A stretch of 64,000 nucleotides of DNA from Desulfitobacterium dehalogenans ATCC 51507 (GTDB lineage Bacteria; Bacillota; Desulfitobacteriia; Desulfitobacteriales; Desulfitobacteriaceae), in the NCBI RefSeq assembly GCF_000243155.2, contig NC_018017.1:434001-498000 (forward strand), read 5' to 3'. Position numbers and translations under genes: made by a program. Under the pieces are notes generated by a model. That model had not been told where the DNA came from, ran no database searches, and worked only from the letters and a program-made list of their open reading frames with translations. The stretch's first letter is position 1. The number at the start of each line of letters is the position of its first letter. This document shows, one piece after another, positions 1 to 64,000 of the stretch.

Positions 1-1
1 T

Positions 2-1888
2 TCTGCAGCGACAACTTGTCAATGGAAAAATCACCGGATTAACATTATTGATACACCAGGGCACGTGGACTTTACAGTCGAGGTAGAGCGCAGTTTGCGT
101 GTACTCGACGGCGCTGTAGCAGTTTTCTGTTCTGTCGGCGGTGTTGAGCCTCAATCTGAAACAGTATGGCGGCAGGCGGACAAGTACGGAGTACCCCGTA
201 TCGCCTATATCAACAAAATGGACCGTTTGGGTGCCGATTTCTTCCGGGGAGTATCTATGATTGCTGACAGGTTAGGTGCTAACCCAGTACCCATCCAACT
301 ACCTATTGGTTCTGAGGAGAATTTCAAAGGAATCATCGACCTCGTGACCATGACGGCTAGAATCTATACGGACGATTTAGGCACCGCCAGTGACGTTGCC
401 GATATCCCCGGAGACTTAGTCGACAAAGCCAATGAATATCGTGAGAAACTTCTTGAAGCAGTTGCTGATACAGATGAAGAACTCATGATGAAATATCTCG
501 AAGGTGAAGAACTGACCGAAGAAGAGATTCGTAATGGAATCCGTAAAGGAACAATTGGGCTGAAGTTTATCCCAGTGGTCTGCGGCTCTTCGTTCAAGAA
601 TAAAGGGGTGCAACCACTACTTGATGCGGTTGTAGAGTATATGCCAGCCCCAACTGATGTACCGAATATTAAAGGGGTGCATCCGGAGACCGGTGAAGCT
701 GATGAGCGTCATTCCAGCGACACAGAACCGTTCTCTGCCTTGGCCTTTAAGATCATGGCTGACCCTTACGTGGGTAAATTGGCATTTTTCCGGGTATACT
801 CGGGAGTCCTGAATTCGGGATCCTATGTTTATAACTCAACCAAAGGCAAACGGGAGAGAATCGGCCGTATCCTCCAAATGCATGCGAACCACCGGGAAGA
901 AACTCCCGAAGTCTATGCAGGAGATATTGCAGCTGCAGTGGGCTTGAAAGACACCACCACAGGGGATACCCTCTGTGATGATAAAGCCCCTATTATTCTC
1001 GAATCCATGCAATTCCCTGATCCTGTTATCAACGTGGCCATTGAGCCCAAGACGAAAGCAGATCAGGAGAAGATGGGCACAGCTCTGGCACGTTTGGCTG
1101 AAGAGGATCCTACCTTTAAAATGCATACCGACCAAGACAGCGGACAAACCATCATCGAAGGAATGGGTGAGCTTCACCTGGAAATCATCGTTGACCGTTT
1201 GCAGCGTGAATTCAAAGTCGAGTGCAATGTTGGACGTCCTCAGGTTGCTTACAAAGAAACCATTCGCCGTGCTGTTAAAGCTGAAGGTAAGTTCGTTCGT
1301 CAATCCGGTGGACGTGGACAATACGGACACTGCTGGATTGAGATTGAGCCCCTGGAGCAAGGCAGTGGCTTTGAGTTCGTCAACAAAATTGTGGGTGGCG
1401 TGATTCCAAAGGAATACATTGCTCCCATCGGTCAAGGGATCGAAGAGGCACTGCAAAATGGTATCCAGGCAGGCTATCCTGTTATGGACATTCGGGCCAC
1501 AGTCTATGACGGTTCCTACCATGATGTAGACTCCTCCGAAATGGCCTTTAAGATCGCCGGCTCCATGGCCTTCAAGGCCGGGGCAGCGAAAGCTGATCCT
1601 GCCATTATCGAGCCCATTATGAAGGTAGAGGTCACTGTGCCTGAAGAGTATATGGGTGAGGTTATTGGTGATATGAACTCCCGTCGTGGACGGATTGAGG
1701 GAATGGAAGCCACAGGAACTGCCCAGGTGGTTCGTGGATTTGTCCCCCTTTCCGAGATGTTTGGCTACGCCACTGACCTTCGTTCCAAGACTCAAGGGCG
1801 TGGAACTTATGTCATGATGTTTGACCACTACGAGGAAGTGCCCAAGAATATCGCTGAAGGCATTGTTGCGAAACGTGCTGGAGCATAA
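2..1888 (+). CDS. fusA: Elongation factor G, 5' end missing
   Basis: EF-G is the GTPase that moves tRNA and mRNA through the ribosome and, with RRF, recycles ribosomes. The reading frame is open from base 2, so the gene runs in from outside the window. About 60 N-terminal residues, including the P-loop, are absent. The G3 motif DTPGH (about 50-64) and the G4 motif NKMD (212-223) are visible, followed by domains II-V, with domain IV around [13 protein letters not shown] and the usual C-terminus. It stops at 1888 and is followed 113 bp later by tuf, the standard str-operon order. rpsL and rpsG would be expected upstream. Identification is certain from length and motifs. Confidence 0.98.
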
Positions 1889-2001
1889 ATTGTTCGTGAT
1901 GCGGGGTTCGAGAGCGGGATGTTTTCTCGAAGCAGGGCCTCGCCCCAAATAAAAGGAAACTTCTATTCCTACCTATTATTTAGAAGGAGTGAAAATTTAA
2001 A

Positions 2002-3204
2002 ATGGCAAAACAAAAATTCGAACGTACTAAACCCCACGTTAACGTTGGAACCATCGGTCACGTTGACCATGGTAAAACCACCACAACCGCTGCTATCACC
2101 GCCGTTCTTTCCAAAGCAGGCGGTGCAGTAGCCCAAGCATTCGACCAAATCGACAAGGCTCCGGAAGAAAGAGAGCGTGGAATCACCATCTCCACTTCAC
2201 ACGTTGAGTATGAAACCGGCAATCGCCACTATGCTCACGTTGACTGCCCAGGCCACGCCGACTATGTTAAAAACATGATCACCGGTGCTGCCCAAATGGA
2301 CGGTGCAATCCTCGTTGTATCCGCTGCTGACGGTCCTATGCCACAAACTCGTGAGCACATTCTGCTTGCTCGCCAAGTAGGTGTTCCTTACATCGTTGTA
2401 TGGCTTAACAAAGCCGATATGGTGGATGATCCGGAGCTCATGGAACTGGTTGAAATGGAAGTTCGTGAACTTCTATCTGAATACGAGTTCCCCGGTGACG
2501 ATATTCCCATCGTTCCCGGTTCTGGCCTGAAAGCTCTCCAATGCGGTTGCGGATCCCGTGATTGCGAATGGTGCGGCAAGATTTGGAACCTGATGGATGC
2601 TGTTGATGCATACGTTCCAACTCCAGAGCGCGCTACTGACAAGCCTTTCCTCATGCCTGTCGAGGACGTGTTCACCATTACCGGTCGTGGAACCGTTGCT
2701 ACCGGTCGTGTAGAACGCGGTATTATTAAAGTCGGTGACGAAATTGAAATCGTTGGTTTGACTGAAGCTCCTCGTAAGTCTGTTGTTACCGGTGTTGAAA
2801 TGTTCCGTAAACTTCTTGACCAAGCTCAAGCAGGGGACAACATCGGAGCTCTTCTCCGCGGTGTGGATCGTAAAGATATCGAACGCGGACAAGTTCTTGC
2901 CAAATCCGGTTCCATCAAGCCTCACACCAAATTCATCGGCGAAGTATTCGTACTGAGCAAGGAAGAAGGCGGACGTCATACCCCTTTCTTCAACAACTAT
3001 CGTCCTCAATTCTACTTCCGTACAACCGACGTTACCGGTGTTGTAACCCTTCCTGAAGGAACTGAAATGGTTATGCCTGGGGACCGTGTTACCATCTCTT
3101 GCGAAATCATCGCTCCTATCGCTATGGAAGAAGGACTTCGTTTCGCTATTCGTGAAGGTGGCCGTACCGTTGGTGCCGGCGTAGTTGTCAGCATCATCGA
3201 ATAA
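2002..3204 (+). CDS. tuf: Elongation factor Tu
   Basis: EF-Tu carries aminoacyl-tRNA to the ribosomal A site as a GTP complex. The 400-residue protein has the P-loop GHVDHGKT (residues about 19-26), the switch motif DCPGH and the G4 motif NKAD, then beta-barrel domains 2 and 3. The ATG follows AGAAGGAG by a normal gap. Between G5 and domain 2 there is a short insertion with four cysteines (Cys181, Cys183, Cys188, Cys191), absent from E. coli EF-Tu but, as I recall, shared by Peptococcaceae-type Clostridia. It could bind a metal. Position downstream of fusA agrees with the str operon. No second tuf copy lies in this window. Confidence 0.98.
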
Positions 3205-3276
3205 TAGGCTTTAGTGTTACGCAGGTATGGAACTTAAGTCTAGTAAGTCTAGATTAGATCTTAAGTCTAAATGAGA

Positions 3277-3305
3277 AGGATGCCACAGTCCAACTGTGGC
3301 ATCCT
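3277..3305 (+). terminator. Hairpin after tuf
   Basis: A perfect 12-bp stem (AGGATGCCACAG pairing with CTGTGGCATCCT, loop TCCAA) lies 73 bases after the tuf stop. It lacks a clear run of T, so it may be a weak terminator, an attenuator or an mRNA 3'-end stabiliser between the str and S10 operons. Just upstream, 3234-3270 carries repeated AAGTCTA units that I cannot interpret. Confidence 0.55.
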
Positions 3306-3460
3306 GACTCATGTCATAAAGGCAATCAGGTCTCAAGCATCGAGCTTCGGGCCTTGATCATTTGGTGCAGAAGGTTGCGATGAAAGTGACTCCGCTGTTC
3401 ATCGGGGAATTTCTGGACCCAGTACATCCGTTAAACGGAACTATAGGAGGTTTTTTTAAA

Positions 3461-3769
3461 ATGAGCAGTCAAAAAATTCGTATCCGCCTTAAAGCATTTG
3501 ATCATAAAACATTGGATCAATCTGCAGAGAAGATTGTTGAAACGGCAAAGAGAACAGGTGCCCGTGTCAGTGGACCTATTCCTCTTCCCACTGAAAAAAG
3601 CATTTATACCATCCTTCGTTCTCCCCACGTTAACAAGGATTCTCGCGAGCAATTCGAGATGCGGACTCATAAACGCCTCATTGATATCCTGGAGCCAACC
3701 TCTAAAACAGTGGATGCTCTTATGCGTTTAGATCTCCCTGCTGGCGTTGATATCGAAATCAAACTCTAA
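3461..3769 (+). CDS. rpsJ: Ribosomal protein uS10 (NusE)
   Basis: uS10 is a protein of the 30S head and, as NusE, also takes part in antitermination with NusB. The 102-residue product has the family core ([15 protein letters not shown] at the N-terminus, [16 protein letters not shown]). The reading frame is open back to 3362, but ATG 3461 is chosen because AGGAGG lies at 3445-3450 and the family starts just before KIRIRLK. It is the first gene of the S10 region. A 261-bp gap with its own promoter signal separates it from rplC, an unusually wide break for this operon. Confidence 0.97.
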
Positions 3770-3876
3770 TTTTGGCAAGTCATAAAATCTGAGAATTAAA
3801 CGCTGGTTCAAGTAGAATGTCTGGAAAGATTAAAGATTCAGACAGTCGAAAAAAACTAGCGTTCATTTAGAGTTTA

Positions 3877-3885
3877 TGATATAAT
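3877..3885 (+). promoter_or_regulatory. Extended -10 promoter before rplC
   Basis: TGATATAAT gives a perfect -10 hexamer (3880-3885) with the extended TGn element. No good -35 is seen 16-18 bp upstream, which extended -10 promoters tolerate. Initiation near 3892 would give a leader of about 140 nt before the rplC start at 4031. Confidence 0.5.
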
Positions 3886-3978
3886 ATTTTTGTTTGTGGC
3901 GCGAAACACCCGGCACTGTGGATTGGTGTTCAGGGTCAACTCGCTTCAAAAATATCAATTCAAATTTGGAACGCTCTC

Positions 3979-4004
3979 GTGCTCCGGCCATAGAGCCGGT
4001 GCAC
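3979..4004 (+). promoter_or_regulatory. Leader hairpin upstream of rplC
   Basis: GTGC-T-CCGGC pairs with GCCGG-T-GCAC around a CATAGA loop, giving 9 pairs with one internal T-T mismatch. It sits in the presumed untranslated leader, 14 nt before the rplC ribosome-binding site AGGAGG at 4018-4023. Leaders here often serve autogenous control by L4 or another r-protein, but I cannot match a known r-protein leader class. Confidence 0.4.
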
Positions 4005-4030
4005 TTCAAAGTGTTCAGGAGGTGGCAATC

Positions 4031-4660
4031 GTGTCGAAAGGAATTTTGGGTAAAAAAATTGGTATGACCCAGGTTTTCACGGAAGAAGGACATCTTATTC
4101 CGGTGACTGTGGTCGAAGCAGGTCCTTGCTATGTCATCCAAAAGAAAACAAAAGCAACGGATGGTTACAACGCAATCCAAGTTGGCTATGGTGCTCTGAG
4201 GGAAAGACTGGCGAATAAGCCGCAAAAAGGACATGTTGCAAAAGCTTCTCTGAAGCCGATGCGCTATATTCGTGAGTTCCGCGTGGATGATGTGGATGCT
4301 TACGAAATCGGACAAGAAATCACTGCTGACTTGTTTGCTGCAGGAGATGCAGTAGATGTAGTCGGAATCTCCAAGGGTAAAGGCTTTGCAGGGATGATTA
4401 AACGCCATGGTGCCGGCCGCGGACCCATGAAGCATGGCTCCAAGTATCATCGCCGTACCGGTTCCCTCGGCGCGAAAGGCCCGGCTCGTGTATTTAAGGG
4501 CCGCAACCTGCCTGGGCGTATGGGTGGCGAACGGGTTACCGTTCAAAATCTAAAAGTCGTTCGGGTGGATGCGGATAAAAATATGATTCTCGTTAAAGGC
4601 GCTGTACCCGGCGCGAAAAAGTCATTGCTCATTCTGAAGCCTTCCGTTAAGGCGAAGTAA
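4031..4660 (+). CDS. rplC: Ribosomal protein uL3
   Basis: uL3 is an early 50S assembly protein whose loop reaches the peptidyl-transferase centre. The 209-residue product begins [16 protein letters not shown], the typical L3 start, and carries the conserved tip region [16 protein letters not shown] followed by GSKYHR. The frame extends upstream to 3890, but GTG 4031 is chosen because AGGAGG (4018-4023) is 7 nt upstream and homologues start here. It is followed after 24 bp by rplD in the usual order. The preceding 261 bp contain an extended -10 signal and a hairpin. Confidence 0.97.
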
Positions 4661-4684
4661 CTTGTAAGAAAGGAGGAATAAGCA

Positions 4685-5308
4685 ATGCCAAAGGTTCAAG
4701 TAGTTAATATGCAAGGTTCTTCTGTTGGAGAGCTTGAGCTGAATGAATATGTATTCGGTATCGAACCAAATATCCATGTCATGCATCAAGCGGTGGTAGG
4801 ACAACTGGCCAGCCAAAGACGTGGTACTCACTCCACCTTACTCCGTGGAGAAGTTCGCGGAGGCGGCCGTAAACCCTGGCGTCAAAAAGGTACCGGCCGG
4901 GCTCGTGCAGGCAGCATTCGTTCCCCTCTATGGAGAGGCGGCGCTGTGCTTTTCGGACCCAAGCCCCGCAAGTACGGCTTTAGCCTACCTAAGAAAGTCC
5001 GCCGCTTGGCTTTGCGTTCAGCCCTTTCTTCCAAGGTAAACGAACAAAAGCTGATCGTATTGGAAGATTTGAGCTTGAACGAAGCAAAAACCCGGGAAAT
5101 GGTTAAAGTTCTGCAAGCCCTTAATGTCAGCAAAAAAGCTTTAATCGTTACGGATGAATTTATTGAAACGATTGAGCGTTCTGCCCGCAATATTGTAGGA
5201 GTCAAAACCACTGCAGTAGAAGGCATGAATGTTTACGATCTTCTCAATTCCGATGTCATCGTCATGACGAAGGCAGCGGTAACGAAAACGGAGGAGGTGT
5301 TAGCGTAA
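4685..5308 (+). CDS. rplD: Ribosomal protein uL4
   Basis: uL4 lines the 50S exit tunnel and in some bacteria represses its own operon. The 207-residue protein has the tunnel loop with [20 protein letters not shown] and then the [14 protein letters not shown] segment, as in bacterial L4. The ATG is preceded by AAAGGAGGAATAAGC. Its stop codon TAA overlaps the ATG of rplW by one base (TAATG), so translation of the two is probably coupled. Confidence 0.97.
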
Positions 5309-5595
5309 TGCGCGATGCTCGTGATGTACTCAAACGTCCAGTGATTTCCGAGAAGTCTGTTGGGCTTATTGAGGAAAACAAGTACTCCTTCTGGGTGGAC
5401 ACAGCTGCAAACAAGATTGAGATCAAGAATGCAGTGGAAAAGATGTTTAAAGTAAAAGTCGTTGATGTTCGTACGATCAACGTCAATGGTAAAAAGAAAC
5501 GTGTCGGAAAACACGTAGGTAGAACAGCAGACCGTAAAAAGGCGATTGTTACGCTTAAAGCTGGAGATCGCATTGAAGGCTTTGCTGGCCTGTAA
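5308..5595 (+). CDS. rplW: Ribosomal protein uL23
   Basis: uL23 sits at the exit of the 50S tunnel and is the docking site for trigger factor and SRP. The 95-residue product has the bacterial core: [12 protein letters not shown] at the start, [17 protein letters not shown], then the basic extended loop [20 protein letters not shown]. The start codon overlaps the rplD stop (TAATG), and GGAGG inside the rplD end (about 5292) can act as its ribosome-binding site. Length and position are standard. Confidence 0.97.
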
Positions 5596-5619
5596 GCTTG
5601 ATGCAAAGGAGGGAAACCC

Positions 5620-6450
5620 ATGCCAGTAAAAGGATTTAAACCGTATTCTCCTGGTCGTCGTCAAATGACAGTGTCGACTTTTGAAGAAATTACGAAAACA
5701 ACACCGGAGCGCTCTTTGCTCGCGCCGTTAACAAGTAAAGCCGGCCGCAACAACCAAGGTAAGATGACAGTACGTCACCAAGGCGGCGGACACAAACGGA
5801 AATATCGTTTGATTGACTTCAAACGCAATAAAGATAGTGTACCGGCGAAAGTCGCTGCTATCGAATATGACCCTAACCGTTCCTCTCATATTGCCCTGCT
5901 TCATTACTTGGATGGTCATAAAGCTTATATCCTGGCTCCTAACGGCCTGCAAGTAGGACAAATGGTCGTATCCGGACCGGATGCCGATATTAAAGTAGGG
6001 AATGCTCTTCCCATTAAAAACATTCCTGTGGGTACCCTGCTCCATAATATTGAAATGAAGCCTGGCAAAGGAGCTCAGCTGGTCCGTTCTGCGGGTGGCT
6101 CTGCTCAGCTCATGGCTAAAGAAGGAAAATATGCTACCTTGAGACTTCCTTCCGGTGAAATGCGCATGGTTCATATCGACTGCCGGGCAACTATCGGCCA
6201 GGTCGGAAATATTGAACATGAGAACATTAACATCGGTAAAGCTGGTCGTTCACGTTGGTTAGGAATCCGCCCCTCAGTTCGTGGTGCTGTTATGAACCCC
6301 AACGATCACCCACACGGCGGTGGTGAAGGCCGTAACCCAATCGGTCGGAACCCTGTTACACCTTGGGGTAAACCTGCTCTTGGAGCGAAAACCCGTAAGA
6401 AGAAGAATCCTTCTAATCGCTTCATTGTGAAACGACGTGGCAAGAAGTAA
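5620..6450 (+). CDS. rplB: Ribosomal protein uL2
   Basis: uL2 is one of the most conserved 50S proteins, needed for subunit association and peptidyl-transferase activity. The 276-residue protein shows the expected N-terminus ([16 protein letters not shown]), the RNA-binding core, and the C-terminal [13 protein letters not shown] motif holding the functionally important histidine, followed by the basic tail [29 protein letters not shown] precedes the ATG by a normal gap. It stands in the usual place between rplW and rpsS. Confidence 0.98.
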
Positions 6451-6469
6451 TCGAAAGGAGGCCAATTAA

Positions 6470-6751
6470 ATGAGTAGATCTCTGAAAAAAGGGCCTTATG
6501 TAGAAGGACGCTTGCTCGCACGTGTGGAAGGAATGAATGCCTCCAATGAGAAGCGTGTCCTGAAGACTTGGTCCAGAAGTTCAACAATATTCCCGCAAAT
6601 GGTGGGACACACCATTGCGGTTCATGATGGACGGAAACACATTCCCATCTATATTACCGAAGATATGGTAGGACACAAACTCGGTGAGTTTGCTCCTACA
6701 CGCACCTACAAAGGGCATGCTGGCAGTGAAAAGTCCAGCGGCCTGCGCTAA
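6470..6751 (+). CDS. rpsS: Ribosomal protein uS19
   Basis: uS19 is in the 30S head beside uS13 and contacts the A-site tRNA region. The 93-residue product begins [19 protein letters not shown] and contains the conserved block [20 protein letters not shown] and the end [14 protein letters not shown]. The start is fixed by GAAAGGAGG a few bases upstream. It is 19 bp after rplB and 17 bp before rplV, in the normal order. Confidence 0.97.
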
Positions 6752-6768
6752 AAGGAGGAGTCAACGAA

Positions 6769-7113
6769 ATGCAACAAGCCAAAGCGATTGCAAGATATGT
6801 GCGGATCTCTCCTCGTAAGGTGCGCCAAGTCGTCAATCTCATTCGCGGCAAGAATGTCAGCGACGCTCTCGCGATTCTTCAATTCACCCCAAAGGGTGCT
6901 ACAGAGCCGGTAACTAAAGTTCTGAAGTCCGCAGTAGCCAATGCGGAGCACAATTATGAAATGGATACCGACGCTCTGATTGTTAAAGAAATTTACGTGG
7001 ATGAAGGACCGACTTTGAAGCGCATTAAACCTCGAGCTATGGGACGAGCGGATCAAATCCGGAAACGGACCAGTCACATTACCGTGGTTGTCGGCGAAAA
7101 GAAGGAGGGTTAA
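6769..7113 (+). CDS. rplV: Ribosomal protein uL22
   Basis: uL22 lines the 50S exit tunnel and its beta-hairpin lies at the constriction where macrolide resistance changes occur. The 114-residue protein has [19 protein letters not shown] near its start, the LRRG-type region replaced here by [14 protein letters not shown], and the hairpin segment with [15 protein letters not shown]. The hairpin sequence looks ordinary. AAAGGAGGAG precedes the start. The stop is 3 bases before the rpsC start, implying coupled translation. Confidence 0.97.
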
Positions 7114-7116
7114 AAC

Positions 7117-7776
7117 GTGGGTCAAAAAGTAAATCCTAAAGGCCTCCGGGTCGGAATTATCCGGGACTGGGAAGGCCGTTGGTTTGCAGATAAAAACTAC
7201 TTGGAACTCCTTCATGAGGATTTGAAGGTTCGCAAATTTGTGAAGAGCAAATTGCAACAAGCAGGTGTTCCTAAAGTTGAGATTGAACGGGCAGCGAACC
7301 GGGTTAAGGTTTCGATTCATGCGGCTAAGCCGGGAATCGTCATCGGCCGCGGCGGTGCTGAAGTAGAAAATCTCCGCAAGCAATTAGAAGCCATGACAGG
7401 CAAACAAGTAGCTGTCAATATCGTGGAAGTTAAAAAGCCTGAGCTTGATGCACAACTGGTTGCTGAGAGTGTTGCTCAACAATTAGAAAAACGTGTATCC
7501 TTCCGCCGGGCAATGAAACAAACCGTACAACGCACTATGCGTCAAGGCGGTCAGGGAATTAAGATTTCCTGCAGCGGCCGTTTAGGCGGTGCGGAAATCG
7601 CGCGGACCGAGTGGTACAGTGAAGGGAAAGTTCCCCTCCATACCCTTCGTGCCGACATTGATTATGGATTTGCTGAAGCAAATACCACCTATGGAAAGAT
7701 TGGCGTAAAAGTCTGGATATATAAAGGAGAGGTTCTTCCCGCCAAGAAGGTCGCTCAGGTGGAAGGAGGAAAATAA
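7117..7776 (+). CDS. rpsC: Ribosomal protein uS3
   Basis: uS3 forms part of the mRNA entry tunnel of the 30S subunit. The 219-residue protein has the type II KH domain with the loop [11 protein letters not shown] (about residues 73-83) and the C-terminal S3 domain with [20 protein letters not shown]. The start is GTG, chosen because the family begins GQKVNPKG and GAAGGAGGG lies just upstream inside the end of rplV. The stop TAA is directly followed by the ATG of rplP, with no spacer. Confidence 0.97.
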
Positions 7777-8214
7777 ATGCTAGTCCCAACCAGAGTAAAG
7801 CACCGGAAACAACATCGTGGCCGGATGCATGGAAAAGCAACTCGCGGTAATGTCATTACCTTCGGCGAGTATGGATTAGTGGCTATGGAGCCAGCATGGA
7901 TTACCAATCGCCAGATTGAAGCTGCCCGTATTGCAATGACTCGTTATATCAAACGGGGCGGTAAAGTTTGGATTAAGATTTTCCCGGATAAGCCGATTAC
8001 GGCGAAACCGGCTGAGACTCGTATGGGTAGTGGTAAAGGTTCCCCGGAGTATTGGGTAGCCGTTGTAAAACCCGGTCGTGTTATGTTTGAATTGGCTGGA
8101 GTGCCTGAAGAAATCGCTCGTGAAGCGCTTCGCCTTGCCATGCATAAGCTCCCGATTAAGTGCAAGATTGCGCGTCGCGAGGAATTAGAAGGAGGTGACG
8201 CAAATGAAAACTAA
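7777..8214 (+). CDS. rplP: Ribosomal protein uL16
   Basis: uL16 organises the A-site tRNA binding region of the 50S subunit. The 145-residue product begins with the invariant [17 protein letters not shown] and contains [20 protein letters not shown] and [15 protein letters not shown]. The arginine hydroxylated in some bacteria lies in the [10 protein letters not shown] region. Its ATG abuts the rpsC stop, and its final 11 bases overlap the start of rpmC, so three genes here are translationally linked. Confidence 0.97.
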
Positions 8215-8407
8215 GAATTTCCGTGATATGACCGATGAGGAGCTCCTTAAGGAGATTGATGGATACAAAACGGAACTGTTCAATTTGCGTTTCCAACTAG
8301 CTACCGGACAACTGGACAATCCTGCCAGAATCCGGGAAGTTAGGAAAGGGATTGCCCGTGGCAAGACCATTCTCCGTGAGCGCGAACTAAAAATTAACCG
8401 TGCTTAA
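8204..8407 (+). CDS. rpmC: Ribosomal protein uL29
   Basis: uL29 is a small helical 50S protein beside uL23 at the tunnel exit. The 67-residue product [18 protein letters not shown]... has the two-helix hairpin and the conserved [15 protein letters not shown] motif. The frame opens at an upstream GTG (8195), but ATG 8204 is chosen because AAGGAGGTGACGCAA is correctly spaced and the family starts with K-x-K-E/N-x-R-D/E. The start overlaps the end of rplP by 11 bp. Confidence 0.96.
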
Positions 8408-8430
8408 GGTTGGAAAGGAGACTTTTTAAC

Positions 8431-8691
8431 ATGGAAAGAACCCAACGCAAAGTTAGAATGGGCAAAGTCGTAAGCGATAAGATGGATAAAACGGTCGTCG
8501 TTGCCGTTGAGATGAAAGTCCGCCATCCGCTTTACCATAGAACGATCACCCAAACCAAGAAATTCAAGGCTCATGATGAAAACAACGAAGCCAAGACCGG
8601 CGATACCGTTGTCATCATGGAGACTCGCCCCCTTAGCAAGGATAAGCGCTGGCGTGTGATTGAGATCACAGATAGAGCCGTTGTTCTCTAA
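8431..8691 (+). CDS. rpsQ: Ribosomal protein uS17
   Basis: uS17 is a primary 16S rRNA-binding protein of the 30S body. The 86-residue product has the OB-fold core with [19 protein letters not shown] and [16 protein letters not shown], both diagnostic. The frame is open from 8410, but ATG 8431 after GGAAAGGAGA is the start expected from homologues. The order rpmC-rpsQ-rplN is the canonical spc order. Confidence 0.96.
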
Positions 8692-8726
8692 GAACTGAAC
8701 TTTTAATTCGGAAGGAGGGTCAACAG

Positions 8727-9095
8727 ATGATCCAAGTTCAAACTCGCCTCAGAGTCGGAGACAATTCTGGAGCTAAAGAACTGATGTGCATCAAGGTGCT
8801 CGGTGGTTCGATGCGCCGATATGCATCCATTGGAGACATAATCGTCGCTTCTGTTAAAGAAGCAACACCAGGCGGCGTTGTTAAAAAGGGAGATGTCGTC
8901 AAAGCGGTTGTTGTTCGCACGAAGAAAGAAATCAAACGCAAAGACGGCACCTATATCCGCTTCAGTGAAAATGCTGCCGTAGTTATTAAAGATGATAAGA
9001 GCCCGCGGGGAACTCGTATTTTCGGACCCGTTGCCCGGGAATTGCGTGATAAGGATTTCATGAAAATCATTTCTCTCGCACCGGAAGTAATCTAA
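8727..9095 (+). CDS. rplN: Ribosomal protein uL14
   Basis: uL14 lies at the subunit interface of the 50S particle and is the landing site of the silencing factor RsfS. The 122-residue product begins [19 protein letters not shown] and contains [15 protein letters not shown] and the end [20 protein letters not shown], as in all bacterial L14. A strong GGAAGGAGG precedes the ATG. It has the standard length and opens the classical spc cluster. Confidence 0.97.
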
Positions 9096-9122
9096 GGCCC
9101 CATACCAGTGGAGGTGAATGAA

Positions 9123-9461
9123 GTGGCTGCTGTAAAGCAAAAGATACACGTCAAAAAAGGCGATATGGTTATGGTCATTACAGGAAAAGATGCCGGCAAG
9201 AAAGGCAAAGTCCTGGAAGTGTTCCCGAAAAAGGGTCGTGTGGTTATTGAGAAAGTCAATATCGTAAAACGCCACACCAAACCTACTCAAAGCATGCCCC
9301 AAGGTGGGATCTTTGAGAAAGAAGCACCCATCGCTAGCTCAAATGTCATGCTGTATTGCACCGAGTGTAATAATGTGACTCGGGTCAGCGTGAAGGAAAC
9401 TGAGGCTGGAAAAGTCCGTGTTTGCAAAAAATGCGGTGTGAACCTGCCCGACAAAAAATAA
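9123..9461 (+). CDS. rplX: Ribosomal protein uL24, with C-terminal Cys pairs
   Basis: uL24 is an assembly-initiating 50S protein. The 112-residue product has an N-terminal KOW domain (HVKKGDMVMVITGKDAGKKG) and a C-terminal segment with CTEC and CKKC pairs that may bind zinc. GTG 9123 is preferred as the start because GGAGGTG at 9110-9116 is well spaced; an upstream GTG at 9108 lacks such a site. It sits between rplN and rplE as usual. Cysteine pairs at this place are known in many Firmicute L24 proteins, although E. coli L24 lacks them. Confidence 0.95.
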   Translation: MAAVKQKIHVKKGDMVMVITGKDAGKKGKVLEVFPKKGRVVIEKVNIVKRHTKPTQSMPQGGIFEKEAPIASSNVMLYCTECNNVTRVSVKETEAGKVRVCKKCGVNLPDKK

Positions 9462-9482
9462 TCGAGAAGGGAGGGACCTTAG

Positions 9483-10022
9483 TTGGCTCGTCTAAAAGAT
9501 AAGTTCAGCAATGAAATAGCTCCTGCATTACAGCAGAAGTTCAACTATAAAAATGTGATGCAAATTCCTAAGCTCGAAAAAGTGGTTATTAATGTGGGCG
9601 TTGGGGAAGCCATCCAAAACTCAAAAGCTATCGACGCTGCCGTCGGCGATCTGATGAAAATCACCGGACAAAAACCCGTCGTAACCCGGGCGAAAAAGTC
9701 CATCGCAGCTTTCAAACTCCGTACGGGAATGCCCATCGGAACGAAAGTGACTTTACGGGGCGACCGTATGTATGAGTTTGTTGATCGTTTAATGAACGTA
9801 GCATTACCTCGTGTTCGTGACTTCCACGGTGTATCCGATAAGGCATTTGACGGACGTGGTAACTATACGCTCGGTATTAAAGAGCAACTCATCTTCCCGG
9901 AAATCGAATACGATAAGATCGATAAGGTCCGTGGTATGGATATTATTTTCGTTACAACGGCGAAAACCGATGAGGAAGCTCGTGAATTACTCGGAATGCT
10001 GGGAATGCCGTTCCGCAAGTAG
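9483..10022 (+). CDS. rplE: Ribosomal protein uL5
   Basis: uL5 binds 5S rRNA and forms an inter-subunit bridge with uS13. The 179-residue protein shows [40 protein letters not shown] and the C-terminal block [18 protein letters not shown], all family hallmarks. The start is a TTG at 9483, supported by GAAGGGAGGGACC upstream and by the position of the family N-terminus (ARLKDKF). It is followed after 20 bp by rpsN. Confidence 0.96.
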
Positions 10023-10042
10023 AAAAAGGAGGGTCCTAGAGC

Positions 10043-10228
10043 GTGGCTAAAAAGTCTATGATCGTGCGCAATGCACGTCAACCGAAATATGCAGTTCGTC
10101 ACCATAACCGTTGCAAACTCTGTGGCCGTCCCCATGCGTATATCCGCAAGTTCGGAATATGCAGGATTTGCTTCAGGGAGTTAGCTTATAAAGGCGAACT
10201 TCCTGGCGTGAAGAAGGCCAGTTGGTAA
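10043..10228 (+). CDS. rpsN: Ribosomal protein uS14, zinc-binding short form
   Basis: uS14 is a 30S head protein near the decoding site. This is the 61-residue zinc form: [20 protein letters not shown] supplies two CxxC pairs. It begins with GTG (10043) after AAAAGGAGGG. The longer cysteine-free form found in some genomes as a zinc-starvation alternative is not in this window. Position between rplE and rpsH is standard. Confidence 0.97.
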
Positions 10229-10255
10229 GAGGCGTAAGGAAGGGGGAAGACTCAA

Positions 10256-10654
10256 GTGGCAATGTCAGATCCAATTGCAGATTTCTTGACCCGCATTCGT
10301 AATGCAGGCATGGTTTATCATGATAAAGTTGAAGTACCTGCTTCCAATGTCAAGAAAGCGATTGCTGAAATCCTTAAAGAAGAGGGTTTCATCAAAGATG
10401 TTGAATATATTTCCGATAACAAACAAGGAGTCATCCGTTGTTATCTGAAATACGGCCCAAATCGTGAGCGTGTCATTACCGGACTGAAGCGTATCAGCCG
10501 TCCCGGACTGCGCGTCTATGCGAAAAAAGATGAAGTACCGAAGGTTCTCGGTGGCCTGGGCGTGGCGATTATCTCCACATCCAAAGGCGTTATGACCGAC
10601 AAGCGGGCTCGTCAAGAAGGCCTTGGCGGAGAAGTGCTCTGCTACATTTGGTAA
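10256..10654 (+). CDS. rpsH: Ribosomal protein uS8
   Basis: uS8 is a primary 16S rRNA-binding protein and, in E. coli, the repressor of the spc operon. The 132-residue product has [14 protein letters not shown] at the start, [20 protein letters not shown] in the middle and the C-terminal [10 protein letters not shown]-type block (here [18 protein letters not shown]). GTG 10256 is chosen over ATG 10262 because AGGGGG at 10241-10246 is 9 nt from the GTG. Either start gives an almost identical protein. Confidence 0.96.
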
Positions 10655-10678
10655 TCACACACTACGGAGGTGCAGAGA

Positions 10679-11233
10679 ATGTCCAGAATTGGCAAGCGGC
10701 CCATTAGTATTCCTAGTGGCGTCGACGTCAACATAGAGGGCAATGTTGTCACCGTTAAAGGACCTAAAGGAACTTTAACGAAAGAAATGCATTCACTCAT
10801 CAACATTGCCTTGGAAGAACAACAAATCGTCGTGACTCGTCCCGACGATCAGCCTCTCAGCCGCTCCTTGCATGGCTTAACCCGTACACTTGTCGCCAAC
10901 ATGGTTGAAGGTGTTACGAAAGGTTTCAGCAAGAGTCTGGATATGGTAGGGGTAGGATACCGTGCTGCGAAGCAAGGGAACAAACTCGTTCTATCGGTGG
11001 GTAAATCCCATCCCGTGGAATTGATTCCTTTCGAGGGAATCGAAGTGGAAGTCCCTGCCCAAAACAAAATCATTGTTAAAGGCATGGACAAGGAACTGGT
11101 CGGTGATTTTGCCGCCGAGATCCGTAAGGAACGTCCACCTGAGCCTTACAAAGGCAAAGGGATTAAGTATGAGAACGAAGTCGTCCGTCGTAAAGCCGGT
11201 AAGACCGGTGCCAAAAAAGGCGGTAAGAAGTAA
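10679..11233 (+). CDS. rplF: Ribosomal protein uL6
   Basis: uL6 lies near the factor-binding centre of the 50S subunit. The 184-residue protein has two tandem L6 folds and the signature region [22 protein letters not shown] near its end. It starts [15 protein letters not shown], the usual N-terminus. The frame is open from 10670, but ATG 10679 has CGGAGGTG at a good distance. It precedes rplR by 52 bp. Confidence 0.97.
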
Positions 11234-11285
11234 GACGTAAGGCAAGGGCAAAAACTCTTGCACAAATGAAAGGAGTGAGTTTCCT

Positions 11286-11654
11286 TTGATCACGCAAATT
11301 GACCGCAAAGCAATTCGCCTGAAGAAGCATAAGCGAGTCCGGAAGAGCGTTTTCGGCACAACAGAACGTCCCCGTTTGGCTGTATTCCGGAGTCTCAATC
11401 ATATTTACGCCCAAGTGATTAACGATGATCTTGGCGTAACTTTAGCAGCAGCTTCATCCTTGGACTCCGAGTTCAAAGCTTCCGAGCTTGCTGGAGGTAA
11501 TGTTGAAGGAGCACAAAAAGTCGGCGAACTGATTGCAAAACGTGCACTGGAAAAGGGAGTTTCCAAAGTGGTTTTCGACCGTGGCGGAAACATTTACCAC
11601 GGACGGATCGCGGCTGTTGCAGAAGCAGCTCGTGAAGCCGGTCTAGAGTTCTAA
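11286..11654 (+). CDS. rplR: Ribosomal protein uL18
   Basis: uL18 binds 5S rRNA in the central protuberance. The 122-residue product has a basic N-terminus ([20 protein letters not shown]), the [15 protein letters not shown] strand and the C-terminal [20 protein letters not shown] motif. Translation begins with TTG 11286, preceded by AAAGGAGTGAG. TTG starts recur through this operon. Order and spacing to rpsE (24 bp) are standard. Confidence 0.96.
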
Positions 11655-11678
11655 GACACGGTAAAGGAGGGAAAATCA

Positions 11679-12179
11679 TTGGCGAAAATCGATGCGAGTA
11701 AGTTAGAGTTGACTGAAAAAGTCGTTCATATTGCCCGCGTGGCAAAAGTTGTCAAAGGGGGACGCCGTTTCAGCTTCAGCGCCCTGGTCGTCGTCGGAGA
11801 CGGCCACGGTAATGTAGGAGCTGGACTTGGTAAAGCCGGAGAGGTACCTGAAGCAATTCGCAAAGGCATTGAAGATGCTAAAAAGAATATGGTATCAGTA
11901 CCCTTGATCGGCACTACCATTCCCCATGCTATCTTAGGAAACTACGGAGCAGGATCCGTTCTGCTTAAGCCTGCAACAAAAGGTACCGGAGTTATCGCCG
12001 GCGGAGCAGTCCGTGCCGTTCTTGAAGCTGCCGGTGTATCCGATATTCTCACCAAATCCCTGGGATCTGCAAATCCTCACAACATGGTGAACGCTACGAT
12101 GGCTGCCTTAAAATCTCTGAAGCGGGCGGAAGACGTTGCTAAACTCCGCGGTAAAACCGTAGAAGAAATTCTGGGTTAG
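11679..12179 (+). CDS. rpsE: Ribosomal protein uS5
   Basis: uS5 forms part of the mRNA entry tunnel and affects decoding accuracy. The 166-residue protein has the N-terminal double-stranded RNA-binding-like domain ([20 protein letters not shown]) with the loop linked to spectinomycin binding, and the C-terminal domain with [19 protein letters not shown]. It starts with TTG 11679 after AAAGGAGGG. Its stop overlaps the ribosome-binding site of rpmD (TTAGGAGGG). Confidence 0.97.
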
Positions 12180-12190
12180 GAGGGTTGGCA

Positions 12191-12373
12191 GTGAAAATTA
12201 AAGTAACACTCGTAAAAAGCCCGATCGGGTATTCAGAAAACCAACGCAAGGTCCTCAAGTCTCTTGGCTTAGGAAAGATGGGTTCTAGTGTAGTTCATGA
12301 CGATACCCCCAATATCCAAGGGATGATCCGCAAATGCGCACACTTGGTTGCGGTGGAAAACGTCGCAGAATAA
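12191..12373 (+). CDS. rpmD: Ribosomal protein uL30
   Basis: uL30 is a small protein of the 50S subunit. The 60-residue product [18 protein letters not shown]... shows the family features K-S-P-I-G and the turn [24 protein letters not shown] at 12185 is in frame, but AGGAGG at 12178-12183 leaves only one base before it and 7 bases before GTG 12191, so the GTG is taken as the start. It lies 11 bp after rpsE. Confidence 0.95.
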
Positions 12374-12391
12374 AAGGAGGTGTTGACGAGC

Positions 12392-12835
12392 ATGAAATTG
12401 CATGAACTTAAGCCTGCACAAGGTTCAACGAAAGCTCCTAAGCGTTTAGGCCGTGGAATTGGCTCCGGAACCGGTAAAACTGCCGGTAAAGGTCATAAGG
12501 GCCAAAAAGCCCGTGCCGGCGGCGGAGTACGTCCCGGTTTCGAGGGTGGCCAACAGCCTCTTTACCGCCGGATCCCCAAACGTGGCTTTACCAACATCTT
12601 CAAGAAAGAATATGTTGTGTTGAATGTCCGTGATTTGGAAGAACGCTTTGAAAATGGTGCGGTTGTCAGTTATGAGAGCCTCTTTGAAGTAGGACTCATC
12701 AAAACTGTTAAAGATGGCGTAAAGATATTGGGAACAGGAGAACTGAGCAAAGCCTTGACTGTCCAAGTGGACAAAGTCAGCAAAACCGCAGCAGATAAGA
12801 TTGTTGCTGCTGGTGGAAAAGTCGAGGTGGAATAA
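12392..12835 (+). CDS. rplO: Ribosomal protein uL15
   Basis: uL15 is a late-assembly 50S protein. The 147-residue product has the glycine- and lysine-rich N-terminal arm ([20 protein letters not shown]) and the [17 protein letters not shown] motif, then the globular C-terminal domain. ATG 12392 is chosen over an upstream in-frame codon at 12380 because AAAAGGAGGTG is correctly spaced. Its stop is separated by a single base from the ATG of secY. Confidence 0.96.
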
Positions 12836-12836
12836 G

Positions 12837-15532
<2,696 letters not shown>

Positions 15533-15566
15533 GTACACCCGATAGAGTGCCGGAGGAGGGCTGAAC

Positions 15567-15785
15567 ATGTCAAAAGAAGATATTATTGAAGTTGAAGGAA
15601 AGGTCCTGGAACCATTGCCCAATGCCATGTTTTTAGTGGAATTATCCAATGGACATAAGGTATTGGCTCATGTGTCCGGGAAGATTCGCATGAATTTTAT
15701 ACGTATTCTGCCGGGGGACCGGGTCACTGTGGAGCTTTCTCCCTATGACTTATCTCGCGGACGGATCGTGTATCGGTTTAAGTAA
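15567..15785 (+). CDS. infA: Translation initiation factor IF-1
   Basis: IF-1 occupies the ribosomal A site during initiation. The 72-residue OB-fold protein [20 protein letters not shown]... has the conserved [20 protein letters not shown] and [21 protein letters not shown] blocks. CGGAGGAGG lies upstream of the ATG. It sits between map and rpmJ, the normal site at the start of the alpha operon. Length and sequence are typical. Confidence 0.98.
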
Positions 15786-15808
15786 AGGACCAAAGGGAGG
15801 GGATTACA

Positions 15809-15922
15809 GTGAAAGTAAGGCCTTCTGTGAAAAAAATCTGTGAAAAATGCAAGGTCATCAAGCGCCATGGCAAAGTCATGGTGATATGTGAAAACCCGAA
15901 ACACAAACAAAGGCAAGGGTAA
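15809..15922 (+). CDS. rpmJ: Ribosomal protein bL36
   Basis: bL36 is the smallest 50S protein. The 37 residues start [20 protein letters not shown] and end in the basic tail NPKHKQRQG. The ligands CEKC, a later Cys and His form the zinc ribbon of the C+ form. It starts with GTG 15809 after AAAGGGAGGGG. The gene is short and easily missed, but sequence and position after infA are diagnostic. Confidence 0.97.
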
Positions 15923-16099
15923 GACAAAATGACTCACCGTTGCGCGGCTGATTGGACCTAGAGTTAGATCCAATGTAGCGGGAGCTGTCTACTTGCTTAA
16001 CTAGAGTTTGTTGCGGATGGTTTGTTTATTTGAATGAATTTAACAGCCATGGGATGTCTGTCCCAATGGTGTAACAGCTTATGGGGGTGTAAAGTTTAG

Positions 16100-16471
16100 A
16101 TGGCACGTATCGCTGGAGTAGATTTACCGCGGGAAAAACGTGTTGAAGTGGGACTGACCTATATCTATGGAATTGGGATTCCCACCGCACAAAAAATCCT
16201 CGCCAGAACCGGCGTCAACCCGGACACTCGTATTCGTGACTTATCCGAAGAGGAAGTGAACCGCCTCCGGGAAGTTATCGATAAAGAAATTAAAGTTGAA
16301 GGTGACTTGCGTCGGGAAGTATCCCTTAATATTAAGCGTCTGATGGAAATCGGCTGCTATCGTGGATTACGTCATCGTCGTGGACTTCCTGTACGGGGTC
16401 AACGTACTAAGACGAATGCTCGTACCCGTAAAGGTCCGATCAAGACTGTTGGCGCAAAACGTAAAAAGTAA
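16100..16471 (+). CDS. rpsM: Ribosomal protein uS13
   Basis: uS13 is in the 30S head and contacts P-site tRNA and the 50S bridge. The 123-residue product begins [21 protein letters not shown] and ends in the basic tail [19 protein letters not shown], with the helix-hairpin region [12 protein letters not shown] between. The preceding 177 bp hold no gene. Its ribosome-binding site is weaker than its neighbours' (GGGGGTG, about 16083-16089). Confidence 0.96.
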
Positions 16472-16489
16472 TAAGGGGGGATTACCGAG

Positions 16490-16879
16490 ATGGCGCGTAA
16501 AGTTGTACGCACAAAACGCCGTGAGCGTAAAAATATCGCTACTGGCGTTGCCCATATTAAGTCAACATTTAACAATAGTATGGTCACCATTACCGATCCA
16601 AAAGGTAATGTGATCTCTTGGTCCAGTGCGGGAGCACTTGGCTTCAAAGGATCTCGTAAGAGCACTCCTTATGCTGCTCAAATGGCTGCCGAAACTGCTG
16701 CCAAAGCGGCAATGGAACATGGCATGAAAGAAGTTGAATGCTTTGTTAAGGGACCGGGTGCCGGCCGTGAGGCTGCTATCCGTGCTCTCCAAGCTGCCGG
16801 TTTGGAAGTTAATATGATTAAAGACGTGACGCCGATTCCGCATAACGGTTGTCGGCCTCCGAAACGTAGAAGGGTATAA
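16490..16879 (+). CDS. rpsK: Ribosomal protein uS11
   Basis: uS11 lies on the 30S platform near the mRNA exit. The 129-residue product has [19 protein letters not shown], the [19 protein letters not shown] block and the C-terminal [18 protein letters not shown]. The Asn-Gly in PHNG is a known site of isoaspartate formation in E. coli S11. AAGGGGGG precedes the ATG. It lies 18 bp after rpsM and 12 bp before rpsD. Confidence 0.97.
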
Positions 16880-16891
16880 GGAGGTGTCATC

Positions 16892-17518
16892 ATGGCAAGA
16901 TATACAGGACCTGTTTGTCGTTTATGTCGCCGGGAAGGTATGAAGCTCTTCCTTAAGGGAGATCGTTGCTATACAGGCAAGTGCGCGATTGATCGTCGTG
17001 CCTATGCCCCTGGTCAACACGGCCAAAGCCGTGGCAAGAAGCCAACTGAATATGGTATTCAGTTGCGTGAAAAACAAAAAGTTCGCCGGATCTATGGCGT
17101 TCAGGAAAAACAATTCCGCAGCTACTACGATAAGGCCAACCGTCAAAAAGGGATCGTGGGTGAAAATCTCCTTCGTCTCTTAGAGCGCCGCCTTGACAAT
17201 GTTGTATTCCAACTGGGATTCGCTACATCCCGTCCGGAAGCTCGTCAACTGGTGCGTCATGGTCACTTTACCGTCAATGGCCGCCGTGTTGATATTCCTT
17301 CCTTCCTCGTTCGTGTTGGGGACATCGTTGGTGTCAAAGAAGGCAGCAAGTCTTCACCACGCATGAAGGAAATCCTATCCTCTTTGGATCGGACTCCACC
17401 GAAATGGATGAGCTTGGATGCTAATGCTGCAACCGGAACAATCATCGCACTACCTGATCGAGAAGATATTCAACTGCCCATCCAAGAACATCTTATTGTT
17501 GAAAAATACTCCCGTTAA
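16892..17518 (+). CDS. rpsD: Ribosomal protein uS4, zinc form
   Basis: uS4 starts 30S body assembly and in many bacteria regulates the alpha operon. The 208-residue protein has an N-terminal cluster CRLCRREG...CYTGKC that supplies four cysteines for zinc, the [15 protein letters not shown] block, and an S4 RNA-binding domain ([20 protein letters not shown]). ATAAGGAGGTGTC lies before the ATG. In Bacillus rpsD is elsewhere, whereas in this lineage it is kept between rpsK and rpoA. Confidence 0.97.
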
Positions 17519-17578
17519 TAATCATGAGCTTAGGATGGCTTGTTGATATCAAGTTCCCGAGAAAGAAGGTGCATTCCG

Positions 17579-18526
17579 ATGTTAGAAATCGAGAAGCCCA
17601 AGATTGAATGTGTCGAACGTACAGACGATAATTCTTATGCTAAATTTGTCGTTGAGCCTCTCGAAAGGGGATATGGAATTACCCTGGGTAACTCCTTGAG
17701 AAGAATTCTTCTCTCCTCTCTTCCAGGGACGGCAGTCACATCAGTAAAAATCGAAGGGGTACTCCACGAGTTTTCTACTGTACCAGGGGTTTTGGAAGAT
17801 GTTACAGACATCATTCTCAACCTCAAGAGCCTTGCTATAAAAGGACATACGGATGAACCCAAAGTTCTCCGTCTGGAAGCCGAAGGGGAAGGAGTCATCA
17901 AGGCCGGCGACATCATTACTGATGCAGATATTGAAATTCTCAATCCGGACTTGAAGATTGCAACTTTGGATAAGGATGGTCGTCTCTTCATGGAGATGAC
18001 TGCCGAAAGAGGACGGGGCTATGTTTCGGCTGATAAGAACAAAAAGCCAGACCAAGCCATCGGAATCATTCCCATCGACTCCATCTTCGCACCCATCTAT
18101 AAGGTCAATTATACCGTTGAGGACACTCGTGTCGGAATGGTCACAGACTATGACAGGCTTACCCTGGAAGTCTGGTCCAACGGCAGTATCACACCGGAAG
18201 AAGCGACCAGCCTGGCTGCGAAAATTCTTAGTGAGCATTTGCGTCTCTTCATCGGCCTCACCGACAAGCTCAATAATGTTGAGATCATGGTAGAGAAAGA
18301 AGAAGAAGCGAAAGACAAAATCCTGGAGATGACGATTGAAGATCTTGACCTCTCAGTCCGCTCTTACAATTGTCTGAAACGGGCCGGCATTAACTCAGTA
18401 GAAGAACTGACCCAGAAGACGGAAGAGGATATGATCAAGGTGCGTAATCTCGGTCGTAAATCCTTGGAAGAAGTGGAGTCTAAGTTAAGAGAGCTCGGCT
18501 TGGGGTTCCGCAAAGCCGATGACTAA
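17579..18526 (+). CDS. rpoA: RNA polymerase alpha subunit
   Basis: Alpha forms the dimer on which RNA polymerase assembles; its C-terminal domain contacts UP elements and activators. The 315-residue product has the N-terminal dimerisation domain ([20 protein letters not shown]) and the C-terminal domain with [20 protein letters not shown] and [11 protein letters not shown]. The frame opens at 17540, but ATG 17579 gives the family start [10 protein letters not shown] and follows AAGAAGGTG. It is followed by rplQ. Confidence 0.98.
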
Positions 18527-18552
18527 TTCGGTGCAAAAGGAGGGGAACAACA

Positions 18553-18891
18553 TTGGCTTACCGTAAATTGGGAAGAAACATGGGTCACAGAGGCGCAATG
18601 CTTCGCAACCTAGCGACCTCCCTTTTAAAACACGAGCGCATCCAAACCACAGAAGCCCGTGCCAAAGAGGTAAACGCGATTGCTGAGAAGATGATCACTC
18701 TCGGCAAACAAGGGGATCTCGCAGCACGCAGACATGCTCTGTCTTACCTGTTGGAAGAAGATGTCGTTACCAAACTGTTTACAGAAATTGCTCCAAAGTA
18801 TGCTGAGCGCCAAGGTGGATATACCCGGATCGTTAAAGTCGGGCCTCGCCGCGGAGACGCTGCAGAAATGGTTCTTATTGAACTCGTCTAG
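18553..18891 (+). CDS. rplQ: Ribosomal protein bL17
   Basis: bL17 is a 50S protein near the tunnel exit. The 112-residue product starts [20 protein letters not shown] and has [19 protein letters not shown] and [22 protein letters not shown] at its end. The start is TTG 18553 after AAAGGAGGGG. It is the last gene of the ribosomal cluster and is followed by a strong terminator. Confidence 0.97.
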
Positions 18892-18922
18892 TGATAGATT
18901 AACATGATTCTTGGTCTCTATG

Positions 18923-18955
18923 AAAAAAGCCAGGCTATATTAAGCCTGGCTTTTT
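18923..18955 (+). terminator. Terminator of the ribosomal operon
   Basis: AGCCAGGCT (18928-18936) pairs perfectly with AGCCTGGCT (18943-18951) around a six-base loop. A run of A precedes it and TTTTT ends the element, so it may work on both strands. It lies 32 bp after rplQ. Confidence 0.93.
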
Positions 18956-19001
18956 GCGTTCTCGTTCGATTATGCTGCTCTGAAAAAGGCCCGAAAAGCT
19001 G

Positions 19002-19379
19002 ATTCTCCAGGATTTTGCTTTACACCGTTTGCTCCATAAGCTGCGCGGACAAAACTAACGCTCAAGCTCTCCGCTCCGAAAGGACCTACGCCGCTAAGTC
19101 CTTCTCTGTGGCGTGGCGGCTTGGGCGAAACCCTCATCCGGGTTTCGTCCGGCCAAATCGCTCCTCGAAAGCACTGCTTTCGCACTTGTGCTCAATGGCC
19201 GGTTGGAAACGTCCTGTTTCCAACCTTTCTCCGCTGCGTGCTTTTCGCGAAGTTTTGTTTCCGCTCGCTTAAATTCGCTCACTTTTAGAGTACGTGAGTC
19301 TCCGATCAAGAAACCTTCCAGTGGAAGGTTTCAGGAGATCACGCCCGAAGGTGCGTTGTGCGTAAAGCTACACGACCCG
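19002..19379. repeat. Structured dispersed repeat, copy A
   Basis: The gap 18892-19504 has no credible gene. From about 19002 to 19379 it matches 43626-44133 in two blocks. Block 1 starts TCTCCAGGATTTTGCTTT and includes the hairpin GGTTGGAAACG-TCC-TGTTTCCAACC (about 19201-19225). Block 2 (19292-19379) matches 86 of 88 bases of the other copy. In block 2 GTGA and TCTCC pair with GGAGA and TCAC around an inner 11-bp hairpin (GAAACCTTCCA with TGGAAGGTTTC). The high structure and lack of coding suggest a structured RNA or a non-autonomous mobile element. Resemblance to right ends of IS200/IS605-type elements is from memory and unproven. Confidence 0.7.
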
Positions 19380-19413
19380 AGACGTTTTCCATCCTCAGCA
19401 GAAACGCTATTAA

Positions 19414-19427
19414 GTGATTGTAATCAC
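19414..19427. promoter_or_regulatory. CRP/FNR-type palindrome
   Basis: GTGATTGTAATCAC is a perfect 6-bp inverted repeat with a two-base centre. It fits the TGAT-N4-ATCA half-sites used by the FNR/CRP family. It lies 78 bp before the start of the polyferredoxin gene at 19505, a plausible distance for activation at a promoter in 19430-19480. Anaerobic control is inferred. Confidence 0.5.
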
Positions 19428-19504
19428 ACTTTGGTATGGAATTTTTAAGTAAAATGAGATGTGTGAAAAAACTTGAGTAAAGATTGTGAAGAAGGATGGA
19501 CAGT

Positions 19505-20548
19505 ATGAATATTAAAAAGAGAAAAATAACCGGATTGAACCTGCTCAATCAAGACCGGGCACCCCTGGAGCGGAGGGCGGTGCAGTTTTTATTTGTGTTG
19601 GTTATTTTGTTTATCGGCATTCAATTCATTCGATTTGTCAACTCTTATGCCGATCCTAGCGCCACCGTGCTGGTCCACCGGCCGGCCGGAGTGGAGGCTT
19701 TTCTGCCCATTAGTGCCTTGGTAGCTCTGAAATCCTGGCTGTATACAGGGATATTTGATAGTATTCATCCTGCGGGACTTGTCATCTTATTATTGGCTAT
19801 GGCCCTTTCTCTTGTATTCAAACGGAGCTTCTGCTCTTGGATCTGTCCCATTGGCACCTTATCCGAGGGATTGGCTATCATCGGGAGGAAGCTTTTGGGC
19901 AGGAATTTTGTTCTTCCTCGTTGGCTGGATTATCCTTTGCGTTCTCTGAAATATATTCTTCTCAGCTTTTTCATGGCCTTTATCCTGATCTTCATGGATG
20001 GCCCCAGTGCCTATGGTTTTCTGCAGACTCCTTATAATATGATCGCTGATGTTAAAATGCTGGATTTTTTTAAAAACCTTACCGTGACGGGCATGACCGT
20101 TATTACAGTTCTTGCTTTGCTTTCGGCAGTTATCCAGAACTTCTGGTGCAGATATCTTTGTCCCTATGGTGCGCTGATGAGCCTGCTCAGTATTTTCAGC
20201 CCTTGGAAGATCCGTAGAAATGGGGATACATGCATCTCATGCCAAAAATGTACGGCAGTCTGTCCTAATCAACTCAAAGTAGCTAAAGCAAAAGATATTT
20301 TGTCACCGGAGTGCTCAGGGTGTCTGAACTGTGTTAAGAGTTGTCCGGTAAAAGGGACCTTGGAATTCAGCTCCCCTCCATTCAGCAGTAAGAGACTGGC
20401 CTTCGACCCCAAAAGGGCGGCTATCATTCTTGTCGTGACCTGGTTTATGGTAGTTGGGGTTGCAAAGTTCACGGGACATTGGGAAAGCAGTATCCCTCCG
20501 GAAATGTATAGGATCCTGATTCCTCAAGCGGAGCAATTTAATCATTAG
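19505..20548 (+). CDS. Membrane polyferredoxin, NapH/CcoG-like
   Basis: The 347-residue protein is a cytoplasmic-membrane iron-sulfur protein of the NapH/NosR/YccM type, a group that passes electrons between the quinone pool or ferredoxins and reductases. It has about five membrane segments (first about residues 25-45). Two CxxxCP motifs occur in membrane-near loops (CSWICPIGTL, CRYLCPYGAL). Two 4Fe-4S ferredoxin motifs follow, CISCQKCTAVCPN and CSGCLNCVKSCPV, then a C-terminal membrane segment. ATG 19505 is chosen over 19496 because AAGAAGGA is 8 nt upstream. It stands alone between a repeat and a terminator, so its redox partner is not evident. Confidence 0.85.
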   Translation: MNIKKRKITGLNLLNQDRAPLERRAVQFLFVLVILFIGIQFIRFVNSYADPSATVLVHRPAGVEAFLPISALVALKSWLYTGIFDSIHPAGLVILLLAMALSLVFKRSFCSWICPIGTLSEGLAIIGRKLLGRNFVLPRWLDYPLRSLKYILLSFFMAFILIFMDGPSAYGFLQTPYNMIADVKMLDFFKNLTVTGMTVITVLALLSAVIQNFWCRYLCPYGALMSLLSIFSPWKIRRNGDTCISCQKCTAVCPNQLKVAKAKDILSPECSGCLNCVKSCPVKGTLEFSSPPFSSKRLAFDPKRAAIILVVTWFMVVGVAKFTGHWESSIPPEMYRILIPQAEQFNH

Positions 20549-20555
20549 GAGAAGC

Positions 20556-20583
20556 AGGAAGGCTTTTAGGCCTTCCTTTTTAT
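20556..20583 (+). terminator. Terminator after polyferredoxin gene
   Basis: AGGAAGGC pairs with GCCTTCCT around TTTTAG, followed by TTTTTAT. It begins 8 bases after the stop codon of the polyferredoxin gene. Confidence 0.9.
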
Positions 20584-20725
20584 TCTCTTCATCATTTCGA
20601 GCAGCAGGACTTGCCTGACCTTCAAAGAATAAATCGTTTTTCCAAATACTTAAGAAATAATATAGCATAGCTGAATTTTCCTTAGATCAGTCTAAAGTTT
20701 TATAATGTAGAAAAAATTTAGATTA

Positions 20726-20753
20726 TTGACAGAATTCTATTGAGTGATAGAAT
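20726..20753 (+). promoter_or_regulatory. Sigma-A promoter of peptide ABC operon
   Basis: TTGACA (20726-20731) and TAGAAT (20748-20753) are separated by 16 bp. Transcription would start near 20760, about 37 nt before the start of the binding-protein gene. Confidence 0.75.
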
Positions 20754-20796
20754 AAAATAAGGTCAACTAATATATAACAAGAAGGGGAGAAAGAAG

Positions 20797-22377
20797 TTGA
20801 AAAAAGGAAAACGGTTTATCGCCCTTGCCCTCACGGCGCTTCTAGTCAGCGTTTCCATTGCTGGCTGCGGCGGAAGCAGTGCAAGTACCGGCGGCTCTGG
20901 TTCAGGAGAAAAAGTGGACAAAGCAAAGGAAACCCTAATCTATGCTCAGGGTGCTGAGCCAAGAGGACTCGACCCAGCCCTTGTCGATGATGGTGAATCG
21001 GCGAAGGTCATGATCAATATTTATGAGGGCCTCTTGCAGTACAACAAGGATTCAACAAAAGTTGAGCCTTCTTTGGCGAAAAGCTGGGATGTAAGTCCCG
21101 ATGGTCTTGCTTACACTTTCTATCTTCAAGAGGGGGTCAAGTTCCATGACGGTACAGACTTCAATGCTGAAGCTGTAAAATTCAATATCGACCGTCAAAT
21201 CCCACCCCAAGCCACTCCAGACATGGCTTATGGTTCTTTTGTTTATGGATCGGTTAAGAATGTAGAAGTTGTAGATACCTACACCGTTAAAATCAATTTG
21301 ACTGATCCCAGCACTCCTTTCCTCAATAACCTGGCAATGGTTATGAGTGCTCCCATGGTTAGCCCCAAGGCCCTACAGGATAATAACAACAATGTGAACC
21401 AAGCCCCTGTAGGAACCGGTCCATACAAATTTGTGAGCTGGGCAAAAGATGAAAACATCGTTTTAGTTCGCAGTGATGAATATTGGGGCGATAAGGCATT
21501 GACCAAGAATGTCATTTTCAAATTCATTAAAGACAATTCTGCACGTGTGATTGCCTTAAATAACGGTGAAGCAGATATGATCGATGGAATTGATGCCACC
21601 GTCGTTGATCAGATCACCGGCGCAGGAAATAAGGTCTTCCAAGCTCCCGGGATGAATACCAATTACATGGCTTATAACACTTCAAGAGCACCTTTTAATG
21701 ATGCTAAGGTCCGCAAGGCTATTTCTCAAGCCATTAATGTCCCGGAATTGGTCACTAGTCTCTATCAAGGCTATTCCGAGACCGCAACCTCCATTCTTCC
21801 TACCTTTATGGAAGGGTATGACCCAAGCATCGCTCAAGTTTCCTACGATCCTACGGCATCTGCAGAAGCTCTCAAGGCTGCCGGAGTAACAAAGGTTCAT
21901 ATCATCACCTATACCAATCCCAGACCTTATAATGCGGCTACCGGTCAGGCACTGGCTGAAGCAATTCAAGGTTATCTCTCCAAAGTCAATGTAACCGTTA
22001 CCATCGATTCCTTTGACTGGACTACTTATAAAGAGAAAGTTAAAGCGGGAGATTATGATATTTGCTTCTATGGTTGGATCGGGGATAACGGGGACCCTGA
22101 CAACTTTATGTATCTGTTGGCTCATGAAGACCCGACTATGAACGTAGCCCGTTACAATAATCCTGAATTTAACAACCTGATTAAAGAAGGAATTAAAGCT
22201 CCTGCAGGTGAAGGGCGCAATAAGATTTACACCGAGCTGGAGAAGATTGCGGCTGAAGACGCAGCATGGCTCCCCATTTCCCATGCTCAGACCCTTGCAG
22301 CGTACAGACCAAATGTCCAAAACTTCTTATATCACGTAACTGGTGTTACCCCGTTTGCCGGAGTATCCAAGCAATAA
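20797..22377 (+). CDS. Peptide ABC transporter substrate-binding lipoprotein
   Basis: This is the extracytoplasmic binding protein of a DppA/OppA-type (SBP family 5) importer. The 526-residue precursor has a signal peptide with the lipobox IAGC (Cys24), then a Gly/Ser-rich linker and the family body, with AKSWDVSPDGLAYTFYLQ and GTGPYKFVSW as signature-like blocks. It starts with TTG 20797 after GAAGGGGAGAAAG. The ligand could be dipeptides, oligopeptides or nickel chelates; sequence alone does not decide. Two hairpins separate it from the permease genes, which may let it be made in excess over them. Confidence 0.93.
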   Translation: MKKGKRFIALALTALLVSVSIAGCGGSSASTGGSGSGEKVDKAKETLIYAQGAEPRGLDPALVDDGESAKVMINIYEGLLQYNKDSTKVEPSLAKSWDVSPDGLAYTFYLQEGVKFHDGTDFNAEAVKFNIDRQIPPQATPDMAYGSFVYGSVKNVEVVDTYTVKINLTDPSTPFLNNLAMVMSAPMVSPKALQDNNNNVNQAPVGTGPYKFVSWAKDENIVLVRSDEYWGDKALTKNVIFKFIKDNSARVIALNNGEADMIDGIDATVVDQITGAGNKVFQAPGMNTNYMAYNTSRAPFNDAKVRKAISQAINVPELVTSLYQGYSETATSILPTFMEGYDPSIAQVSYDPTASAEALKAAGVTKVHIITYTNPRPYNAATGQALAEAIQGYLSKVNVTVTIDSFDWTTYKEKVKAGDYDICFYGWIGDNGDPDNFMYLLAHEDPTMNVARYNNPEFNNLIKEGIKAPAGEGRNKIYTELEKIAAEDAAWLPISHAQTLAAYRPNVQNFLYHVTGVTPFAGVSKQ

Positions 22378-22394
22378 AAAGAGTAGGCTGCCGA

Positions 22395-22449
22395 GAACCG
22401 GTATCTTTACCGGTTCCCGGTTTTGCTTTTTCATAATAAGCAAAACCGG
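22395..22449 (+). terminator. Tandem hairpins between binding protein and permease
   Basis: GAACCGGTA/TACCGGTTC (22395-22416) is followed by a second hairpin with arms CCGGTTTTGCTT and AAGCAAAACCGG (22417-22449). Partial termination or RNA stabilisation here would raise the binding protein relative to the membrane subunits, a common design in ABC importer operons. Confidence 0.7.
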
Positions 22450-22484
22450 ATTTTCTCTATCTTTAGAGCCGAAGGGTGTTGGAG

Positions 22485-23492
22485 ATGCTAAAATATATCA
22501 TTAAACGAATCTTAATGTTAATTCCAGTATTATTAGGGGTATCCATCATTGTATTCCTGATTATGCGTGTTTTCTCACCTGATCCTGCTCCCATTGTCTT
22601 AGGGCAGCATGCGACTCAGGAGACAGTGGATGTTTGGAGGCAGGCCAACGGTTTGAACGACCCCATTCCCCTTCAATATCTGAATTTTGTTGCAGGTGCC
22701 CTGCAAGGTAATTTAGGGACATCCTACTATACCAAGGCACCGGTCATTGAAGAAATTATGTCCCGTTTTCCGGCCACTATTGAATTGGCCTTATTTGCTA
22801 TTATCATCGCCTCTGTGTTCGGAATTATTATTGGTATTATCTCCGCGGTGAAAAAGAATTCCTTGTTTGATAACGCGGGTATGTTCTTAGCCCTGGTGGG
22901 GGTATCCATGCCTATCTTTTGGCTGGGAATTTTGCTGATTATTCTTTTCTCCGGGACTCTCCATTGGCTTCCTTCCAGTGGAAGGATCGATCCTTTGCTG
23001 AGGCCTATGGATGTTACAGGGTTTTATCTTATCGACAGCCTGATTGCCGGAGATATGGAGGCCTTTATGGATGCCTTCCAGCATCTGATCTTGCCGGGTG
23101 TAGCTCTTGCCATGTATTCCATGGCTATCATTACCCGTATGACTCGTTCCAGCATGTTGGAGACCCTGCAGCAGGATTATATTCGCACAGCAAGAGCTAA
23201 AGGGGTGTCCGAAGGGAAGGTCATACGCAAGCATGCTTTCCGCAATGGCCTGATACCGATCGTCACGGTTATCGGTCTCCAATTGGGGAGTCTGCTCGGG
23301 GGAGCCGTGCTGACAGAAACCGTCTTCTCCTGGCCGGGTATCGGTTCCTATACCGTAGCCTGCATCCTTAAGTCCGATTTTCCGGTGGTGCAGGGAGTTG
23401 TACTGCTCATTGCCACGGTTTTTGTACTGATGAATTTGCTGGTCGACGTGATCTATGCCTTTTTAGATCCACGTATTAAATATTCCAGGTAG
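22485..23492 (+). CDS. dppB: Peptide ABC transporter permease, DppB-type
   Basis: First membrane subunit of the importer. The 335-residue protein has about six membrane helices and the N-terminal DppB pattern (YIIKRILMLIPVLLGVSIIV). The binding-protein-dependent permease region carries the EAA-type cytoplasmic loop around YIRTARAKGVSEGKVIRKHA, which docks to the ATPase. ATG 22485 is preferred over an upstream in-frame GTG (22476). It is followed by dppC after 12 bp, in the order dppB-dppC-dppD-dppF. Confidence 0.94.
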   Translation: MLKYIIKRILMLIPVLLGVSIIVFLIMRVFSPDPAPIVLGQHATQETVDVWRQANGLNDPIPLQYLNFVAGALQGNLGTSYYTKAPVIEEIMSRFPATIELALFAIIIASVFGIIIGIISAVKKNSLFDNAGMFLALVGVSMPIFWLGILLIILFSGTLHWLPSSGRIDPLLRPMDVTGFYLIDSLIAGDMEAFMDAFQHLILPGVALAMYSMAIITRMTRSSMLETLQQDYIRTARAKGVSEGKVIRKHAFRNGLIPIVTVIGLQLGSLLGGAVLTETVFSWPGIGSYTVACILKSDFPVVQGVVLLIATVFVLMNLLVDVIYAFLDPRIKYSR

Positions 23493-23504
23493 GAGGTAGC
23501 TTGT

Positions 23505-24434
23505 ATGAAGAACACTAATGTTTCAAGCTCAGATATCAATCTGCAGGCTGCTGAATACGTGGAAAAACCAGAATCGCAGCTGAAGGAAATGTGGGATACA
23601 CTCAAGCAGAATAAGGCCGCAGTGGTCGGCTTATGTATCATCATCATGCTGGTTCTTATCTCTCTCGTGGTCTGGGTGAGCAATCTCCTGGGGATCCAGG
23701 TTTTGCCCTATGACCCTAACTATTCCGATATGTCCAAAAGCTTTATTCATCCTAATGCCGAGCATTGGTTCGGCACAGACCAGCTGGGCAGAGACCTGTT
23801 CAGCAGAGTTCTGGATGGGACGAAGATTTCTCTTTTTGTTGGAGTTGCGGCTGTTTCAATCTCTCTCACCGTCGGTGTTGTCCTGGGAGCCATCGCCGGC
23901 TATCGCGGTGGCAGGACGGATACCATCATCATGAGATTCATGGATATGATCCTGGCCATCCCCTCCATCTTGTTAGCCATTGCTTTCATGGCTGCTCTGG
24001 GTAAGGGCCTGGATAAAGCGGTCATAGCCATTGGACTTGTATCCATTCCGGAGTATGCCCGCATCGTCCGGGGCAGTATTCTTTCTATCAAAGAAAGTGA
24101 CTATGTGCAGGCGGCCAAGGTGATTGGCAACAGGGACAGCCGTATCATCTTTAAACATATCCTGCCGAATATCGTATCCCTCATCGTCGTGCGGGCCACT
24201 TTGGGAATTTCCACGGCTGTGCTGGATACAGCAGCCCTTGGCTTTTTAGGTCTGGGTGTCCAACCGCCCTTTGCTGAGTGGGGAGATATGTTAGGAAGGG
24301 CAAGAGGTTTCATTTTTACCGCACCCTATACCTTGATTTTCCCGGGCATCGCCATCACGATTACCGTTTTGGCCTTTAATTTATTGGGCGACGGGCTTCG
24401 TGATGCTCTTGATCCAAAATCCAGAATAAAATAG
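23505..24434 (+). CDS. dppC: Peptide ABC transporter permease, DppC-type
   Basis: Second membrane subunit of the importer. The 309-residue protein has the N-terminal OppC segment with LKQNKAAVVGLCIIIML, the extracellular motif HWFGTDQLGRDLFSRVL that marks DppC/OppC permeases, and the EAA loop SDYVQAAKVIGNRDSRIIF. About six membrane helices are visible. AGGAGGTAG precedes the ATG, and the stop is 4 bases before dppD. Confidence 0.95.
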   Translation: MKNTNVSSSDINLQAAEYVEKPESQLKEMWDTLKQNKAAVVGLCIIIMLVLISLVVWVSNLLGIQVLPYDPNYSDMSKSFIHPNAEHWFGTDQLGRDLFSRVLDGTKISLFVGVAAVSISLTVGVVLGAIAGYRGGRTDTIIMRFMDMILAIPSILLAIAFMAALGKGLDKAVIAIGLVSIPEYARIVRGSILSIKESDYVQAAKVIGNRDSRIIFKHILPNIVSLIVVRATLGISTAVLDTAALGFLGLGVQPPFAEWGDMLGRARGFIFTAPYTLIFPGIAITITVLAFNLLGDGLRDALDPKSRIK

Positions 24435-24438
24435 GGGT

Positions 24439-25434
24439 ATGAGTACGATGTTATTGGAAGTAAAAAACTTAAAAACGGAATTTAAACTGAAGCGCGGTAC
24501 GGTGAGGGCCGTCGATGATATCAGTTTTTCTGTAGATAAAGGTGAAATTCTGGCTATTGTCGGGGAATCGGGCTCCGGTAAAAGCGTGACCTCCCTGTCC
24601 ATTATGGGGCTTTTACAGAACCCCGGCAAAATTGCCGGCGGAGATATTCTGTTTGACTCTCAGAATCTAACCCGGATGAGCAAGAAGGAGCTTCAGGATA
24701 TTCGGGGCAACAAAATCTCCATGATCTTTCAGGAACCCATGACCTCTTTGAATCCAGTCCAGCGGATTAAGGATCAGATTATGGAAAGTCTTATGATCCA
24801 CAAAAAGATCAGCAAAAAAGAGGCTCTGGCCAGAACCATTGAGTTGCTGGACATGGTGGGCATACCCTCGGCGGCAAAACGAGCTGATGATTATCCCCAC
24901 CAAATGAGCGGGGGAATGCGTCAGAGAGTCATGATCGCTATGGCCTTGTCCTGCGAGCCCCAGCTGTTGATCGCTGACGAACCGACTACGGCCCTTGATG
25001 TGACTATTCAGGCCCAGATTCTCGATCTGCTTTATCATATGCGGGAAAAATTCAATATGGCGGTCTTGCTGATCACCCATGACCTGGGTGTGGTTTCAGA
25101 AGCAGCGGACCGGGTCATCGTTATGTATTGCGGAAAAATCGTGGAGGAGGCTGAGGTTAAGGCCTTATTCAAAAAACCTCTCCACCCGTATACGGTGGGG
25201 CTGCTTAACTCGATCCCTCAGATCGATGATGACAGCGATGATCGCTTGTATATGATCAAGGGCATGGTTCCTAATCCTTTAAATATGCCTCCTGGATGCT
25301 CTTTTTCCGACCGCTGTGACCGGTCCATGGAACGCTGCACCAAGGAAGTTCCGGAACTTCTGGAGATCGACGGGCACAAGGTGCGCTGCTTTTTATACGA
25401 AGAGGCTAAGGAAGGGGGATTGGATGCCCAATGA
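24439..25434 (+). CDS. dppD: Peptide ABC transporter ATPase, DppD-type
   Basis: First of two ATPases that power the importer. The 331-residue protein has Walker A GESGSGKS, signature MSGGMRQRV, Walker [13 protein letters not shown] and the H-loop [10 protein letters not shown]. The C-terminal oligopeptide-transporter extension has the [14 protein letters not shown] cysteine group that in relatives binds an iron-sulfur cluster. Its stop overlaps the dppF start (ATGA at 25431-25434), indicating coupled translation. Confidence 0.96.
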
Positions 25435-26393
25435 GCGTCTTAATGGAAATTCAAAATCTCTCTAAGCACTTTCCTGTAGAAAGCAATTTTCTCGGCAAGC
25501 CCAGCAGTTTGCTGAAAGCTGTGGACGATGTCTCTTTTACCATTCATAAAGGAGAGGCTTTTGGCTTGGTAGGGGAGTCCGGTTGTGGAAAAACCACTCT
25601 GGGGAAAATTCTTGTCAACCTTTACAGTCCTACAAGTGGCAACATGATTTTTGAAGGCAAGGATCTCACCAAGCTTAAGGAAAATCAGCGTCGAGCCTAT
25701 TGCAAGGATATTCAGATGATTTTCCAGGATCCTTACGCCTCCTTAAACCCTCGTATGACCGTAGGCGACATCATAGCCGAGCCTATTGTGATCAATAATT
25801 TATTGCCGGCAGATAAAGTGGAGGAACGTGTCACTTACCTTTTGAACTGTGTGGGGCTGGCCCAGCATCAAAGAAACCGCTACCCCCACGAATTTTCCGG
25901 AGGTCAGCGCCAGCGGGTAGGGATTGCCCGGGCTTTGGCCGTAGAGCCCAAGCTCATTGTCTGTGATGAACCGGTCTCAGCTTTGGATGTATCCATTCAA
26001 GCTCAGGTACTCAATCTTTTGGCTGATCTGAAGGATGAATTCGGGCTGACCTATCTCTTCATTGCCCATGGTTTGAACGTGGTGAAGCACATCAGCGACC
26101 GGGTCGGGGTCATGTATCTGGGAAAACTGGTGGAAATAGCTCCAAAGAAGGAGCTGTATGCCAATCCTTTACATCCCTATACCCAGGCTTTGCTTTCTGC
26201 TATTCCTATCATTGATCCGGAGAAAAAGAAGCAGCGGATTATTTTAGAGGGAGATGTGCCCAGCCCCATTAACCCTCCAGACGGCTGCCGCTTCTGTTCC
26301 CGTTGCTTTAAGGAAATGCCTGTATGCAAAGAAACCGCACCGGAGTTGAAAGAGATTTCTCCGGGGCATTGGGTGGCCTGCCGGCTTTTCTAA
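25431..26393 (+). CDS. dppF: Peptide ABC transporter ATPase, DppF-type
   Basis: Second ATPase of the importer. The 320-residue protein has Walker [10 protein letters not shown]-loop in [14 protein letters not shown], signature FSGGQRQRV and Walker [13 protein letters not shown]. The H-loop reads FIAHGLNVV: the switch histidine is kept, but the usual following Asp is Gly. A C-terminal Cys cluster ([14 protein letters not shown]) is present as in DppD. It ends the operon before a strong terminator. Confidence 0.95.
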
Positions 26394-26415
26394 CGCAATT
26401 AAAATAATTAACAAA

Positions 26416-26442
26416 ACACCCCCGCATTTTTCGCGGGGGTGT
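26416..26442 (+). terminator. Terminator of peptide ABC operon
   Basis: ACACCCCCGC pairs with GCGGGGGTGT around ATTTTTC, followed by CATTTTC. It lies 22 bases after the dppF stop and may also serve the convergent pseudouridine synthase gene. Confidence 0.9.
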
Positions 26443-26507
26443 CATTTTCAGCTGAATTCTGAGGGAAACATAGATGAATCTGTACAGCCATGGCACTATA
26501 GGTGATG

Positions 26508-27200
26508 TCAAATAATATCCAACTGGGATTGAAACTGACTCCAGGGTTTATGTTTGAAGGGGGAGCTGTTGAATTTCATATTCTTTTTCGTGATGGGATG
26601 CAGGCAGGAAATTTCATATGACCAAAGGCCTATCTGTTGTCCTATGGTTTTAGGGTTCCGGCCATAACGTTGGTCACCATAGAGTGGATGCCCAAGGTGA
26701 GCAAATTGCACACGAATTTGATGGGGTCTGCCGGTACGCAATTTGACTTTGACCAGGCTGATATCGGCCTGCTGCCGGACAACATGATAATCAAGAATGG
26801 CTTCTTTTGCCCCCTTCATGTCTTTCCTGACCACGGATACCAGATTGCGCTTATCGTCTTTGAGCAGGTAGTGGACCAGGGTGCTTTGGTGCTTGGAGGG
26901 TTGGCCATGAATCAGAGCTAAGTAGGTTCTCGATAGTTCCTGTCTTTTGATTTGTTCGGAAAGTCTTGCCGCAGATTTAGAGGTCTTGGCAAAGAGCATA
27001 ACCCCTCCTACCGGCCGATCTAAACGATGAACCAGTCCTAAATAGACATTGCCGGGTTTATTATAACGCATTTTAATATCCTGCTTGAGCAAGGTGAGCA
27101 TATCTATATCCCCGGTACTATCTTTTTGGGACAGGATATTGGGTGGCTTATCAGCGACCAGTAAATGATTATCTTCATAGACAATTGGTATCGTAAACAA
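26508..27200 (-). CDS. RluA-family pseudouridine synthase
   Basis: Such enzymes isomerise specific uridines in rRNA or tRNA to pseudouridine. The 230-residue protein begins MFTIPIVYEDNHLLVADKPP and has the catalytic motif HRLDRPVGG, whose Asp is the nucleophile, then the late RTGRPHQIRVQF motif. It lacks an N-terminal S4 domain, so it is a short member. Its RNA target cannot be told from sequence. It lies alone, convergent with the peptide ABC operon. Confidence 0.92.
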   Translation of the reverse strand: MFTIPIVYEDNHLLVADKPPNILSQKDSTGDIDMLTLLKQDIKMRYNKPGNVYLGLVHRLDRPVGGVMLFAKTSKSAARLSEQIKRQELSRTYLALIHGQPSKHQSTLVHYLLKDDKRNLVSVVRKDMKGAKEAILDYHVVRQQADISLVKVKLRTGRPHQIRVQFAHLGHPLYGDQRYGRNPKTIGQQIGLWSYEISCLHPITKKNMKFNSSPFKHKPWSQFQSQLDII

Positions 27201-27313
27201 CTTGCCAACTCCTTCAAAACCTCATTTACTTTTCAGTTGATTACTACTTCTATTTTTAGAAGGATTTTCCTGCCCCGTTTTGTCGGAAGTGTGCAGCAGA
27301 GTATAAAAGAGGT

Positions 27314-27339
27314 AAGACCGTTGGTGAACCAACGGTCTT
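27314..27339 (-). terminator. Hairpin 3' of the MFS gene
   Basis: AAGACCGTTGG pairs perfectly with CCAACGGTCTT around TGAA, giving 11 bp. It lies 37 bases past the stop of the minus-strand MFS gene. On the minus strand it is followed by ACCTCTTTT. Confidence 0.75.
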
Positions 27340-27375
27340 TTGTATAGGTCGAAATTGGGTATTGGCATGGAACAG

Positions 27376-28653
27376 CTACGCTTTTTCCAGTGCGAGGGGG
27401 CCACTTTTTAAGAAGATGGTCAGGAAAGCTGCGACGAGACAGAGGGAGGCAGAGATCAAGTAAGCATAGAAATAACTGTTGGTCAGATCCACCACCGCTC
27501 CTGCCATCAGGGGACCGAAGACCCCGCCTACACCCCAGGCAGTAAAGACCAGGCCGTAATTGACACCACCGTTTTTGGTGCCGAAGAAGTCATAGGTGGC
27601 TGAGGGAAAAAGGGAAAGGAGGGAACCATAGCTTAAGCCGGTCATAATAGCTCCCAGGGCTATGAGAGCGGGGCTGCTGTAAAGGGTGAAAGCCAGCATA
27701 TTAAGTCCCTGGAGGCTGAAAAAGATCCGCATGGTCCAGCTTCTGCCGATCCGGTCTGAAAGCCAACCGGCCAAGACACGGCCCCCGGCATTGAAGATGG
27801 CCAGCAAAGCGACCATGGCAAAACCCCAGGAGACCCCGGTTTGGAGCTTGGTGATGGTGGAGAGCTGCCCGATGATCATGAGACCTGCTGTAGCACCGGC
27901 AGCAAACATAACCCAAAGGAGATAGAAGCGGGAATCTTTAAGCATTTCCTGCCAGGTAAAATCTGCTTTTGCTGCAGGGGCAGGAGATGAGGGGGAGACA
28001 TTGAGGGAGGTGGCGGCTTGAGGAGGTACGGAGGTTGAGGAAGCGGGGCCGGTTTGTCGGGAGGAAGGAGCAGCCGAGGGGGTGGGAGCGAGGGGAACCG
28101 CCAATACTTGGGAGAGGGCAACGATAGCAAAGAGGAAAATCAATCCCTCTATGCGGAAGGCACTTTTGACCCCAAAGTTCCCGATGAGGAAATTGGTCAG
28201 GGGAGCGATATAGAGGGAGGCCAGCCCGAAACCGGCTACGACGATTCCTGAGATCAGGCCTTTCTTTTGAGGAGGAAACCATTTTACAGCTGCCGGGGTT
28301 GCTGCCGAATACCCAAGGCCGATCCCAATTCCGGCGATGATTCCAAAGGTTAAGATAAGGACGAAGAGAGAATCCGTCAAGCTACTGAGGATCAGTCCTC
28401 CCCCGGCAAAGAGCCCTCCTACCGTAGCCACCCAGCGGGGACCGAAGCGGTCCTGGAGGCGGCCTCCGGGAACCATCATCAGGGCAAATACGGCACAGGC
28501 CACGGTATAGGGAAGAGAGGCAGCAGTTTTCGACCAAGCTAACTGCTCGGTCAAGGCAGCGGCGAAAACACTCCAGGTATAGAGAACTCCCAGGGCAAGG
28601 TTGATGCCTGTGCCGGCAAAGGTTACAGTCCACCCGCGTACATTCTTATTCAT
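27376..28653 (-). CDS. MFS transporter, oxalate/formate antiporter type
   Basis: A 425-residue major facilitator protein with about twelve membrane helices, resembling the OFA (OxlT-like) family. Support comes from the N-terminal GTGINLALGVLYTWSVFAAAL and the first cytoplasmic loop GGRLQDRFGPRW. The second half repeats the pattern at GWLSDRIGRSW. A Pro/Ser/Ala-rich cytoplasmic loop (about residues 190-230) separates the halves. The substrate is probably a small carboxylate. The neighbouring, same-strand acetyl-CoA synthetase would fit acetate or a related acid, but that is only context. Confidence 0.88.
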   Translation of the reverse strand: MNKNVRGWTVTFAGTGINLALGVLYTWSVFAAALTEQLAWSKTAASLPYTVACAVFALMMVPGGRLQDRFGPRWVATVGGLFAGGGLILSSLTDSLFVLILTFGIIAGIGIGLGYSAATPAAVKWFPPQKKGLISGIVVAGFGLASLYIAPLTNFLIGNFGVKSAFRIEGLIFLFAIVALSQVLAVPLAPTPSAAPSSRQTGPASSTSVPPQAATSLNVSPSSPAPAAKADFTWQEMLKDSRFYLLWVMFAAGATAGLMIIGQLSTITKLQTGVSWGFAMVALLAIFNAGGRVLAGWLSDRIGRSWTMRIFFSLQGLNMLAFTLYSSPALIALGAIMTGLSYGSLLSLFPSATYDFFGTKNGGVNYGLVFTAWGVGGVFGPLMAGAVVDLTNSYFYAYLISASLCLVAAFLTIFLKSGPLALEKA

Positions 28654-28814
28654 AATCTCTCTCCTTTCCTTTGGGGAACGTTGGGATTTGTCAGACTACT
28701 ATGCAGCTAGATCTGAGTAAGATATTAGTACTTTATAAAATTATGACTGGGGTCATCTTTGACAGGATTCAGGAGTCAGGGCTCATGCAATTCAAGGTCA
28801 CAGTGGTTAAAGAA

Positions 28815-28836
28815 AGGCCAGGGGAATCCCTGGCCT
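28815..28836 (-). terminator. Terminator of acs
   Basis: AGGCCAGGG pairs with CCCTGGCCT around GAAT and on the minus strand is followed by TTTCTTT. A second hairpin (TAGTGAGG with CCTCACTA, 28842-28861) lies between it and the acs stop. Confidence 0.8.
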
Positions 28837-28871
28837 CATAGTAGTGAGGGACTCCTCACTATGGGGTTGAC

Positions 28872-30803
28872 TTACTCCTGGTAATTGGCTTTAAGCGTAT
28901 TGACTACAGAGGCATCGGCTAAGGTGGTGGTATCACCGATAGCACGTCCTTCGGCAATATCTCTTAAGAGGCGGCGCATGATTTTTCCGCTGCGGGTCTT
29001 GGGCAGTTCGGCAGTGAAGAAGATATCATCAGGCCGGGCCAATGCTCCGATCTTCTTGGCCACATGTTTCTTCAGTTCGTCTTCCAGACCGGGGGTGATT
29101 TCGATGCCTTCCTTCAAGGTGACGAAGCAGGCCAGAGCTTGCCCTTTAACTTCATGGTTCTTGCCGATGACGGCGGCCTCGGCAACAGAGGGGTGATCCA
29201 CTAAAGCGCTTTCCACTTCCATGGTGCCGATCCGATGACCGGAGACGTTGATGACATCATCCACCCGGCCGAGAATCCAGAAATACCCGTCCTTATCCCA
29301 CTTGGCTCCATCTCCGGGGAAGTAGACTCCCGGCCAGTTGCCAAAGTACGTCCGCTCGAAGCGTTCCGGGTCTCCGTAGATATTGCGCAGCATAGAAGGC
29401 CAAGGCTCCTTAATGGCCAGGTAGCCGCCGCTTCCCTTAGGAACAGGATTGCCGCTGTTATCCACCACTTCGATCCGGACTCCTGGGAAAGGAACGGTGC
29501 AGGAACCGGGTTTTAGGGAGGTAATGCCTGGCAGAGGGGTCATCATAATCATGCCCGTTTCAGTCTGCCACCAGGTATCCACGATGGGGCACCGTTCTCC
29601 GCCGATGTATTTGTAGTACCACATCCAGGCCTCCGGATTGATGGGCTCGCCCACGGTACCTAATAAGCGCAAGCTGGATAAATCCCGGCTTTGTGGATAT
29701 TGGGGGCCCCACTTCATAAAGGTTCGGATGGCAGTGGGGGCTGTATAGAGAATGGTGACTTTGTATTTTTCGACGATCTCCCAGAACCGATCCCGTTTGG
29801 GATAATCGGGACTTCCTTCATAGAGAAGGACGGTGGCTCCATTAGCCAAAGGGCCGTAGACAATATAGGAATGACCGGTAATCCACCCCACATCGGCTGT
29901 GCACCAGTAAACATCCTCTTCCTTTAGATCAAAGACCCAGCGATGGGTGGTGGATACTCCCACCATATAGCCCCCAGTGGTATGGACTACTCCTTTGGGC
30001 TTACCTGTGGTGCCGCTGGTGTAGAGGATAAAGAGCATATCCTCTGCGTCCATGGGCTCCGCCGGACACACGGCCGAGGCTTCTTTCATTTCTTCATGAT
30101 ACCAAAGGTCCCGGCCTTCCTTCATTTGCACGGCTTGCTTGGTCCGCTGGATGACGAAGACATGTTCTACACAGTCCACGCCGTCCAAGGCTATATCGGT
30201 GTTATCTTTCAAGGGGATGGTATTGCCCCGTCTGAAGCTGCCATCGGAAGTAATCACGGCTTTAGCCTGAGCATCAATGACCCGGTCCCGCAGGGCCTCC
30301 GAGCTGAAGCCCCCGAAGACCACACTGTGAGGAGCCCCAATCCGGGCACAAGCCAGCATGGAAATCACGGCCTCCGGAATCATGGGGAGATAGATAGTGA
30401 CCCGATCTCCTTTTTTCACCCCATTGGCCTTGAGAACATTGGCGAATTTAGAGACTTCACGATGGAGATCCTGATAGGTAAGGACTTGGCTATCCCCATT
30501 TTCTCCTTCAAAGATGATGGCGGCTTTGTTGCGATGCCAATCATGGAGATGGCGATCCAGACAGTTGGCGGAGGCATTGAGTTTCCCGCCGACAAACCAC
30601 TGGGCAAAGGGTGGATTCCACTCCAGGGTTTTCTCCCAAGGGTTCAGCCAGGAGAGCTGTTTAGCCTGTTCTTCCCAAAAGCTGAGGCTCTTCCCCTGCT
30701 CATAGATTTCCGCGCTTTGAATGACCGCATTTTTGCGGAATTCCTCACCGGGGGCGAACTGTCTATCTTCTTCCAACAAAGCCTCAAGATTCTTTTCTTC
30801 CAT
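28872..30803 (-). CDS. acs: Acetyl-CoA synthetase, AMP-forming
   Basis: The enzyme activates acetate with ATP to acetyl-AMP and then to acetyl-CoA in the cytoplasm. The 643-residue protein has the P-loop-like motif [15 protein letters not shown], the acyl-pocket motif [12 protein letters not shown], and the C-terminal motif [14 protein letters not shown] with the lysine that is acetylated in relatives. Length matches the family. GGAGGATCACT precedes the ATG on the minus strand. It may feed acetate from the medium into anabolism. No acuA/acuC-type regulator lies nearby. Confidence 0.96.
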
Positions 30804-30842
30804 AGTGATCCTCCTTCTCTCATACCATCCTCAATAGTTCGT

Positions 30843-30871
30843 AGGTTAAAATGTTTATTGCATTGTATCAA
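30843..30871 (-). promoter_or_regulatory. Candidate acs promoter
   Basis: On the minus strand TTGATA (30871-30866) and TAACCT (30848-30843) are 17 bp apart, about 40 bp before the acs start. The -10 match is poor. The rest of 30804-31124 holds the truA promoter and no gene. Confidence 0.35.
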
Positions 30872-31047
30872 AGAGGGAAAAGGAAGAAAACGGAATGGGA
30901 ATGAAAGGGCTGCTGGCCGGGATTAGAGGAGCTTTCCGGGAAGTTATCCGGGGCACAATGATTGGGACAAGAATTCCTTCGGAGGGCGAACGGTCGTTTT
31001 TCCTAGGGCAATGGGGAGGCGGGGGAACTTGGGGGGTCAACGGTGCC

Positions 31048-31076
31048 TTGACGGTGGTGAGCGGGAGTTTTAATAT
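31048..31076 (+). promoter_or_regulatory. Sigma-A promoter of truA
   Basis: TTGACG (31048-31053) and TAATAT (31071-31076) are exactly 17 bp apart, placing initiation near 31083, some 42 nt before the truA ATG. Confidence 0.75.
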
Positions 31077-31124
31077 GAATAGGAAAGGCTATGCTATATT
31101 AAAGATAGAAAGGATAGCTCTCAG

Positions 31125-31913
31125 ATGGATGACAAGAGGAATATTTGTCTAAAGGTTGCTTATGACGGGACTCATTACCATGGGTTTCAACGCCAACCGG
31201 AATTCCATGGTCCCACTATTCAGGGTACTTTGGAAACGGTGTGGGCTAAGCTGGTGGAGGAAGAAGTAACCCTCAATACAGCGGGCCGGACGGATACCGG
31301 TGTCCACGCGGCCGGTCAAGTGGTGAATTTTCGGACAGGCGCCCGGATTCCTGTGGATAAGATTCCCAAGGCCTTTAATAGTCTGCTTCCCCGGGATATC
31401 CGTATCCTGGCGGCTCAGGAAGCGGCCGAGGATTTTCATGCCCGTTTCTCTGCTAAGTGGAAACGTTATGACTATCAGATCGATAACCGTCCTGTAGCGG
31501 ATGTGTTTACTCGGCTGTATTCTTTGCATGAGCCCGTTAAGCTGGATTGGCAAAGGATGCGGCAAGGGGCTCAATATTTAGTGGGACGGCATAATTTTAA
31601 AGCTTTTTCAGCGGCAGGGGGAACCAGCAAGACCTTTGAACGGACCCTTTATCTGTGCCAAGTGGCGGAGAATCAGGGAGATATCCGGATCACCTGCATC
31701 GGCGATGGATTCCTTTATAACATGGTTCGTATTATTGCCGGAACCCTGGTTTATGTGGGGAAAAAACGCATTCAACCGGAGGGGATTCCGGATATACTGA
31801 CATCCCTTGACCGGACACGGGGGGGAGTCACGGCACCTCCCCAAGGGCTCACACTGAGCTATGTTCATTATGGGGAGGAATTGCCTGAGGATATTTTCCC
31901 TGAGTTATTTTAG
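31125..31913 (+). CDS. truA: tRNA pseudouridine(38-40) synthase
   Basis: TruA modifies uridines 38-40 in the anticodon arm of many tRNAs. The 262-residue product has KVAYDGTHYHGFQRQP at its start, the catalytic motif TAGRTDTGVHAAGQV with the nucleophilic Asp, and the C-terminal GDGFLYNMVRIIAGTLVYVG block. In Firmicutes truA often follows the ribosomal cluster; here it is about 12 kb away. It is followed by a hairpin (AGGCGGATAGC with GCTATTCGCCT, 31993-32022) that may end the transcript. Confidence 0.96.
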   Translation: MDDKRNICLKVAYDGTHYHGFQRQPEFHGPTIQGTLETVWAKLVEEEVTLNTAGRTDTGVHAAGQVVNFRTGARIPVDKIPKAFNSLLPRDIRILAAQEAAEDFHARFSAKWKRYDYQIDNRPVADVFTRLYSLHEPVKLDWQRMRQGAQYLVGRHNFKAFSAAGGTSKTFERTLYLCQVAENQGDIRITCIGDGFLYNMVRIIAGTLVYVGKKRIQPEGIPDILTSLDRTRGGVTAPPQGLTLSYVHYGEELPEDIFPELF

Positions 31914-32118
31914 GGCGAGGGATAGGGAAGGCCTGCACATTGGTATAAAAAAGACAGTAACTCTTCAGAGGGGTTACTCGGAAAAGGGCAGTAGGCGGAT
32001 AGCAGTGAAAGGCTATTCGCCTATAGCTTTTAAAATGGTTTGGTGGGAGGCTGTTGGACAGGAGGGACTCCTTGGTTTACAATGAACTTGAATAACTTGA
32101 GCTTTTTTTCTCAGGGAA

Positions 32119-33660
32119 ATGGAGAGTTGCGCTATTAATCGCAAATATACGTTAACCTCAATCCTAATCAGCAGTATTCTCTGTTTTGTAATGATCCTGT
32201 TTTATTTGTTTTCACTGGATAAAATCGGCCTTATTTACGTTGGGGAGACCCAAAAAACAGTATACAGCTTAAAAAAGAATTTTTTGGCTAATACCATTGA
32301 TAATCTGATTTCGGTAATTGACCATAGGAGAGAAGCCAGAGCGAAATCCATGGAGAAGCTTGTGGGCAGAACGGCGGTTGCCATCAACCTCAAAATGGGC
32401 CTTGCCGATGCGGAATTCAATGATTTCCTGATCTCCTTTTTCAGGGATAATCCGGACTATAGCTTTATGTCCGTGATTTTGTGGGACATGGGGGAAAACG
32501 GGGCGATTTATGATTCTCAGAATCTGGCGGGTTCTACCTGGGAGGGCACCCTTAATGCCGTAGTCCCCGGTTTGTCTGCTTACACGATTCTGACTCATGG
32601 AGAGAGGAACATCCTTTTAGGTGTTAGCAAAACCTATGTGGAAGAGCTTGTTAAAGCGGAGATGGCGGATATCATCAGAAACTCAAGATTTGAAGACAAT
32701 ACCTACATCTGGGTCAATGAAATACTCAACTATGAAGGCGGACCTGATTATGCCATCCGGCGGGTTCACCCGAATCTGCCGGAAACCGAGGGTGCGTATC
32801 TCTCCACCGACATGACCGATATCCAAGGGAATCGACCCTATTTGACTGAACTTGAGGGAGTAAAAAAAGATGGCGAGTTGTATTTCGAGTACTATTTTAA
32901 GGAACTGAACAGTGAAAAAGTGTCCCTGAAGCTGACCTATGCCAAACTGTATAAGGATTACAACTGGGTTATTGCCATGGGTGTTTATCAGAATGACATT
33001 CAAGCCTATATCGATCAGACTACTGAAAAAAGCCACATCCTCGCTTCCCGGCTTACCCTGCTCTTGGTGCTGTTATTTGTAGTCATCCTTTTTGTCAGCT
33101 TTTCCCTGGTAGTGCTGATTGAGAAAATACGTTATGGGAAATCAAGAAAAATGCTGGAATCGGAGATGAACCAGGATTCCCTGACCAAGGCCGGCAACCG
33201 CAGGAGCGGGACTCATGATTTAAGCAGGGCATTTAAGGAGTATCAGGCCAGCGGTCGCAGCCCCGGGATTATGATCTTTGATTTTGATTATTTTAAGAAC
33301 ATCAATGATCAGTATGGTCATTCCGTGGGGGATCTGGCTTTGATCGAAGTCGTCAAGGCCATCAGCGGGATGATCCGAAGTTCCGATAAAATCATTCGCT
33401 GGGGCGGGGATGAGTTCGTGGTGATTTTTTACGGGCTCCAGGAAAAAAATGCCCTGGCCTTTGGGGAAAGAATCCTGGGCATGGTGTCCTCCCTGAAAAT
33501 TCCTGTGGAGGGAGGGGAGGAGATCAGTCTCAGCCTGTCCATTGGGTTTTCCTTTTTTAAAGAGAACGATGGGGATTTCACCGACGTACTGAAGCGTGCC
33601 GATAAGGCTCTGTATTTATCTAAGTCAAAGGGGCGCAATCAGGTGCATTTGCTGCTTTAG
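32119..33660 (+). CDS. Membrane diguanylate cyclase with Cache sensor
   Basis: The 513-residue protein is predicted to make cyclic di-GMP in response to an extracellular signal. A membrane helix (about 14-34) is followed by an extracytoplasmic domain of Cache type with the typical NTYIWVNEILNYEGG and HPNLPETEGAY segments. A second helix (about 310-340) precedes the GGDEF domain. The active site GGDEF (429-433) is intact, and the RSSD inhibitory site (420-423) lies the usual five residues before it, so feedback inhibition is likely. No effector or phosphodiesterase gene is adjacent. Confidence 0.93.
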   Translation: MESCAINRKYTLTSILISSILCFVMILFYLFSLDKIGLIYVGETQKTVYSLKKNFLANTIDNLISVIDHRREARAKSMEKLVGRTAVAINLKMGLADAEFNDFLISFFRDNPDYSFMSVILWDMGENGAIYDSQNLAGSTWEGTLNAVVPGLSAYTILTHGERNILLGVSKTYVEELVKAEMADIIRNSRFEDNTYIWVNEILNYEGGPDYAIRRVHPNLPETEGAYLSTDMTDIQGNRPYLTELEGVKKDGELYFEYYFKELNSEKVSLKLTYAKLYKDYNWVIAMGVYQNDIQAYIDQTTEKSHILASRLTLLLVLLFVVILFVSFSLVVLIEKIRYGKSRKMLESEMNQDSLTKAGNRRSGTHDLSRAFKEYQASGRSPGIMIFDFDYFKNINDQYGHSVGDLALIEVVKAISGMIRSSDKIIRWGGDEFVVIFYGLQEKNALAFGERILGMVSSLKIPVEGGEEISLSLSIGFSFFKENDGDFTDVLKRADKALYLSKSKGRNQVHLLL

Positions 33661-33874
33661 CCAATGGATAAGATCTAAGTACCTTACGATGAACCGGTAA
33701 GGCGATGGGACACTAGAGGGCTGTGTTAAAACTTGATTTTCACAGCTTCCCTTTCATCTGTATAATATTTAAAAACAGGCGACCTTATCCCACTTTTGCA
33801 GCTGGATAAGGCCGTTCCTTATTGTCTGTCCCTACTTTGAGTTTTAAGACTGAATTTTTGCACGGTCCCAAGAG

Positions 33875-33976
33875 CTGTTCGTCCTGCATGGATATAGTCC
33901 AAGGGTTGAAAGTTCCTAACGTACCCGGATCGCGGGAGTGTATAGCCAAGACCGGGGGTGCCCATCACGAGGGGAA
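33875..33976 (+). pseudogene. Fragment resembling group II intron domain I
   Basis: The 316-bp gap between the diguanylate cyclase and the ABC permease contains no gene. Its second half (CCAAGGGTTGAAAGTTCC, later GGGGGTGCCCATCACGAGGG) resembles the domain I region of bacterial group II introns. It stops at the end of the permease gene. No reverse transcriptase or domain V is present, so it would be a dead 5' fragment. This rests on remembered consensus and is uncertain. A separate hairpin, CCTTATCC with GGATAAGG, lies at 33783-33811. Confidence 0.4.
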
Positions 33977-35308
33977 TCAATCGCTTTTAATCGCTTCCAG
34001 AGCAGATATTTTCACTGCTTTGTTTGCAGGATAGTACCCGGAGCCTACCCCGATAAAAATTGAAAAGACAACGGCAAAGCCGATAAGCCAGAGGGGTATA
34101 ATAGATATTTTGCTGCCGCCGGCACCTTCCGAGACAAAATTCATGACCAGTGAAATGATCAGACTGACGATATTGCCGACAACTCCTCCCAGGAAGCCAA
34201 TAATACCGGATTCCGTAAGAAAAATGAGTCGGATATCCTTTACATAGCAGCCCAACGCTTTCATAATGCCGATTTCCTTGGTCCGCTCAGAGATTGACAT
34301 AATCATCGTATTGGTAATCCCAATAGCGGCCACGAACAATGAAATAGCCCCCAGTCCCCCCAGCATCAGCTGTTTTTGCCGCGCTTCTTTTTCCATGGGC
34401 TTACGGATGCTTTCCATAGATCGCGTATCAAACCCAAGCCGCTTAATTTCCTTTTCCACTTCGGCGACTTTGGAAATGTGGTCTACCTTAACAAGAGCAT
34501 TTTGATAGCTTTTCTTTTCGGTGGTGTTTTTTGCTGCACCGGAATCCTTTAATATCTGTTCCAGAAAAGCCAGGTCCAGCAAGATACCTTCGCTGGTTTC
34601 GTAACCTTTGTTGTAATCTTCTTTGATGCGTCCGGTTGTTTCAAGGGGGATACTGTACTTGGCGATGCCTTCCTTTTCCAGGACCAGAGTCAGGGGGGCC
34701 GTGAGCGGGTTGAAGTAGGGGTCCGGCATATTGTTCTTGAGTTGGTCCATATCGAAATTCTCAAAATCGATATTGGCATAACGGTCAACCCGATTGCTTC
34801 CTTCCGGCCGATAGGAATCTCGGAAATTGTAAGCAAACATTTCGCCGACCAGCACACCCTTAGTATTGGCGGGGTATGCTCCATCCATAAGCTTGAATCC
34901 CAGCTTTTCCAGGCTGGAGCTATCATAGGCCGCCACCGGGAGCCAATCGTTGATATATCTGTCACCGATTCCGGCGTAGATCTTAAAGTAAATATCGTTG
35001 AACAGTTCGTCGGGAGAGATTTTAGGCGATACCGCGATGACATTGGGTATCTGAGCAATCGTTCTGATGCCGGCGTCATCCAGTTTAGTTTGATCGTTGC
35101 CCATATTGGGCACCATAACGGTGATAATTGTCAAATCTCCCATTTCAGCCAGCATTTCTTCCTGGGCGACTTTCGTGCCGATGCCGATGGACACCATAAT
35201 GACAATACTGCAACACCCGATCAGTACCCCCAGCACGGTCAATAAGGTTCTGGATTTGCGGCGGCGCAAATTGCGCAGGCACATTTTTAAAATATCTTTC
35301 CAAGTCAT
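33977..35308 (-). CDS. ABC transporter permease, MacB/FtsX type
   Basis: The 443-residue protein has one N-terminal membrane helix (about 22-45, LLTVLGVLIGCCSIVIMVSI), a large extracytoplasmic MacB-type domain and three C-terminal helices of the FtsX fold (ISLFVAAIGITNTMIMSISERTKEIGIMKALG spans the first). Such permeases do not move substrate through a channel but couple ATP use to work outside the membrane or to extrusion. It is the last gene of a three-gene minus-strand operon. It starts 3 bp after the stop of the 855-residue protein gene. Confidence 0.9.
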   Translation of the reverse strand: MTWKDILKMCLRNLRRRKSRTLLTVLGVLIGCCSIVIMVSIGIGTKVAQEEMLAEMGDLTIITVMVPNMGNDQTKLDDAGIRTIAQIPNVIAVSPKISPDELFNDIYFKIYAGIGDRYINDWLPVAAYDSSSLEKLGFKLMDGAYPANTKGVLVGEMFAYNFRDSYRPEGSNRVDRYANIDFENFDMDQLKNNMPDPYFNPLTAPLTLVLEKEGIAKYSIPLETTGRIKEDYNKGYETSEGILLDLAFLEQILKDSGAAKNTTEKKSYQNALVKVDHISKVAEVEKEIKRLGFDTRSMESIRKPMEKEARQKQLMLGGLGAISLFVAAIGITNTMIMSISERTKEIGIMKALGCYVKDIRLIFLTESGIIGFLGGVVGNIVSLIISLVMNFVSEGAGGSKISIIPLWLIGFAVVFSIFIGVGSGYYPANKAVKISALEAIKSD

Positions 35309-35311
35309 GCT

Positions 35312-37879
35312 CTATACCTCTGATTTGGAAGACTCATCTGTGCTTGGTAGGCTGCCGTCGGTTTTATCCTCCGTCAGCGGCAGGTCTTGGGCGGGCGCGT
35401 CTTCTTCCCAGGAAAAGTCGATGGCGCTTATTTTCTTTTGTGCCCGGGCTTTCTTAATGCGCCTTACGGCAATTCCTGTACCCGCCAGCAAGACAATGGC
35501 TGCGCCAATCAGCCAAGGGAGAGGGATTTTGCTTTCTTGTTCAGGATACATTTCAGGCATTCCGATATCCATGGGGGGAGGCGCATCAAAAACTGAGACC
35601 AGCACCGGAAATTCCTTGATGACAGGTTCTAAATTAGCGTCTTCATACGTAATTTTGATGGTGAAGGACAGCTCTCCTGGCTGTAACGGGATAAAAGCAA
35701 AGCCGATGGTGCTGCTTTTTCCCGCTTCAATATTGCCAAGCTGCTGGACCTTGGCAGGCGTTTCCATTTCCCCTGCAATATCCTCAATCGCCGCCTCGAC
35801 ATTCGATATAGGATTTTTCCCTTTATTCACATAGCTTAAAGTAATAACCGACTCCTGCCCGACAGAGACGAAATCAGGTAATTGGGGCTGCGCCAGTTCA
35901 AAACGATCCGGCAGGTAAATGGGGATGGACAATTTTTCGCTCATTGTGTTGGTGGCGCGTTTACTGCCGGCGTTATACTCATATTTAAAACTGACTTCTA
36001 CGGTTTTGGCACCCGATATACTGGTTTGACCGGCATTGGCGACAAGCAAGGCCTGCAGATCCAATGCTTGGGTAAGGGTTTGTCCCGCCCCCAGAGATTC
36101 ATAGTAAAAGGTGTTGGAGGAGCTGGCTACAGAAAAATTCTCACCTGTTTCCAGGGTTACCACAATATTTTCAATGTTCAAGTTAGAGCTGGTATTGTAA
36201 AAATCCATGGACAGCTTGAAGGCTGTATTGGCTGCTACCGGAGCTCCCCCATAAGAGTAATTGCTGACAATGAGATAGGGGACCGAGGCGTCGGCTTCCT
36301 TATGGCTTTCAGTCACTACAGCCACTTTGCCGGAGGCCGTGCCCGGTACCATACCGCCGCCGCTGTCATAGGAATAGCTGGCATCGACACCGAGGGTTTG
36401 CAGGGATGAGGACGGCTCGCTGGCGGCCTTTACTTTGACGGTGATGCTTTCTTCCGTGTAGCCCTTAATGCTTTTTAAGAAAAAGGAGTTTTTACCCTCC
36501 GGGAAATAAATGGAGTCTGAGGGATTGAGGGAAACTGTAATATCGGAAGCGGTGGTCTCCCCCATATTGGTTATTTGCAGAGTGACCTCCTTCTCTTCGC
36601 CGCCTTTCAGGATGTCCTTGGTTTGGATGCCGCTGATAAAAAGAATGGGCGCAGGGGATTTGTCAGCGGTTACAATAGCAACTTTGCCGGTGGCCGTGTC
36701 CTGGATAATGCTGCTGCCGCTGGTATAGGAGTATTTTACCTCGACACCGATACTTTGCAGCGTCGAGGTCAGCGCACCCGCCGCCTTTATTCTCACGGTG
36801 AGGCGTTCTTCGCTGTGGCCTTTCATGTTGGGTAAGAAAAAGGAGTTTTTGCCGTTCGGAAAATAAATGGAGTCCGACGGAGTGAGCACAACATTGATCT
36901 TGGAAACGGCTTTATCGCTCATATTGACGATTTGAATCGTCACATCCCGCTCGCCGTTGCTTTTCAGGACTTCGTCCGTTTGAACGCCGCTGATGAAGAG
37001 AATGGGCTCAGAAGATTCATCGGCTTCGCTGATGAGGTTGACTCTTTCACTGGCGGTACCTTGGACGAGGGCATTCCCGTTGTCATAATTATATTTGAGA
37101 TCCACGCCAACGCTTTGGGATGCCGGGGGTAGCTCACTCCCCGTTTGGATTTTCACGGTAAAAGACCTGGTTTGTTTGCCGCCAATGGTATCTAAAAAGA
37201 AAGTGGTTTTACCGGCCACAAGGTAAATCGATTCTGAAGGGGTGAGTGACACCACCGCATCCTGAAGGATCGAGTTGCTGAGGTTTTCAATGTTGATGGT
37301 CAGATCCATGAGCTGATCGGGTTTCAGGGTGTCCCGGTTGAGAGACCCGGTTATCAGCAGGGTGGGGGTGGGGTTTACTTTGTTATCGGCAGGTTTGTTT
37401 TCCTGATCAACGCATTCCGTTATAGATAAGTCGGTGATGTCATAGTCTACGGATAAGCGCTTGTAGCCAACCATGAACTTAAAGGTTTTACCGGACCCGG
37501 TATACTTAACATTAGAGAATTTGATGGTCATGGCAAGCGGCGCATCGCTTTGAGAGGTTATGGTAACTGCAGGACTACCATCCCCTGAAAAGCTATCCAC
37601 TAATTTGGATACGTCAATATCCGCAGAACCTGATACTTCAGAACTCTTAATGCCTGGATTTTTCACCGTGATTTCCAGGTTTACCGGATAACCCGAGGGG
37701 ACTGATGATAGGATGTTTCCAGAAGTATCAGTAACCTTATATCCGGTTATAACCAGGTTGCTTTTTATACCGGTTGCATCGGCCCCTAATGCTGCAGCAG
37801 TCGTCAAGGGGGAAACGATCAAAATTACAGCCAAAAGCATAGCCATTATGTAACGCAATTTTTGCAGAGTGCTTTTCAT
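35312..37879 (-). CDS. Secreted, membrane-anchored repeat protein of ABC operon
   Basis: An 855-residue surface protein. A signal peptide (about 1-30) is followed by a first domain and then four Ig-like repeats of about 110-130 residues. Repeats 2 and 3 are nearly identical in layout: they begin ILFISGVQT or ILFISGIQT, continue with DSIYFPNGKNSFFL or DSIYFPEGKNSFFL, and end in TATGKVAIVT or TASGKVAVVT. A further CARDB-like domain precedes a C-terminal helix (PWLIGAAIVLLAGTGIAV) and a charged cytoplasmic tail. It resembles COG1361-type S-layer-like proteins. Lying between the ATPase and the permease, with an ATGA overlap with the ATPase gene, it is probably a working part of the complex. Function unknown. 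Confidence 0.85.
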   Translation of the reverse strand: MKSTLQKLRYIMAMLLAVILIVSPLTTAAALGADATGIKSNLVITGYKVTDTSGNILSSVPSGYPVNLEITVKNPGIKSSEVSGSADIDVSKLVDSFSGDGSPAVTITSQSDAPLAMTIKFSNVKYTGSGKTFKFMVGYKRLSVDYDITDLSITECVDQENKPADNKVNPTPTLLITGSLNRDTLKPDQLMDLTINIENLSNSILQDAVVSLTPSESIYLVAGKTTFFLDTIGGKQTRSFTVKIQTGSELPPASQSVGVDLKYNYDNGNALVQGTASERVNLISEADESSEPILFISGVQTDEVLKSNGERDVTIQIVNMSDKAVSKINVVLTPSDSIYFPNGKNSFFLPNMKGHSEERLTVRIKAAGALTSTLQSIGVEVKYSYTSGSSIIQDTATGKVAIVTADKSPAPILFISGIQTKDILKGGEEKEVTLQITNMGETTASDITVSLNPSDSIYFPEGKNSFFLKSIKGYTEESITVKVKAASEPSSSLQTLGVDASYSYDSGGGMVPGTASGKVAVVTESHKEADASVPYLIVSNYSYGGAPVAANTAFKLSMDFYNTSSNLNIENIVVTLETGENFSVASSSNTFYYESLGAGQTLTQALDLQALLVANAGQTSISGAKTVEVSFKYEYNAGSKRATNTMSEKLSIPIYLPDRFELAQPQLPDFVSVGQESVITLSYVNKGKNPISNVEAAIEDIAGEMETPAKVQQLGNIEAGKSSTIGFAFIPLQPGELSFTIKITYEDANLEPVIKEFPVLVSVFDAPPPMDIGMPEMYPEQESKIPLPWLIGAAIVLLAGTGIAVRRIKKARAQKKISAIDFSWEEDAPAQDLPLTEDKTDGSLPSTDESSKSEV

Positions 37880-38601
37880 AATTCCTCCTTAATTCCGGTT
37901 AAATCGGCTTGTTTTTTTATTTCATTGCTGACAATCTCGCCATCCACCAGTGTCACAATGCGGTCGGCATAAACTGTCATTTCCGGGTCATGGGTGACCA
38001 GGATGATGGTTTGCTTAAACGTCCCGGCAAAGTTTTTGATCATAGTCATAACTTCTTTGGTTGTTTTGGTATCCAGATTCCCGGTAGGCTCATCCGCAAA
38101 AACAACCGCAGGTTTTGTGACAAAGGCTCTGGCAATTCCCACCCGCTGCTGCTGCCCGCCCGACATCTGTCCGGGATAGTGATGCAATCGATGCCCAAGT
38201 CCAACCTTTTGAAGCATGCTCCGTGCCATGGCGTTGCGTTTTTCTTCCGGAACACCTCGAAACATCAGGGGCAGGGCCACATTTTCTGTGGCGGTTAGCA
38301 TAGGAAGCAAATTATAAGACTGGAAGACAAAACCGATATATTTTTGCCTGAATTCGGCAAGCTGATCTTCATTCAAATGCGAAATGGGAACGCCGCCTAT
38401 TTTTACGCCCCCCTTAGAGGGTTTTTCCATCCCTGCCAATTGATTTAAAAGCGTACTTTTTCCAGAACCTGAGGCACCAAATATGCAGCACAGTTCCCCG
38501 CGATTTATGGAGAAGTTTATTCGTTTTAAAGCAACAACAACTTCTTCCCCCATAATGTATTCTTTGCGAAGGTTACGGATTTCAATTAATGGTCTCTCCA
38601 A
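37876..38601 (-). CDS. ABC transporter ATPase, MacB/LolD type
   Basis: The 241-residue ATPase has Walker A GASGSGKST, the Q-loop FVFQSYNLLP, signature MSGGQQQRV, Walker B AVVFADEPTGNLD and the H-loop ILVTHDPEM, matching the MacB/LolD/FtsE class that pairs with MacB-type permeases. It is the first gene of the operon. Its last four bases overlap the start of the 855-residue protein gene (ATGA), so the two products are made together. Confidence 0.95.
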   Translation of the reverse strand: MERPLIEIRNLRKEYIMGEEVVVALKRINFSINRGELCCIFGASGSGKSTLLNQLAGMEKPSKGGVKIGGVPISHLNEDQLAEFRQKYIGFVFQSYNLLPMLTATENVALPLMFRGVPEEKRNAMARSMLQKVGLGHRLHHYPGQMSGGQQQRVGIARAFVTKPAVVFADEPTGNLDTKTTKEVMTMIKNFAGTFKQTIILVTHDPEMTVYADRIVTLVDGEIVSNEIKKQADLTGIKEEL

Positions 38602-38894
38602 ATCAAATAGGTCTCCTTTACCTGATTTTCTTTATTTGGCTTTAAGCAATCAAGCCACTATCTGTAAGCTTCAGGCTTGGTCTATCGGCTTGCGGACTTC
38701 CCGGATCGTCCTAATCAGTAAGTTGTGGGCTCCGTTTACGGTATATCGTTCTATCTTTAAGTGCACGGTTTTTTTAATTAAACTTCATATTTCCATGCAC
38801 TTAGGATTCGACAGCTATGTACCAAAACCCTTGCGATATCAGGTTTTTATTGGAATTTTGTGCTTTTTAGCAAGCACTACTTAGGTATTTGTTA

Positions 38895-38930
38895 AATCCC
38901 CTTAGTTAGCCTAAGTTAACTAAGGGGATT
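38895..38930. terminator. Perfect 14-bp hairpin
   Basis: AATCCCCTTAGTTA pairs with TAACTAAGGGGATT around an eight-base loop, with GTTATT after it. No intact gene ends here. With the AraC remnant just downstream, it may be left over from a lost gene. The rest of 38602-38980 shows nothing I can support. Confidence 0.55.
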
Positions 38931-38982
38931 GTTATTGGCATATCAGAAAGGTTTTTTATGAAAAACCGAGCCAGCAGGGGAG

Positions 38983-39136
38983 CCTAAAAAATATTATGAG
39001 AGAAAACTTGTGGAAACGGTGAAGCGTGCTCAGATTTATTTGGTGGAGAATATTCAGGATCATATCACTATTGAAAGGCTGGTTTAACGAGTTTGGTGTA
39101 GGGCACACCCTGTCCCTCAGAGTAGAGAAAAAATAA
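38983..39136 (+). pseudogene. Remnant of AraC-type regulator
   Basis: Translation from 38983 gives KRAQIYLVENIQDHITIERLV, which matches the start of an AraC-type helix-turn-helix domain (AK-x-YI-x-EN-x(4)-ITIE-x-LA). A stop at about 39086 interrupts it. After a one-base shift the reading NEFGVGHTLSLRVEKK resumes the pattern up to a stop at 39134-39136. The N-terminal sensor domain and second HTH are absent. It is a decayed fragment and unlikely to function. Confidence 0.6.
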
Positions 39137-39350
39137 AAAGCCTTCAGATGGTTCAAGTTCATGCTTACCCAAATTAGGTGTGAGCTGCATTGTTCTCTGA
39201 CTCTGGTATAAACTAATTTTTCGCGTTATGATATAATAAGCATTTTAAAATTTTAACTCTATATGACATAAATTATTTGGACAAATTGCGTAAGTTTGCA
39301 CATAACTCAACATAGATAAAGATTAAGAAATTTAAGGGAGGAACATCAAG

Positions 39351-40370
39351 ATGGAATTCCGTAACTATAGATTTAGCTTAAATAAAGCAATCTTATTTGT
39401 CTTGCTTTTTGTTTTATGCTTTACGCTGGTCGGCTATAACAAACAGAATGTTTTTCCTCAGGAAACCCCTCTAAAAACAGTTGGCGTCTTAATGGGTTCT
39501 GATCTGCGTAGTGATAAAGTTAAAGGCATGATCGAGGGATTAAAAAAATATGGCTATGAAGAAAACGTCAATATCCAGCTTAGAATAGTCAGTGCAAAAG
39601 ATAGAATTGAAGACCTTCCCAAGCTTGCCCAAGAATTGGTTCGACAAAGTCCCGATCTATTAATTGGCACGGGAGAAAGAGAGACACTTTCCCTCCAACA
39701 GGCTGCGGCAGACAGCCAAATCCCTATTGTCTTCATTGGGGTAGGTTTCGCAGAAGAACTTGGCCTTGTGAAGAGTTACGCTCAACCCGGGGGAAAGATA
39801 ACGGGAGTGGATAACTACTATTTACAATTATCGGGTAAGCGTTTGGAATATTTTAAACGTTTACTGCCCGGTGTACAAAAAGTTATGGTACTCTATGATA
39901 AGACTATCACTCCAGTGGATCCATCCATCGATTTTCTGAATCGTGTGGCATCTCAATTTGACATGACTGTGATACCGGTGGGAGTTGAGAATGAGGTCGA
40001 GGCATTAAATGCCATCAGCGGGATCGAGCCTGGGGAAGTGGATGGGGTGATGCTGCTATGCAGCCTTTTGATGGAGTCGGTGACGGATTCCATAAGCCCT
40101 CTTATTCAGGAAAAGATGCTCCCAAGCTTTGGGGTGAGTGCTAATCAGACGAAAAAAGGATTTCTGGCCTCCTATGGGATGGATTATAGAGAACAGGGAA
40201 TTCAAGCTTCCAGAATAGTCGCTAAGATACTTCAAGGACAGGATCCAGCGGCCATTCCTGTGGAAGCGCCGGCTCGTGTTGATTTTATCATCAATACCAA
40301 GGCGGCGGAGGCTTTTGAAGCTGAGATTGATCCGGCAGGTTTTGCTTGTGCGTCAGAATTCATTCGATAG
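39351..40370 (+). CDS. ABC-type substrate-binding protein, probable sensor partner
   Basis: The 339-residue protein belongs to the ABC_sub_bind family (PF04392 type), shown by VGVLMGSDLRSDKVKGMIEG, PDLLIGTGERETLSLQQ and a C-terminal ARVDFIINTKAAEAF. No permease or ATPase follows; instead a sensor kinase and response regulator do, so it probably binds a ligand for signalling. The N-terminal helix ends LVGYN where a lipobox would read LVGC, so Tyr29 replaces the lipid-bearing Cys. It may remain anchored by its uncleaved signal. GGGAGGAAC precedes the ATG. Confidence 0.85.
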   Translation: MEFRNYRFSLNKAILFVLLFVLCFTLVGYNKQNVFPQETPLKTVGVLMGSDLRSDKVKGMIEGLKKYGYEENVNIQLRIVSAKDRIEDLPKLAQELVRQSPDLLIGTGERETLSLQQAAADSQIPIVFIGVGFAEELGLVKSYAQPGGKITGVDNYYLQLSGKRLEYFKRLLPGVQKVMVLYDKTITPVDPSIDFLNRVASQFDMTVIPVGVENEVEALNAISGIEPGEVDGVMLLCSLLMESVTDSISPLIQEKMLPSFGVSANQTKKGFLASYGMDYREQGIQASRIVAKILQGQDPAAIPVEAPARVDFIINTKAAEAFEAEIDPAGFACASEFIR

Positions 40371-40405
40371 AAAACAATGCTTAAGTTGAAGGATGATTCC
40401 CATTG

Positions 40406-42244
40406 ATGAATATTCCTAAATATGCAAAGCGTTTCCAAAGCATTGCCTTTAAACTCCTCGCTTTTAGTATTATTATGTCCCTTATTCCTTTGCTTTTTCT
40501 GGGAGGATACAACTTATCACGAGCTAAAAATTATCTTTGGGAATCTGTAAAATATCAGCATTCTTATGGGACTTCCCGAGTTGTCAAAGAGATAAATTTC
40601 CTTCTGGAGGAAGCGGAGCGGGCTATAACTGTTCTCTCGGAAGCGAATGGCAATATTCTGATAGGTCATGATACCAAGGAACAGGAGCGTGTGCTCTATA
40701 GCTGTCTTACCAATCTTCCCTATGTGGAAAGAATGAGTTTGCTTGATGCAAAAGGTTATGAAATCACTGGAGTATCCCGATTCGATGTTGGGGGAAGTGT
40801 GACAATCCAGGAAAAAGATGTTGAGAACATCTTTAAATTCATCAAGGATTATCAAACCTATATCGGTCCAGTGTTGTTAGATAGTCACGGCCAGCCTTAT
40901 TTTCAATTGGCCATCCCGATTATTTTGCAGGGCAATGATGTTAAGGGTGCAATTGTGGCAGATATCAGCCTGCGTAGTGTTGTGGATCTTTTATCTAAAG
41001 TATCGGGGACTTCCGGAGCATACCTTTTCCTGGTGGATCAAGAAGGACACTTAATTGGGCATGAGGATTTCAGCCAGGTACTCTCTAATAGAAATGTACA
41101 GGCAAGCCTTCCTTTTCTGACGGAGGAAGAGGAAGAATTCACTAAGGAAAATCCTTTGGTTCGAACATATGTGTCCTATACCGGTGAAAAGGTAGTTGGC
41201 GCTTATGCGAAAGTGAGCGGAACGGATTGGGCGGTTGTTTATGAACAACCGGAAACAAAAGCCTTTTCATCCTATATCCATTTGAGAAATACCTTTGGGT
41301 TAAGCACGTTGATCTTGATGCTCCTTGTTCTGGGTATAAGTTTGTTTTTTGTAATCTATTTCCTCCGGCAGTTGGATATCTTAAAGACAGGCGTTAAGCG
41401 CATTACCTCTGGAGAAGCAGGTTTTGTGCTGCCCATTCAAAGCCAGGATGAAATAGGCGAGGTGTTAACAGCCTTTAATGAACTGAGTGAAGAACTGAAG
41501 AAGAAGCGCGAACTGGAAAGTGCCTTACGCCAGGCGGATAAAATGGCATCGGTAGGGCTATTGGCTGCAGGCATAGCTCACGAAATTAATAATCCTATGG
41601 CAACCATCTGTCTTTCCGTCGAGGAATTGCGTTATGAACTCCAAAAAACGAACTCCGATCAACCGGAGAAAGAACAAGATATAGACAGCTATCTGGATTT
41701 GATAGCCAGACAGGCTGACCGGTGCTCTCAGATAACCCAGAATCTATTGGATTTTTCTCGTCAAGAGCGTAACCAGAATAATGCCTATGACTTTTATAAT
41801 TTAAATGAGCTCATCCAAAAAGCACTGGAATTGAATCATTATATGCTGCAAAAAAAGCAAGTGCAGGTACAGTATGATTTAGATCGGACTATTCCCTTAA
41901 TTTGGGGAGATGGCCCGGGGATCCAACAGGTCATATTTAATTTTCTTTGCAATTCGGCTCAGGCTATGAAACCGGGCGGTGTTTTGAAGTTAGTGACGGA
42001 AAATGAGGCTGACTGCGTCTGCTTGAAAGTGATAGATGATGGGGAAGGCATCAACAGCGAGGATTTAAAACGAGTTTTTGAACCCTTCTTTACCACCAAA
42101 CCGCCTGGACTCGGAACCGGGTTAGGACTCGCTGTAAGCTATGGCTTAATCAAACAGGCAGGAGGGACGATTGCCATGGCAAGCAGGCTGGGGGAGGGAA
42201 CCACAGTAACGGTCAAGCTGCCGCATACGAAAGAGGTGCAATGA
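40406..42244 (+). CDS. Membrane sensor histidine kinase
   Basis: The 612-residue kinase has an N-terminal membrane helix (about 14-34), an extracytoplasmic dCache-like domain, a second helix (about 295-318), HAMP (KRITSGEAGFVLPIQSQDE region), and a HisKA domain with the phospho-acceptor in GIAHEINNPMATI. The ATPase domain has NFLCNSAQAM, DDGEGI and GTGLGLAVS. This layout is that of NtrB/DctB-like kinases that feed sigma-54 activators. It follows the binding-protein gene by 35 bp, and its stop is one base before the regulator gene. A TTG at 40403 is an alternative start. Confidence 0.94.
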   Translation: MNIPKYAKRFQSIAFKLLAFSIIMSLIPLLFLGGYNLSRAKNYLWESVKYQHSYGTSRVVKEINFLLEEAERAITVLSEANGNILIGHDTKEQERVLYSCLTNLPYVERMSLLDAKGYEITGVSRFDVGGSVTIQEKDVENIFKFIKDYQTYIGPVLLDSHGQPYFQLAIPIILQGNDVKGAIVADISLRSVVDLLSKVSGTSGAYLFLVDQEGHLIGHEDFSQVLSNRNVQASLPFLTEEEEEFTKENPLVRTYVSYTGEKVVGAYAKVSGTDWAVVYEQPETKAFSSYIHLRNTFGLSTLILMLLVLGISLFFVIYFLRQLDILKTGVKRITSGEAGFVLPIQSQDEIGEVLTAFNELSEELKKKRELESALRQADKMASVGLLAAGIAHEINNPMATICLSVEELRYELQKTNSDQPEKEQDIDSYLDLIARQADRCSQITQNLLDFSRQERNQNNAYDFYNLNELIQKALELNHYMLQKKQVQVQYDLDRTIPLIWGDGPGIQQVIFNFLCNSAQAMKPGGVLKLVTENEADCVCLKVIDDGEGINSEDLKRVFEPFFTTKPPGLGTGLGLAVSYGLIKQAGGTIAMASRLGEGTTVTVKLPHTKEVQ

Positions 42245-42245
42245 G

Positions 42246-43610
42246 ATGAAACTGCTGATCGTTGAAGATGAAGTGGATTATGCTACACTCCTGAAACAAA
42301 GGCTGGCCAGGAAAAAAATCAATATTGATTTGGCTCATACTATCGAACAGGCATTGGATTGGTTGGGTAAGGTCAGTTATGATGTGATTCTTCTGGATCA
42401 GCGTCTTCCCGACGGCGAAGGGCTGTCCTTATTAACACACGCCAAAGAGACCGATCCCTTTGTTGAAGTTGTGGTGCTCACAGGGCATGGCAGCCTGGAG
42501 ACGGCTATTCAATCCATCAAGCAAGGTGCTTATGATTATCTTACCAAGCCCTGCAATACAACCAAACTGGAATTCACCTTGACCCAAGCTTATGAAAAAA
42601 AGCGTTTGGCAGAGCAAGCGGCAGGGCTTTCCGAAGCTTTAAGACGTCAAACCGGGAGCGAACCGATTATCGGGCAAAGCCCGGAAATAAAAGGACTTAT
42701 TCATATGGTGGAAAAGGTGAAGGACAGCGAAGCAACCATTCTTGTACTGGGAGAAAGCGGCAGCGGCAAAGAGCTCATTGCCAGGTCCCTGCATTTTTGG
42801 AGTACAAGAAAGGATAAGCCTTTTCAAGCGTTAAATTGTGCGGCCTTACCGAATCAACTTGTCGAAAGTGAGTTGTTTGGTCACGAAAAGGGAGCGTTTA
42901 CGGGAGCGACAGGTGCCAAAATGGGTTTAATTGAAATCGCTGAAGGGGGAACTCTTTTTCTAGACGAAATTGCCGAGATGGAATTGAGTACTCAGGCTAA
43001 ATTGCTCAGATTGCTGGAATATGGTGAATATTTTCGTGTGGGAGCTACCCGATCCCGTAAAGTCAAGTTGCGAGTAGTCGCCGCGACCAATAAGAAACTG
43101 GAAGAAGAAGTTGCGGCTGGACGGTTTCGGGAGGATTTGTATCATCGGTTAAATGTGGTGCAAATAGAGGTACCTCCCTTACGAAATCATAGAGAGGATA
43201 TTCCTTTGCTGGCAGACTATCTACTAACCAAGAAATGCCTGAAAAATAAAACTCTGAGCCCGGAGGCTCTCGGAGTGCTGTTAGACTATGATTTTCCGGG
43301 AAATGTCAGAGAACTGGCCAATATTCTTGAACGTGGTTCGTTACTTTCCTACGGTTCAACGATCGAAGCGGAGCATTTATTTCATCCTCAAATGAAAAAG
43401 AGGATAACCATTCCTAAAGAGGGGATGGAGAGGGAGGTTCCTGACTTGGGAGACGTCGATCTTTCTCTGGCGAACTGCGAACGTCAACATATTCTAAAGG
43501 TACTGAAAATGACAGGGGGGAATAAGACAAAAGCAGCCCAGGAATTGAAAATCGGTCTTAAAACCTTGTATCGCAAAGTAAAAGAGTATGGGATCGAATC
43601 CCTGGGATAA
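42246..43610 (+). CDS. Sigma-54-dependent response regulator, NtrC family
   Basis: The 454-residue protein has a receiver domain (acidic VEDE, phospho-acceptor Asp51 in ILLDQRLPDG, KPC lysine), an AAA+ domain with Walker A GESGSGKE, the sigma-54 contact motif GAFTGA, Walker B GGTLFLDEI and an arginine-finger region, and a C-terminal Fis-type helix-turn-helix (GNKTKAAQELKIGLKTLYRK). It should activate transcription from -24/-12 promoters. The only such promoter I see nearby is 620 bp downstream at 44231-44244, before the selenoprotein operon. Confidence 0.96.
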   Translation: MKLLIVEDEVDYATLLKQRLARKKINIDLAHTIEQALDWLGKVSYDVILLDQRLPDGEGLSLLTHAKETDPFVEVVVLTGHGSLETAIQSIKQGAYDYLTKPCNTTKLEFTLTQAYEKKRLAEQAAGLSEALRRQTGSEPIIGQSPEIKGLIHMVEKVKDSEATILVLGESGSGKELIARSLHFWSTRKDKPFQALNCAALPNQLVESELFGHEKGAFTGATGAKMGLIEIAEGGTLFLDEIAEMELSTQAKLLRLLEYGEYFRVGATRSRKVKLRVVAATNKKLEEEVAAGRFREDLYHRLNVVQIEVPPLRNHREDIPLLADYLLTKKCLKNKTLSPEALGVLLDYDFPGNVRELANILERGSLLSYGSTIEAEHLFHPQMKKRITIPKEGMEREVPDLGDVDLSLANCERQHILKVLKMTGGNKTKAAQELKIGLKTLYRKVKEYGIESLG

Positions 43611-43625
43611 AAAAACCTGAAGGAG

Positions 43626-44133
43626 AATTCTCCAGGATTTTGCTTTCGACGTTCACTCCATAAGCCGCGCAGAGCAATCTAATCGCTCAAGACCTCCGCT
43701 GCGTCGGGTGCGGCTCCTGCCTCATAGCCGGTTGGAAACGTCCTGTTTCCAACCCGATTCCGCTGCTGTCTTTTTGCGAAGATTGCTTACCTGCTCGCTT
43801 AGAATTCGTTCTCTGCCTTAAAGCAAAATCCTTGGGTTGCCTTACAGGCCTGAGCAGTGTAGCTACACAGCCCCAAAGACCCGCAAGCGTAGCTTTGCGC
43901 ACAAAAGCGAACGGATTTAGCGGAGGGGCGGTCAGGTTAAGGTCGCTTTCTTAACGTAGTGTAGCCATCGGTTAACATGCAGAAAGTAGCGGGGTTTGGC
44001 GAAGCTGTTAAGTAAGCGAGTTAACCAGCCCTGGAGCTATGGAGAACGTGAGTCTCCGATCAAGAAACCTTCCAGTGGAAGGTTTCAGGAGATCACGCCC
44101 GAAGGTGCGTTGCGCGTAAAGCTACTCGACCCG
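43626..44133. repeat. Structured dispersed repeat, copy B
   Basis: This fills most of the 685-bp gap after the sigma-54 activator and matches copy A (19002-19379) in block 1 (43626-43812) and block 2 (44046-44133; 86 of 88 bases identical). Copy B has about 230 extra bases between the blocks. CCAGGATTTTGCTTT (about 43631) is complementary to AAAGCAAAATCCTTGG (about 43820), and GTAGCTTTGCGC (about 43889) to GCGCGTAAAGCTAC (44113-44126). Both pairings favour a folded RNA. No open reading frame in it looks real. It may be a mobile-element remnant. Confidence 0.7.
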
Positions 44134-44168
44134 GTCAAAATGCCCATGCTTGTCATTTTGACCGGGTC
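44128..44168. promoter_or_regulatory. 15-bp inverted repeat upstream of sigma-54 promoter
   Basis: Arms at 44128-44142 and 44154-44168 pair perfectly over 15 bp, with an 11-base centre. It ends 62 bp upstream of the -24 element. That distance suits an upstream activator site for the NtrC-type regulator. Because ATTTTGCGCTTTTT follows, it could instead terminate upstream transcription. Confidence 0.55.
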
Positions 44169-44228
44169 ATTTTGCGCTTTTTGCCGGGCGGTGAGGCTTA
44201 CACTTGTGATTATTACCTCTAATACGAG

Positions 44229-44245
44229 TTGGCAAGCTTTTTGCA
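44229..44245 (+). promoter_or_regulatory. Sigma-54 (-24/-12) promoter
   Basis: TTGGCAAGCTTTTTGCA matches the sigma-54 consensus: GG at 44231-44232 and GC at 44243-44244, exactly 12 bp apart. Initiation would fall near 44256, 40 nt before the selenoprotein gene. A NtrC-family activator gene ends 618 bp upstream. Confidence 0.85.
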
Positions 44246-44295
44246 TTAATGATAGGATGCTGTCTTAATTATTATGCAGAAAGGATGATTTATCT

Positions 44296-47200
44296 ATGAA
44301 GCGTCGTGATTTTATCAAGCTCACAGCAGCTGCGGGTATTGTCACAGCAAGCGGCCTCGGTTATGACAGAATGATTATAGCCGAACAGCCTCCAGGGTTT
44401 ATACCGAAAAAGACCAGCAGTCAGGAGGTAGAGGCAAGAATCGATTTAACGTTGGGGAGTGTGGAGGTTAACCCCAATATTTTAATGAGAAATAGTGCTT
44501 GTCTGGGTTGCTACAGTTCATGTGGAAACAGAGTAAAAATAAATAAGGAGACAGGGCTGGCAACCCGGGTTATGGGCAATCCTTATAATCCTTCCAGTGC
44601 TCAGCCCCATCTCTCCATGAAGACTTCTCTCCTGGATTCCTATCTGTCTTTCAGTACCTATCGGGACATGGGGAATGAGGGTAGAGCGGCTTTATGCGCC
44701 AGAGGAAATGCAACCTTGACAGCGCATCATGATCCCAACCGAATTTTAGTTCCCCTCAAACGCGCGGATAAGCGGGGAGAAGCCAAATGGCAGCCTATCA
44801 CTTGGGAAGAAGCGGTCAAGGAAACGGTGGAGGGGGGCACTCCATTTGCCCATCTGGGAGAAACAGCTCCTATTGAGGGGATAAAGAATGTTTATAACCC
44901 TAATGCCCCAATGGATACGTCGAATCCTGAATTAGGACCCAAATCATTTCAACTGGTTCACTTCGGAGGACGGGGAGATGGACGGACTGCCTTTGCCGGC
45001 CGTTTTACCGGTGCTTTTGGTACCCCCAATAATTTTGGCCACGGCTACACCTGAGGGGGTTCGAAAATACCTGCGGGTCAGGTACTAGCAAGCGGTCAAA
45101 ATATGAGACCGGATGTAAACCATGCGGAGTTTATCCTATATATCGGGGCCTTTCCCGGTCATAGTGGAAAGCCCATGTCTACTATTGCAAGGCAGGTCGC
45201 CAAGCAAACAGGTGAAGGGAAACTCAAAGTAGTCGTAGTCGATCCGGTTTTGTGCGGTGGTGCCATTTCTCCTGTTGGTAAAAATACGAAATGGATTCCC
45301 ATCAAACCGACAACGGATTCAGCCTTTATTATGGGAATGCTGCACTGGATTATTGATAATCAGCGCTATAATGAAGATTATTTAAGTTCTCCTCATCTGG
45401 ATGCCGCCAAGAGCAAAGGATTTGCCAGCTGGTGCAATGCCTCTCATCTTGTGATCGTGGATGAGAATCATCCCAACAACCGCAAGCTCTTGCGGGCAGA
45501 GGATTTGGGTTTGGAAGTGCCTCCCAACGCCAATCCGGCGAAAAAAGTGGATTATTTCATGGTCATCGACCCGGAGACGAACCAGCCTGTCCTCTATAAT
45601 CAAGTGTCCAGAGCTGATCTGGTCTTTGACGGGGAAGTACAGGATAAGTCCGGTGGGTCTATACGGGTTAAAACGGCTTTTGCACTTTTAAAAGAAAGTG
45701 TCTTCAGTCAAGGAATTGCTGATTACTCCAAAATATGTAAAGTGCCTGAAGAGATAATCATTGAAATAGCCAGAGAGTTTACATCCCATGGAACTAAAGT
45801 TGCGGTCGATGGAACGGGTAATACGGCCTCTGCTAATGGGTATGATATAGCCAATGCTATGCACACCCTGGCCACAATGGTGGGCTGCTATAACTTAAAG
45901 GGTGGTATGCTTAAACGCCGTGTCGCTTATAAGTCTCTTGAAGCTGGTCCCCGTTATGACTTAGGGACGGTTGCTAACGCGCCTAATATTAAAGGTAAAG
46001 GGGTTCTTATAAGCCGGACTGGAGTTCCTTATGAGAAGACGCCTGAATATAAGCAAAAGGTTGCCAAAGGGGAGAATCCTTATCCGTCAAAATTACCCTG
46101 GCATCCGATTGGTAGCGCTTCGGACAATCAGGCCCTTTTCTCCGTGGTCAACAGTTATCCATACCAAGCCAAAGTGGTGATGGTCTGGATGTCCAATCCT
46201 TTGATGACCACTCCTGCAGCAGGTCGGCAAGATATTATTGATGAGCTGAAAAAAGTAGAAAGAGTACCCCTGCTCATTGCCATTGACGCTTTTATGGGTG
46301 AAACAACTTCGTTGGCAGATTATATCATACCTGATACCACTCCTTATGAAAGTTGGGGGCTTGCCAATAGTGAGGGAAATACTTCAGAAAAGGTAACCAC
46401 CCTTCGTTGGCCTGTTGTAACACCGTTAACGGCCAAGCTCAGTGACAACCGCTATGCCTGCTACGAAAATTATATTATTGATGTAGCAAAAGCAATAGGT
46501 TTGCCGGGCTTCGGTGAGAATGCCTTAAAGGACGCGGATGGAAATACGTATGCTCTGAATACACCGGAGGATTACTTCCTGCGGGGCGTTGCCAATGTGG
46601 CTTTTGATGGTCAACCGGTTCCCGATATTACCGATGAGGAAATGAAAATTCAGGATCTGGAAAGTTACATGCAGAACTGGAAAGACTGCTTAAAACTAGA
46701 AGAACACCGCAAAGCCGCTTTTATCCTTTCCCGTGGAGGAAGGTTCGAAGAATTTGGCAAAGGTTATGAGGGAGATCGCACAAGATATCCCCATGAAGGG
46801 TGTTTTAATCTGTATGTAGAGCAGATGGCTTTAGCCAAAAACTCGTTCACAGGCAAACACTTCCAGACAGGTACTCTTGTTTATAATCCGGAGACATTAT
46901 CGGATGGCACCTCCCTTGATCAGGTTTTCCCCGAATCAGAATGGCCCTTTAAAGCCGTTTCCTATAAAGCAAAATTCAGAAGTGTGACTATGCTGGAAAA
47001 CTCGATTTTAAGGGAATTGAATCAAGCCAATAAGGTAGAGATTAATCCGGAAGATGCTGAGCAATTGGCCCTTGTATCCGGTGACAAAGTAAGACTGGTT
47101 TCCGCTACCGGAGGGGAAGCTGAGGGAATCTTACAGGTGAGACAAGGGATCGCCAGAGGTTCAGTGGGTATAGCCTATGGCTATGGTCACTGGGAGTATG

Positions 47201-47385
47201 GTGCCAAAAAATACACTTTAGGGGAGAAAGAAGTGTCAGCTTATCCCGGGTCGGGGCAAGGAGTCTTTCTTTCGGGAATCAGCTTAATCGATCCTAAAGT
47301 TAAAAATGGGATCTTCGGATTCAGTGAAATGTCCACCGGAGGAACCAGCCGTAATGGCGGTGCCTTTAAAATCCTCAAGGTGTAG
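44296..47385 (+). CDS. Selenocysteine-containing molybdopterin oxidoreductase, catalytic subunit
   Basis: The 1029-residue product is a DMSO-reductase-family catalytic subunit, close to the tetrathionate/polysulfide/selenate reductase branch. It has a twin-arginine signal (KRRDFIKLT), so it is exported folded. The 4Fe-4S motif is formed by Cys69, Cys72, Cys76 and Cys134. At codon 253 (45052-45054) an in-frame UGA interrupts the gene. The frame continues without change to 47385 with full family homology, and a SECIS-like hairpin follows the UGA. I therefore read codon 253 as selenocysteine, probably the Mo or W ligand. The chaperone, ferredoxin and membrane subunits follow. The substrate is unknown. 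Confidence 0.88.
45068..45084 (+). promoter_or_regulatory. SECIS-like hairpin after UGA
   Basis: TACCTG pairs perfectly with CAGGTA around the loop CGGGT. The loop carries the GGU typical of bacterial SECIS elements (as in E. coli fdhF) and lies about 20-24 nt after the UGA at 45052-45054, the distance SelB requires. Confidence 0.8.
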
Positions 47386-47398
47386 TGGGGGACGAAAA

Positions 47399-48094
47399 AT
47401 GAAAGATGTAATGGACTGGACAAGGGATCGTTTTCACTCCTATGCCTTTTTTGCCAGTCTCCTCGTGGAGGAACCAACACTGGAAAAATGGCTCACCATT
47501 CAAAAACTCTCAAGCTCATTGTCAGGTGAGCTTTTAGAGGATAAGAACGGCATAAGGATTCCAGAAGAGGCACAGGCAACAATGGAGAGACTTCGCCAGG
47601 ATTACTATGATTGCTTTTTTGTTCCGATGTCCGGGAAATATGTTCCTCCTTATGAATCGGCCCTGCGATGTTTTAAACAAAAGCCCAAACCGTCCTTCGG
47701 AAAGATCAACACCTCTCTGACAGCTCAGATCAAGCAGCAATATGAGTTAACCGGGTTTGATCCCTATCGCCTGGAGCTGTTTTCCCCTCTTAAGAATATT
47801 CCCTTGGCAGACCATGTCGGGTTTGAATTAGCGTATATGGCTTATTTATGCCAACAGGAACATGAGGCCAGAAAAGAAGCACGGGAGGGCAATGCCGAAA
47901 GATGGCTTGAGATTCAAAAGGAGTTCATGGCTGAACATCTCTTGATGTGGATTCCCAGTTTAGCCGAGGCTTTAAGGACCCTGGAAAACGGTTTTTATTC
48001 TCAGGCAATCAAGACCCTGGAGATTTGGCTCCATGAAGATGATCAAGATGTAAAAAATTATTTTAGCAGAGGAGGAATCTGCGTTGAGTGCTAA
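47399..48094 (+). CDS. TorD/DmsD-like molybdoenzyme chaperone
   Basis: The 231-residue, mostly helical cytoplasmic protein is the likely dedicated chaperone that binds the Tat signal of the preceding catalytic subunit and guards it until cofactor insertion. The TorD-type signature is visible in DHVGFELAYMAYLC, and a second family block in FMAEHLLMWIPSLAEAL. The frame opens at 47306 inside the catalytic gene, but ATG 47399 after GGGGGACG gives the family start. Its stop overlaps the ferredoxin subunit start by 11 bp. Confidence 0.85.
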   Translation: MKDVMDWTRDRFHSYAFFASLLVEEPTLEKWLTIQKLSSSLSGELLEDKNGIRIPEEAQATMERLRQDYYDCFFVPMSGKYVPPYESALRCFKQKPKPSFGKINTSLTAQIKQQYELTGFDPYRLELFSPLKNIPLADHVGFELAYMAYLCQQEHEARKEAREGNAERWLEIQKEFMAEHLLMWIPSLAEALRTLENGFYSQAIKTLEIWLHEDDQDVKNYFSRGGICVEC

Positions 48095-48689
48095 TTCGGA
48101 ACCGCGCTATGGTATGGTCATCGACTTACGCCGTTGTGTCGGATGTCATTCCTGTACTGTCAGCTGTAAAATGGAGAATAATATACCGGAAGGTGTGTAT
48201 CGTTCCTGGGTTATTGAAGGAGACAAAGGTATCTACCCTAATGTGACGAGAGTGAAACTTCCCCGCCTGTGCAATCAGTGCCAAGATGCTCCTTGTCAAA
48301 CCGTATGCCCGGTCAACGCGACTCATAAGGATGAGGGAGGCATCATTGTCATTGATCCTGACAAATGTATCGGCTGCCGCTACTGCATTGCGGCCTGCCC
48401 CTATGATGCCCGTTTCCTGAATCCGGAAACAGGAATGGCGGAAAAATGCGATTTGTGCATCGGACGGATTAAGGCAGGACTTATGCCGGCCTGTGTCTCC
48501 AACTGCATTGCTCATGCCCGTATTTTTGGAGATTTAAATGATCCTGACAGTGAAATTACTCGTTTGCTTGCTGAACATCCGACGCAAGTCTTGCGCTCAG
48601 AGCTGGGTACTCAGCCCAGTGTTTTCTATATCGGCTTAGACGAGGCCTTTGACGGAATAAGCCTAAAGGATTTGGAAGGGAGGAAGTAG
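48084..48689 (+). CDS. Four-cluster ferredoxin subunit, NrfC/PsrB type
   Basis: The 201-residue electron-transfer subunit carries sixteen cysteines in four 4Fe-4S motifs: CVGCHSCTVSCKMENN, CNQCQDAPCQTVCP, CIGCRYCIAACPYDA and CDLC...CVSNC. It has no signal peptide and would be exported bound to the Tat-dependent catalytic subunit. It starts with TTG 48084 after GGAGGAAT, overlapping the chaperone gene. It links the NrfD-type quinol oxidase subunit to the Mo centre. Confidence 0.94.
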   Translation: MSANSEPRYGMVIDLRRCVGCHSCTVSCKMENNIPEGVYRSWVIEGDKGIYPNVTRVKLPRLCNQCQDAPCQTVCPVNATHKDEGGIIVIDPDKCIGCRYCIAACPYDARFLNPETGMAEKCDLCIGRIKAGLMPACVSNCIAHARIFGDLNDPDSEITRLLAEHPTQVLRSELGTQPSVFYIGLDEAFDGISLKDLEGRK

Positions 48690-48690
48690 A

Positions 48691-49713
48691 ATGGATTTTT
48701 CCTTTGTCTATGAAATACAGCATCACGCTGCCTTCGGTCCTCTCATCGTGCTCTATTTCTTTCTGGCAGGGCTAAGTGCAGGCTTGTTTTTAATCTCAGC
48801 GTTAAGTACGGTTTTTGGCTGGCAACCTGTCAAACCTTTAGCCAAACCTGCGGCGCTCATGGCCTTGGCAGCCTTGGTTCCAGGGCTGCTCGCCTTAGTT
48901 GTGGATCTGGGCCGGCCCTTCAGAGCCCTCTATTTATTTTTTAATGTTAATCCCACCTCCATCATGTCTTGGGGGTCTTTCATCCTCTTGTTCTATGGAA
49001 TTGTCTGTGTGCCCTATATTTGGTTCTTGTGGCAGGGCCAAGAGAAAAGAGTGAAGCTTTTCGGTAAAATAGGTGCCGTTTTGGCAGTCTGCCTAGGGCT
49101 ATACACCGGCTTCCTCTTAGCAGTCGTTCCCGGCAAACCCCTTTGGAATTCCGCTTTGCTGCCGGTTCTGTTTTTAGTATCCGGCTGTGTTGCGGCTTTG
49201 AGCTTAATCAGCCTGACGAAGAAAGTGTTCACTCAAGAGATGGTTCCCGGGGCCGACTATGAAAGTGCCCTGCACACCTTAAAAGTGTGGTTTGTGGTGC
49301 TGGAAGTTTGCCTTGTCTTCTTCCATCTGCTCACCGTCTTTTTCTTGGGAGCCCAAGGAGAGCTGACGGTCATGAATCTTCTGGCAGGGGAAAAGGCCTT
49401 TACTTTCTGGGGAATTCAAATTGCGGTGGGTATCGTATTGCCCCTGATCCTTCTTTCCCTCAAACAATCTTCCGCGACCTTAGGTCTGGTGGGGGTATTC
49501 AGTCTGGCAGGGGTTTTTGCTCTCCGTTATAATTTTGTGTTCGGAGGACAGGAATTGCCGACGGTGGGAACACAGCTCTATCATCAGGGTGGAGGGATGG
49601 AGTGGCTTTCCGTAATCGTTCTTCTCGCCTTGGGAGTAGTCTTGCTCTTCGTGCTGCCTTATCTGAGCAGAAGAGTATTCCACTCGACGTCTTCTAAAAG
49701 TATTAGTAGTTGA
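48691..49713 (+). CDS. NrfD/PsrC-type membrane subunit
   Basis: The 340-residue, very hydrophobic protein has about eight to ten membrane helices and begins with the NrfD pattern HHAAFGPLIVLYFFLAGLSAG. VVDLGRPFRALYLFFNVNPTSIMSWG is the characteristic block of this family. It should exchange electrons with the menaquinone pool and pass them to the ferredoxin subunit. It starts one base after that subunit's stop and ends the operon. It contains no haem-ligand pattern I can recognise. Confidence 0.93.
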   Translation: MDFSFVYEIQHHAAFGPLIVLYFFLAGLSAGLFLISALSTVFGWQPVKPLAKPAALMALAALVPGLLALVVDLGRPFRALYLFFNVNPTSIMSWGSFILLFYGIVCVPYIWFLWQGQEKRVKLFGKIGAVLAVCLGLYTGFLLAVVPGKPLWNSALLPVLFLVSGCVAALSLISLTKKVFTQEMVPGADYESALHTLKVWFVVLEVCLVFFHLLTVFFLGAQGELTVMNLLAGEKAFTFWGIQIAVGIVLPLILLSLKQSSATLGLVGVFSLAGVFALRYNFVFGGQELPTVGTQLYHQGGGMEWLSVIVLLALGVVLLFVLPYLSRRVFHSTSSKSISS

Positions 49714-49810
49714 GGGACTCTCCACATCAAGTGATGTAGTGTAAGGTCACAATTCAGACTTTGTCAGTTACAAGCTTAAGCTGAAATGAAGTCAGTAGAA
49801 AGTAGTCTAT

Positions 49811-49818
49811 GATATAAG
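49811..49818 (+). promoter_or_regulatory. Extended -10 promoter of selC
   Basis: TGATATAAG forms an extended -10 (TGn plus TATAAG at 49813-49818). It ends 7 bases before the first tRNA base, as expected for initiation at the mature 5' end. No clear -35 is visible. Confidence 0.5.
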
Positions 49819-49825
49819 GAATTAA

Positions 49826-49922
49826 GGGGACGAATGGATTCCGGTGGATTCTGCGGACTTCAAATCCGTTATCGGGCGGATGATCCGGCCGAGGTAGGTT
49901 CGACTCCTACACGTTCCCGCCA
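49826..49922 (+). tRNA. selC: Selenocysteine tRNA, anticodon TCA
   Basis: The 97-nt sequence includes an encoded CCA and folds as a tRNA-Sec. The anticodon TCA (49860-49862) sits in the loop CTTCAAA on a stem GCGGA/TCCGT. A long variable arm is present (CGGGCGGAT with ATCCGGCCG, one-base loop). The T arm GTAGG-TTCGACT-CCTAC is followed by the acceptor strand CGTTCCC, the discriminator G and CCA. The eighth acceptor pair appears mismatched. The anticodon reads UGA, matching the in-frame UGA in the oxidoreductase gene 4.8 kb upstream. selA, selB and selD are not in the window. Confidence 0.95.
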
Positions 49923-49949
49923 AAAAACTATCCGAGTTTAAAAAAATAG

Positions 49950-49992
49950 GACACGAGGTTAGCAAAAAAACCGTTTGCCTCGTGTTCTTTTT
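49950..49992 (+). terminator. Terminator of selC
   Basis: ACACGAGG (49951-49958) pairs with CCTCGTGT (49978-49985) around a loop rich in A, followed by TCTTTTT. Confidence 0.85.
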
Positions 49993-50158
49993 AAATATTG
50001 GAGAATGAAAGATCCCTGCATTTATTAACGGTATATTTGTGGTAAGATACAGATAGTTGATGATTGTTCGCTAGCTGGCAGTCTGATTTCGAATAAATAA
50101 CTAAAGGCGGGTTGGAAGGATGGCGGGTCCCACTTTAGCAATGATGGAGGGGTTTTAA

Positions 50159-50218
50159 ATGACTTTAGCAGATCTTGCCCTTGCCGGTTTAGGATATATG
50201 TTGGCAAGTGCAGTATGA
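50159..50218 (+). CDS. Possible 19-residue leader ORF
   Basis: ATG 50159 opens a 19-codon frame encoding a hydrophobic peptide (MTLADLALAGLGYMLASAV). It has a strong ribosome-binding site, GGAGGGG at 50146-50152, and its stop overlaps the start of the broken MFS gene (ATGA at 50215-50218). It may have coupled translation of that transporter or been a tiny partner peptide. I know no family for it. Confidence 0.4.
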   Translation: MTLADLALAGLGYMLASAV

Positions 50219-51301
50219 ATGAGCCTGAGAAGAAATTCCATTATGGCTGGTTGATTGTTTTCGGTTGTATGATTATGGTGTTTTGCTGTGTAGGTTTGGC
50301 TATTAACGTCTTTTCGATCTTTGTCACACCTTTGGCTGAGGAGTTAGACCTGACGAAAATCCAGGTTTCCACGGTTATGTCCATGATCAGCGTCGGCAGT
50401 ATTTTAATTTTAGTGTTCAGTGGGAGAATCTATCGAGTTATAGTACCAGAATAGCTATGTTTATTTTTGGTTTGTGCATGGCTGAAGGTTTTCTTCTTTT
50501 TGCCTGGTGCAAAACATTGCTTCAGTGTTATGCGGCTGCTTTGTTGGTGGGAATTGGTTCCGGCGGCGGAGGCATGGTTCCTGCATCACTCTTAATTACC
50601 CGCTGGTTCAGTACCAAGAGAGGAATTGCCATAAGCCTCAGCGCTATGGGCTCCGGTATTGGGAGTATGATTTTTCCCCCTATAGTAGCCTATTGGATTG
50701 AGGGCTTTGGCCTGGAAAGGGCCTTTATATTTTGAGGTTAAAGGGATGACTTTCGCAGAAACTCTGCGTTCGAAAAGATATTGGAGATTGATAATTACGG
50801 TACTTTCTGTAGGAATTATGATAGGTCCTATCAATAATCATCTTCCCTCTTTTCTGATCTCTATCGGTTATGATCCTATATTTACTGCAGTGGTATTTTC
50901 ACTTTTCGGGGGTGCATTGATCGTCGGCAAGCTTTTGGCAGGGGCGATCATCGACCGCTTTGGGATCATTGCTACCAATTGGTATTTGTTTATTATGTGG
51001 GGGTTGGCCTTAGCCTCCGCCTTTTTAGTGGATGGAAGTCAGGCCAAAGCCTATTTATTAACGATCCTAATCGGTTTGGGCAACCCGATTCTTGTTAAAA
51101 TATTCTCAACCTTAACTCCTTATGATATTCCTTGGTGGTGCCATAGGTAATTCATTAGTGGGTTTTATGGCTGATGTAACAGGAACCTATCTTACGACTT
51201 ATGGTGTTTTTGCTGTGGCTAATGTGCTGTTAATTATGCTTTTGCAGATTATTTTCAAGAAGAAGCGGCTTCACACAAATTTAAAGATAAGTAACACATA
51301 A
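50215..51301 (+). pseudogene. Broken MFS transporter
   Basis: The pieces together match an OFA-type major facilitator protein, but the gene is disrupted at least three times. The first piece (50215-50454) ends after GRIYRV; a shift restores TRIAMFIFGLCMAEG. The second piece ends after GFGLERAFIF at about 50733, and the next frame begins EVKGMTFAETLRSKRYW, so most of the central loop and a helix are deleted. A last shift near 51140 is needed to read GAIGNSLVGFMADVTG to the stop at 51301. No intact product is possible. It lies directly after selC. Confidence 0.85.
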
Positions 51302-51441
51302 CTACTTATATAGTTGGGGTGGCCATTATGACTTTTGGGGAACCTTCTATTATTTTACTCCAAGATATGGCATAATATTAGGAAATTCTCATTTTCTGGT
51401 TGTGAGAGGGCAGCTTAATATTCTATATAAGGAGACCCAAT

Positions 51442-53679
51442 ATGGTACATGACTCTATTGAAATCGTTGGCGCACGAGCGAATAACCTAAAGAACATCAG
51501 CTTGAACATCCCCAAAAAGAAGATCACCATTTTTACCGGTGTATCCGGGTCAGGTAAATCATCCATTGTCTTTGAGACGATCGCCCAGGAAGCGGGCCGG
51601 CAATTGAATGAAACCTTCAGTAAATTTATTCAGGGCTTTTTACCGAAGTATGGTCATCCCGATGTGGATGCCATTGAAAACCTCTCATTAGCGATTATTG
51701 TGGATCAAAAACGGATCGGGGGTAACTCCCGCTCGACCCTGGGTACAATCACGGATATCAATCCCTTGCTCAGGCTGTTGTTTTCCCGGATCGGGCAGCC
51801 CCATATCGGGCCTTCCCAGTATTTTTCCTTTAATGACCCCAATGGCATGTGCAAGATCTGTGAGGGAATCGGCAGGACGGTTACTCTGGATCTGGAGAAA
51901 GCCTTGGACAAGGAAAAGTCCTTGAACGAGGGGGCGATTTTGCTGCCGGGCTTTACCCCTGGGACATGGCAGTGGAAAATATATGCCTCTACAGGCTTTT
52001 TTGACTGTGATAAAAAAATTAAGGATTACTCTCCGGAGGAGTACCACAAGCTGGTCTATCATCAGCCGGAGAAAATCAAATCGGCTATCGTTGACGGAAT
52101 GAACACCACTTATGCAGGTCTGGTGGAGCGTTTTATTCGGCAGCACATCAAAACCGAGTACGAAAAATCTGAGGCATCCCAGAAGAAAATCGCGCCGTTT
52201 ACGACGGAAATGCAGTGTCCTGACTGCGGGGGTAAACGCTATAACGAAAATACCTTGGCATCGAAAATCATGGGCTATTCCATTGCTGATCTGACGGCTA
52301 TGCAGGTGGATGAGCTTCTTGGTTTAATCCGAAAGATTGAAGATGCTAACGTCCAACCCATCATCAAAAATCTGACGGAGCGGTTGCATGATTTAATCCA
52401 AATCGGGCTTGATTATGTCAGCCTGGACCGGGAAACTTCCACCTTGTCCGGGGGTGAATCCCAGAGGGTTAAAATGGTCAAGCACCTGACCAGCAGCTTG
52501 ACGGATGTGATGTATATTTTTGATGAGCCGAGCATTGGCTTACACCCCAGGGATGTACACAGACTTAATGAACTGCTGATCAAATTGCGGGATAAAGGGA
52601 ATACGGTCATCGTGGTTGAGCATGACCCTGACGTGATCAGGGTGGCCGATCATATTGTTGATGTAGGACCCCATGCGGGCGTAAGCGGCGGGCGGATCAT
52701 GTTCGAGGGTGTTTACGGCGACCTGCTGAAGTCCAAGACCCTGACCGGGGAATATATGGGCAGGAGTCTGCCGATTAAGAGTAAGCCAAGGACCAGCAGC
52801 GATTTTTATGAAACGAAAAAGAGTACTTTACACAATTTGAAAAACATTAGCTTAAGAGTACCAAAAGGGATTTTCACGGTGGTGACAGGGGTGGCCGGTT
52901 CCGGCAAGTCGACCCTTGTCAATGGGGTCTTTGCTAAGGAATATCCGGAGGCCATTATCATCGACCAGTCCGCCGTCAGCGCCAATTTGCGCTCCAATCC
53001 GGCCACCTATACAGGCATTATGGATCAAATCCGTAAATTGTTTGCGGAAGAAAATAAGGTCAGCGCCGGGCTGTTCAGTTATAATTCGGAGGGGGCCTGT
53101 GAGGGGTGCAAAGGGCGGGGTTATATTGAAACCGATCTTTCCTTTATGGATTCGGTAGAAACGATCTGTGAGGAATGCGGCGGCAAACGGTTTAAGCAAG
53201 AGGTTCTGGCGTATCAGTATAATGGCCGCTCCATTGTTGACGTACTGGCGATGACCATTGCTGAAGCGGTTGATTTTTTCAGCCAGAAAGAAATCAAAAA
53301 CAAGCTGAAGCACATTGTGGATGTGGGCCTTCATTATATGACTCTGGGGCAGCCGTTGGACACCCTGTCCGGAGGAGAATGCCAGCGCTTAAAGTTGGCT
53401 AAGGAATTGAGCAAAAAAGGCAATATCTATATCATGGACGAGCCGACTACAGGCTTGCATATGTCCGATATCACGGGAATTTTGGCCATCATTGACCGGC
53501 TGGTGGAGAAGGGCAACACCGTAATTGTCATTGAACATAATCTGGATGTGATTCGTAATGCCGACTGGATTGTTGACGTAGGTGTCGAAGGCGGCAGCAA
53601 AGGCGGACAGATTCTGTTTGAAGGACCACCCGGTGAATTGAAGGAGTGTCAGGAGTCCATTACGGCAAATTATTTGTAG
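51442..53679 (+). CDS. UvrA-like ABC ATPase, short form
   Basis: The 745-residue protein has two ABC cassettes in UvrA order: Walker A GVSGSGKS, signature LSGGESQRV and Walker B IFDEPSIGLHP, then GVAGSGKS, LSGGECQRL and IMDEPTTGLH. CxxC zinc motifs (CKICEGIG, CPDCGGKRY; CEGCKGRGY, CEECGGKRF) are present. It is about 200 residues shorter than UvrA. The first zinc motif comes soon after Walker A, so the UvrB-binding domain seems absent, as in UvrA2-like proteins linked to drug or DNA-damage tolerance. It is a lone gene. Its exact role is not established. Confidence 0.9.
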   Translation: MVHDSIEIVGARANNLKNISLNIPKKKITIFTGVSGSGKSSIVFETIAQEAGRQLNETFSKFIQGFLPKYGHPDVDAIENLSLAIIVDQKRIGGNSRSTLGTITDINPLLRLLFSRIGQPHIGPSQYFSFNDPNGMCKICEGIGRTVTLDLEKALDKEKSLNEGAILLPGFTPGTWQWKIYASTGFFDCDKKIKDYSPEEYHKLVYHQPEKIKSAIVDGMNTTYAGLVERFIRQHIKTEYEKSEASQKKIAPFTTEMQCPDCGGKRYNENTLASKIMGYSIADLTAMQVDELLGLIRKIEDANVQPIIKNLTERLHDLIQIGLDYVSLDRETSTLSGGESQRVKMVKHLTSSLTDVMYIFDEPSIGLHPRDVHRLNELLIKLRDKGNTVIVVEHDPDVIRVADHIVDVGPHAGVSGGRIMFEGVYGDLLKSKTLTGEYMGRSLPIKSKPRTSSDFYETKKSTLHNLKNISLRVPKGIFTVVTGVAGSGKSTLVNGVFAKEYPEAIIIDQSAVSANLRSNPATYTGIMDQIRKLFAEENKVSAGLFSYNSEGACEGCKGRGYIETDLSFMDSVETICEECGGKRFKQEVLAYQYNGRSIVDVLAMTIAEAVDFFSQKEIKNKLKHIVDVGLHYMTLGQPLDTLSGGECQRLKLAKELSKKGNIYIMDEPTTGLHMSDITGILAIIDRLVEKGNTVIVIEHNLDVIRNADWIVDVGVEGGSKGGQILFEGPPGELKECQESITANYL

Positions 53680-53710
53680 GTTAAAGGGAGTTTTCTTAAT
53701 CAAAGGGCAT

Positions 53711-53737
53711 AGGGGCGGCCACAGGGCCGCCCCTTTT
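53711..53737 (+). terminator. Terminator between uvrA-like gene and adh
   Basis: AGGGGCGGCC pairs with GGCCGCCCCT around ACAG, followed by TTT. It lies between two convergent genes and probably serves both. Confidence 0.9.
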
Positions 53738-53748
53738 AGTGCTAAGAC

Positions 53749-54912
53749 TTATAAAGCATTTTTATAAATCTGAATAATATCATCGAGCTTAGCAAGCCGG
53801 GGATTGGTTAGACTGCAGGCATCTTTCATTGCATTGATTGCCATGGTTTGGAGATCCTCTTCTTTTACGCCAAGCTCAGAGAGTCCGCTGGGTATGCTGA
53901 TGTCTTGGGATAATGTTGTAATTGCGGACAAAGCCTTTTCTGCTGCATCTCTGGCAGGTAATTTTTCTACTTTCTCGCCCAGAGCTTTTGCGATATCTAC
54001 GAAGCGCTCAAGGTTTCCAATCAGATTGAAGCGGGATACATGAGGTAGAAGTATGGCATTACAAACACCATGAGGCAGATTATAAAAGCCGCCTAGCTGG
54101 TGGGCCATGGCGTGAACATAACCTAAACTGGCATTGTTAAACGCCATACCTGCCAGGAATTGAGCATAGGCCATTTTATCCCGGGCTTCAAAATCATTGC
54201 CATTGGCAACAGCACGACGAAGGTACTTACTGATGAGCTTAATCGCCATTAAAGCAGCTGAATCGGTAATGGGCGTAGCTGCAGTGGAAACGTACGCCTC
54301 AACAGCGTGGGTTAAGGCGTCCATACCGGTGGCGGCGGTCAGAGGGGCAGGCTTTCCGATCATTAACAATGGGTCATTGATGGACACATTGGGGGTAGCA
54401 TGCCAGTCCACAATAGCCATCTTAATATGGCGATCCGTATCGGTAATAATGCAGAACCGGGTCATCTCGCTGGCTGTTCCTGCCGTAGTGTTGATAGCAA
54501 TCATAGGTACCATTGGTTTTTCGGATTTATCGACTCCTTCAAAATCACGGATATTGCCGCCGTTTCCAGCAACCAGTCCTACACCTTTGGCACAATCATG
54601 AGCAGATCCTCCTCCCAGTGAAACAATCATATTACAGCCTTCATTTTCAAACACCGCGACACCATCATGAACATTTTTGTCGGTAGGATTGGGTTCTGCT
54701 CCAGGATAGATGACAACTTTAACACCCTCGGCTTCAATAATCTCCGCAATCTGTTTGGCCAGTCCGCTCTGATTAAGAAAAGCGTCCGTCACCAGAAGTG
54801 CAACTTTGCCCCCCAAAATCTTTGCTTGTTTCCCTGCCTCTTGGGCTGCACCCGCTCCCATAAGGTTGACAGTTGGCATGTAGTAGCCATAAACTTGATG
54901 CACTACAGACAT
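53749..54912 (-). CDS. Iron-containing alcohol dehydrogenase
   Basis: A group III (iron-dependent) alcohol dehydrogenase of 387 residues that would interconvert an alcohol and an aldehyde with NAD(P). The nucleotide site shows SLGGGSAHDCAKG, and the metal ligands lie in GMDALTHAVEAY (His), HAMAHQLGG (His) and NLPHGVCNA (His), with an Asp earlier (TDxD region). Substrate is not predictable; 1,2-propanediol, butanol and ethanol enzymes all belong here. AGGAGGATAAAC precedes the ATG on the minus strand. The gene stands alone. Confidence 0.95.
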   Translation of the reverse strand: MSVVHQVYGYYMPTVNLMGAGAAQEAGKQAKILGGKVALLVTDAFLNQSGLAKQIAEIIEAEGVKVVIYPGAEPNPTDKNVHDGVAVFENEGCNMIVSLGGGSAHDCAKGVGLVAGNGGNIRDFEGVDKSEKPMVPMIAINTTAGTASEMTRFCIITDTDRHIKMAIVDWHATPNVSINDPLLMIGKPAPLTAATGMDALTHAVEAYVSTAATPITDSAALMAIKLISKYLRRAVANGNDFEARDKMAYAQFLAGMAFNNASLGYVHAMAHQLGGFYNLPHGVCNAILLPHVSRFNLIGNLERFVDIAKALGEKVEKLPARDAAEKALSAITTLSQDISIPSGLSELGVKEEDLQTMAINAMKDACSLTNPRLAKLDDIIQIYKNAL

Positions 54913-55274
54913 TGTTTATCCTCCTCGTAAGTTTTATTTCCCTTTCGGGATGTTGTTTTATTATTACAATGCAATTCGCATGCCATTCAAGTTTAGAGAA
55001 GGAAAAGTTCATCCGATGGGCAAAATATTCGGAAATATCCGTCTATTCCGTCAGAATGCGATGATTTTTTTATTGGAATTGGTAAAGCTCCTGCACCATT
55101 TTTGTACATTGGAAACCAACCAGTGTTCTATGTTGGCACACAAGGGCTATTTAACCTGCAAGTGTTGTTCGAGTCAATTGGATATGTTATCCTAGCTATA
55201 TACATTTCTGTTTTCTGACTTGTCAAACTATTTAATCGTCGAAGATGAAGAAATATAATATAAGCGGCAACTAG

Positions 55275-55316
55275 GCAAGTCCCAAATACGAAGGCGCCTT
55301 CGTATTTGGGACTTGC
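55275..55316. repeat. 42-bp perfect palindrome, copy 1
   Basis: A perfect self-complementary sequence centred between 55295 and 55296. Its 32-bp core is identical to that of copy 2 (58654-58695). The outer five bases differ (GCAAG/CTTGC here) but pair in both copies. It lies in the 486-bp gap 54913-55398 before the DUF3102 gene, which otherwise shows only the adh upstream region and no gene I can support. Confidence 0.9.
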
Positions 55317-55353
55317 TGTGTTAAGAAAGGTTTGCACCTTCGGGGGCATAATT

Positions 55354-55402
55354 CCATATGCTGAGTGTAAAAACAACCAAGGAAAGGATTTGCAGCATAT
55401 GG
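55354..55402. promoter_or_regulatory. Inverted repeat spanning DUF3102 start
   Basis: CCATATGCTG (55354-55363) and CAGCATATGG (55393-55402) are perfect complements, and the second covers the ATG at 55399. In mRNA this could hide the start codon; in DNA it could be an operator. Confidence 0.4.
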
Positions 55403-56253
55403 GTGATTTGACCACAGGGCGGACGCCGCACTTAATCGCGGCTGAAATTAACACGATTAGGCACCAGACCGAGAAAATCCTTCTGGCCGGTGCCATTGAG
55501 GTCGGCCGCCGCCTGAGGGAGGCCAAGGAGCTGCTTCCCCATGGGGAGTGGCTGAAGTGGCTGGAGGAGTCCGTAAATTACACGGATAGAACGGCCCAGA
55601 AATTGATGCGCGTCTTTGATGCCTATGGGAGTCAGCCGTCGGTCTCTGCCGGCACGGCCCCACTGAATGCTCCCGGCCCCGAGGCCCAGGCATTGCCTAA
55701 TCTGAGCTATACCCAGGCTTTTATCCTTCTGGGTGTCCCGGAAGAGGAGCGGACTCAATTTATAGCGGAGTTGGATCTGGAGAGTATGTCCACCCGCCAG
55801 CTGGAAAAGGCGGTTCAGGAGCGGCGTCAGGCTGTCGAAGATCGGGATCGGGCTTTGGAGGAAAGAACGGAACTTCAGGAAACTGTGGAGGATCAGGGAA
55901 ATCAAATCGATCGGCTGACCAAGGAGCTGGATAGCCTGAAGATAAAGAACGGGGAGTTAAGCAAGTCTCAGGCAGAGGTCACGGCTAAAGTCGGGAGGCT
56001 GAGCGTGGAGTTGAAATCCCAAAAAGAGAGTACATCCGCCAAGGCCATCACAAGAATGAGCAACAATCTTAACGCTGCCTATCACAGGGCTAAAGCCAAT
56101 CAAATCGCCTTTTTATATGAGAGCATGGTACGGAATTATCGAGAGCTGCTGTATGAGATGAAAGAGTTCGCAGCCAAGGAGCCGGAGACCTATGAAGTGT
56201 ATAGAAATAAGATCATGGATTTTTTAGCGAAGGGAGTGAAGGAGAGAATATAA
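55399..56253 (+). CDS. DUF3102 coiled-coil protein
   Basis: The 284-residue protein has an N-terminal DUF3102-type domain (AAEINTIRHQTEKILLAGAIEVGRRL-type helices with LLPHGEWLKWLEESVNYT). A Glu/Gln-rich coiled coil (about 135-220) and a helical C-terminus follow. DUF3102 proteins are common on plasmids, phages and integrative elements and often sit with DNA-handling genes, but their function is not known. The frame opens at 55306; ATG 55399 is chosen by domain start and AAAGGA upstream. No other element gene is adjacent, and a terminator follows. Confidence 0.8.
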   Translation: MGDLTTGRTPHLIAAEINTIRHQTEKILLAGAIEVGRRLREAKELLPHGEWLKWLEESVNYTDRTAQKLMRVFDAYGSQPSVSAGTAPLNAPGPEAQALPNLSYTQAFILLGVPEEERTQFIAELDLESMSTRQLEKAVQERRQAVEDRDRALEERTELQETVEDQGNQIDRLTKELDSLKIKNGELSKSQAEVTAKVGRLSVELKSQKESTSAKAITRMSNNLNAAYHRAKANQIAFLYESMVRNYRELLYEMKEFAAKEPETYEVYRNKIMDFLAKGVKERI

Positions 56254-56303
56254 ACGGGGATCTGTCAGCCATGGTGTGGCAAGGATATTTTTCAATAGAA
56301 AAA

Positions 56304-56332
56304 CGGCGGTTTTGAACAGTTCAAAACCGCCG
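56304..56332 (+). terminator. Terminator after DUF3102 gene
   Basis: Arms of 14 bp (CGGCGGTTTTGAAC with GTTCAAAACCGCCG) flank a single central A. There is little T after it on the + strand, but on the minus strand it is followed by TTTTTC. It may therefore mainly stop transcription from the opposite side. Confidence 0.7.
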
Positions 56333-56408
56333 CATGGCGTTATTGCTTATAAAAAGGCATTATAATTTTGCTGCCATAACGGTTTTTGTTGTGGCGATTG
56401 CACTTAAT

Positions 56409-56699
56409 TTAAGCGACAGTATAAATTTTTACATCAGGGTCTGTACTCCACAGGGGTTTAAGACCAACAAAAACATCATTTTTGAACATATCACTACTCA
56501 AGTATGCTTGGGCATTTTCTACGCTGTCAAAGCCGTGCAAAACCTGCACATCTTCCTTACGGATAAGCAAATCTTTGGTAAGTGCGCCTTTAACTTGGCG
56601 CAAGAAAGGCTGTCGGTAGTCAGCATAGACTTTTCCAGCCGCAGGGCGATTGGTTTCGTTAATCACCATAGTGATTTCAAGATATGCTTTTACACTCAT
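56409..56699 (-). CDS. Small monooxygenase-like (dimeric alpha-beta barrel) protein
   Basis: The 96-residue product starts MSVKAYLEITMVINETNRPA and has the size and strand-helix pattern of ABM/YgiN-type proteins, which include quinol monooxygenases and stress proteins. I see no catalytic residues that decide a function. ATG 56699 follows GGAGGAATGGAAT; a longer start at 56714 is less likely. The HxlR gene lies just upstream on the same strand, a pairing often seen for HxlR regulators and small redox enzymes. Confidence 0.65.
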   Translation of the reverse strand: MSVKAYLEITMVINETNRPAAGKVYADYRQPFLRQVKGALTKDLLIRKEDVQVLHGFDSVENAQAYLSSDMFKNDVFVGLKPLWSTDPDVKIYTVA

Positions 56700-56811
56700 A
56701 TTCCATTCCTCCATTGGCGTTAATTTTTATGGGTTTGACCATGACTGGAGTATAACAAACCCACTATGAACGCTCAATATATTAGGAATTTTATGAGTGA
56801 CTAATAAACTT

Positions 56812-56824
56812 AATAGTAACTATT
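56812..56824. promoter_or_regulatory. HxlR operator candidate 1
   Basis: AATAGTAACTATT has 6-bp arms around one base. It overlaps the hxlR stop and lies 113 bp upstream of the monooxygenase-like gene. The same core, ATAGTAACTAT, occurs before hxlR itself. Confidence 0.45.
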
Positions 56825-57203
56825 TTTTAAGCTGGTCGCAAGTTTTACAGGGGGGAAGTTTTTTCTCCAATTCATCTTTGGTCTGCTGTCGTGACCATTG
56901 GCAGATGTTTTGAAGAATCGGTAACACTGAGTGCCCCTTGTCTGTCAGTGCATACTCTACTTTGGGAGGAATTTCGTTATATTGTGTTCGTTCAATTAAT
57001 TCATCGGCAATAAGCTCTTTAAGCATAGCGGCAAGGACCGCATCAGTAATATTGCCGAGCTCCTTTCTGATGGCATTATAACGAATCACTGTGTTTGTAG
57101 AGAGTACACATAAAATTCTCGCTTTCCATTTTCCTCCGAAAACATTAAGTCCATATTCGATAGGGCACATGATTTCTTTTTCGATTTTAGGCTCGTATTT
57201 CAT
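56820..57203 (-). CDS. HxlR-family transcriptional regulator
   Basis: The 127-residue winged-helix protein has the family signature CPIEYGLNVFGGKWKARIL, in which the first Cys can act as a redox or aldehyde sensor in HypR/YodB-type members. It ends LPPCKTCDQLKK, adding a CxxC near its C-terminus. The start MKYEPKIEKEIM at 57203 follows GGAGGACAATT; an in-frame codon at 57224 is possible. Palindromes with the core ATAGTAACTAT flank the gene, suggesting autoregulation and control of the downstream monooxygenase-like gene. Confidence 0.9.
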   Translation of the reverse strand: MKYEPKIEKEIMCPIEYGLNVFGGKWKARILCVLSTNTVIRYNAIRKELGNITDAVLAAMLKELIADELIERTQYNEIPPKVEYALTDKGHSVLPILQNICQWSRQQTKDELEKKLPPCKTCDQLKK

Positions 57204-57217
57204 AATTGTCCTCCTAC

Positions 57218-57251
57218 CTATCATTTACATAGTAACTATAATAAATGATAG
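57218..57251. promoter_or_regulatory. Nested palindrome before hxlR
   Basis: CTATCATTTA (57218-57227) and TAAATGATAG (57242-57251) form outer arms. ATAGTAACTAT (57229-57239) lies inside with almost the same centre. It begins 15 bp upstream of the hxlR start and is a likely operator. Confidence 0.55.
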
Positions 57252-57331
57252 TTAAACCATGTCAAGCTGAAATTGTGGGAGGTGTTTTTTTGCGAAAATG
57301 GAAGATGAGGTTTAAAAAGTAAAGCTTACTA

Positions 57332-57709
57332 TTACGTCTTTTTGGCCAGAACCTTGTCTAATAGTGTATCAATACACTCCCGGGTAATAGGCTTGCCTAC
57401 TACTTGTTGGACCTGCATGAATTGATCGTGAACATCAGCCGTTACAAATACGATGCTACATGCTGACATGGAATCGGATTGCCGTATTCGTTGGGTGGTT
57501 TCGAGGCCGGTCAGCTTTTTCATGCTATTATCAAGAAAAAGAAGGTCAAGAATCATACCAGGCTTATGAAGTTCTTCGAGAAGCTCTTCGCCGCTGCCAA
57601 ATTGGTAAATATCAAATAGAACTCTCTTTTCTTCTTCATATAAATGGATGAATTCCTCCAATAGCTGGCGACACAAGGGCCTGTCATCGCAAATACCGAT
57701 AGTAAGCAA
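57332..57709 (-). CDS. Stand-alone response-regulator receiver
   Basis: The 125-residue protein is a receiver domain without an output domain. The acidic pocket is ICDD, the phospho-acceptor is Asp60 in LLFLDNSMKKLTG, and Lys106 lies in VGKPI. The sequence is closest to receivers of LytTR-type regulators, so it may be a truncated member. It starts with TTG at 57709, preceded by GGAGGAGACGAGTA on the minus strand. No kinase is adjacent on this strand. Confidence 0.8.
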   Translation of the reverse strand: MLTIGICDDRPLCRQLLEEFIHLYEEEKRVLFDIYQFGSGEELLEELHKPGMILDLLFLDNSMKKLTGLETTQRIRQSDSMSACSIVFVTADVHDQFMQVQQVVGKPITRECIDTLLDKVLAKKT

Positions 57710-57860
57710 TACTCGTCTCCTCCAAAGCCTTTTAGATACAACTAAAAAGGTATTTAAACCATTATATATCTATAAGGATACAAGTACAAGTGTATAAATA
57801 CCCTTACATTTTGTTAAGAATATTATCCATAATTGATAAGGTTAAACAGGGTGATAAGAT

Positions 57861-58190
57861 TTGGAGATTAATTATAAAGAATTAGGCAAACGGATTGCGA
57901 AAAGGCGCAAGGTGTTGAACCTAACCCAGGATGATGTTGCAGAAGCTACGGGACTTAGTAACAACCACATTTCCAATATAGAAAACAACCATTCTATTCC
58001 CAGCATCGAAACATTGATGAAAATATGCCAGGCCCTGGATATCACTCCGGATTACTTTTTGCTAGGTATCGTCAGACACGAGAATGACAGCCTGCTTGCT
58101 CAAATCAATCAAAAGATTAAGCTTTGCGATGAGAAAAAACTTAAACTGGTTGACCATTTTATAACGTGGGTAGTTGATGAAAAACTATAG
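57861..58190 (+). CDS. XRE-family regulator
   Basis: The 109-residue protein has an N-terminal helix-turn-helix of the Cro/CI type (about residues 7-62: LGKRIAKRRKVLNLTQDDVA, then ATGLSNNHISNIENN) and a short C-terminal helix that may mediate dimers. It starts with TTG 57861. It is divergent from the receiver gene at 57709, with 151 bp between. A hairpin-like AGTGCAGACGCACTTTTTTT (58199-58218) follows the stop and should act as terminator. Confidence 0.85.
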   Translation: MEINYKELGKRIAKRRKVLNLTQDDVAEATGLSNNHISNIENNHSIPSIETLMKICQALDITPDYFLLGIVRHENDSLLAQINQKIKLCDEKKLKLVDHFITWVVDEKL

Positions 58191-58320
58191 TTTTGAAAAA
58201 GTGCAGACGCACTTTTTTTATTTGTTAAGCTTTAGCCTGTTTGTATGCGAAGTGGGCAAATGTCATCATAAATGCCGATAATAATTACAATCACATAGGG
58301 GACTTTTGTTGTATGATTTT

Positions 58321-58360
58321 AGGACAAATAGTCCAATACGTCAATAGGACTTATAGTCCT
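58321..58360. promoter_or_regulatory. Two operator-like repeats before small XRE gene
   Basis: GGAC-AAATA-GTCC (58322-58334) and AGGACT-TAT-AGTCCT (58346-58360) share the half-site GGAC/GTCC. Their centres are 25 bp apart, roughly two helical turns and a half. They lie 15-60 bp upstream of the XRE gene. Confidence 0.5.
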
Positions 58361-58380
58361 AAGATATACTTGCTTTGGTG

Positions 58381-58599
58381 ATGCTGATGCGGTTAAGAAT
58401 ACGTGATGTTCGTGAAGATCATGACCTAACTCAAAAACAAATTGCGAAATACCTAAGGTGCGATCAATCTTTATACTCCAAATATGAGCGAGGGGAGCGT
58501 GATGTTCCGCTGAATATCATGATTAAGCTCGCAGAGTTTTATAAAACCAGTATCGACTACCTGGTCGGGCTTACAGAAAATAAGCAACCTTATTGCTGA
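58381..58599 (+). CDS. Small XRE-family regulator
   Basis: The 72-residue protein is essentially a single Cro/CI-type helix-turn-helix domain (RIRDVREDHDLTQKQIAKYL, then RCDQSLYSKYERGERDVPL, then IDYLVGLT). Four possible starts (TTG 58375, GTG 58378, ATG 58381, ATG 58387) lie close together and none has a clear ribosome-binding site; ATG 58381 is chosen arbitrarily. Paired GGAC palindromes just upstream suggest it represses itself. Its target beyond that is unknown. Confidence 0.8.
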   Translation: MLMRLRIRDVREDHDLTQKQIAKYLRCDQSLYSKYERGERDVPLNIMIKLAEFYKTSIDYLVGLTENKQPYC

Positions 58600-58653
58600 G
58601 GTTAGATTAGCGGAATGCCTTTGAAATCCGTGGGTGAATGAAATATACTGCCG

Positions 58654-58695
58654 GCCCGTCCCAAATACGAAGGCGCCTTCGTATTTGGGACGGGC
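58654..58695. repeat. 42-bp perfect palindrome, copy 2
   Basis: Same 32-bp core as 55275-55316, centred between 58674 and 58675. The outer arms read GCCCG/CGGGC, again fully complementary. Both copies are followed by CTGT(G/A)TTA. It lies between the small XRE gene and the Bce-like response regulator. Confidence 0.9.
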
Positions 58696-58839
58696 TGTAT
58701 TATGGAAGATCCTCCATCCGCACGGCCTGGATTCCACAACCAGCTGCTTTTTTGCCTTTCCCGCCTGGAAGAGTTATGATAAATAGTGAGATTTCAAACC
58801 ATTTATTCTAATCACCTGTATGTGTAAGAAGGGGATAGC

Positions 58840-59511
58840 TTGTATAAAATTCTGATTGTCGAAGACGATGCTACCATTGCGGAGGCTATCCGGAAACATA
58901 TCCAATCCTGGGGTCTGGAAGCCCGCTGTGTGGAGGATTTTCGGAATGTTCTTGCCGAGTTCGCCGAACTGGACCCTCAGCTGGTGCTGCTGGATATTTC
59001 CCTGCCCTTTTATAACGGTTATCACTGGTGCGGGGAGATCCGCAAAGTGTCTCAGGTTCCCATTATGTTCATTTCCTCCGCAGGGGATAATATGAATATT
59101 GTCATGGCCATGAACATGGGGGGAGACGATTTTATCGCCAAGCCCTTCGATCTGAATGTGCTCACTGCAAAGATTCAGGCCATTCTGCGCCGGACCTATC
59201 ATTTTGCCGGGCAGGTCAAGGTACTGGAACATCGCGGGGCCCTGCTGAATACTTCGGACGCCAGCCTGACCTACCAAGGGCAGCATATTGAGCTGACGAA
59301 AAACGATTACCGTATTCTGCAGGCCCTGATGGAAAACAAGGGCAGGGTGGTCAGCCGGGATACTTTGATGCAGCGGCTGTGGGAAACGGACAGCTTTGTG
59401 GATGAAAATACCCTGACCGTCAACATGACCCGCCTGCGCAAAAAGCTGGATGCCGCAGGATTGAAGGACTTTATCCTTACGAAAAAAGGATGGGGATACC
59501 TGGTAGAGTGA
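58840..59511 (+). CDS. OmpR-family response regulator, BceR-like
   Basis: The 223-residue protein has a receiver (VEDD pocket, Asp52 in LVLLDISLPF, Lys in AKPFD) and a winged-helix DNA-binding domain (TKNDYRILQALMENKGRVVS, TVNMTRLRKKLD). It starts with TTG 58840 after AAGAAGGGG. Together with the small membrane kinase 19 bp downstream it forms a BceRS-like system, which usually senses cell-envelope antibiotics through a partner ABC transporter. Such a transporter seems to start at 63872. Confidence 0.92.
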   Translation: MYKILIVEDDATIAEAIRKHIQSWGLEARCVEDFRNVLAEFAELDPQLVLLDISLPFYNGYHWCGEIRKVSQVPIMFISSAGDNMNIVMAMNMGGDDFIAKPFDLNVLTAKIQAILRRTYHFAGQVKVLEHRGALLNTSDASLTYQGQHIELTKNDYRILQALMENKGRVVSRDTLMQRLWETDSFVDENTLTVNMTRLRKKLDAAGLKDFILTKKGWGYLVE

Positions 59512-59530
59512 GGGGGATAGGAGCCGGTCT

Positions 59531-60526
59531 ATGGGCTTGTTTTTTTCTTACCTGAAATCACATCGCAAAATAATAGGGGCTTTTCTGGGCTTCTGCGTCA
59601 TATTTGCCGGGGTGTTTGCCCTTTATGAATTGCCGGTGGGGGCAGTGGGTTACGGAGCGGTGATCTGTGCTTTCGTCGGCTTGATCCTTGTGGTTTGGGA
59701 TTATGGGGCTTTTTATGAGAAGCATAGACGGCTGGAGGCTCTGAGCCGGGAAATCACGGTGACCGCCGCCGGACTTCCCGTGCCCTGGGGGCCCCTGGAG
59801 GAAGACTATCAGGCTGTCATCCGGGTTCTTTATGAAGATAAGCTGCAGCTGACCGACCAAATGCGGGAGCGGTATACGGATCTTGTGGAATACTATACGG
59901 TATGGGCCCATCAGGTCAAGACACCCATTGCCGCCATGGGGCTTCTCCTGCAAGGGGAAGACGGGGATACCGCCCACAGCCGGGAATTGAGGGAGGAGCT
60001 TCAGCGCATTGAGCAGTATGTGGAAATGGTCCTCTGCTATCTGCGGCTGGAGGGCCCCGCAACGGATTATGTGATCCGGGAGTATGATTTGGACGGCATA
60101 CTCAAACAGGCTGTGCGCAAATATGCCTCTCAGTTTATTCGCCGGAAGATCCGGCTGGAATATGAGCCCCTTGGCAGCCGGGTTTTGACGGATGAAAAAT
60201 GGCTCCTGTTCGTCATCGAGCAGGTTCTGTCCAACGCTCTTAAATACACCCGGTCCGGGACAATTTCCATTACTTTGGAAGCGCCGAAAACCCTGTGTAT
60301 CCGGGATACCGGCATTGGCATCGCGCCGGAAGACCTGCCCCGTATTTTTGAAAAGGGCTACACCGGCTTTAACGGGCGCAGGGACAAGAAAGCCAGCGGA
60401 ATAGGGCTCTACCTCTGCCGCCGTATCTGCCGCAATCTGGGTCATGACATTAGCGCAAGCTCTGCTCCCGGCAGGGGTACGGAGATCCGGATCGATCTGA
60501 AAAGCGCTGAATTGGAAACAGAATAG
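59531..60526 (+). CDS. Intramembrane-sensing histidine kinase, BceS-like
   Basis: The 331-residue kinase has two N-terminal helices (about 13-33 and 40-58) with almost no extracellular loop, the mark of intramembrane-sensing kinases. The phospho-acceptor is His127 in WAHQVKTPIAAM, and the ATPase domain has VLSNALKYT, RDTGIGIAPEDL and ASGIGLYLCRR. These kinases detect peptide antibiotics only with the help of a BceAB-type transporter, whose likely ATPase begins 3.3 kb downstream. GGATAGGAG precedes the ATG. Confidence 0.92.
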   Translation: MGLFFSYLKSHRKIIGAFLGFCVIFAGVFALYELPVGAVGYGAVICAFVGLILVVWDYGAFYEKHRRLEALSREITVTAAGLPVPWGPLEEDYQAVIRVLYEDKLQLTDQMRERYTDLVEYYTVWAHQVKTPIAAMGLLLQGEDGDTAHSRELREELQRIEQYVEMVLCYLRLEGPATDYVIREYDLDGILKQAVRKYASQFIRRKIRLEYEPLGSRVLTDEKWLLFVIEQVLSNALKYTRSGTISITLEAPKTLCIRDTGIGIAPEDLPRIFEKGYTGFNGRRDKKASGIGLYLCRRICRNLGHDISASSAPGRGTEIRIDLKSAELETE

Positions 60527-60614
60527 GCAACCTTAGGATGGAAAATACCCCAATGCCTAAGGGTATCAGGTCATGTGGGATTATGCGGCTAAGGCGCTGA
60601 AGGGTGCATAAGTT

Positions 60615-61745
60615 TTAGAGTACCTTTCTCACCGTGTACATCCCTTCGAGCACAACCCAATTTTGCGGGAAGAAGCTGTTGATCGTCCAGTAACTGACTC
60701 CGCCCAGCTTGTATTTATTGACCAGCGCCAATTTGGCCTGGATGCTGCGGGCATCTTCAAACCATACCTCATGCTGCCGGCCATTGCCGTCATAGTAGTG
60801 GAAAAAAGGAGCCTGAGCCGTAGTGCTGTAGTGGATTTCTACCTTTTGCTCAACGCCCAGTTTTATTGCGGCTGTGTTGGAGAGGGAGCGGGCAGCCGAA
60901 CCCTGGACGAAGGGCAGGGTCCAGTCATAACCGTAATTCGGTATCCCGATCATGATCTTACGGCTGGGCATAACGGACGTGGCGTATCTGACCACGCCTT
61001 CCACCAGATTGAGCGGAGCAACGGCCTGGGGCGGGCCATAGGTGTATCCCCATTCATAGGTCATCAGAATAACATGATCCACAACCGACCCGTGTACAGG
61101 ATAATCGTGTGCTTCATACAGCAGTCCTCGCTGGCTTCCGCTTGTTTTGGGGGCCAGGGCGGTGGCGACGGTGTAGCCCAGGGAATGAAGGCGGTCGGTT
61201 ATCCTGCGCAGGAAGTTATTAAAGCTCTCCCTGTCCTGGGGATGGATATACTCAAAGTCAATTACCAGCCCGGTATACTCCTGGGCGAGGTTGTTCACCA
61301 CATTTTCAATTAAGGTGTTCTGAACCTGCTCGCTGGCTAAAACAGCGTGAGCGATGTCGCTGTCAAAACCCCCGCCTTCCCTGAGATTGGTAATCACGAA
61401 CCAGGGGGCGACGCGTTGCTGCCGTGCCCTCTGCCGGGCCGAAGCGTCCGCTAACGTGCTTAGGCTGCCATCGGCACTGACCTGGTGACTGAAAAAGCTC
61501 AGGTAGGTGAGGTGGGGCAAGGTATTGTTTAAAGTGTTGCTGCTGATGCTGGGAAATGCAAAGCCGTTCACGTCGATGGTTCCTGATTTCCGGGTAGTGT
61601 TCGACGATACAACAATAGCCTGCCCGATCATGATCTGATCAGGATTATCCAATCTGTTGTCGCTGATGATCTGCTCCATGGATACTCCATAACGTTTGGC
61701 GATGGAGTAGATGTTGTCTCCCCGTTTTACCGTATGTATGATCAA
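60615..61745 (-). CDS. LysM-GH18 spore-type glycoside hydrolase
   Basis: The 376-residue protein has one N-terminal LysM repeat (about 1-47, HTVKRGDNIYSIAKRYGVS) and a glycosyl hydrolase family 18 domain. The active-site strand reads GLVIDFEYI with the catalytic Glu, as in the SleL/YaaH/YdhD group of spore cortex or coat enzymes. Conserved aromatic blocks include VILMTYEWGY and WFEDARSIQAKL. There is no signal peptide, which fits coat proteins loaded from the mother cell. It separates the Bce-like regulators from their presumed transporter. Confidence 0.9.
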   Translation of the reverse strand: MIIHTVKRGDNIYSIAKRYGVSMEQIISDNRLDNPDQIMIGQAIVVSSNTTRKSGTIDVNGFAFPSISSNTLNNTLPHLTYLSFFSHQVSADGSLSTLADASARQRARQQRVAPWFVITNLREGGGFDSDIAHAVLASEQVQNTLIENVVNNLAQEYTGLVIDFEYIHPQDRESFNNFLRRITDRLHSLGYTVATALAPKTSGSQRGLLYEAHDYPVHGSVVDHVILMTYEWGYTYGPPQAVAPLNLVEGVVRYATSVMPSRKIMIGIPNYGYDWTLPFVQGSAARSLSNTAAIKLGVEQKVEIHYSTTAQAPFFHYYDGNGRQHEVWFEDARSIQAKLALVNKYKLGGVSYWTINSFFPQNWVVLEGMYTVRKVL

Positions 61746-62077
61746 AATAAATCACACCCTTGCAAAAAAAAAATGGCCTTTTTCTCTCAACCATAATGTA
61801 TGTGTGCTATTGGAGGAAGGTACCATGATTTATTTGCAAAGGTGCGTACATAGGTAAAATGGAAGAGTAACCAAACTCACCATAATTCCAAACAGAAAGG
61901 TGCATATCTCATATGTTATAACACGAAAGGCACAAATAGGGCTTTACCCTCTGGCCAGGAACTCCCGCTTCGCCCTGCTCAGCAACCTCGCATCGGTTAA
62001 AATATCCCAGCCGGTGAAGGCCAGCGCTCGAATCGCCAGCAAAAGCAGCCTTTCCCCATTCAAGGCTCATCAGTTGC

Positions 62078-62236
62078 ATGACTAAGGAGGAGTTTGCTGC
62101 AGCGATTGGAGTTAACCATAGAACTATTGGAGATTGGGAAAGCGGGAAACGAAAAACCAGAAGAAACGAATTTAAGTTCTCTCTGTTATTAATCGCAGAA
62201 GATAAAATAAAAGAACACTCAGCTACCTGCCCGTAG
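62078..62236 (+). CDS. Short HTH fragment
   Basis: A 52-codon frame from ATG 62078 encodes EEFAAAIGVNHRTIGDWESG, the recognition part of a Cro/CI-type helix-turn-helix. The first helix is short and no C-terminal domain follows. It ends inside a terminator. It may be the remnant of a phage-like repressor. The region before it (61746-62077) holds no credible gene, although a minus-strand frame at about 61950-62065 reads like a protein C-terminus. Confidence 0.45.
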   Translation: MTKEEFAAAIGVNHRTIGDWESGKRKTRRNEFKFSLLLIAEDKIKEHSATCP

Positions 62237-62249
62237 CTGAGTGTTCTTT
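62213..62249 (+). terminator. Terminator after HTH fragment
   Basis: GAACACTCAGCTAC pairs over 14 bp with GTAGCTGAGTGTTC around CTGCCC, followed by TTT. The left arm is part of the HTH frame. Confidence 0.85.
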
Positions 62250-62338
62250 GGTAGCCTGTTTGCTACAATTTTAGTGTAATTCATTTCTGTCTTGCTTAGA
62301 AAGAAAGGTGAACGTTTAAAGATACCCCCGGGAAAGAG

Positions 62339-62743
62339 TTAGATGGCTGCCTCCTCTAAAGTATTATGGAGCACTTCAAAGCCAAGCCCGGCTAGGAACC
62401 ATTCCGGAGCCATTCTCAGCGTAATAAATCCGTTAATATTCAACGGATCCCTATAGTGCCAGGGACAAGTGCCGAGCAGAACCGTAGAGCTTAAACCGCT
62501 GAGATATTCAATGCTCCAGATCAGGGTTAAATAAACGAGCCCACGCAGCCACCATGGCTGCTCGCGGATCCGGTCATGAACCGGTTCGAGAAAAACCCCC
62601 AGCCCATAGATCGGCAGCATAACAAGGAAAGTAAACCCGTGCATACTCAGATCCCCTTGCAGTAAAGCGGCTAACCCTGTATAAAAGACCTCGATAACAA
62701 GGCCTGCAATTCCGTAGATAAGAAGATGTCTTAATGTTTTCAT
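62339..62743 (-). CDS. Membrane protein, CmpB-like
   Basis: The 134-residue protein has about four membrane helices and resembles the family annotated as putative ABC-transporter type (ABC_trans_CmpB), with PIYGLGVFLEPVHDRIREQPWWLRGLVYLTLIW spanning helices two and three, and an aromatic loop CPWHYRDPLNINGFI. No ATPase lies beside it on this strand. The function of the family is not established. An upstream codon could extend it slightly. Confidence 0.65.
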   Translation of the reverse strand: MKTLRHLLIYGIAGLVIEVFYTGLAALLQGDLSMHGFTFLVMLPIYGLGVFLEPVHDRIREQPWWLRGLVYLTLIWSIEYLSGLSSTVLLGTCPWHYRDPLNINGFITLRMAPEWFLAGLGFEVLHNTLEEAAI

Positions 62744-62778
62744 GCTTGGGGAATATTACTTTACCAGAGGTGCTATGA

Positions 62779-62925
62779 GTGGAAGAATCTGTTCTTGTTA
62801 ATTTAGACAGTGAAAGTTTTTGGAAATGGTGGTCAGGTGCAACCAAAAGAATTGACAAAAAAGGATTTAGGTCTATTCTTGTTGACGTACAAGGGTGGCA
62901 AGAAAAGAAGAAACAATTACTCTAA
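62779..62925 (+). CDS. Hypothetical 48-residue ORF
   Basis: GTG 62779 opens a frame encoding a charged, Trp-rich peptide (NLDSESFWKWWSGATKRIDK, ending QEKKKQLL). There is no good ribosome-binding site and a stop lies directly upstream. It could be a real small gene or a fragment of a larger lost one. I do not recognise it. Confidence 0.25.
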   Translation: MEESVLVNLDSESFWKWWSGATKRIDKKGFRSILVDVQGWQEKKKQLL

Positions 62926-63020
62926 GGCTTATTTAAAATCCTGATTAGAAGACCTCAATAAATCAGAAAATCATCTTGCAAATTGTGCGAATGTCAACCT
63001 AAAGGAAAGGAAGGAGTACC

Positions 63021-63179
63021 GTGAAAAAGAATCCAAAGCAGACCCAAAAGAACAAATTGAAGGAGCCAACTTTTGCCCCTGGGAGCGATCTAGACCAGGA
63101 TGCCTCTATACAGGATGTTAACAAAGGCAATTACACTAAGGTTGTGAAAGCGGTCTATGATGAAGTAGACCCAAGTTAA
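63021..63179 (+). CDS. Hypothetical small hydrophilic protein
   Basis: GTG 63021 opens a 52-residue frame behind an excellent ribosome-binding site (GGAAAGGAAGGAG). The protein begins VKKNPKQTQKNKLKEPTF and is lysine-rich at first, then acidic (GSDLDQDASIQDVNKG). Size and composition recall small spore-associated proteins, but I know no family that matches. It stands alone between a membrane-protein gene and a broken comM. Confidence 0.55.
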   Translation: MKKNPKQTQKNKLKEPTFAPGSDLDQDASIQDVNKGNYTKVVKAVYDEVDPS

Positions 63180-63223
63180 TCAAGCGAACGCTGGATTATT
63201 GCAGGCACATTTGGCATAAAAAA

Positions 63224-63743
63224 TCAATTAATAATAAACTGACTCTGATCCAAAGCATGGAATTGAAATGCCTCTGCCAGGTGACGAGACAGGATATTCG
63301 CTTCCCCCTCCAGATCGGCTATGGTTCTAGCCACCCTGAGAATCCGGTCATGGCTGGGTACTTAAATGCTGGCGGTTAAACACTCGTTTTAAGGGCTCTT
63401 CACTGCTTTTATCCAGGCTGCAGAATTCTATGGTCTCTGCAGCGTTCATTTCAGCATTGGTTTTAATGTCACCCAGACGGGACCACTGACGTTCCCGGGC
63501 TTTATGCACCCTGTCTTGAACAGCCTGTGACTCTTCTCCGGCGGGCGGCTGGTGGAGTTCGTCATAGTCCAGACGCGGGACTTCTACATGCATATCAAAA
63601 CGGTCCAGTAGGGGCCCGGAGATCCTGCCACGATAAGCATCGATTTGCTTAGGCGTACAGCTGCGGCTTCTCTGGGGATCACCATGCCAACCGCAGGGGC
63701 AACCTTTCAAAATGGTAAGGTTAAACGGGGAAATGTAAGCCAA
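63224..63743 (-). pseudogene. comM: Broken comM/yifB (Mg-chelatase-like ATPase)
   Basis: The minus-strand frame from about 63720 encodes the distal half of a YifB/ComM protein: CPCGWHGDPQRSRSCTPKQI, then RISGPLLDRFDMHVEVPRL with the arginine finger. It ends early at 63348. Another frame (about 63360-63224) continues SHDRILRVARTIADLEGEA to the natural C-terminus. The Lon-like and Walker domains are missing upstream, so the gene has lost its 5' half and has an internal frameshift. Intact ComM helps natural transformation in other bacteria. Confidence 0.85.
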
Positions 63744-63768
63744 AGCGATGGCGGATATTTCCCCGTTT
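63723..63768. repeat. Inverted repeat at the comM break
   Basis: AAACGGGGAAAT (63723-63734) pairs with ATTTCCCCGTTT (63757-63768), 12 bp each with a 22-base centre. It lies exactly where homology to ComM ends. A second pair, TAGTGTAG (63777-63784) and CTACACTA (63834-63841), bounds the next 65 bp before the ABC gene. Confidence 0.5.
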
Positions 63769-63871
63769 TCTTAAACTAGTGTAGTGGTACGTTCACTTTC
63801 AGACAAGTCATTGGGCGAAATGTGGGCGTGTCGCTACACTATAGTTGAAGAAAACGGAGGAGGAAAAATTA

Positions 63872-64000
63872 ATGACTATTTTAGAAGTCAATAATTTAGA
63901 AAAAGTATATACCACCCGGTTTGGGGGCCAGAAAATTCAGGCCCTGGCCAATGTGTCCTTCAGCGTGGAAAAAGGAGAGTATGTGGCCATTATGGGTGAG
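63872..64000 (+). CDS. ABC transporter ATPase, BceA-like, 3' end missing
   Basis: Only the first 43 codons are in the window. They encode ILEVNNLEKVYTTRFGGQKI and then LANVSFSVEKGEYVAIMGE, the start of a MacB/BceA-class ATPase up to just before the Walker A loop. GGAGGAGG precedes the ATG. Its likely partner permease would follow outside the window. Given the BceRS-like pair at 58840-60526, it is probably the transporter they sense and control. Confidence 0.8.
   Translation, partial: MTILEVNNLEKVYTTRFGGQKIQALANVSFSVEKGEYVAIMGE

Follow-up and report, generated by a model that had tools for sequence, protein, structure and literature searches.

Within the bis-MGD superfamily, the closest described counterparts of the system reported here are the TtrABC/TtrRS systems of Salmonella and Citrobacter, for which Duval 2008 (PMC2500031) gives the gene order B-C-A and a Tat signal on the B subunit. 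The published tables in the portions of Wells 2020 and Wells 2023 available to us assign a cysteine (Cys) ligand to TtrA, SrdA and the archaeal arsenate reductase, and selenocysteine (Sec) to the formate and formylmethanofuran dehydrogenases; the first-pass annotation of the locus studied here was thus right in taking Cys as the norm in the tetrathionate-reductase branch. The same portion of Wells 2020 claims Sec as the ancestral ligand, lost repeatedly, and that of Wells 2023 notes that annotation programs usually take such UGA codons for stops, so the trait is probably under-counted. In its accessible text a 2026 inventory (PMC13188914), which gives UHxP as the motif of formate dehydrogenases, counts 119 selenoprotein families or subfamilies; TtrA is not among them, and the entry 'tetrathionate reductase family octaheme c-type cytochrome' is a different protein, a cytochrome. 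No Sec-containing TtrA-like family was found in the available parts of deep-Sep 2025, Peng 2016, Zhang 2006 and a 2022 review. Three selenoproteins are attributed to D. hafniense in Zhang 2006, and two D. hafniense genes are named TtrA in the accessible part of Kim 2012, where Sec goes unmentioned. The literature searched, which took in few subscription journals and came without supplements, yielded no Sec TtrA, and one may exist in print or in RefSeq annotation.

The locus lies in the single-contig genome (4,321,753 bases) of Desulfitobacterium dehalogenans ATCC 51507; the window, that is the whole stretch analysed, comprises 64 kb (434001-498000), and all features given below are in window coordinates on the + strand. 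A TtrA-like catalytic molybdoenzyme subunit is encoded at 44296..47385, as judged from frame translation, family models and a fold model. It had been described as one open frame with a single TGA at codon 253 and homology on either side. Translation with TGA as Sec gave 1029 residues including Sec253, with that TGA (45052..45054) as the sole interruption, and the family matches span codon 253, bearing out both points. The N-terminus, MKRRDFIK, resembles a twin-arginine signal with the motif RRDFIK, as recognized by eye from the sequence. Taken as a stop, the TGA would divide the frame into two ORFs, 44296-45054 (252 aa) and 45103-47385 (760 aa). This division, and a downstream hairpin that is unremarkable in isolation, would agree with a true stop codon, with an error in sequencing or with the first lesion of a nascent pseudogene, in a dying operon or one making two proteins. 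The comparison with a relative, G002, argues against such a reading: 236/252 residues are identical before the TGA and 700/776 (90%) after it, so that constraint is alike on both sides, and the DNA changes fall mainly on third codon positions (214 versus 84 at first and second positions together). Together with the recurrence of the TGA at the same codon in distant, otherwise uninterrupted genes, described next, this makes us regard a stop or a lesion as very improbable.

The protein was searched against overlapping sets of 61, 398, 395, 18, 291 and 249 genomes, with matches at E 1e-200 or better in all but the first set, and against named genome contigs (two loci). The codon counts and the tree cover 44 of the genes examined, omitting three matches of the 61-genome set without an assigned locus, two more homologues in L039 and L073 (both Cys), and L047 and L072, which duplicate the genes of L060 and L048, respectively. 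TGA stands exactly at codon 253 in 13 genes from 12 genomes, which represent two phyla or more, with identities reaching down to 42% and matched stretches that contain no further stop, and in all 13 the next codon is a glycine codon (GGN). These genomes include Desulfuromusa kysingii (Thermodesulfobacteriota) and the metagenome-assembled UBA1047 (Bacillota); three belong to the phylum of the window, one to its genus, and five to the class or order of UBA1047, while one genome, G1361, has two Sec genes, with 57% and 42% identity to the query. A TGA in the second homologue of another genome, G011, lies off the ligand position, which is occupied there by Cys, and was set aside. The remaining homologues carry TGC or TGT at the site in 31/31 cases, and TGA in 0/31. 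A sense codon other than Cys in this column, which the first-pass annotation had held would speak against Sec, was thus not seen in any of the 31 non-TGA homologues. The distribution over the 44 genes (13/13 versus 31/31) is that expected of bacterial selenoproteins, in which the UGA is conserved where homologues have Cys.

The best NCBIfam model for the reductase was TtrA (NF011567), which it matches over nearly its full length (residues 56-1026) with 756 bits, below the 1750-bit cut-off; by way of a yardstick, an annotated Citrobacter TtrA taken from a plasmid search scores 2076 bits with the same model and is 35% identical to the reductase. The ArrA model gave 104 bits against a cut-off of 1600, which places the protein outside that family, and the PhsA model 155 bits against a cut-off of 694. 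Pfam detects molybdopterin and dinucleotide-binding domains. The predicted fold (mean pLDDT 86.5) has ArrA as its top PDB match, with a TM score of 0.54 by query and 0.67-0.68 by target, followed by perchlorate reductase and then other superfamily members. Aligned with ArrA and PsrA/PhsA, residue 253 falls on the Cys of HSSVC in ArrA and on that of SVSLC in a protein we take to be the Thermus polysulfide/thiosulfate reductase; the aligned Cys residues of ArrA and PsrA/PhsA are presumably molybdenum ligands. With U written as C, column 253 does not vary among the 25 members aligned, and the assignment of residue 253 to the Mo-ligand column in the first-pass annotation is thus borne out. The N-terminal Cys residues 69, 72, 76 and 134 are likewise invariant in this alignment, and would fit a [4Fe-4S] site. 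The protein has the superfamily fold and the ligand column in common with ArrA and PsrA/PhsA, but differs from both, and from TtrA, in having a predicted Sec in place of Cys.

Sec is most familiar in this superfamily from formate dehydrogenases, in which it is the SECIS-directed Mo/W ligand at the equivalent place, and this genome encodes one such enzyme, which raises the alternative that an enzyme of that kind, in which Sec would be ordinary, has been mistaken for a terminal reductase. We consider this extremely improbable. The Fdh-alpha model gave 89.9 bits, against a cut-off of 666 and the 756 bits of TtrA, placing the protein outside that family. Among solved structures, those nearest by sequence are ArrA and PhsA/PsrA, and those nearest by fold are ArrA and perchlorate reductase. 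Furthermore, the TGA of the organism's own formate dehydrogenase is followed by His-Ala-Pro, the UHxP motif that accompanies formate chemistry, whereas the Sec genes of the present clade have U-Gly in 13/13 cases (U-G-G here), and the lineage is one of reductases of oxidised acceptors.

Maximum-likelihood analysis gathers the 13 Sec genes on one side of a branch with 100/100 support, with a single state change. Among the 44 genes of the tree, the Sec clade in turn shares a 100/100 branch with the Cys paralogues and the annotated Citrobacter TtrA, whose row is long-branched and of odd composition. The midpoint-rooted tree is most simply read as a gain of Sec inside a Cys lineage, although it does not prove one.

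The hairpin TACCTG-CGGGT-CAGGTA reported in the first-pass annotation was found at 45068..45084, beginning 13 bases past the TGA, with TACCTG (45068-45073) pairing with CAGGTA (45079-45084) around the loop CGGGT (45074-45078). Taken alone, this hairpin is no better than chance, as 1000 synonymous recodings of the window gene included 368 that were equally stable; over 100 of 1000 recodings were as stable in 6/13 Sec genes, and some other genes gave low counts. Nor do its codons show unusual synonymous constraint relative to G002 (1/8 changed; 56/460 comparable 7-codon windows are without change). These results count against an argument from the hairpin of a single gene. Among the TGA genes, the SECIS covariation that the first-pass annotation had looked to as a check was present: in a common register 69 of 78 cells are paired in the 13 Sec genes, versus 17-37 of 78 when one arm is slid by 1-4 bases and 82 of 186 in the same register of Cys genes, and two-sided exchanges occur at pair 1 (T-A/C-G), pair 2 (A-T/G-C) and pair 5 (T-A/C-G). 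All 13 Sec genes form a hairpin in the stretch after the TGA, and the mean fold energy of these stretches is -9.1 kcal/mol versus -3.8 kcal/mol in Cys genes (Mann-Whitney p = 5.6e-5, relatedness ignored). The segregation has exceptions on both sides, in that the Sec gene L051 has 3/6 pairs in the common register and pairs in a shifted one, and the Cys gene L021 has 5/6 pairs in the SECIS register. A SECIS just 3' of the UGA with a G near the start of its loop, a further expectation for bacterial selenoproteins, is thus found by covariation.

The genome encodes selA, selB and a tRNA-Sec in a cluster with the TGA-interrupted formate dehydrogenase, and two selD genes above the cut-off, one of which contains a TGA; the selA/selB/selC/selD set expected of an organism with selenoproteins is therefore present. 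A tRNA-Sec was found in 7/8 of the Sec genomes searched (of 12 Sec genomes), the search being empty for G448, a 1.9-Mb metagenome-assembled genome. A third above-cut-off tRNA-Sec match in the window's own genome reads as a tRNA-Ser and was rejected. The empty search in G448 lends some support to the idea that the UGA is read through by near-cognate suppression, with insertion of Trp, Cys or another residue rather than Sec. We judge this very improbable in view of the alternative residue at column 253, which is Cys in 31/31 genes and never Trp, the complete Sec machinery of this genome, the hairpin covariation in TGA genes and the tRNA-Sec gene that adjoins the operon. Sec decoding of the TGA, as the first-pass annotation proposed, is supported by the TGA of the clade (13/13), the covarying SECIS, selA, selB and selD, and two tRNA-Sec genes, and we infer that Sec is present at residue 253 of the reductase protein.

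The linked tRNA-Sec, the sigma-54 promoter and the regulator genes are observations additional to the first-pass annotation, which concerned the Sec codon. Upstream of the reductase gene lie genes for a periplasmic binding protein that is probably a signal-sensing partner (39351..40370; ABC_sub_bind, PF04392, Pfam 150 bits), a sensor histidine kinase with dCache and HAMP domains detected by Pfam (40403..42244) and an NtrC-type sigma-54 response regulator with Response_reg, Sigma54_activat and HTH_8 domains (42246..43610). Downstream are genes for a TorD-like maturation chaperone (47399..48094; PF02613, 72.8 bits, start placed at an internal ATG), a TtrB-like ferredoxin subunit with a TTG start (48084..48689; TtrB model NF011569, 245.5 bits, below the 416 cut-off) and an NrfD-type membrane subunit, presumed to be quinol oxidase and anchor (48691..49713; PF03916, 136.5 bits). 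The system is like TtrABC/TtrRS in its two-component control and in its ferredoxin and quinol-type subunits. It differs from that system in its sigma-54/NtrC-type control with a separate binding protein and in its gene order, A-TorD-B-C; thus the B-C-A order of TtrA systems is not found here, and neither is their Tat signal on B, as the TtrB-like protein begins MSANSEPRYG, without a twin-arginine motif.

Homologues of the trio of binding protein, kinase and NtrC-type regulator adjoin the Sec gene in 8/12 Sec genomes (the window's, G002, G291, G988, G1361, G1314, G1308 and G1315), and were absent from the stretches read in G351, G421, G447 and G448, where for G448 the stretch is a contig of 7 kb. 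A sigma-54 (-24/-12) promoter-like site, TGGCAAGCTTTTTGCA (44230..44245), matches 10/11 positions of the consensus, and starts 66 bases upstream of the reductase start codon; when the 250 bases before the gene were shuffled 1000 times, an equally good site arose twice. The whole 64-kb window contains 6 sites with up to one mismatch versus 2.3 expected; sites this good are not rare over such a length, and the weight of this one comes from its position and conservation. The scan covered 12 of the 13 Sec genes, L048 being excluded as its sequence begins within the gene, and the start of L104 being estimated. The motif (10/11) precedes the start by 56 to 73 bases in 9/9 Sec genes with an NtrC-type neighbour, and in 0/3 of the examined Sec genes without one, where the best match was 5/11. 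A sigma-54 gene is present in the genome. NrfD-type homologues scoring over 60 bits to that of the window turned up at just the two Desulfitobacterium Sec loci and the locus of a Cys paralogue; hence electron entry may differ at Sec loci outside the genus. This paralogue, L037 (C1:4169963-4173052 of the same genome), is 42% identical to the reductase and has similar neighbours (TorD, TtrB, NrfD, binding protein, kinase and NtrC) and a sigma-54 motif, there 97 bases before the start. It differs in its Cys ligand, in having 4/6 pairs in the SECIS register and in being without a tRNA gene within the 19 kb read.

Behind the operon, and 112 bases past the nrfD-like gene, lies a second tRNA-Sec gene with a UCA anticodon (49826..49922; Rfam RF01852, 67.1 bits; ARAGORN). 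A run of four T was not found in this 112-base gap, and past the tRNA an intrinsic-terminator-like hairpin followed by TTTT (49948..49988; -20.4 kcal/mol) was noted; its loop exceeds the length allowed in our terminator scan, which gave no terminator. G002 has a tRNA-Sec likewise placed behind its Sec operon, although the sequence that comes next is different there, as is its folding. Between them the two linked copies share 94.8% identity, compared with 88-91% to the main copies of the genus. In a comparison of 35 tRNA-Sec genes, neither copy reaches more than 69.4% with any gene from another genus, which makes the linked gene a diverged within-genus duplicate. In a survey of 32 genomes (1 + 8 + 23), a strong tRNA-Sec match was obtained in 30, with two copies in five. 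In the window's genome and G002 the extra copy stands beside the Sec gene. In the other three, which belong to the same family and which we guess to be Desulfosporosinus, it stands beside selB in 3/3 cases, and we rejected this different situation as a parallel; in the family genome that was fully read, the extra tRNA is followed by a thioredoxin-reductase-like gene, glycine/sarcosine/betaine reductase component C genes and selA. For the 11 Sec genes found outside Desulfitobacterium, the sequence read around them contains no linked tRNA-Sec; the enzyme class can therefore do without such a tRNA.

Duplication of tRNA-Sec in this genus is already known. Santesmasses 2017 (PMC5330540), in the part available to us, lists two tRNA-Sec genes for D. 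dehalogenans ATCC 51507 and for D. hafniense DP7 and Y51 (Table 3), describes compensatory changes in the Desulfitobacterium duplicates and calls the meaning of the copies unclear; that part does not state the neighbours of the second copy, which we place after the Sec-reductase operon. What is new is the clade with a conserved Sec codon. The duplicated tRNA is probably co-transcribed with the operon. Alternatively, it might be a neutral duplicate that happened to land by the operon and is expressed alone or silent, a quite plausible account, though with somewhat less than an even chance of being correct. In keeping with it, the same part of Santesmasses 2017 finds the number of tRNA-Sec genes uncorrelated with that of selenoproteins, a TATGAT upstream of the tRNA, conserved in both Desulfitobacterium genomes, could serve as its own promoter, and the stretch after the tRNA differs in G002. 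It is opposed by the equal placement of the gene in two genomes, by the gap without a four-T run together with the terminator-like hairpin behind the tRNA, and by the preservation of structure: the linked gene departs from the main copy at 10 positions in the window's genome (6 in stems) and at 11 in G002 (7 in stems), yet 30/30 stem pairs are intact, one through a two-sided change. A further proposal, which we put forward tentatively and hold to be possible rather than likely, is that the linked gene provides a private decoding supply, in which sigma-54 would drive tRNA and enzyme together upon induction by the acceptor, and the diverged acceptor and D stems would tune the reading of the operon's UGA.

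Comparison among genomes shows a Sec codon conserved within one clade, a covarying SECIS, the ligand position, conserved regulators with their promoter, and a constrained second tRNA. We consider it highly probable that the locus is a genuine Sec operon, whose UGA 253 would specify a Sec bound to Mo in an exported, quinol-linked reductase under sigma-54 control, with probable read-through of the transcript into the tRNA. An acceptor outside the cell would be sensed by the binding protein and the kinase, upon which the NtrC-type regulator would activate the sigma-54 promoter. UGA 253 would be decoded by SelB and Sec-tRNA-Sec under the guidance of the downstream hairpin, and the selenium would directly ligate the Mo of bis-MGD, where TtrA, ArrA and Psr use a Cys sulfur. 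The TorD-like chaperone may assist cofactor loading or maturation, and the Tat system would export the enzyme. Menaquinol would then supply electrons, which would travel by way of the NrfD-type and ferredoxin subunits to the Mo-Se centre and on to the acceptor, presumably an oxidised sulfur compound or an oxyanion. In Desulfitobacterium the transcript would continue into the tRNA-Sec duplicate and then end, such that tRNA supply might climb with demand. The best reading is a Sec-ligated, exported, quinol-linked enzyme that would act on an oxyanion or polythionate; our first guess for the substrate, about equally apt to be right or wrong, is tetrathionate or another polythionate, and selenate or arsenate would come next.

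The tables and the inventory, in their accessible parts, give Sec ligands in the bis-MGD superfamily only for formate and formylmethanofuran dehydrogenases. A Sec form of a TtrA-like reductase departs from the Cys-only entries of those tables and is absent from the available text of the 119-family inventory. The finding also bears on the ancestral-Sec claim in the available portion of Wells 2020, as the simplest reading here is a gain from Cys. The Sec reductase clade, its Cys relatives and the Cys paralogue within the same cell together offer a matched test of the effect of selenium. The linked tRNA-Sec likewise supplies a testable reason for tRNA-Sec duplication. If the notion of a private decoding supply is true, it would amount to a genetic-code capacity induced by substrate, and would explain the duplication that was termed unclear in 2017.

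An interspersed repeat of about 500 bases (window 43611-44133) lies between the gene for the NtrC-type regulator and the sigma-54 site upstream of the Sec gene, and the gap from the regulator gene to ttrA measures 685 bases in this genome, as against 188 in G002, a relative from the same genus. Stretches resembling this repeat were encountered at window 19002-19379 and in the fetched loci L013, L016 and L070, and part of it shares 78% identity with a stretch at the locus of the Cys paralogue. On the 3' side of the linked tRNA-Sec, a transporter-like gene (window 50151-51400) is split over three frames and is apparently a pseudogene; its homologue in G002 is likewise broken across frames.

Elsewhere in the window's genome, two selD genes scored above the cut-off (C1:1035831-1036754 and 4000739-4001641), one with an in-frame TGA and the other with none. 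A second tRNA-Sec immediately adjoins a selB gene in three other genomes of the family (L101, L102 and L103), and in L101 it is followed by a thioredoxin-reductase-like gene, the genes for component C of glycine/sarcosine/betaine reductase and selA.

In G988, the translations of the region preceding the Sec gene (L074 2269-5630) pointed to putative molybdate transporter genes and a gene for a MobA-like protein. Contig 24 of G1361 (L113) carries one binding protein-kinase-regulator set with a Sec TtrA-like operon on either side (n=2), and the two Sec members show 57% and 42% identity to the query. The latter (L113 5505-8576; L108) is the most divergent Sec member, occupying a long branch that splits earliest within the Sec clade in our tree. 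The diversity of Sec TtrA-like genes may exceed that sampled.
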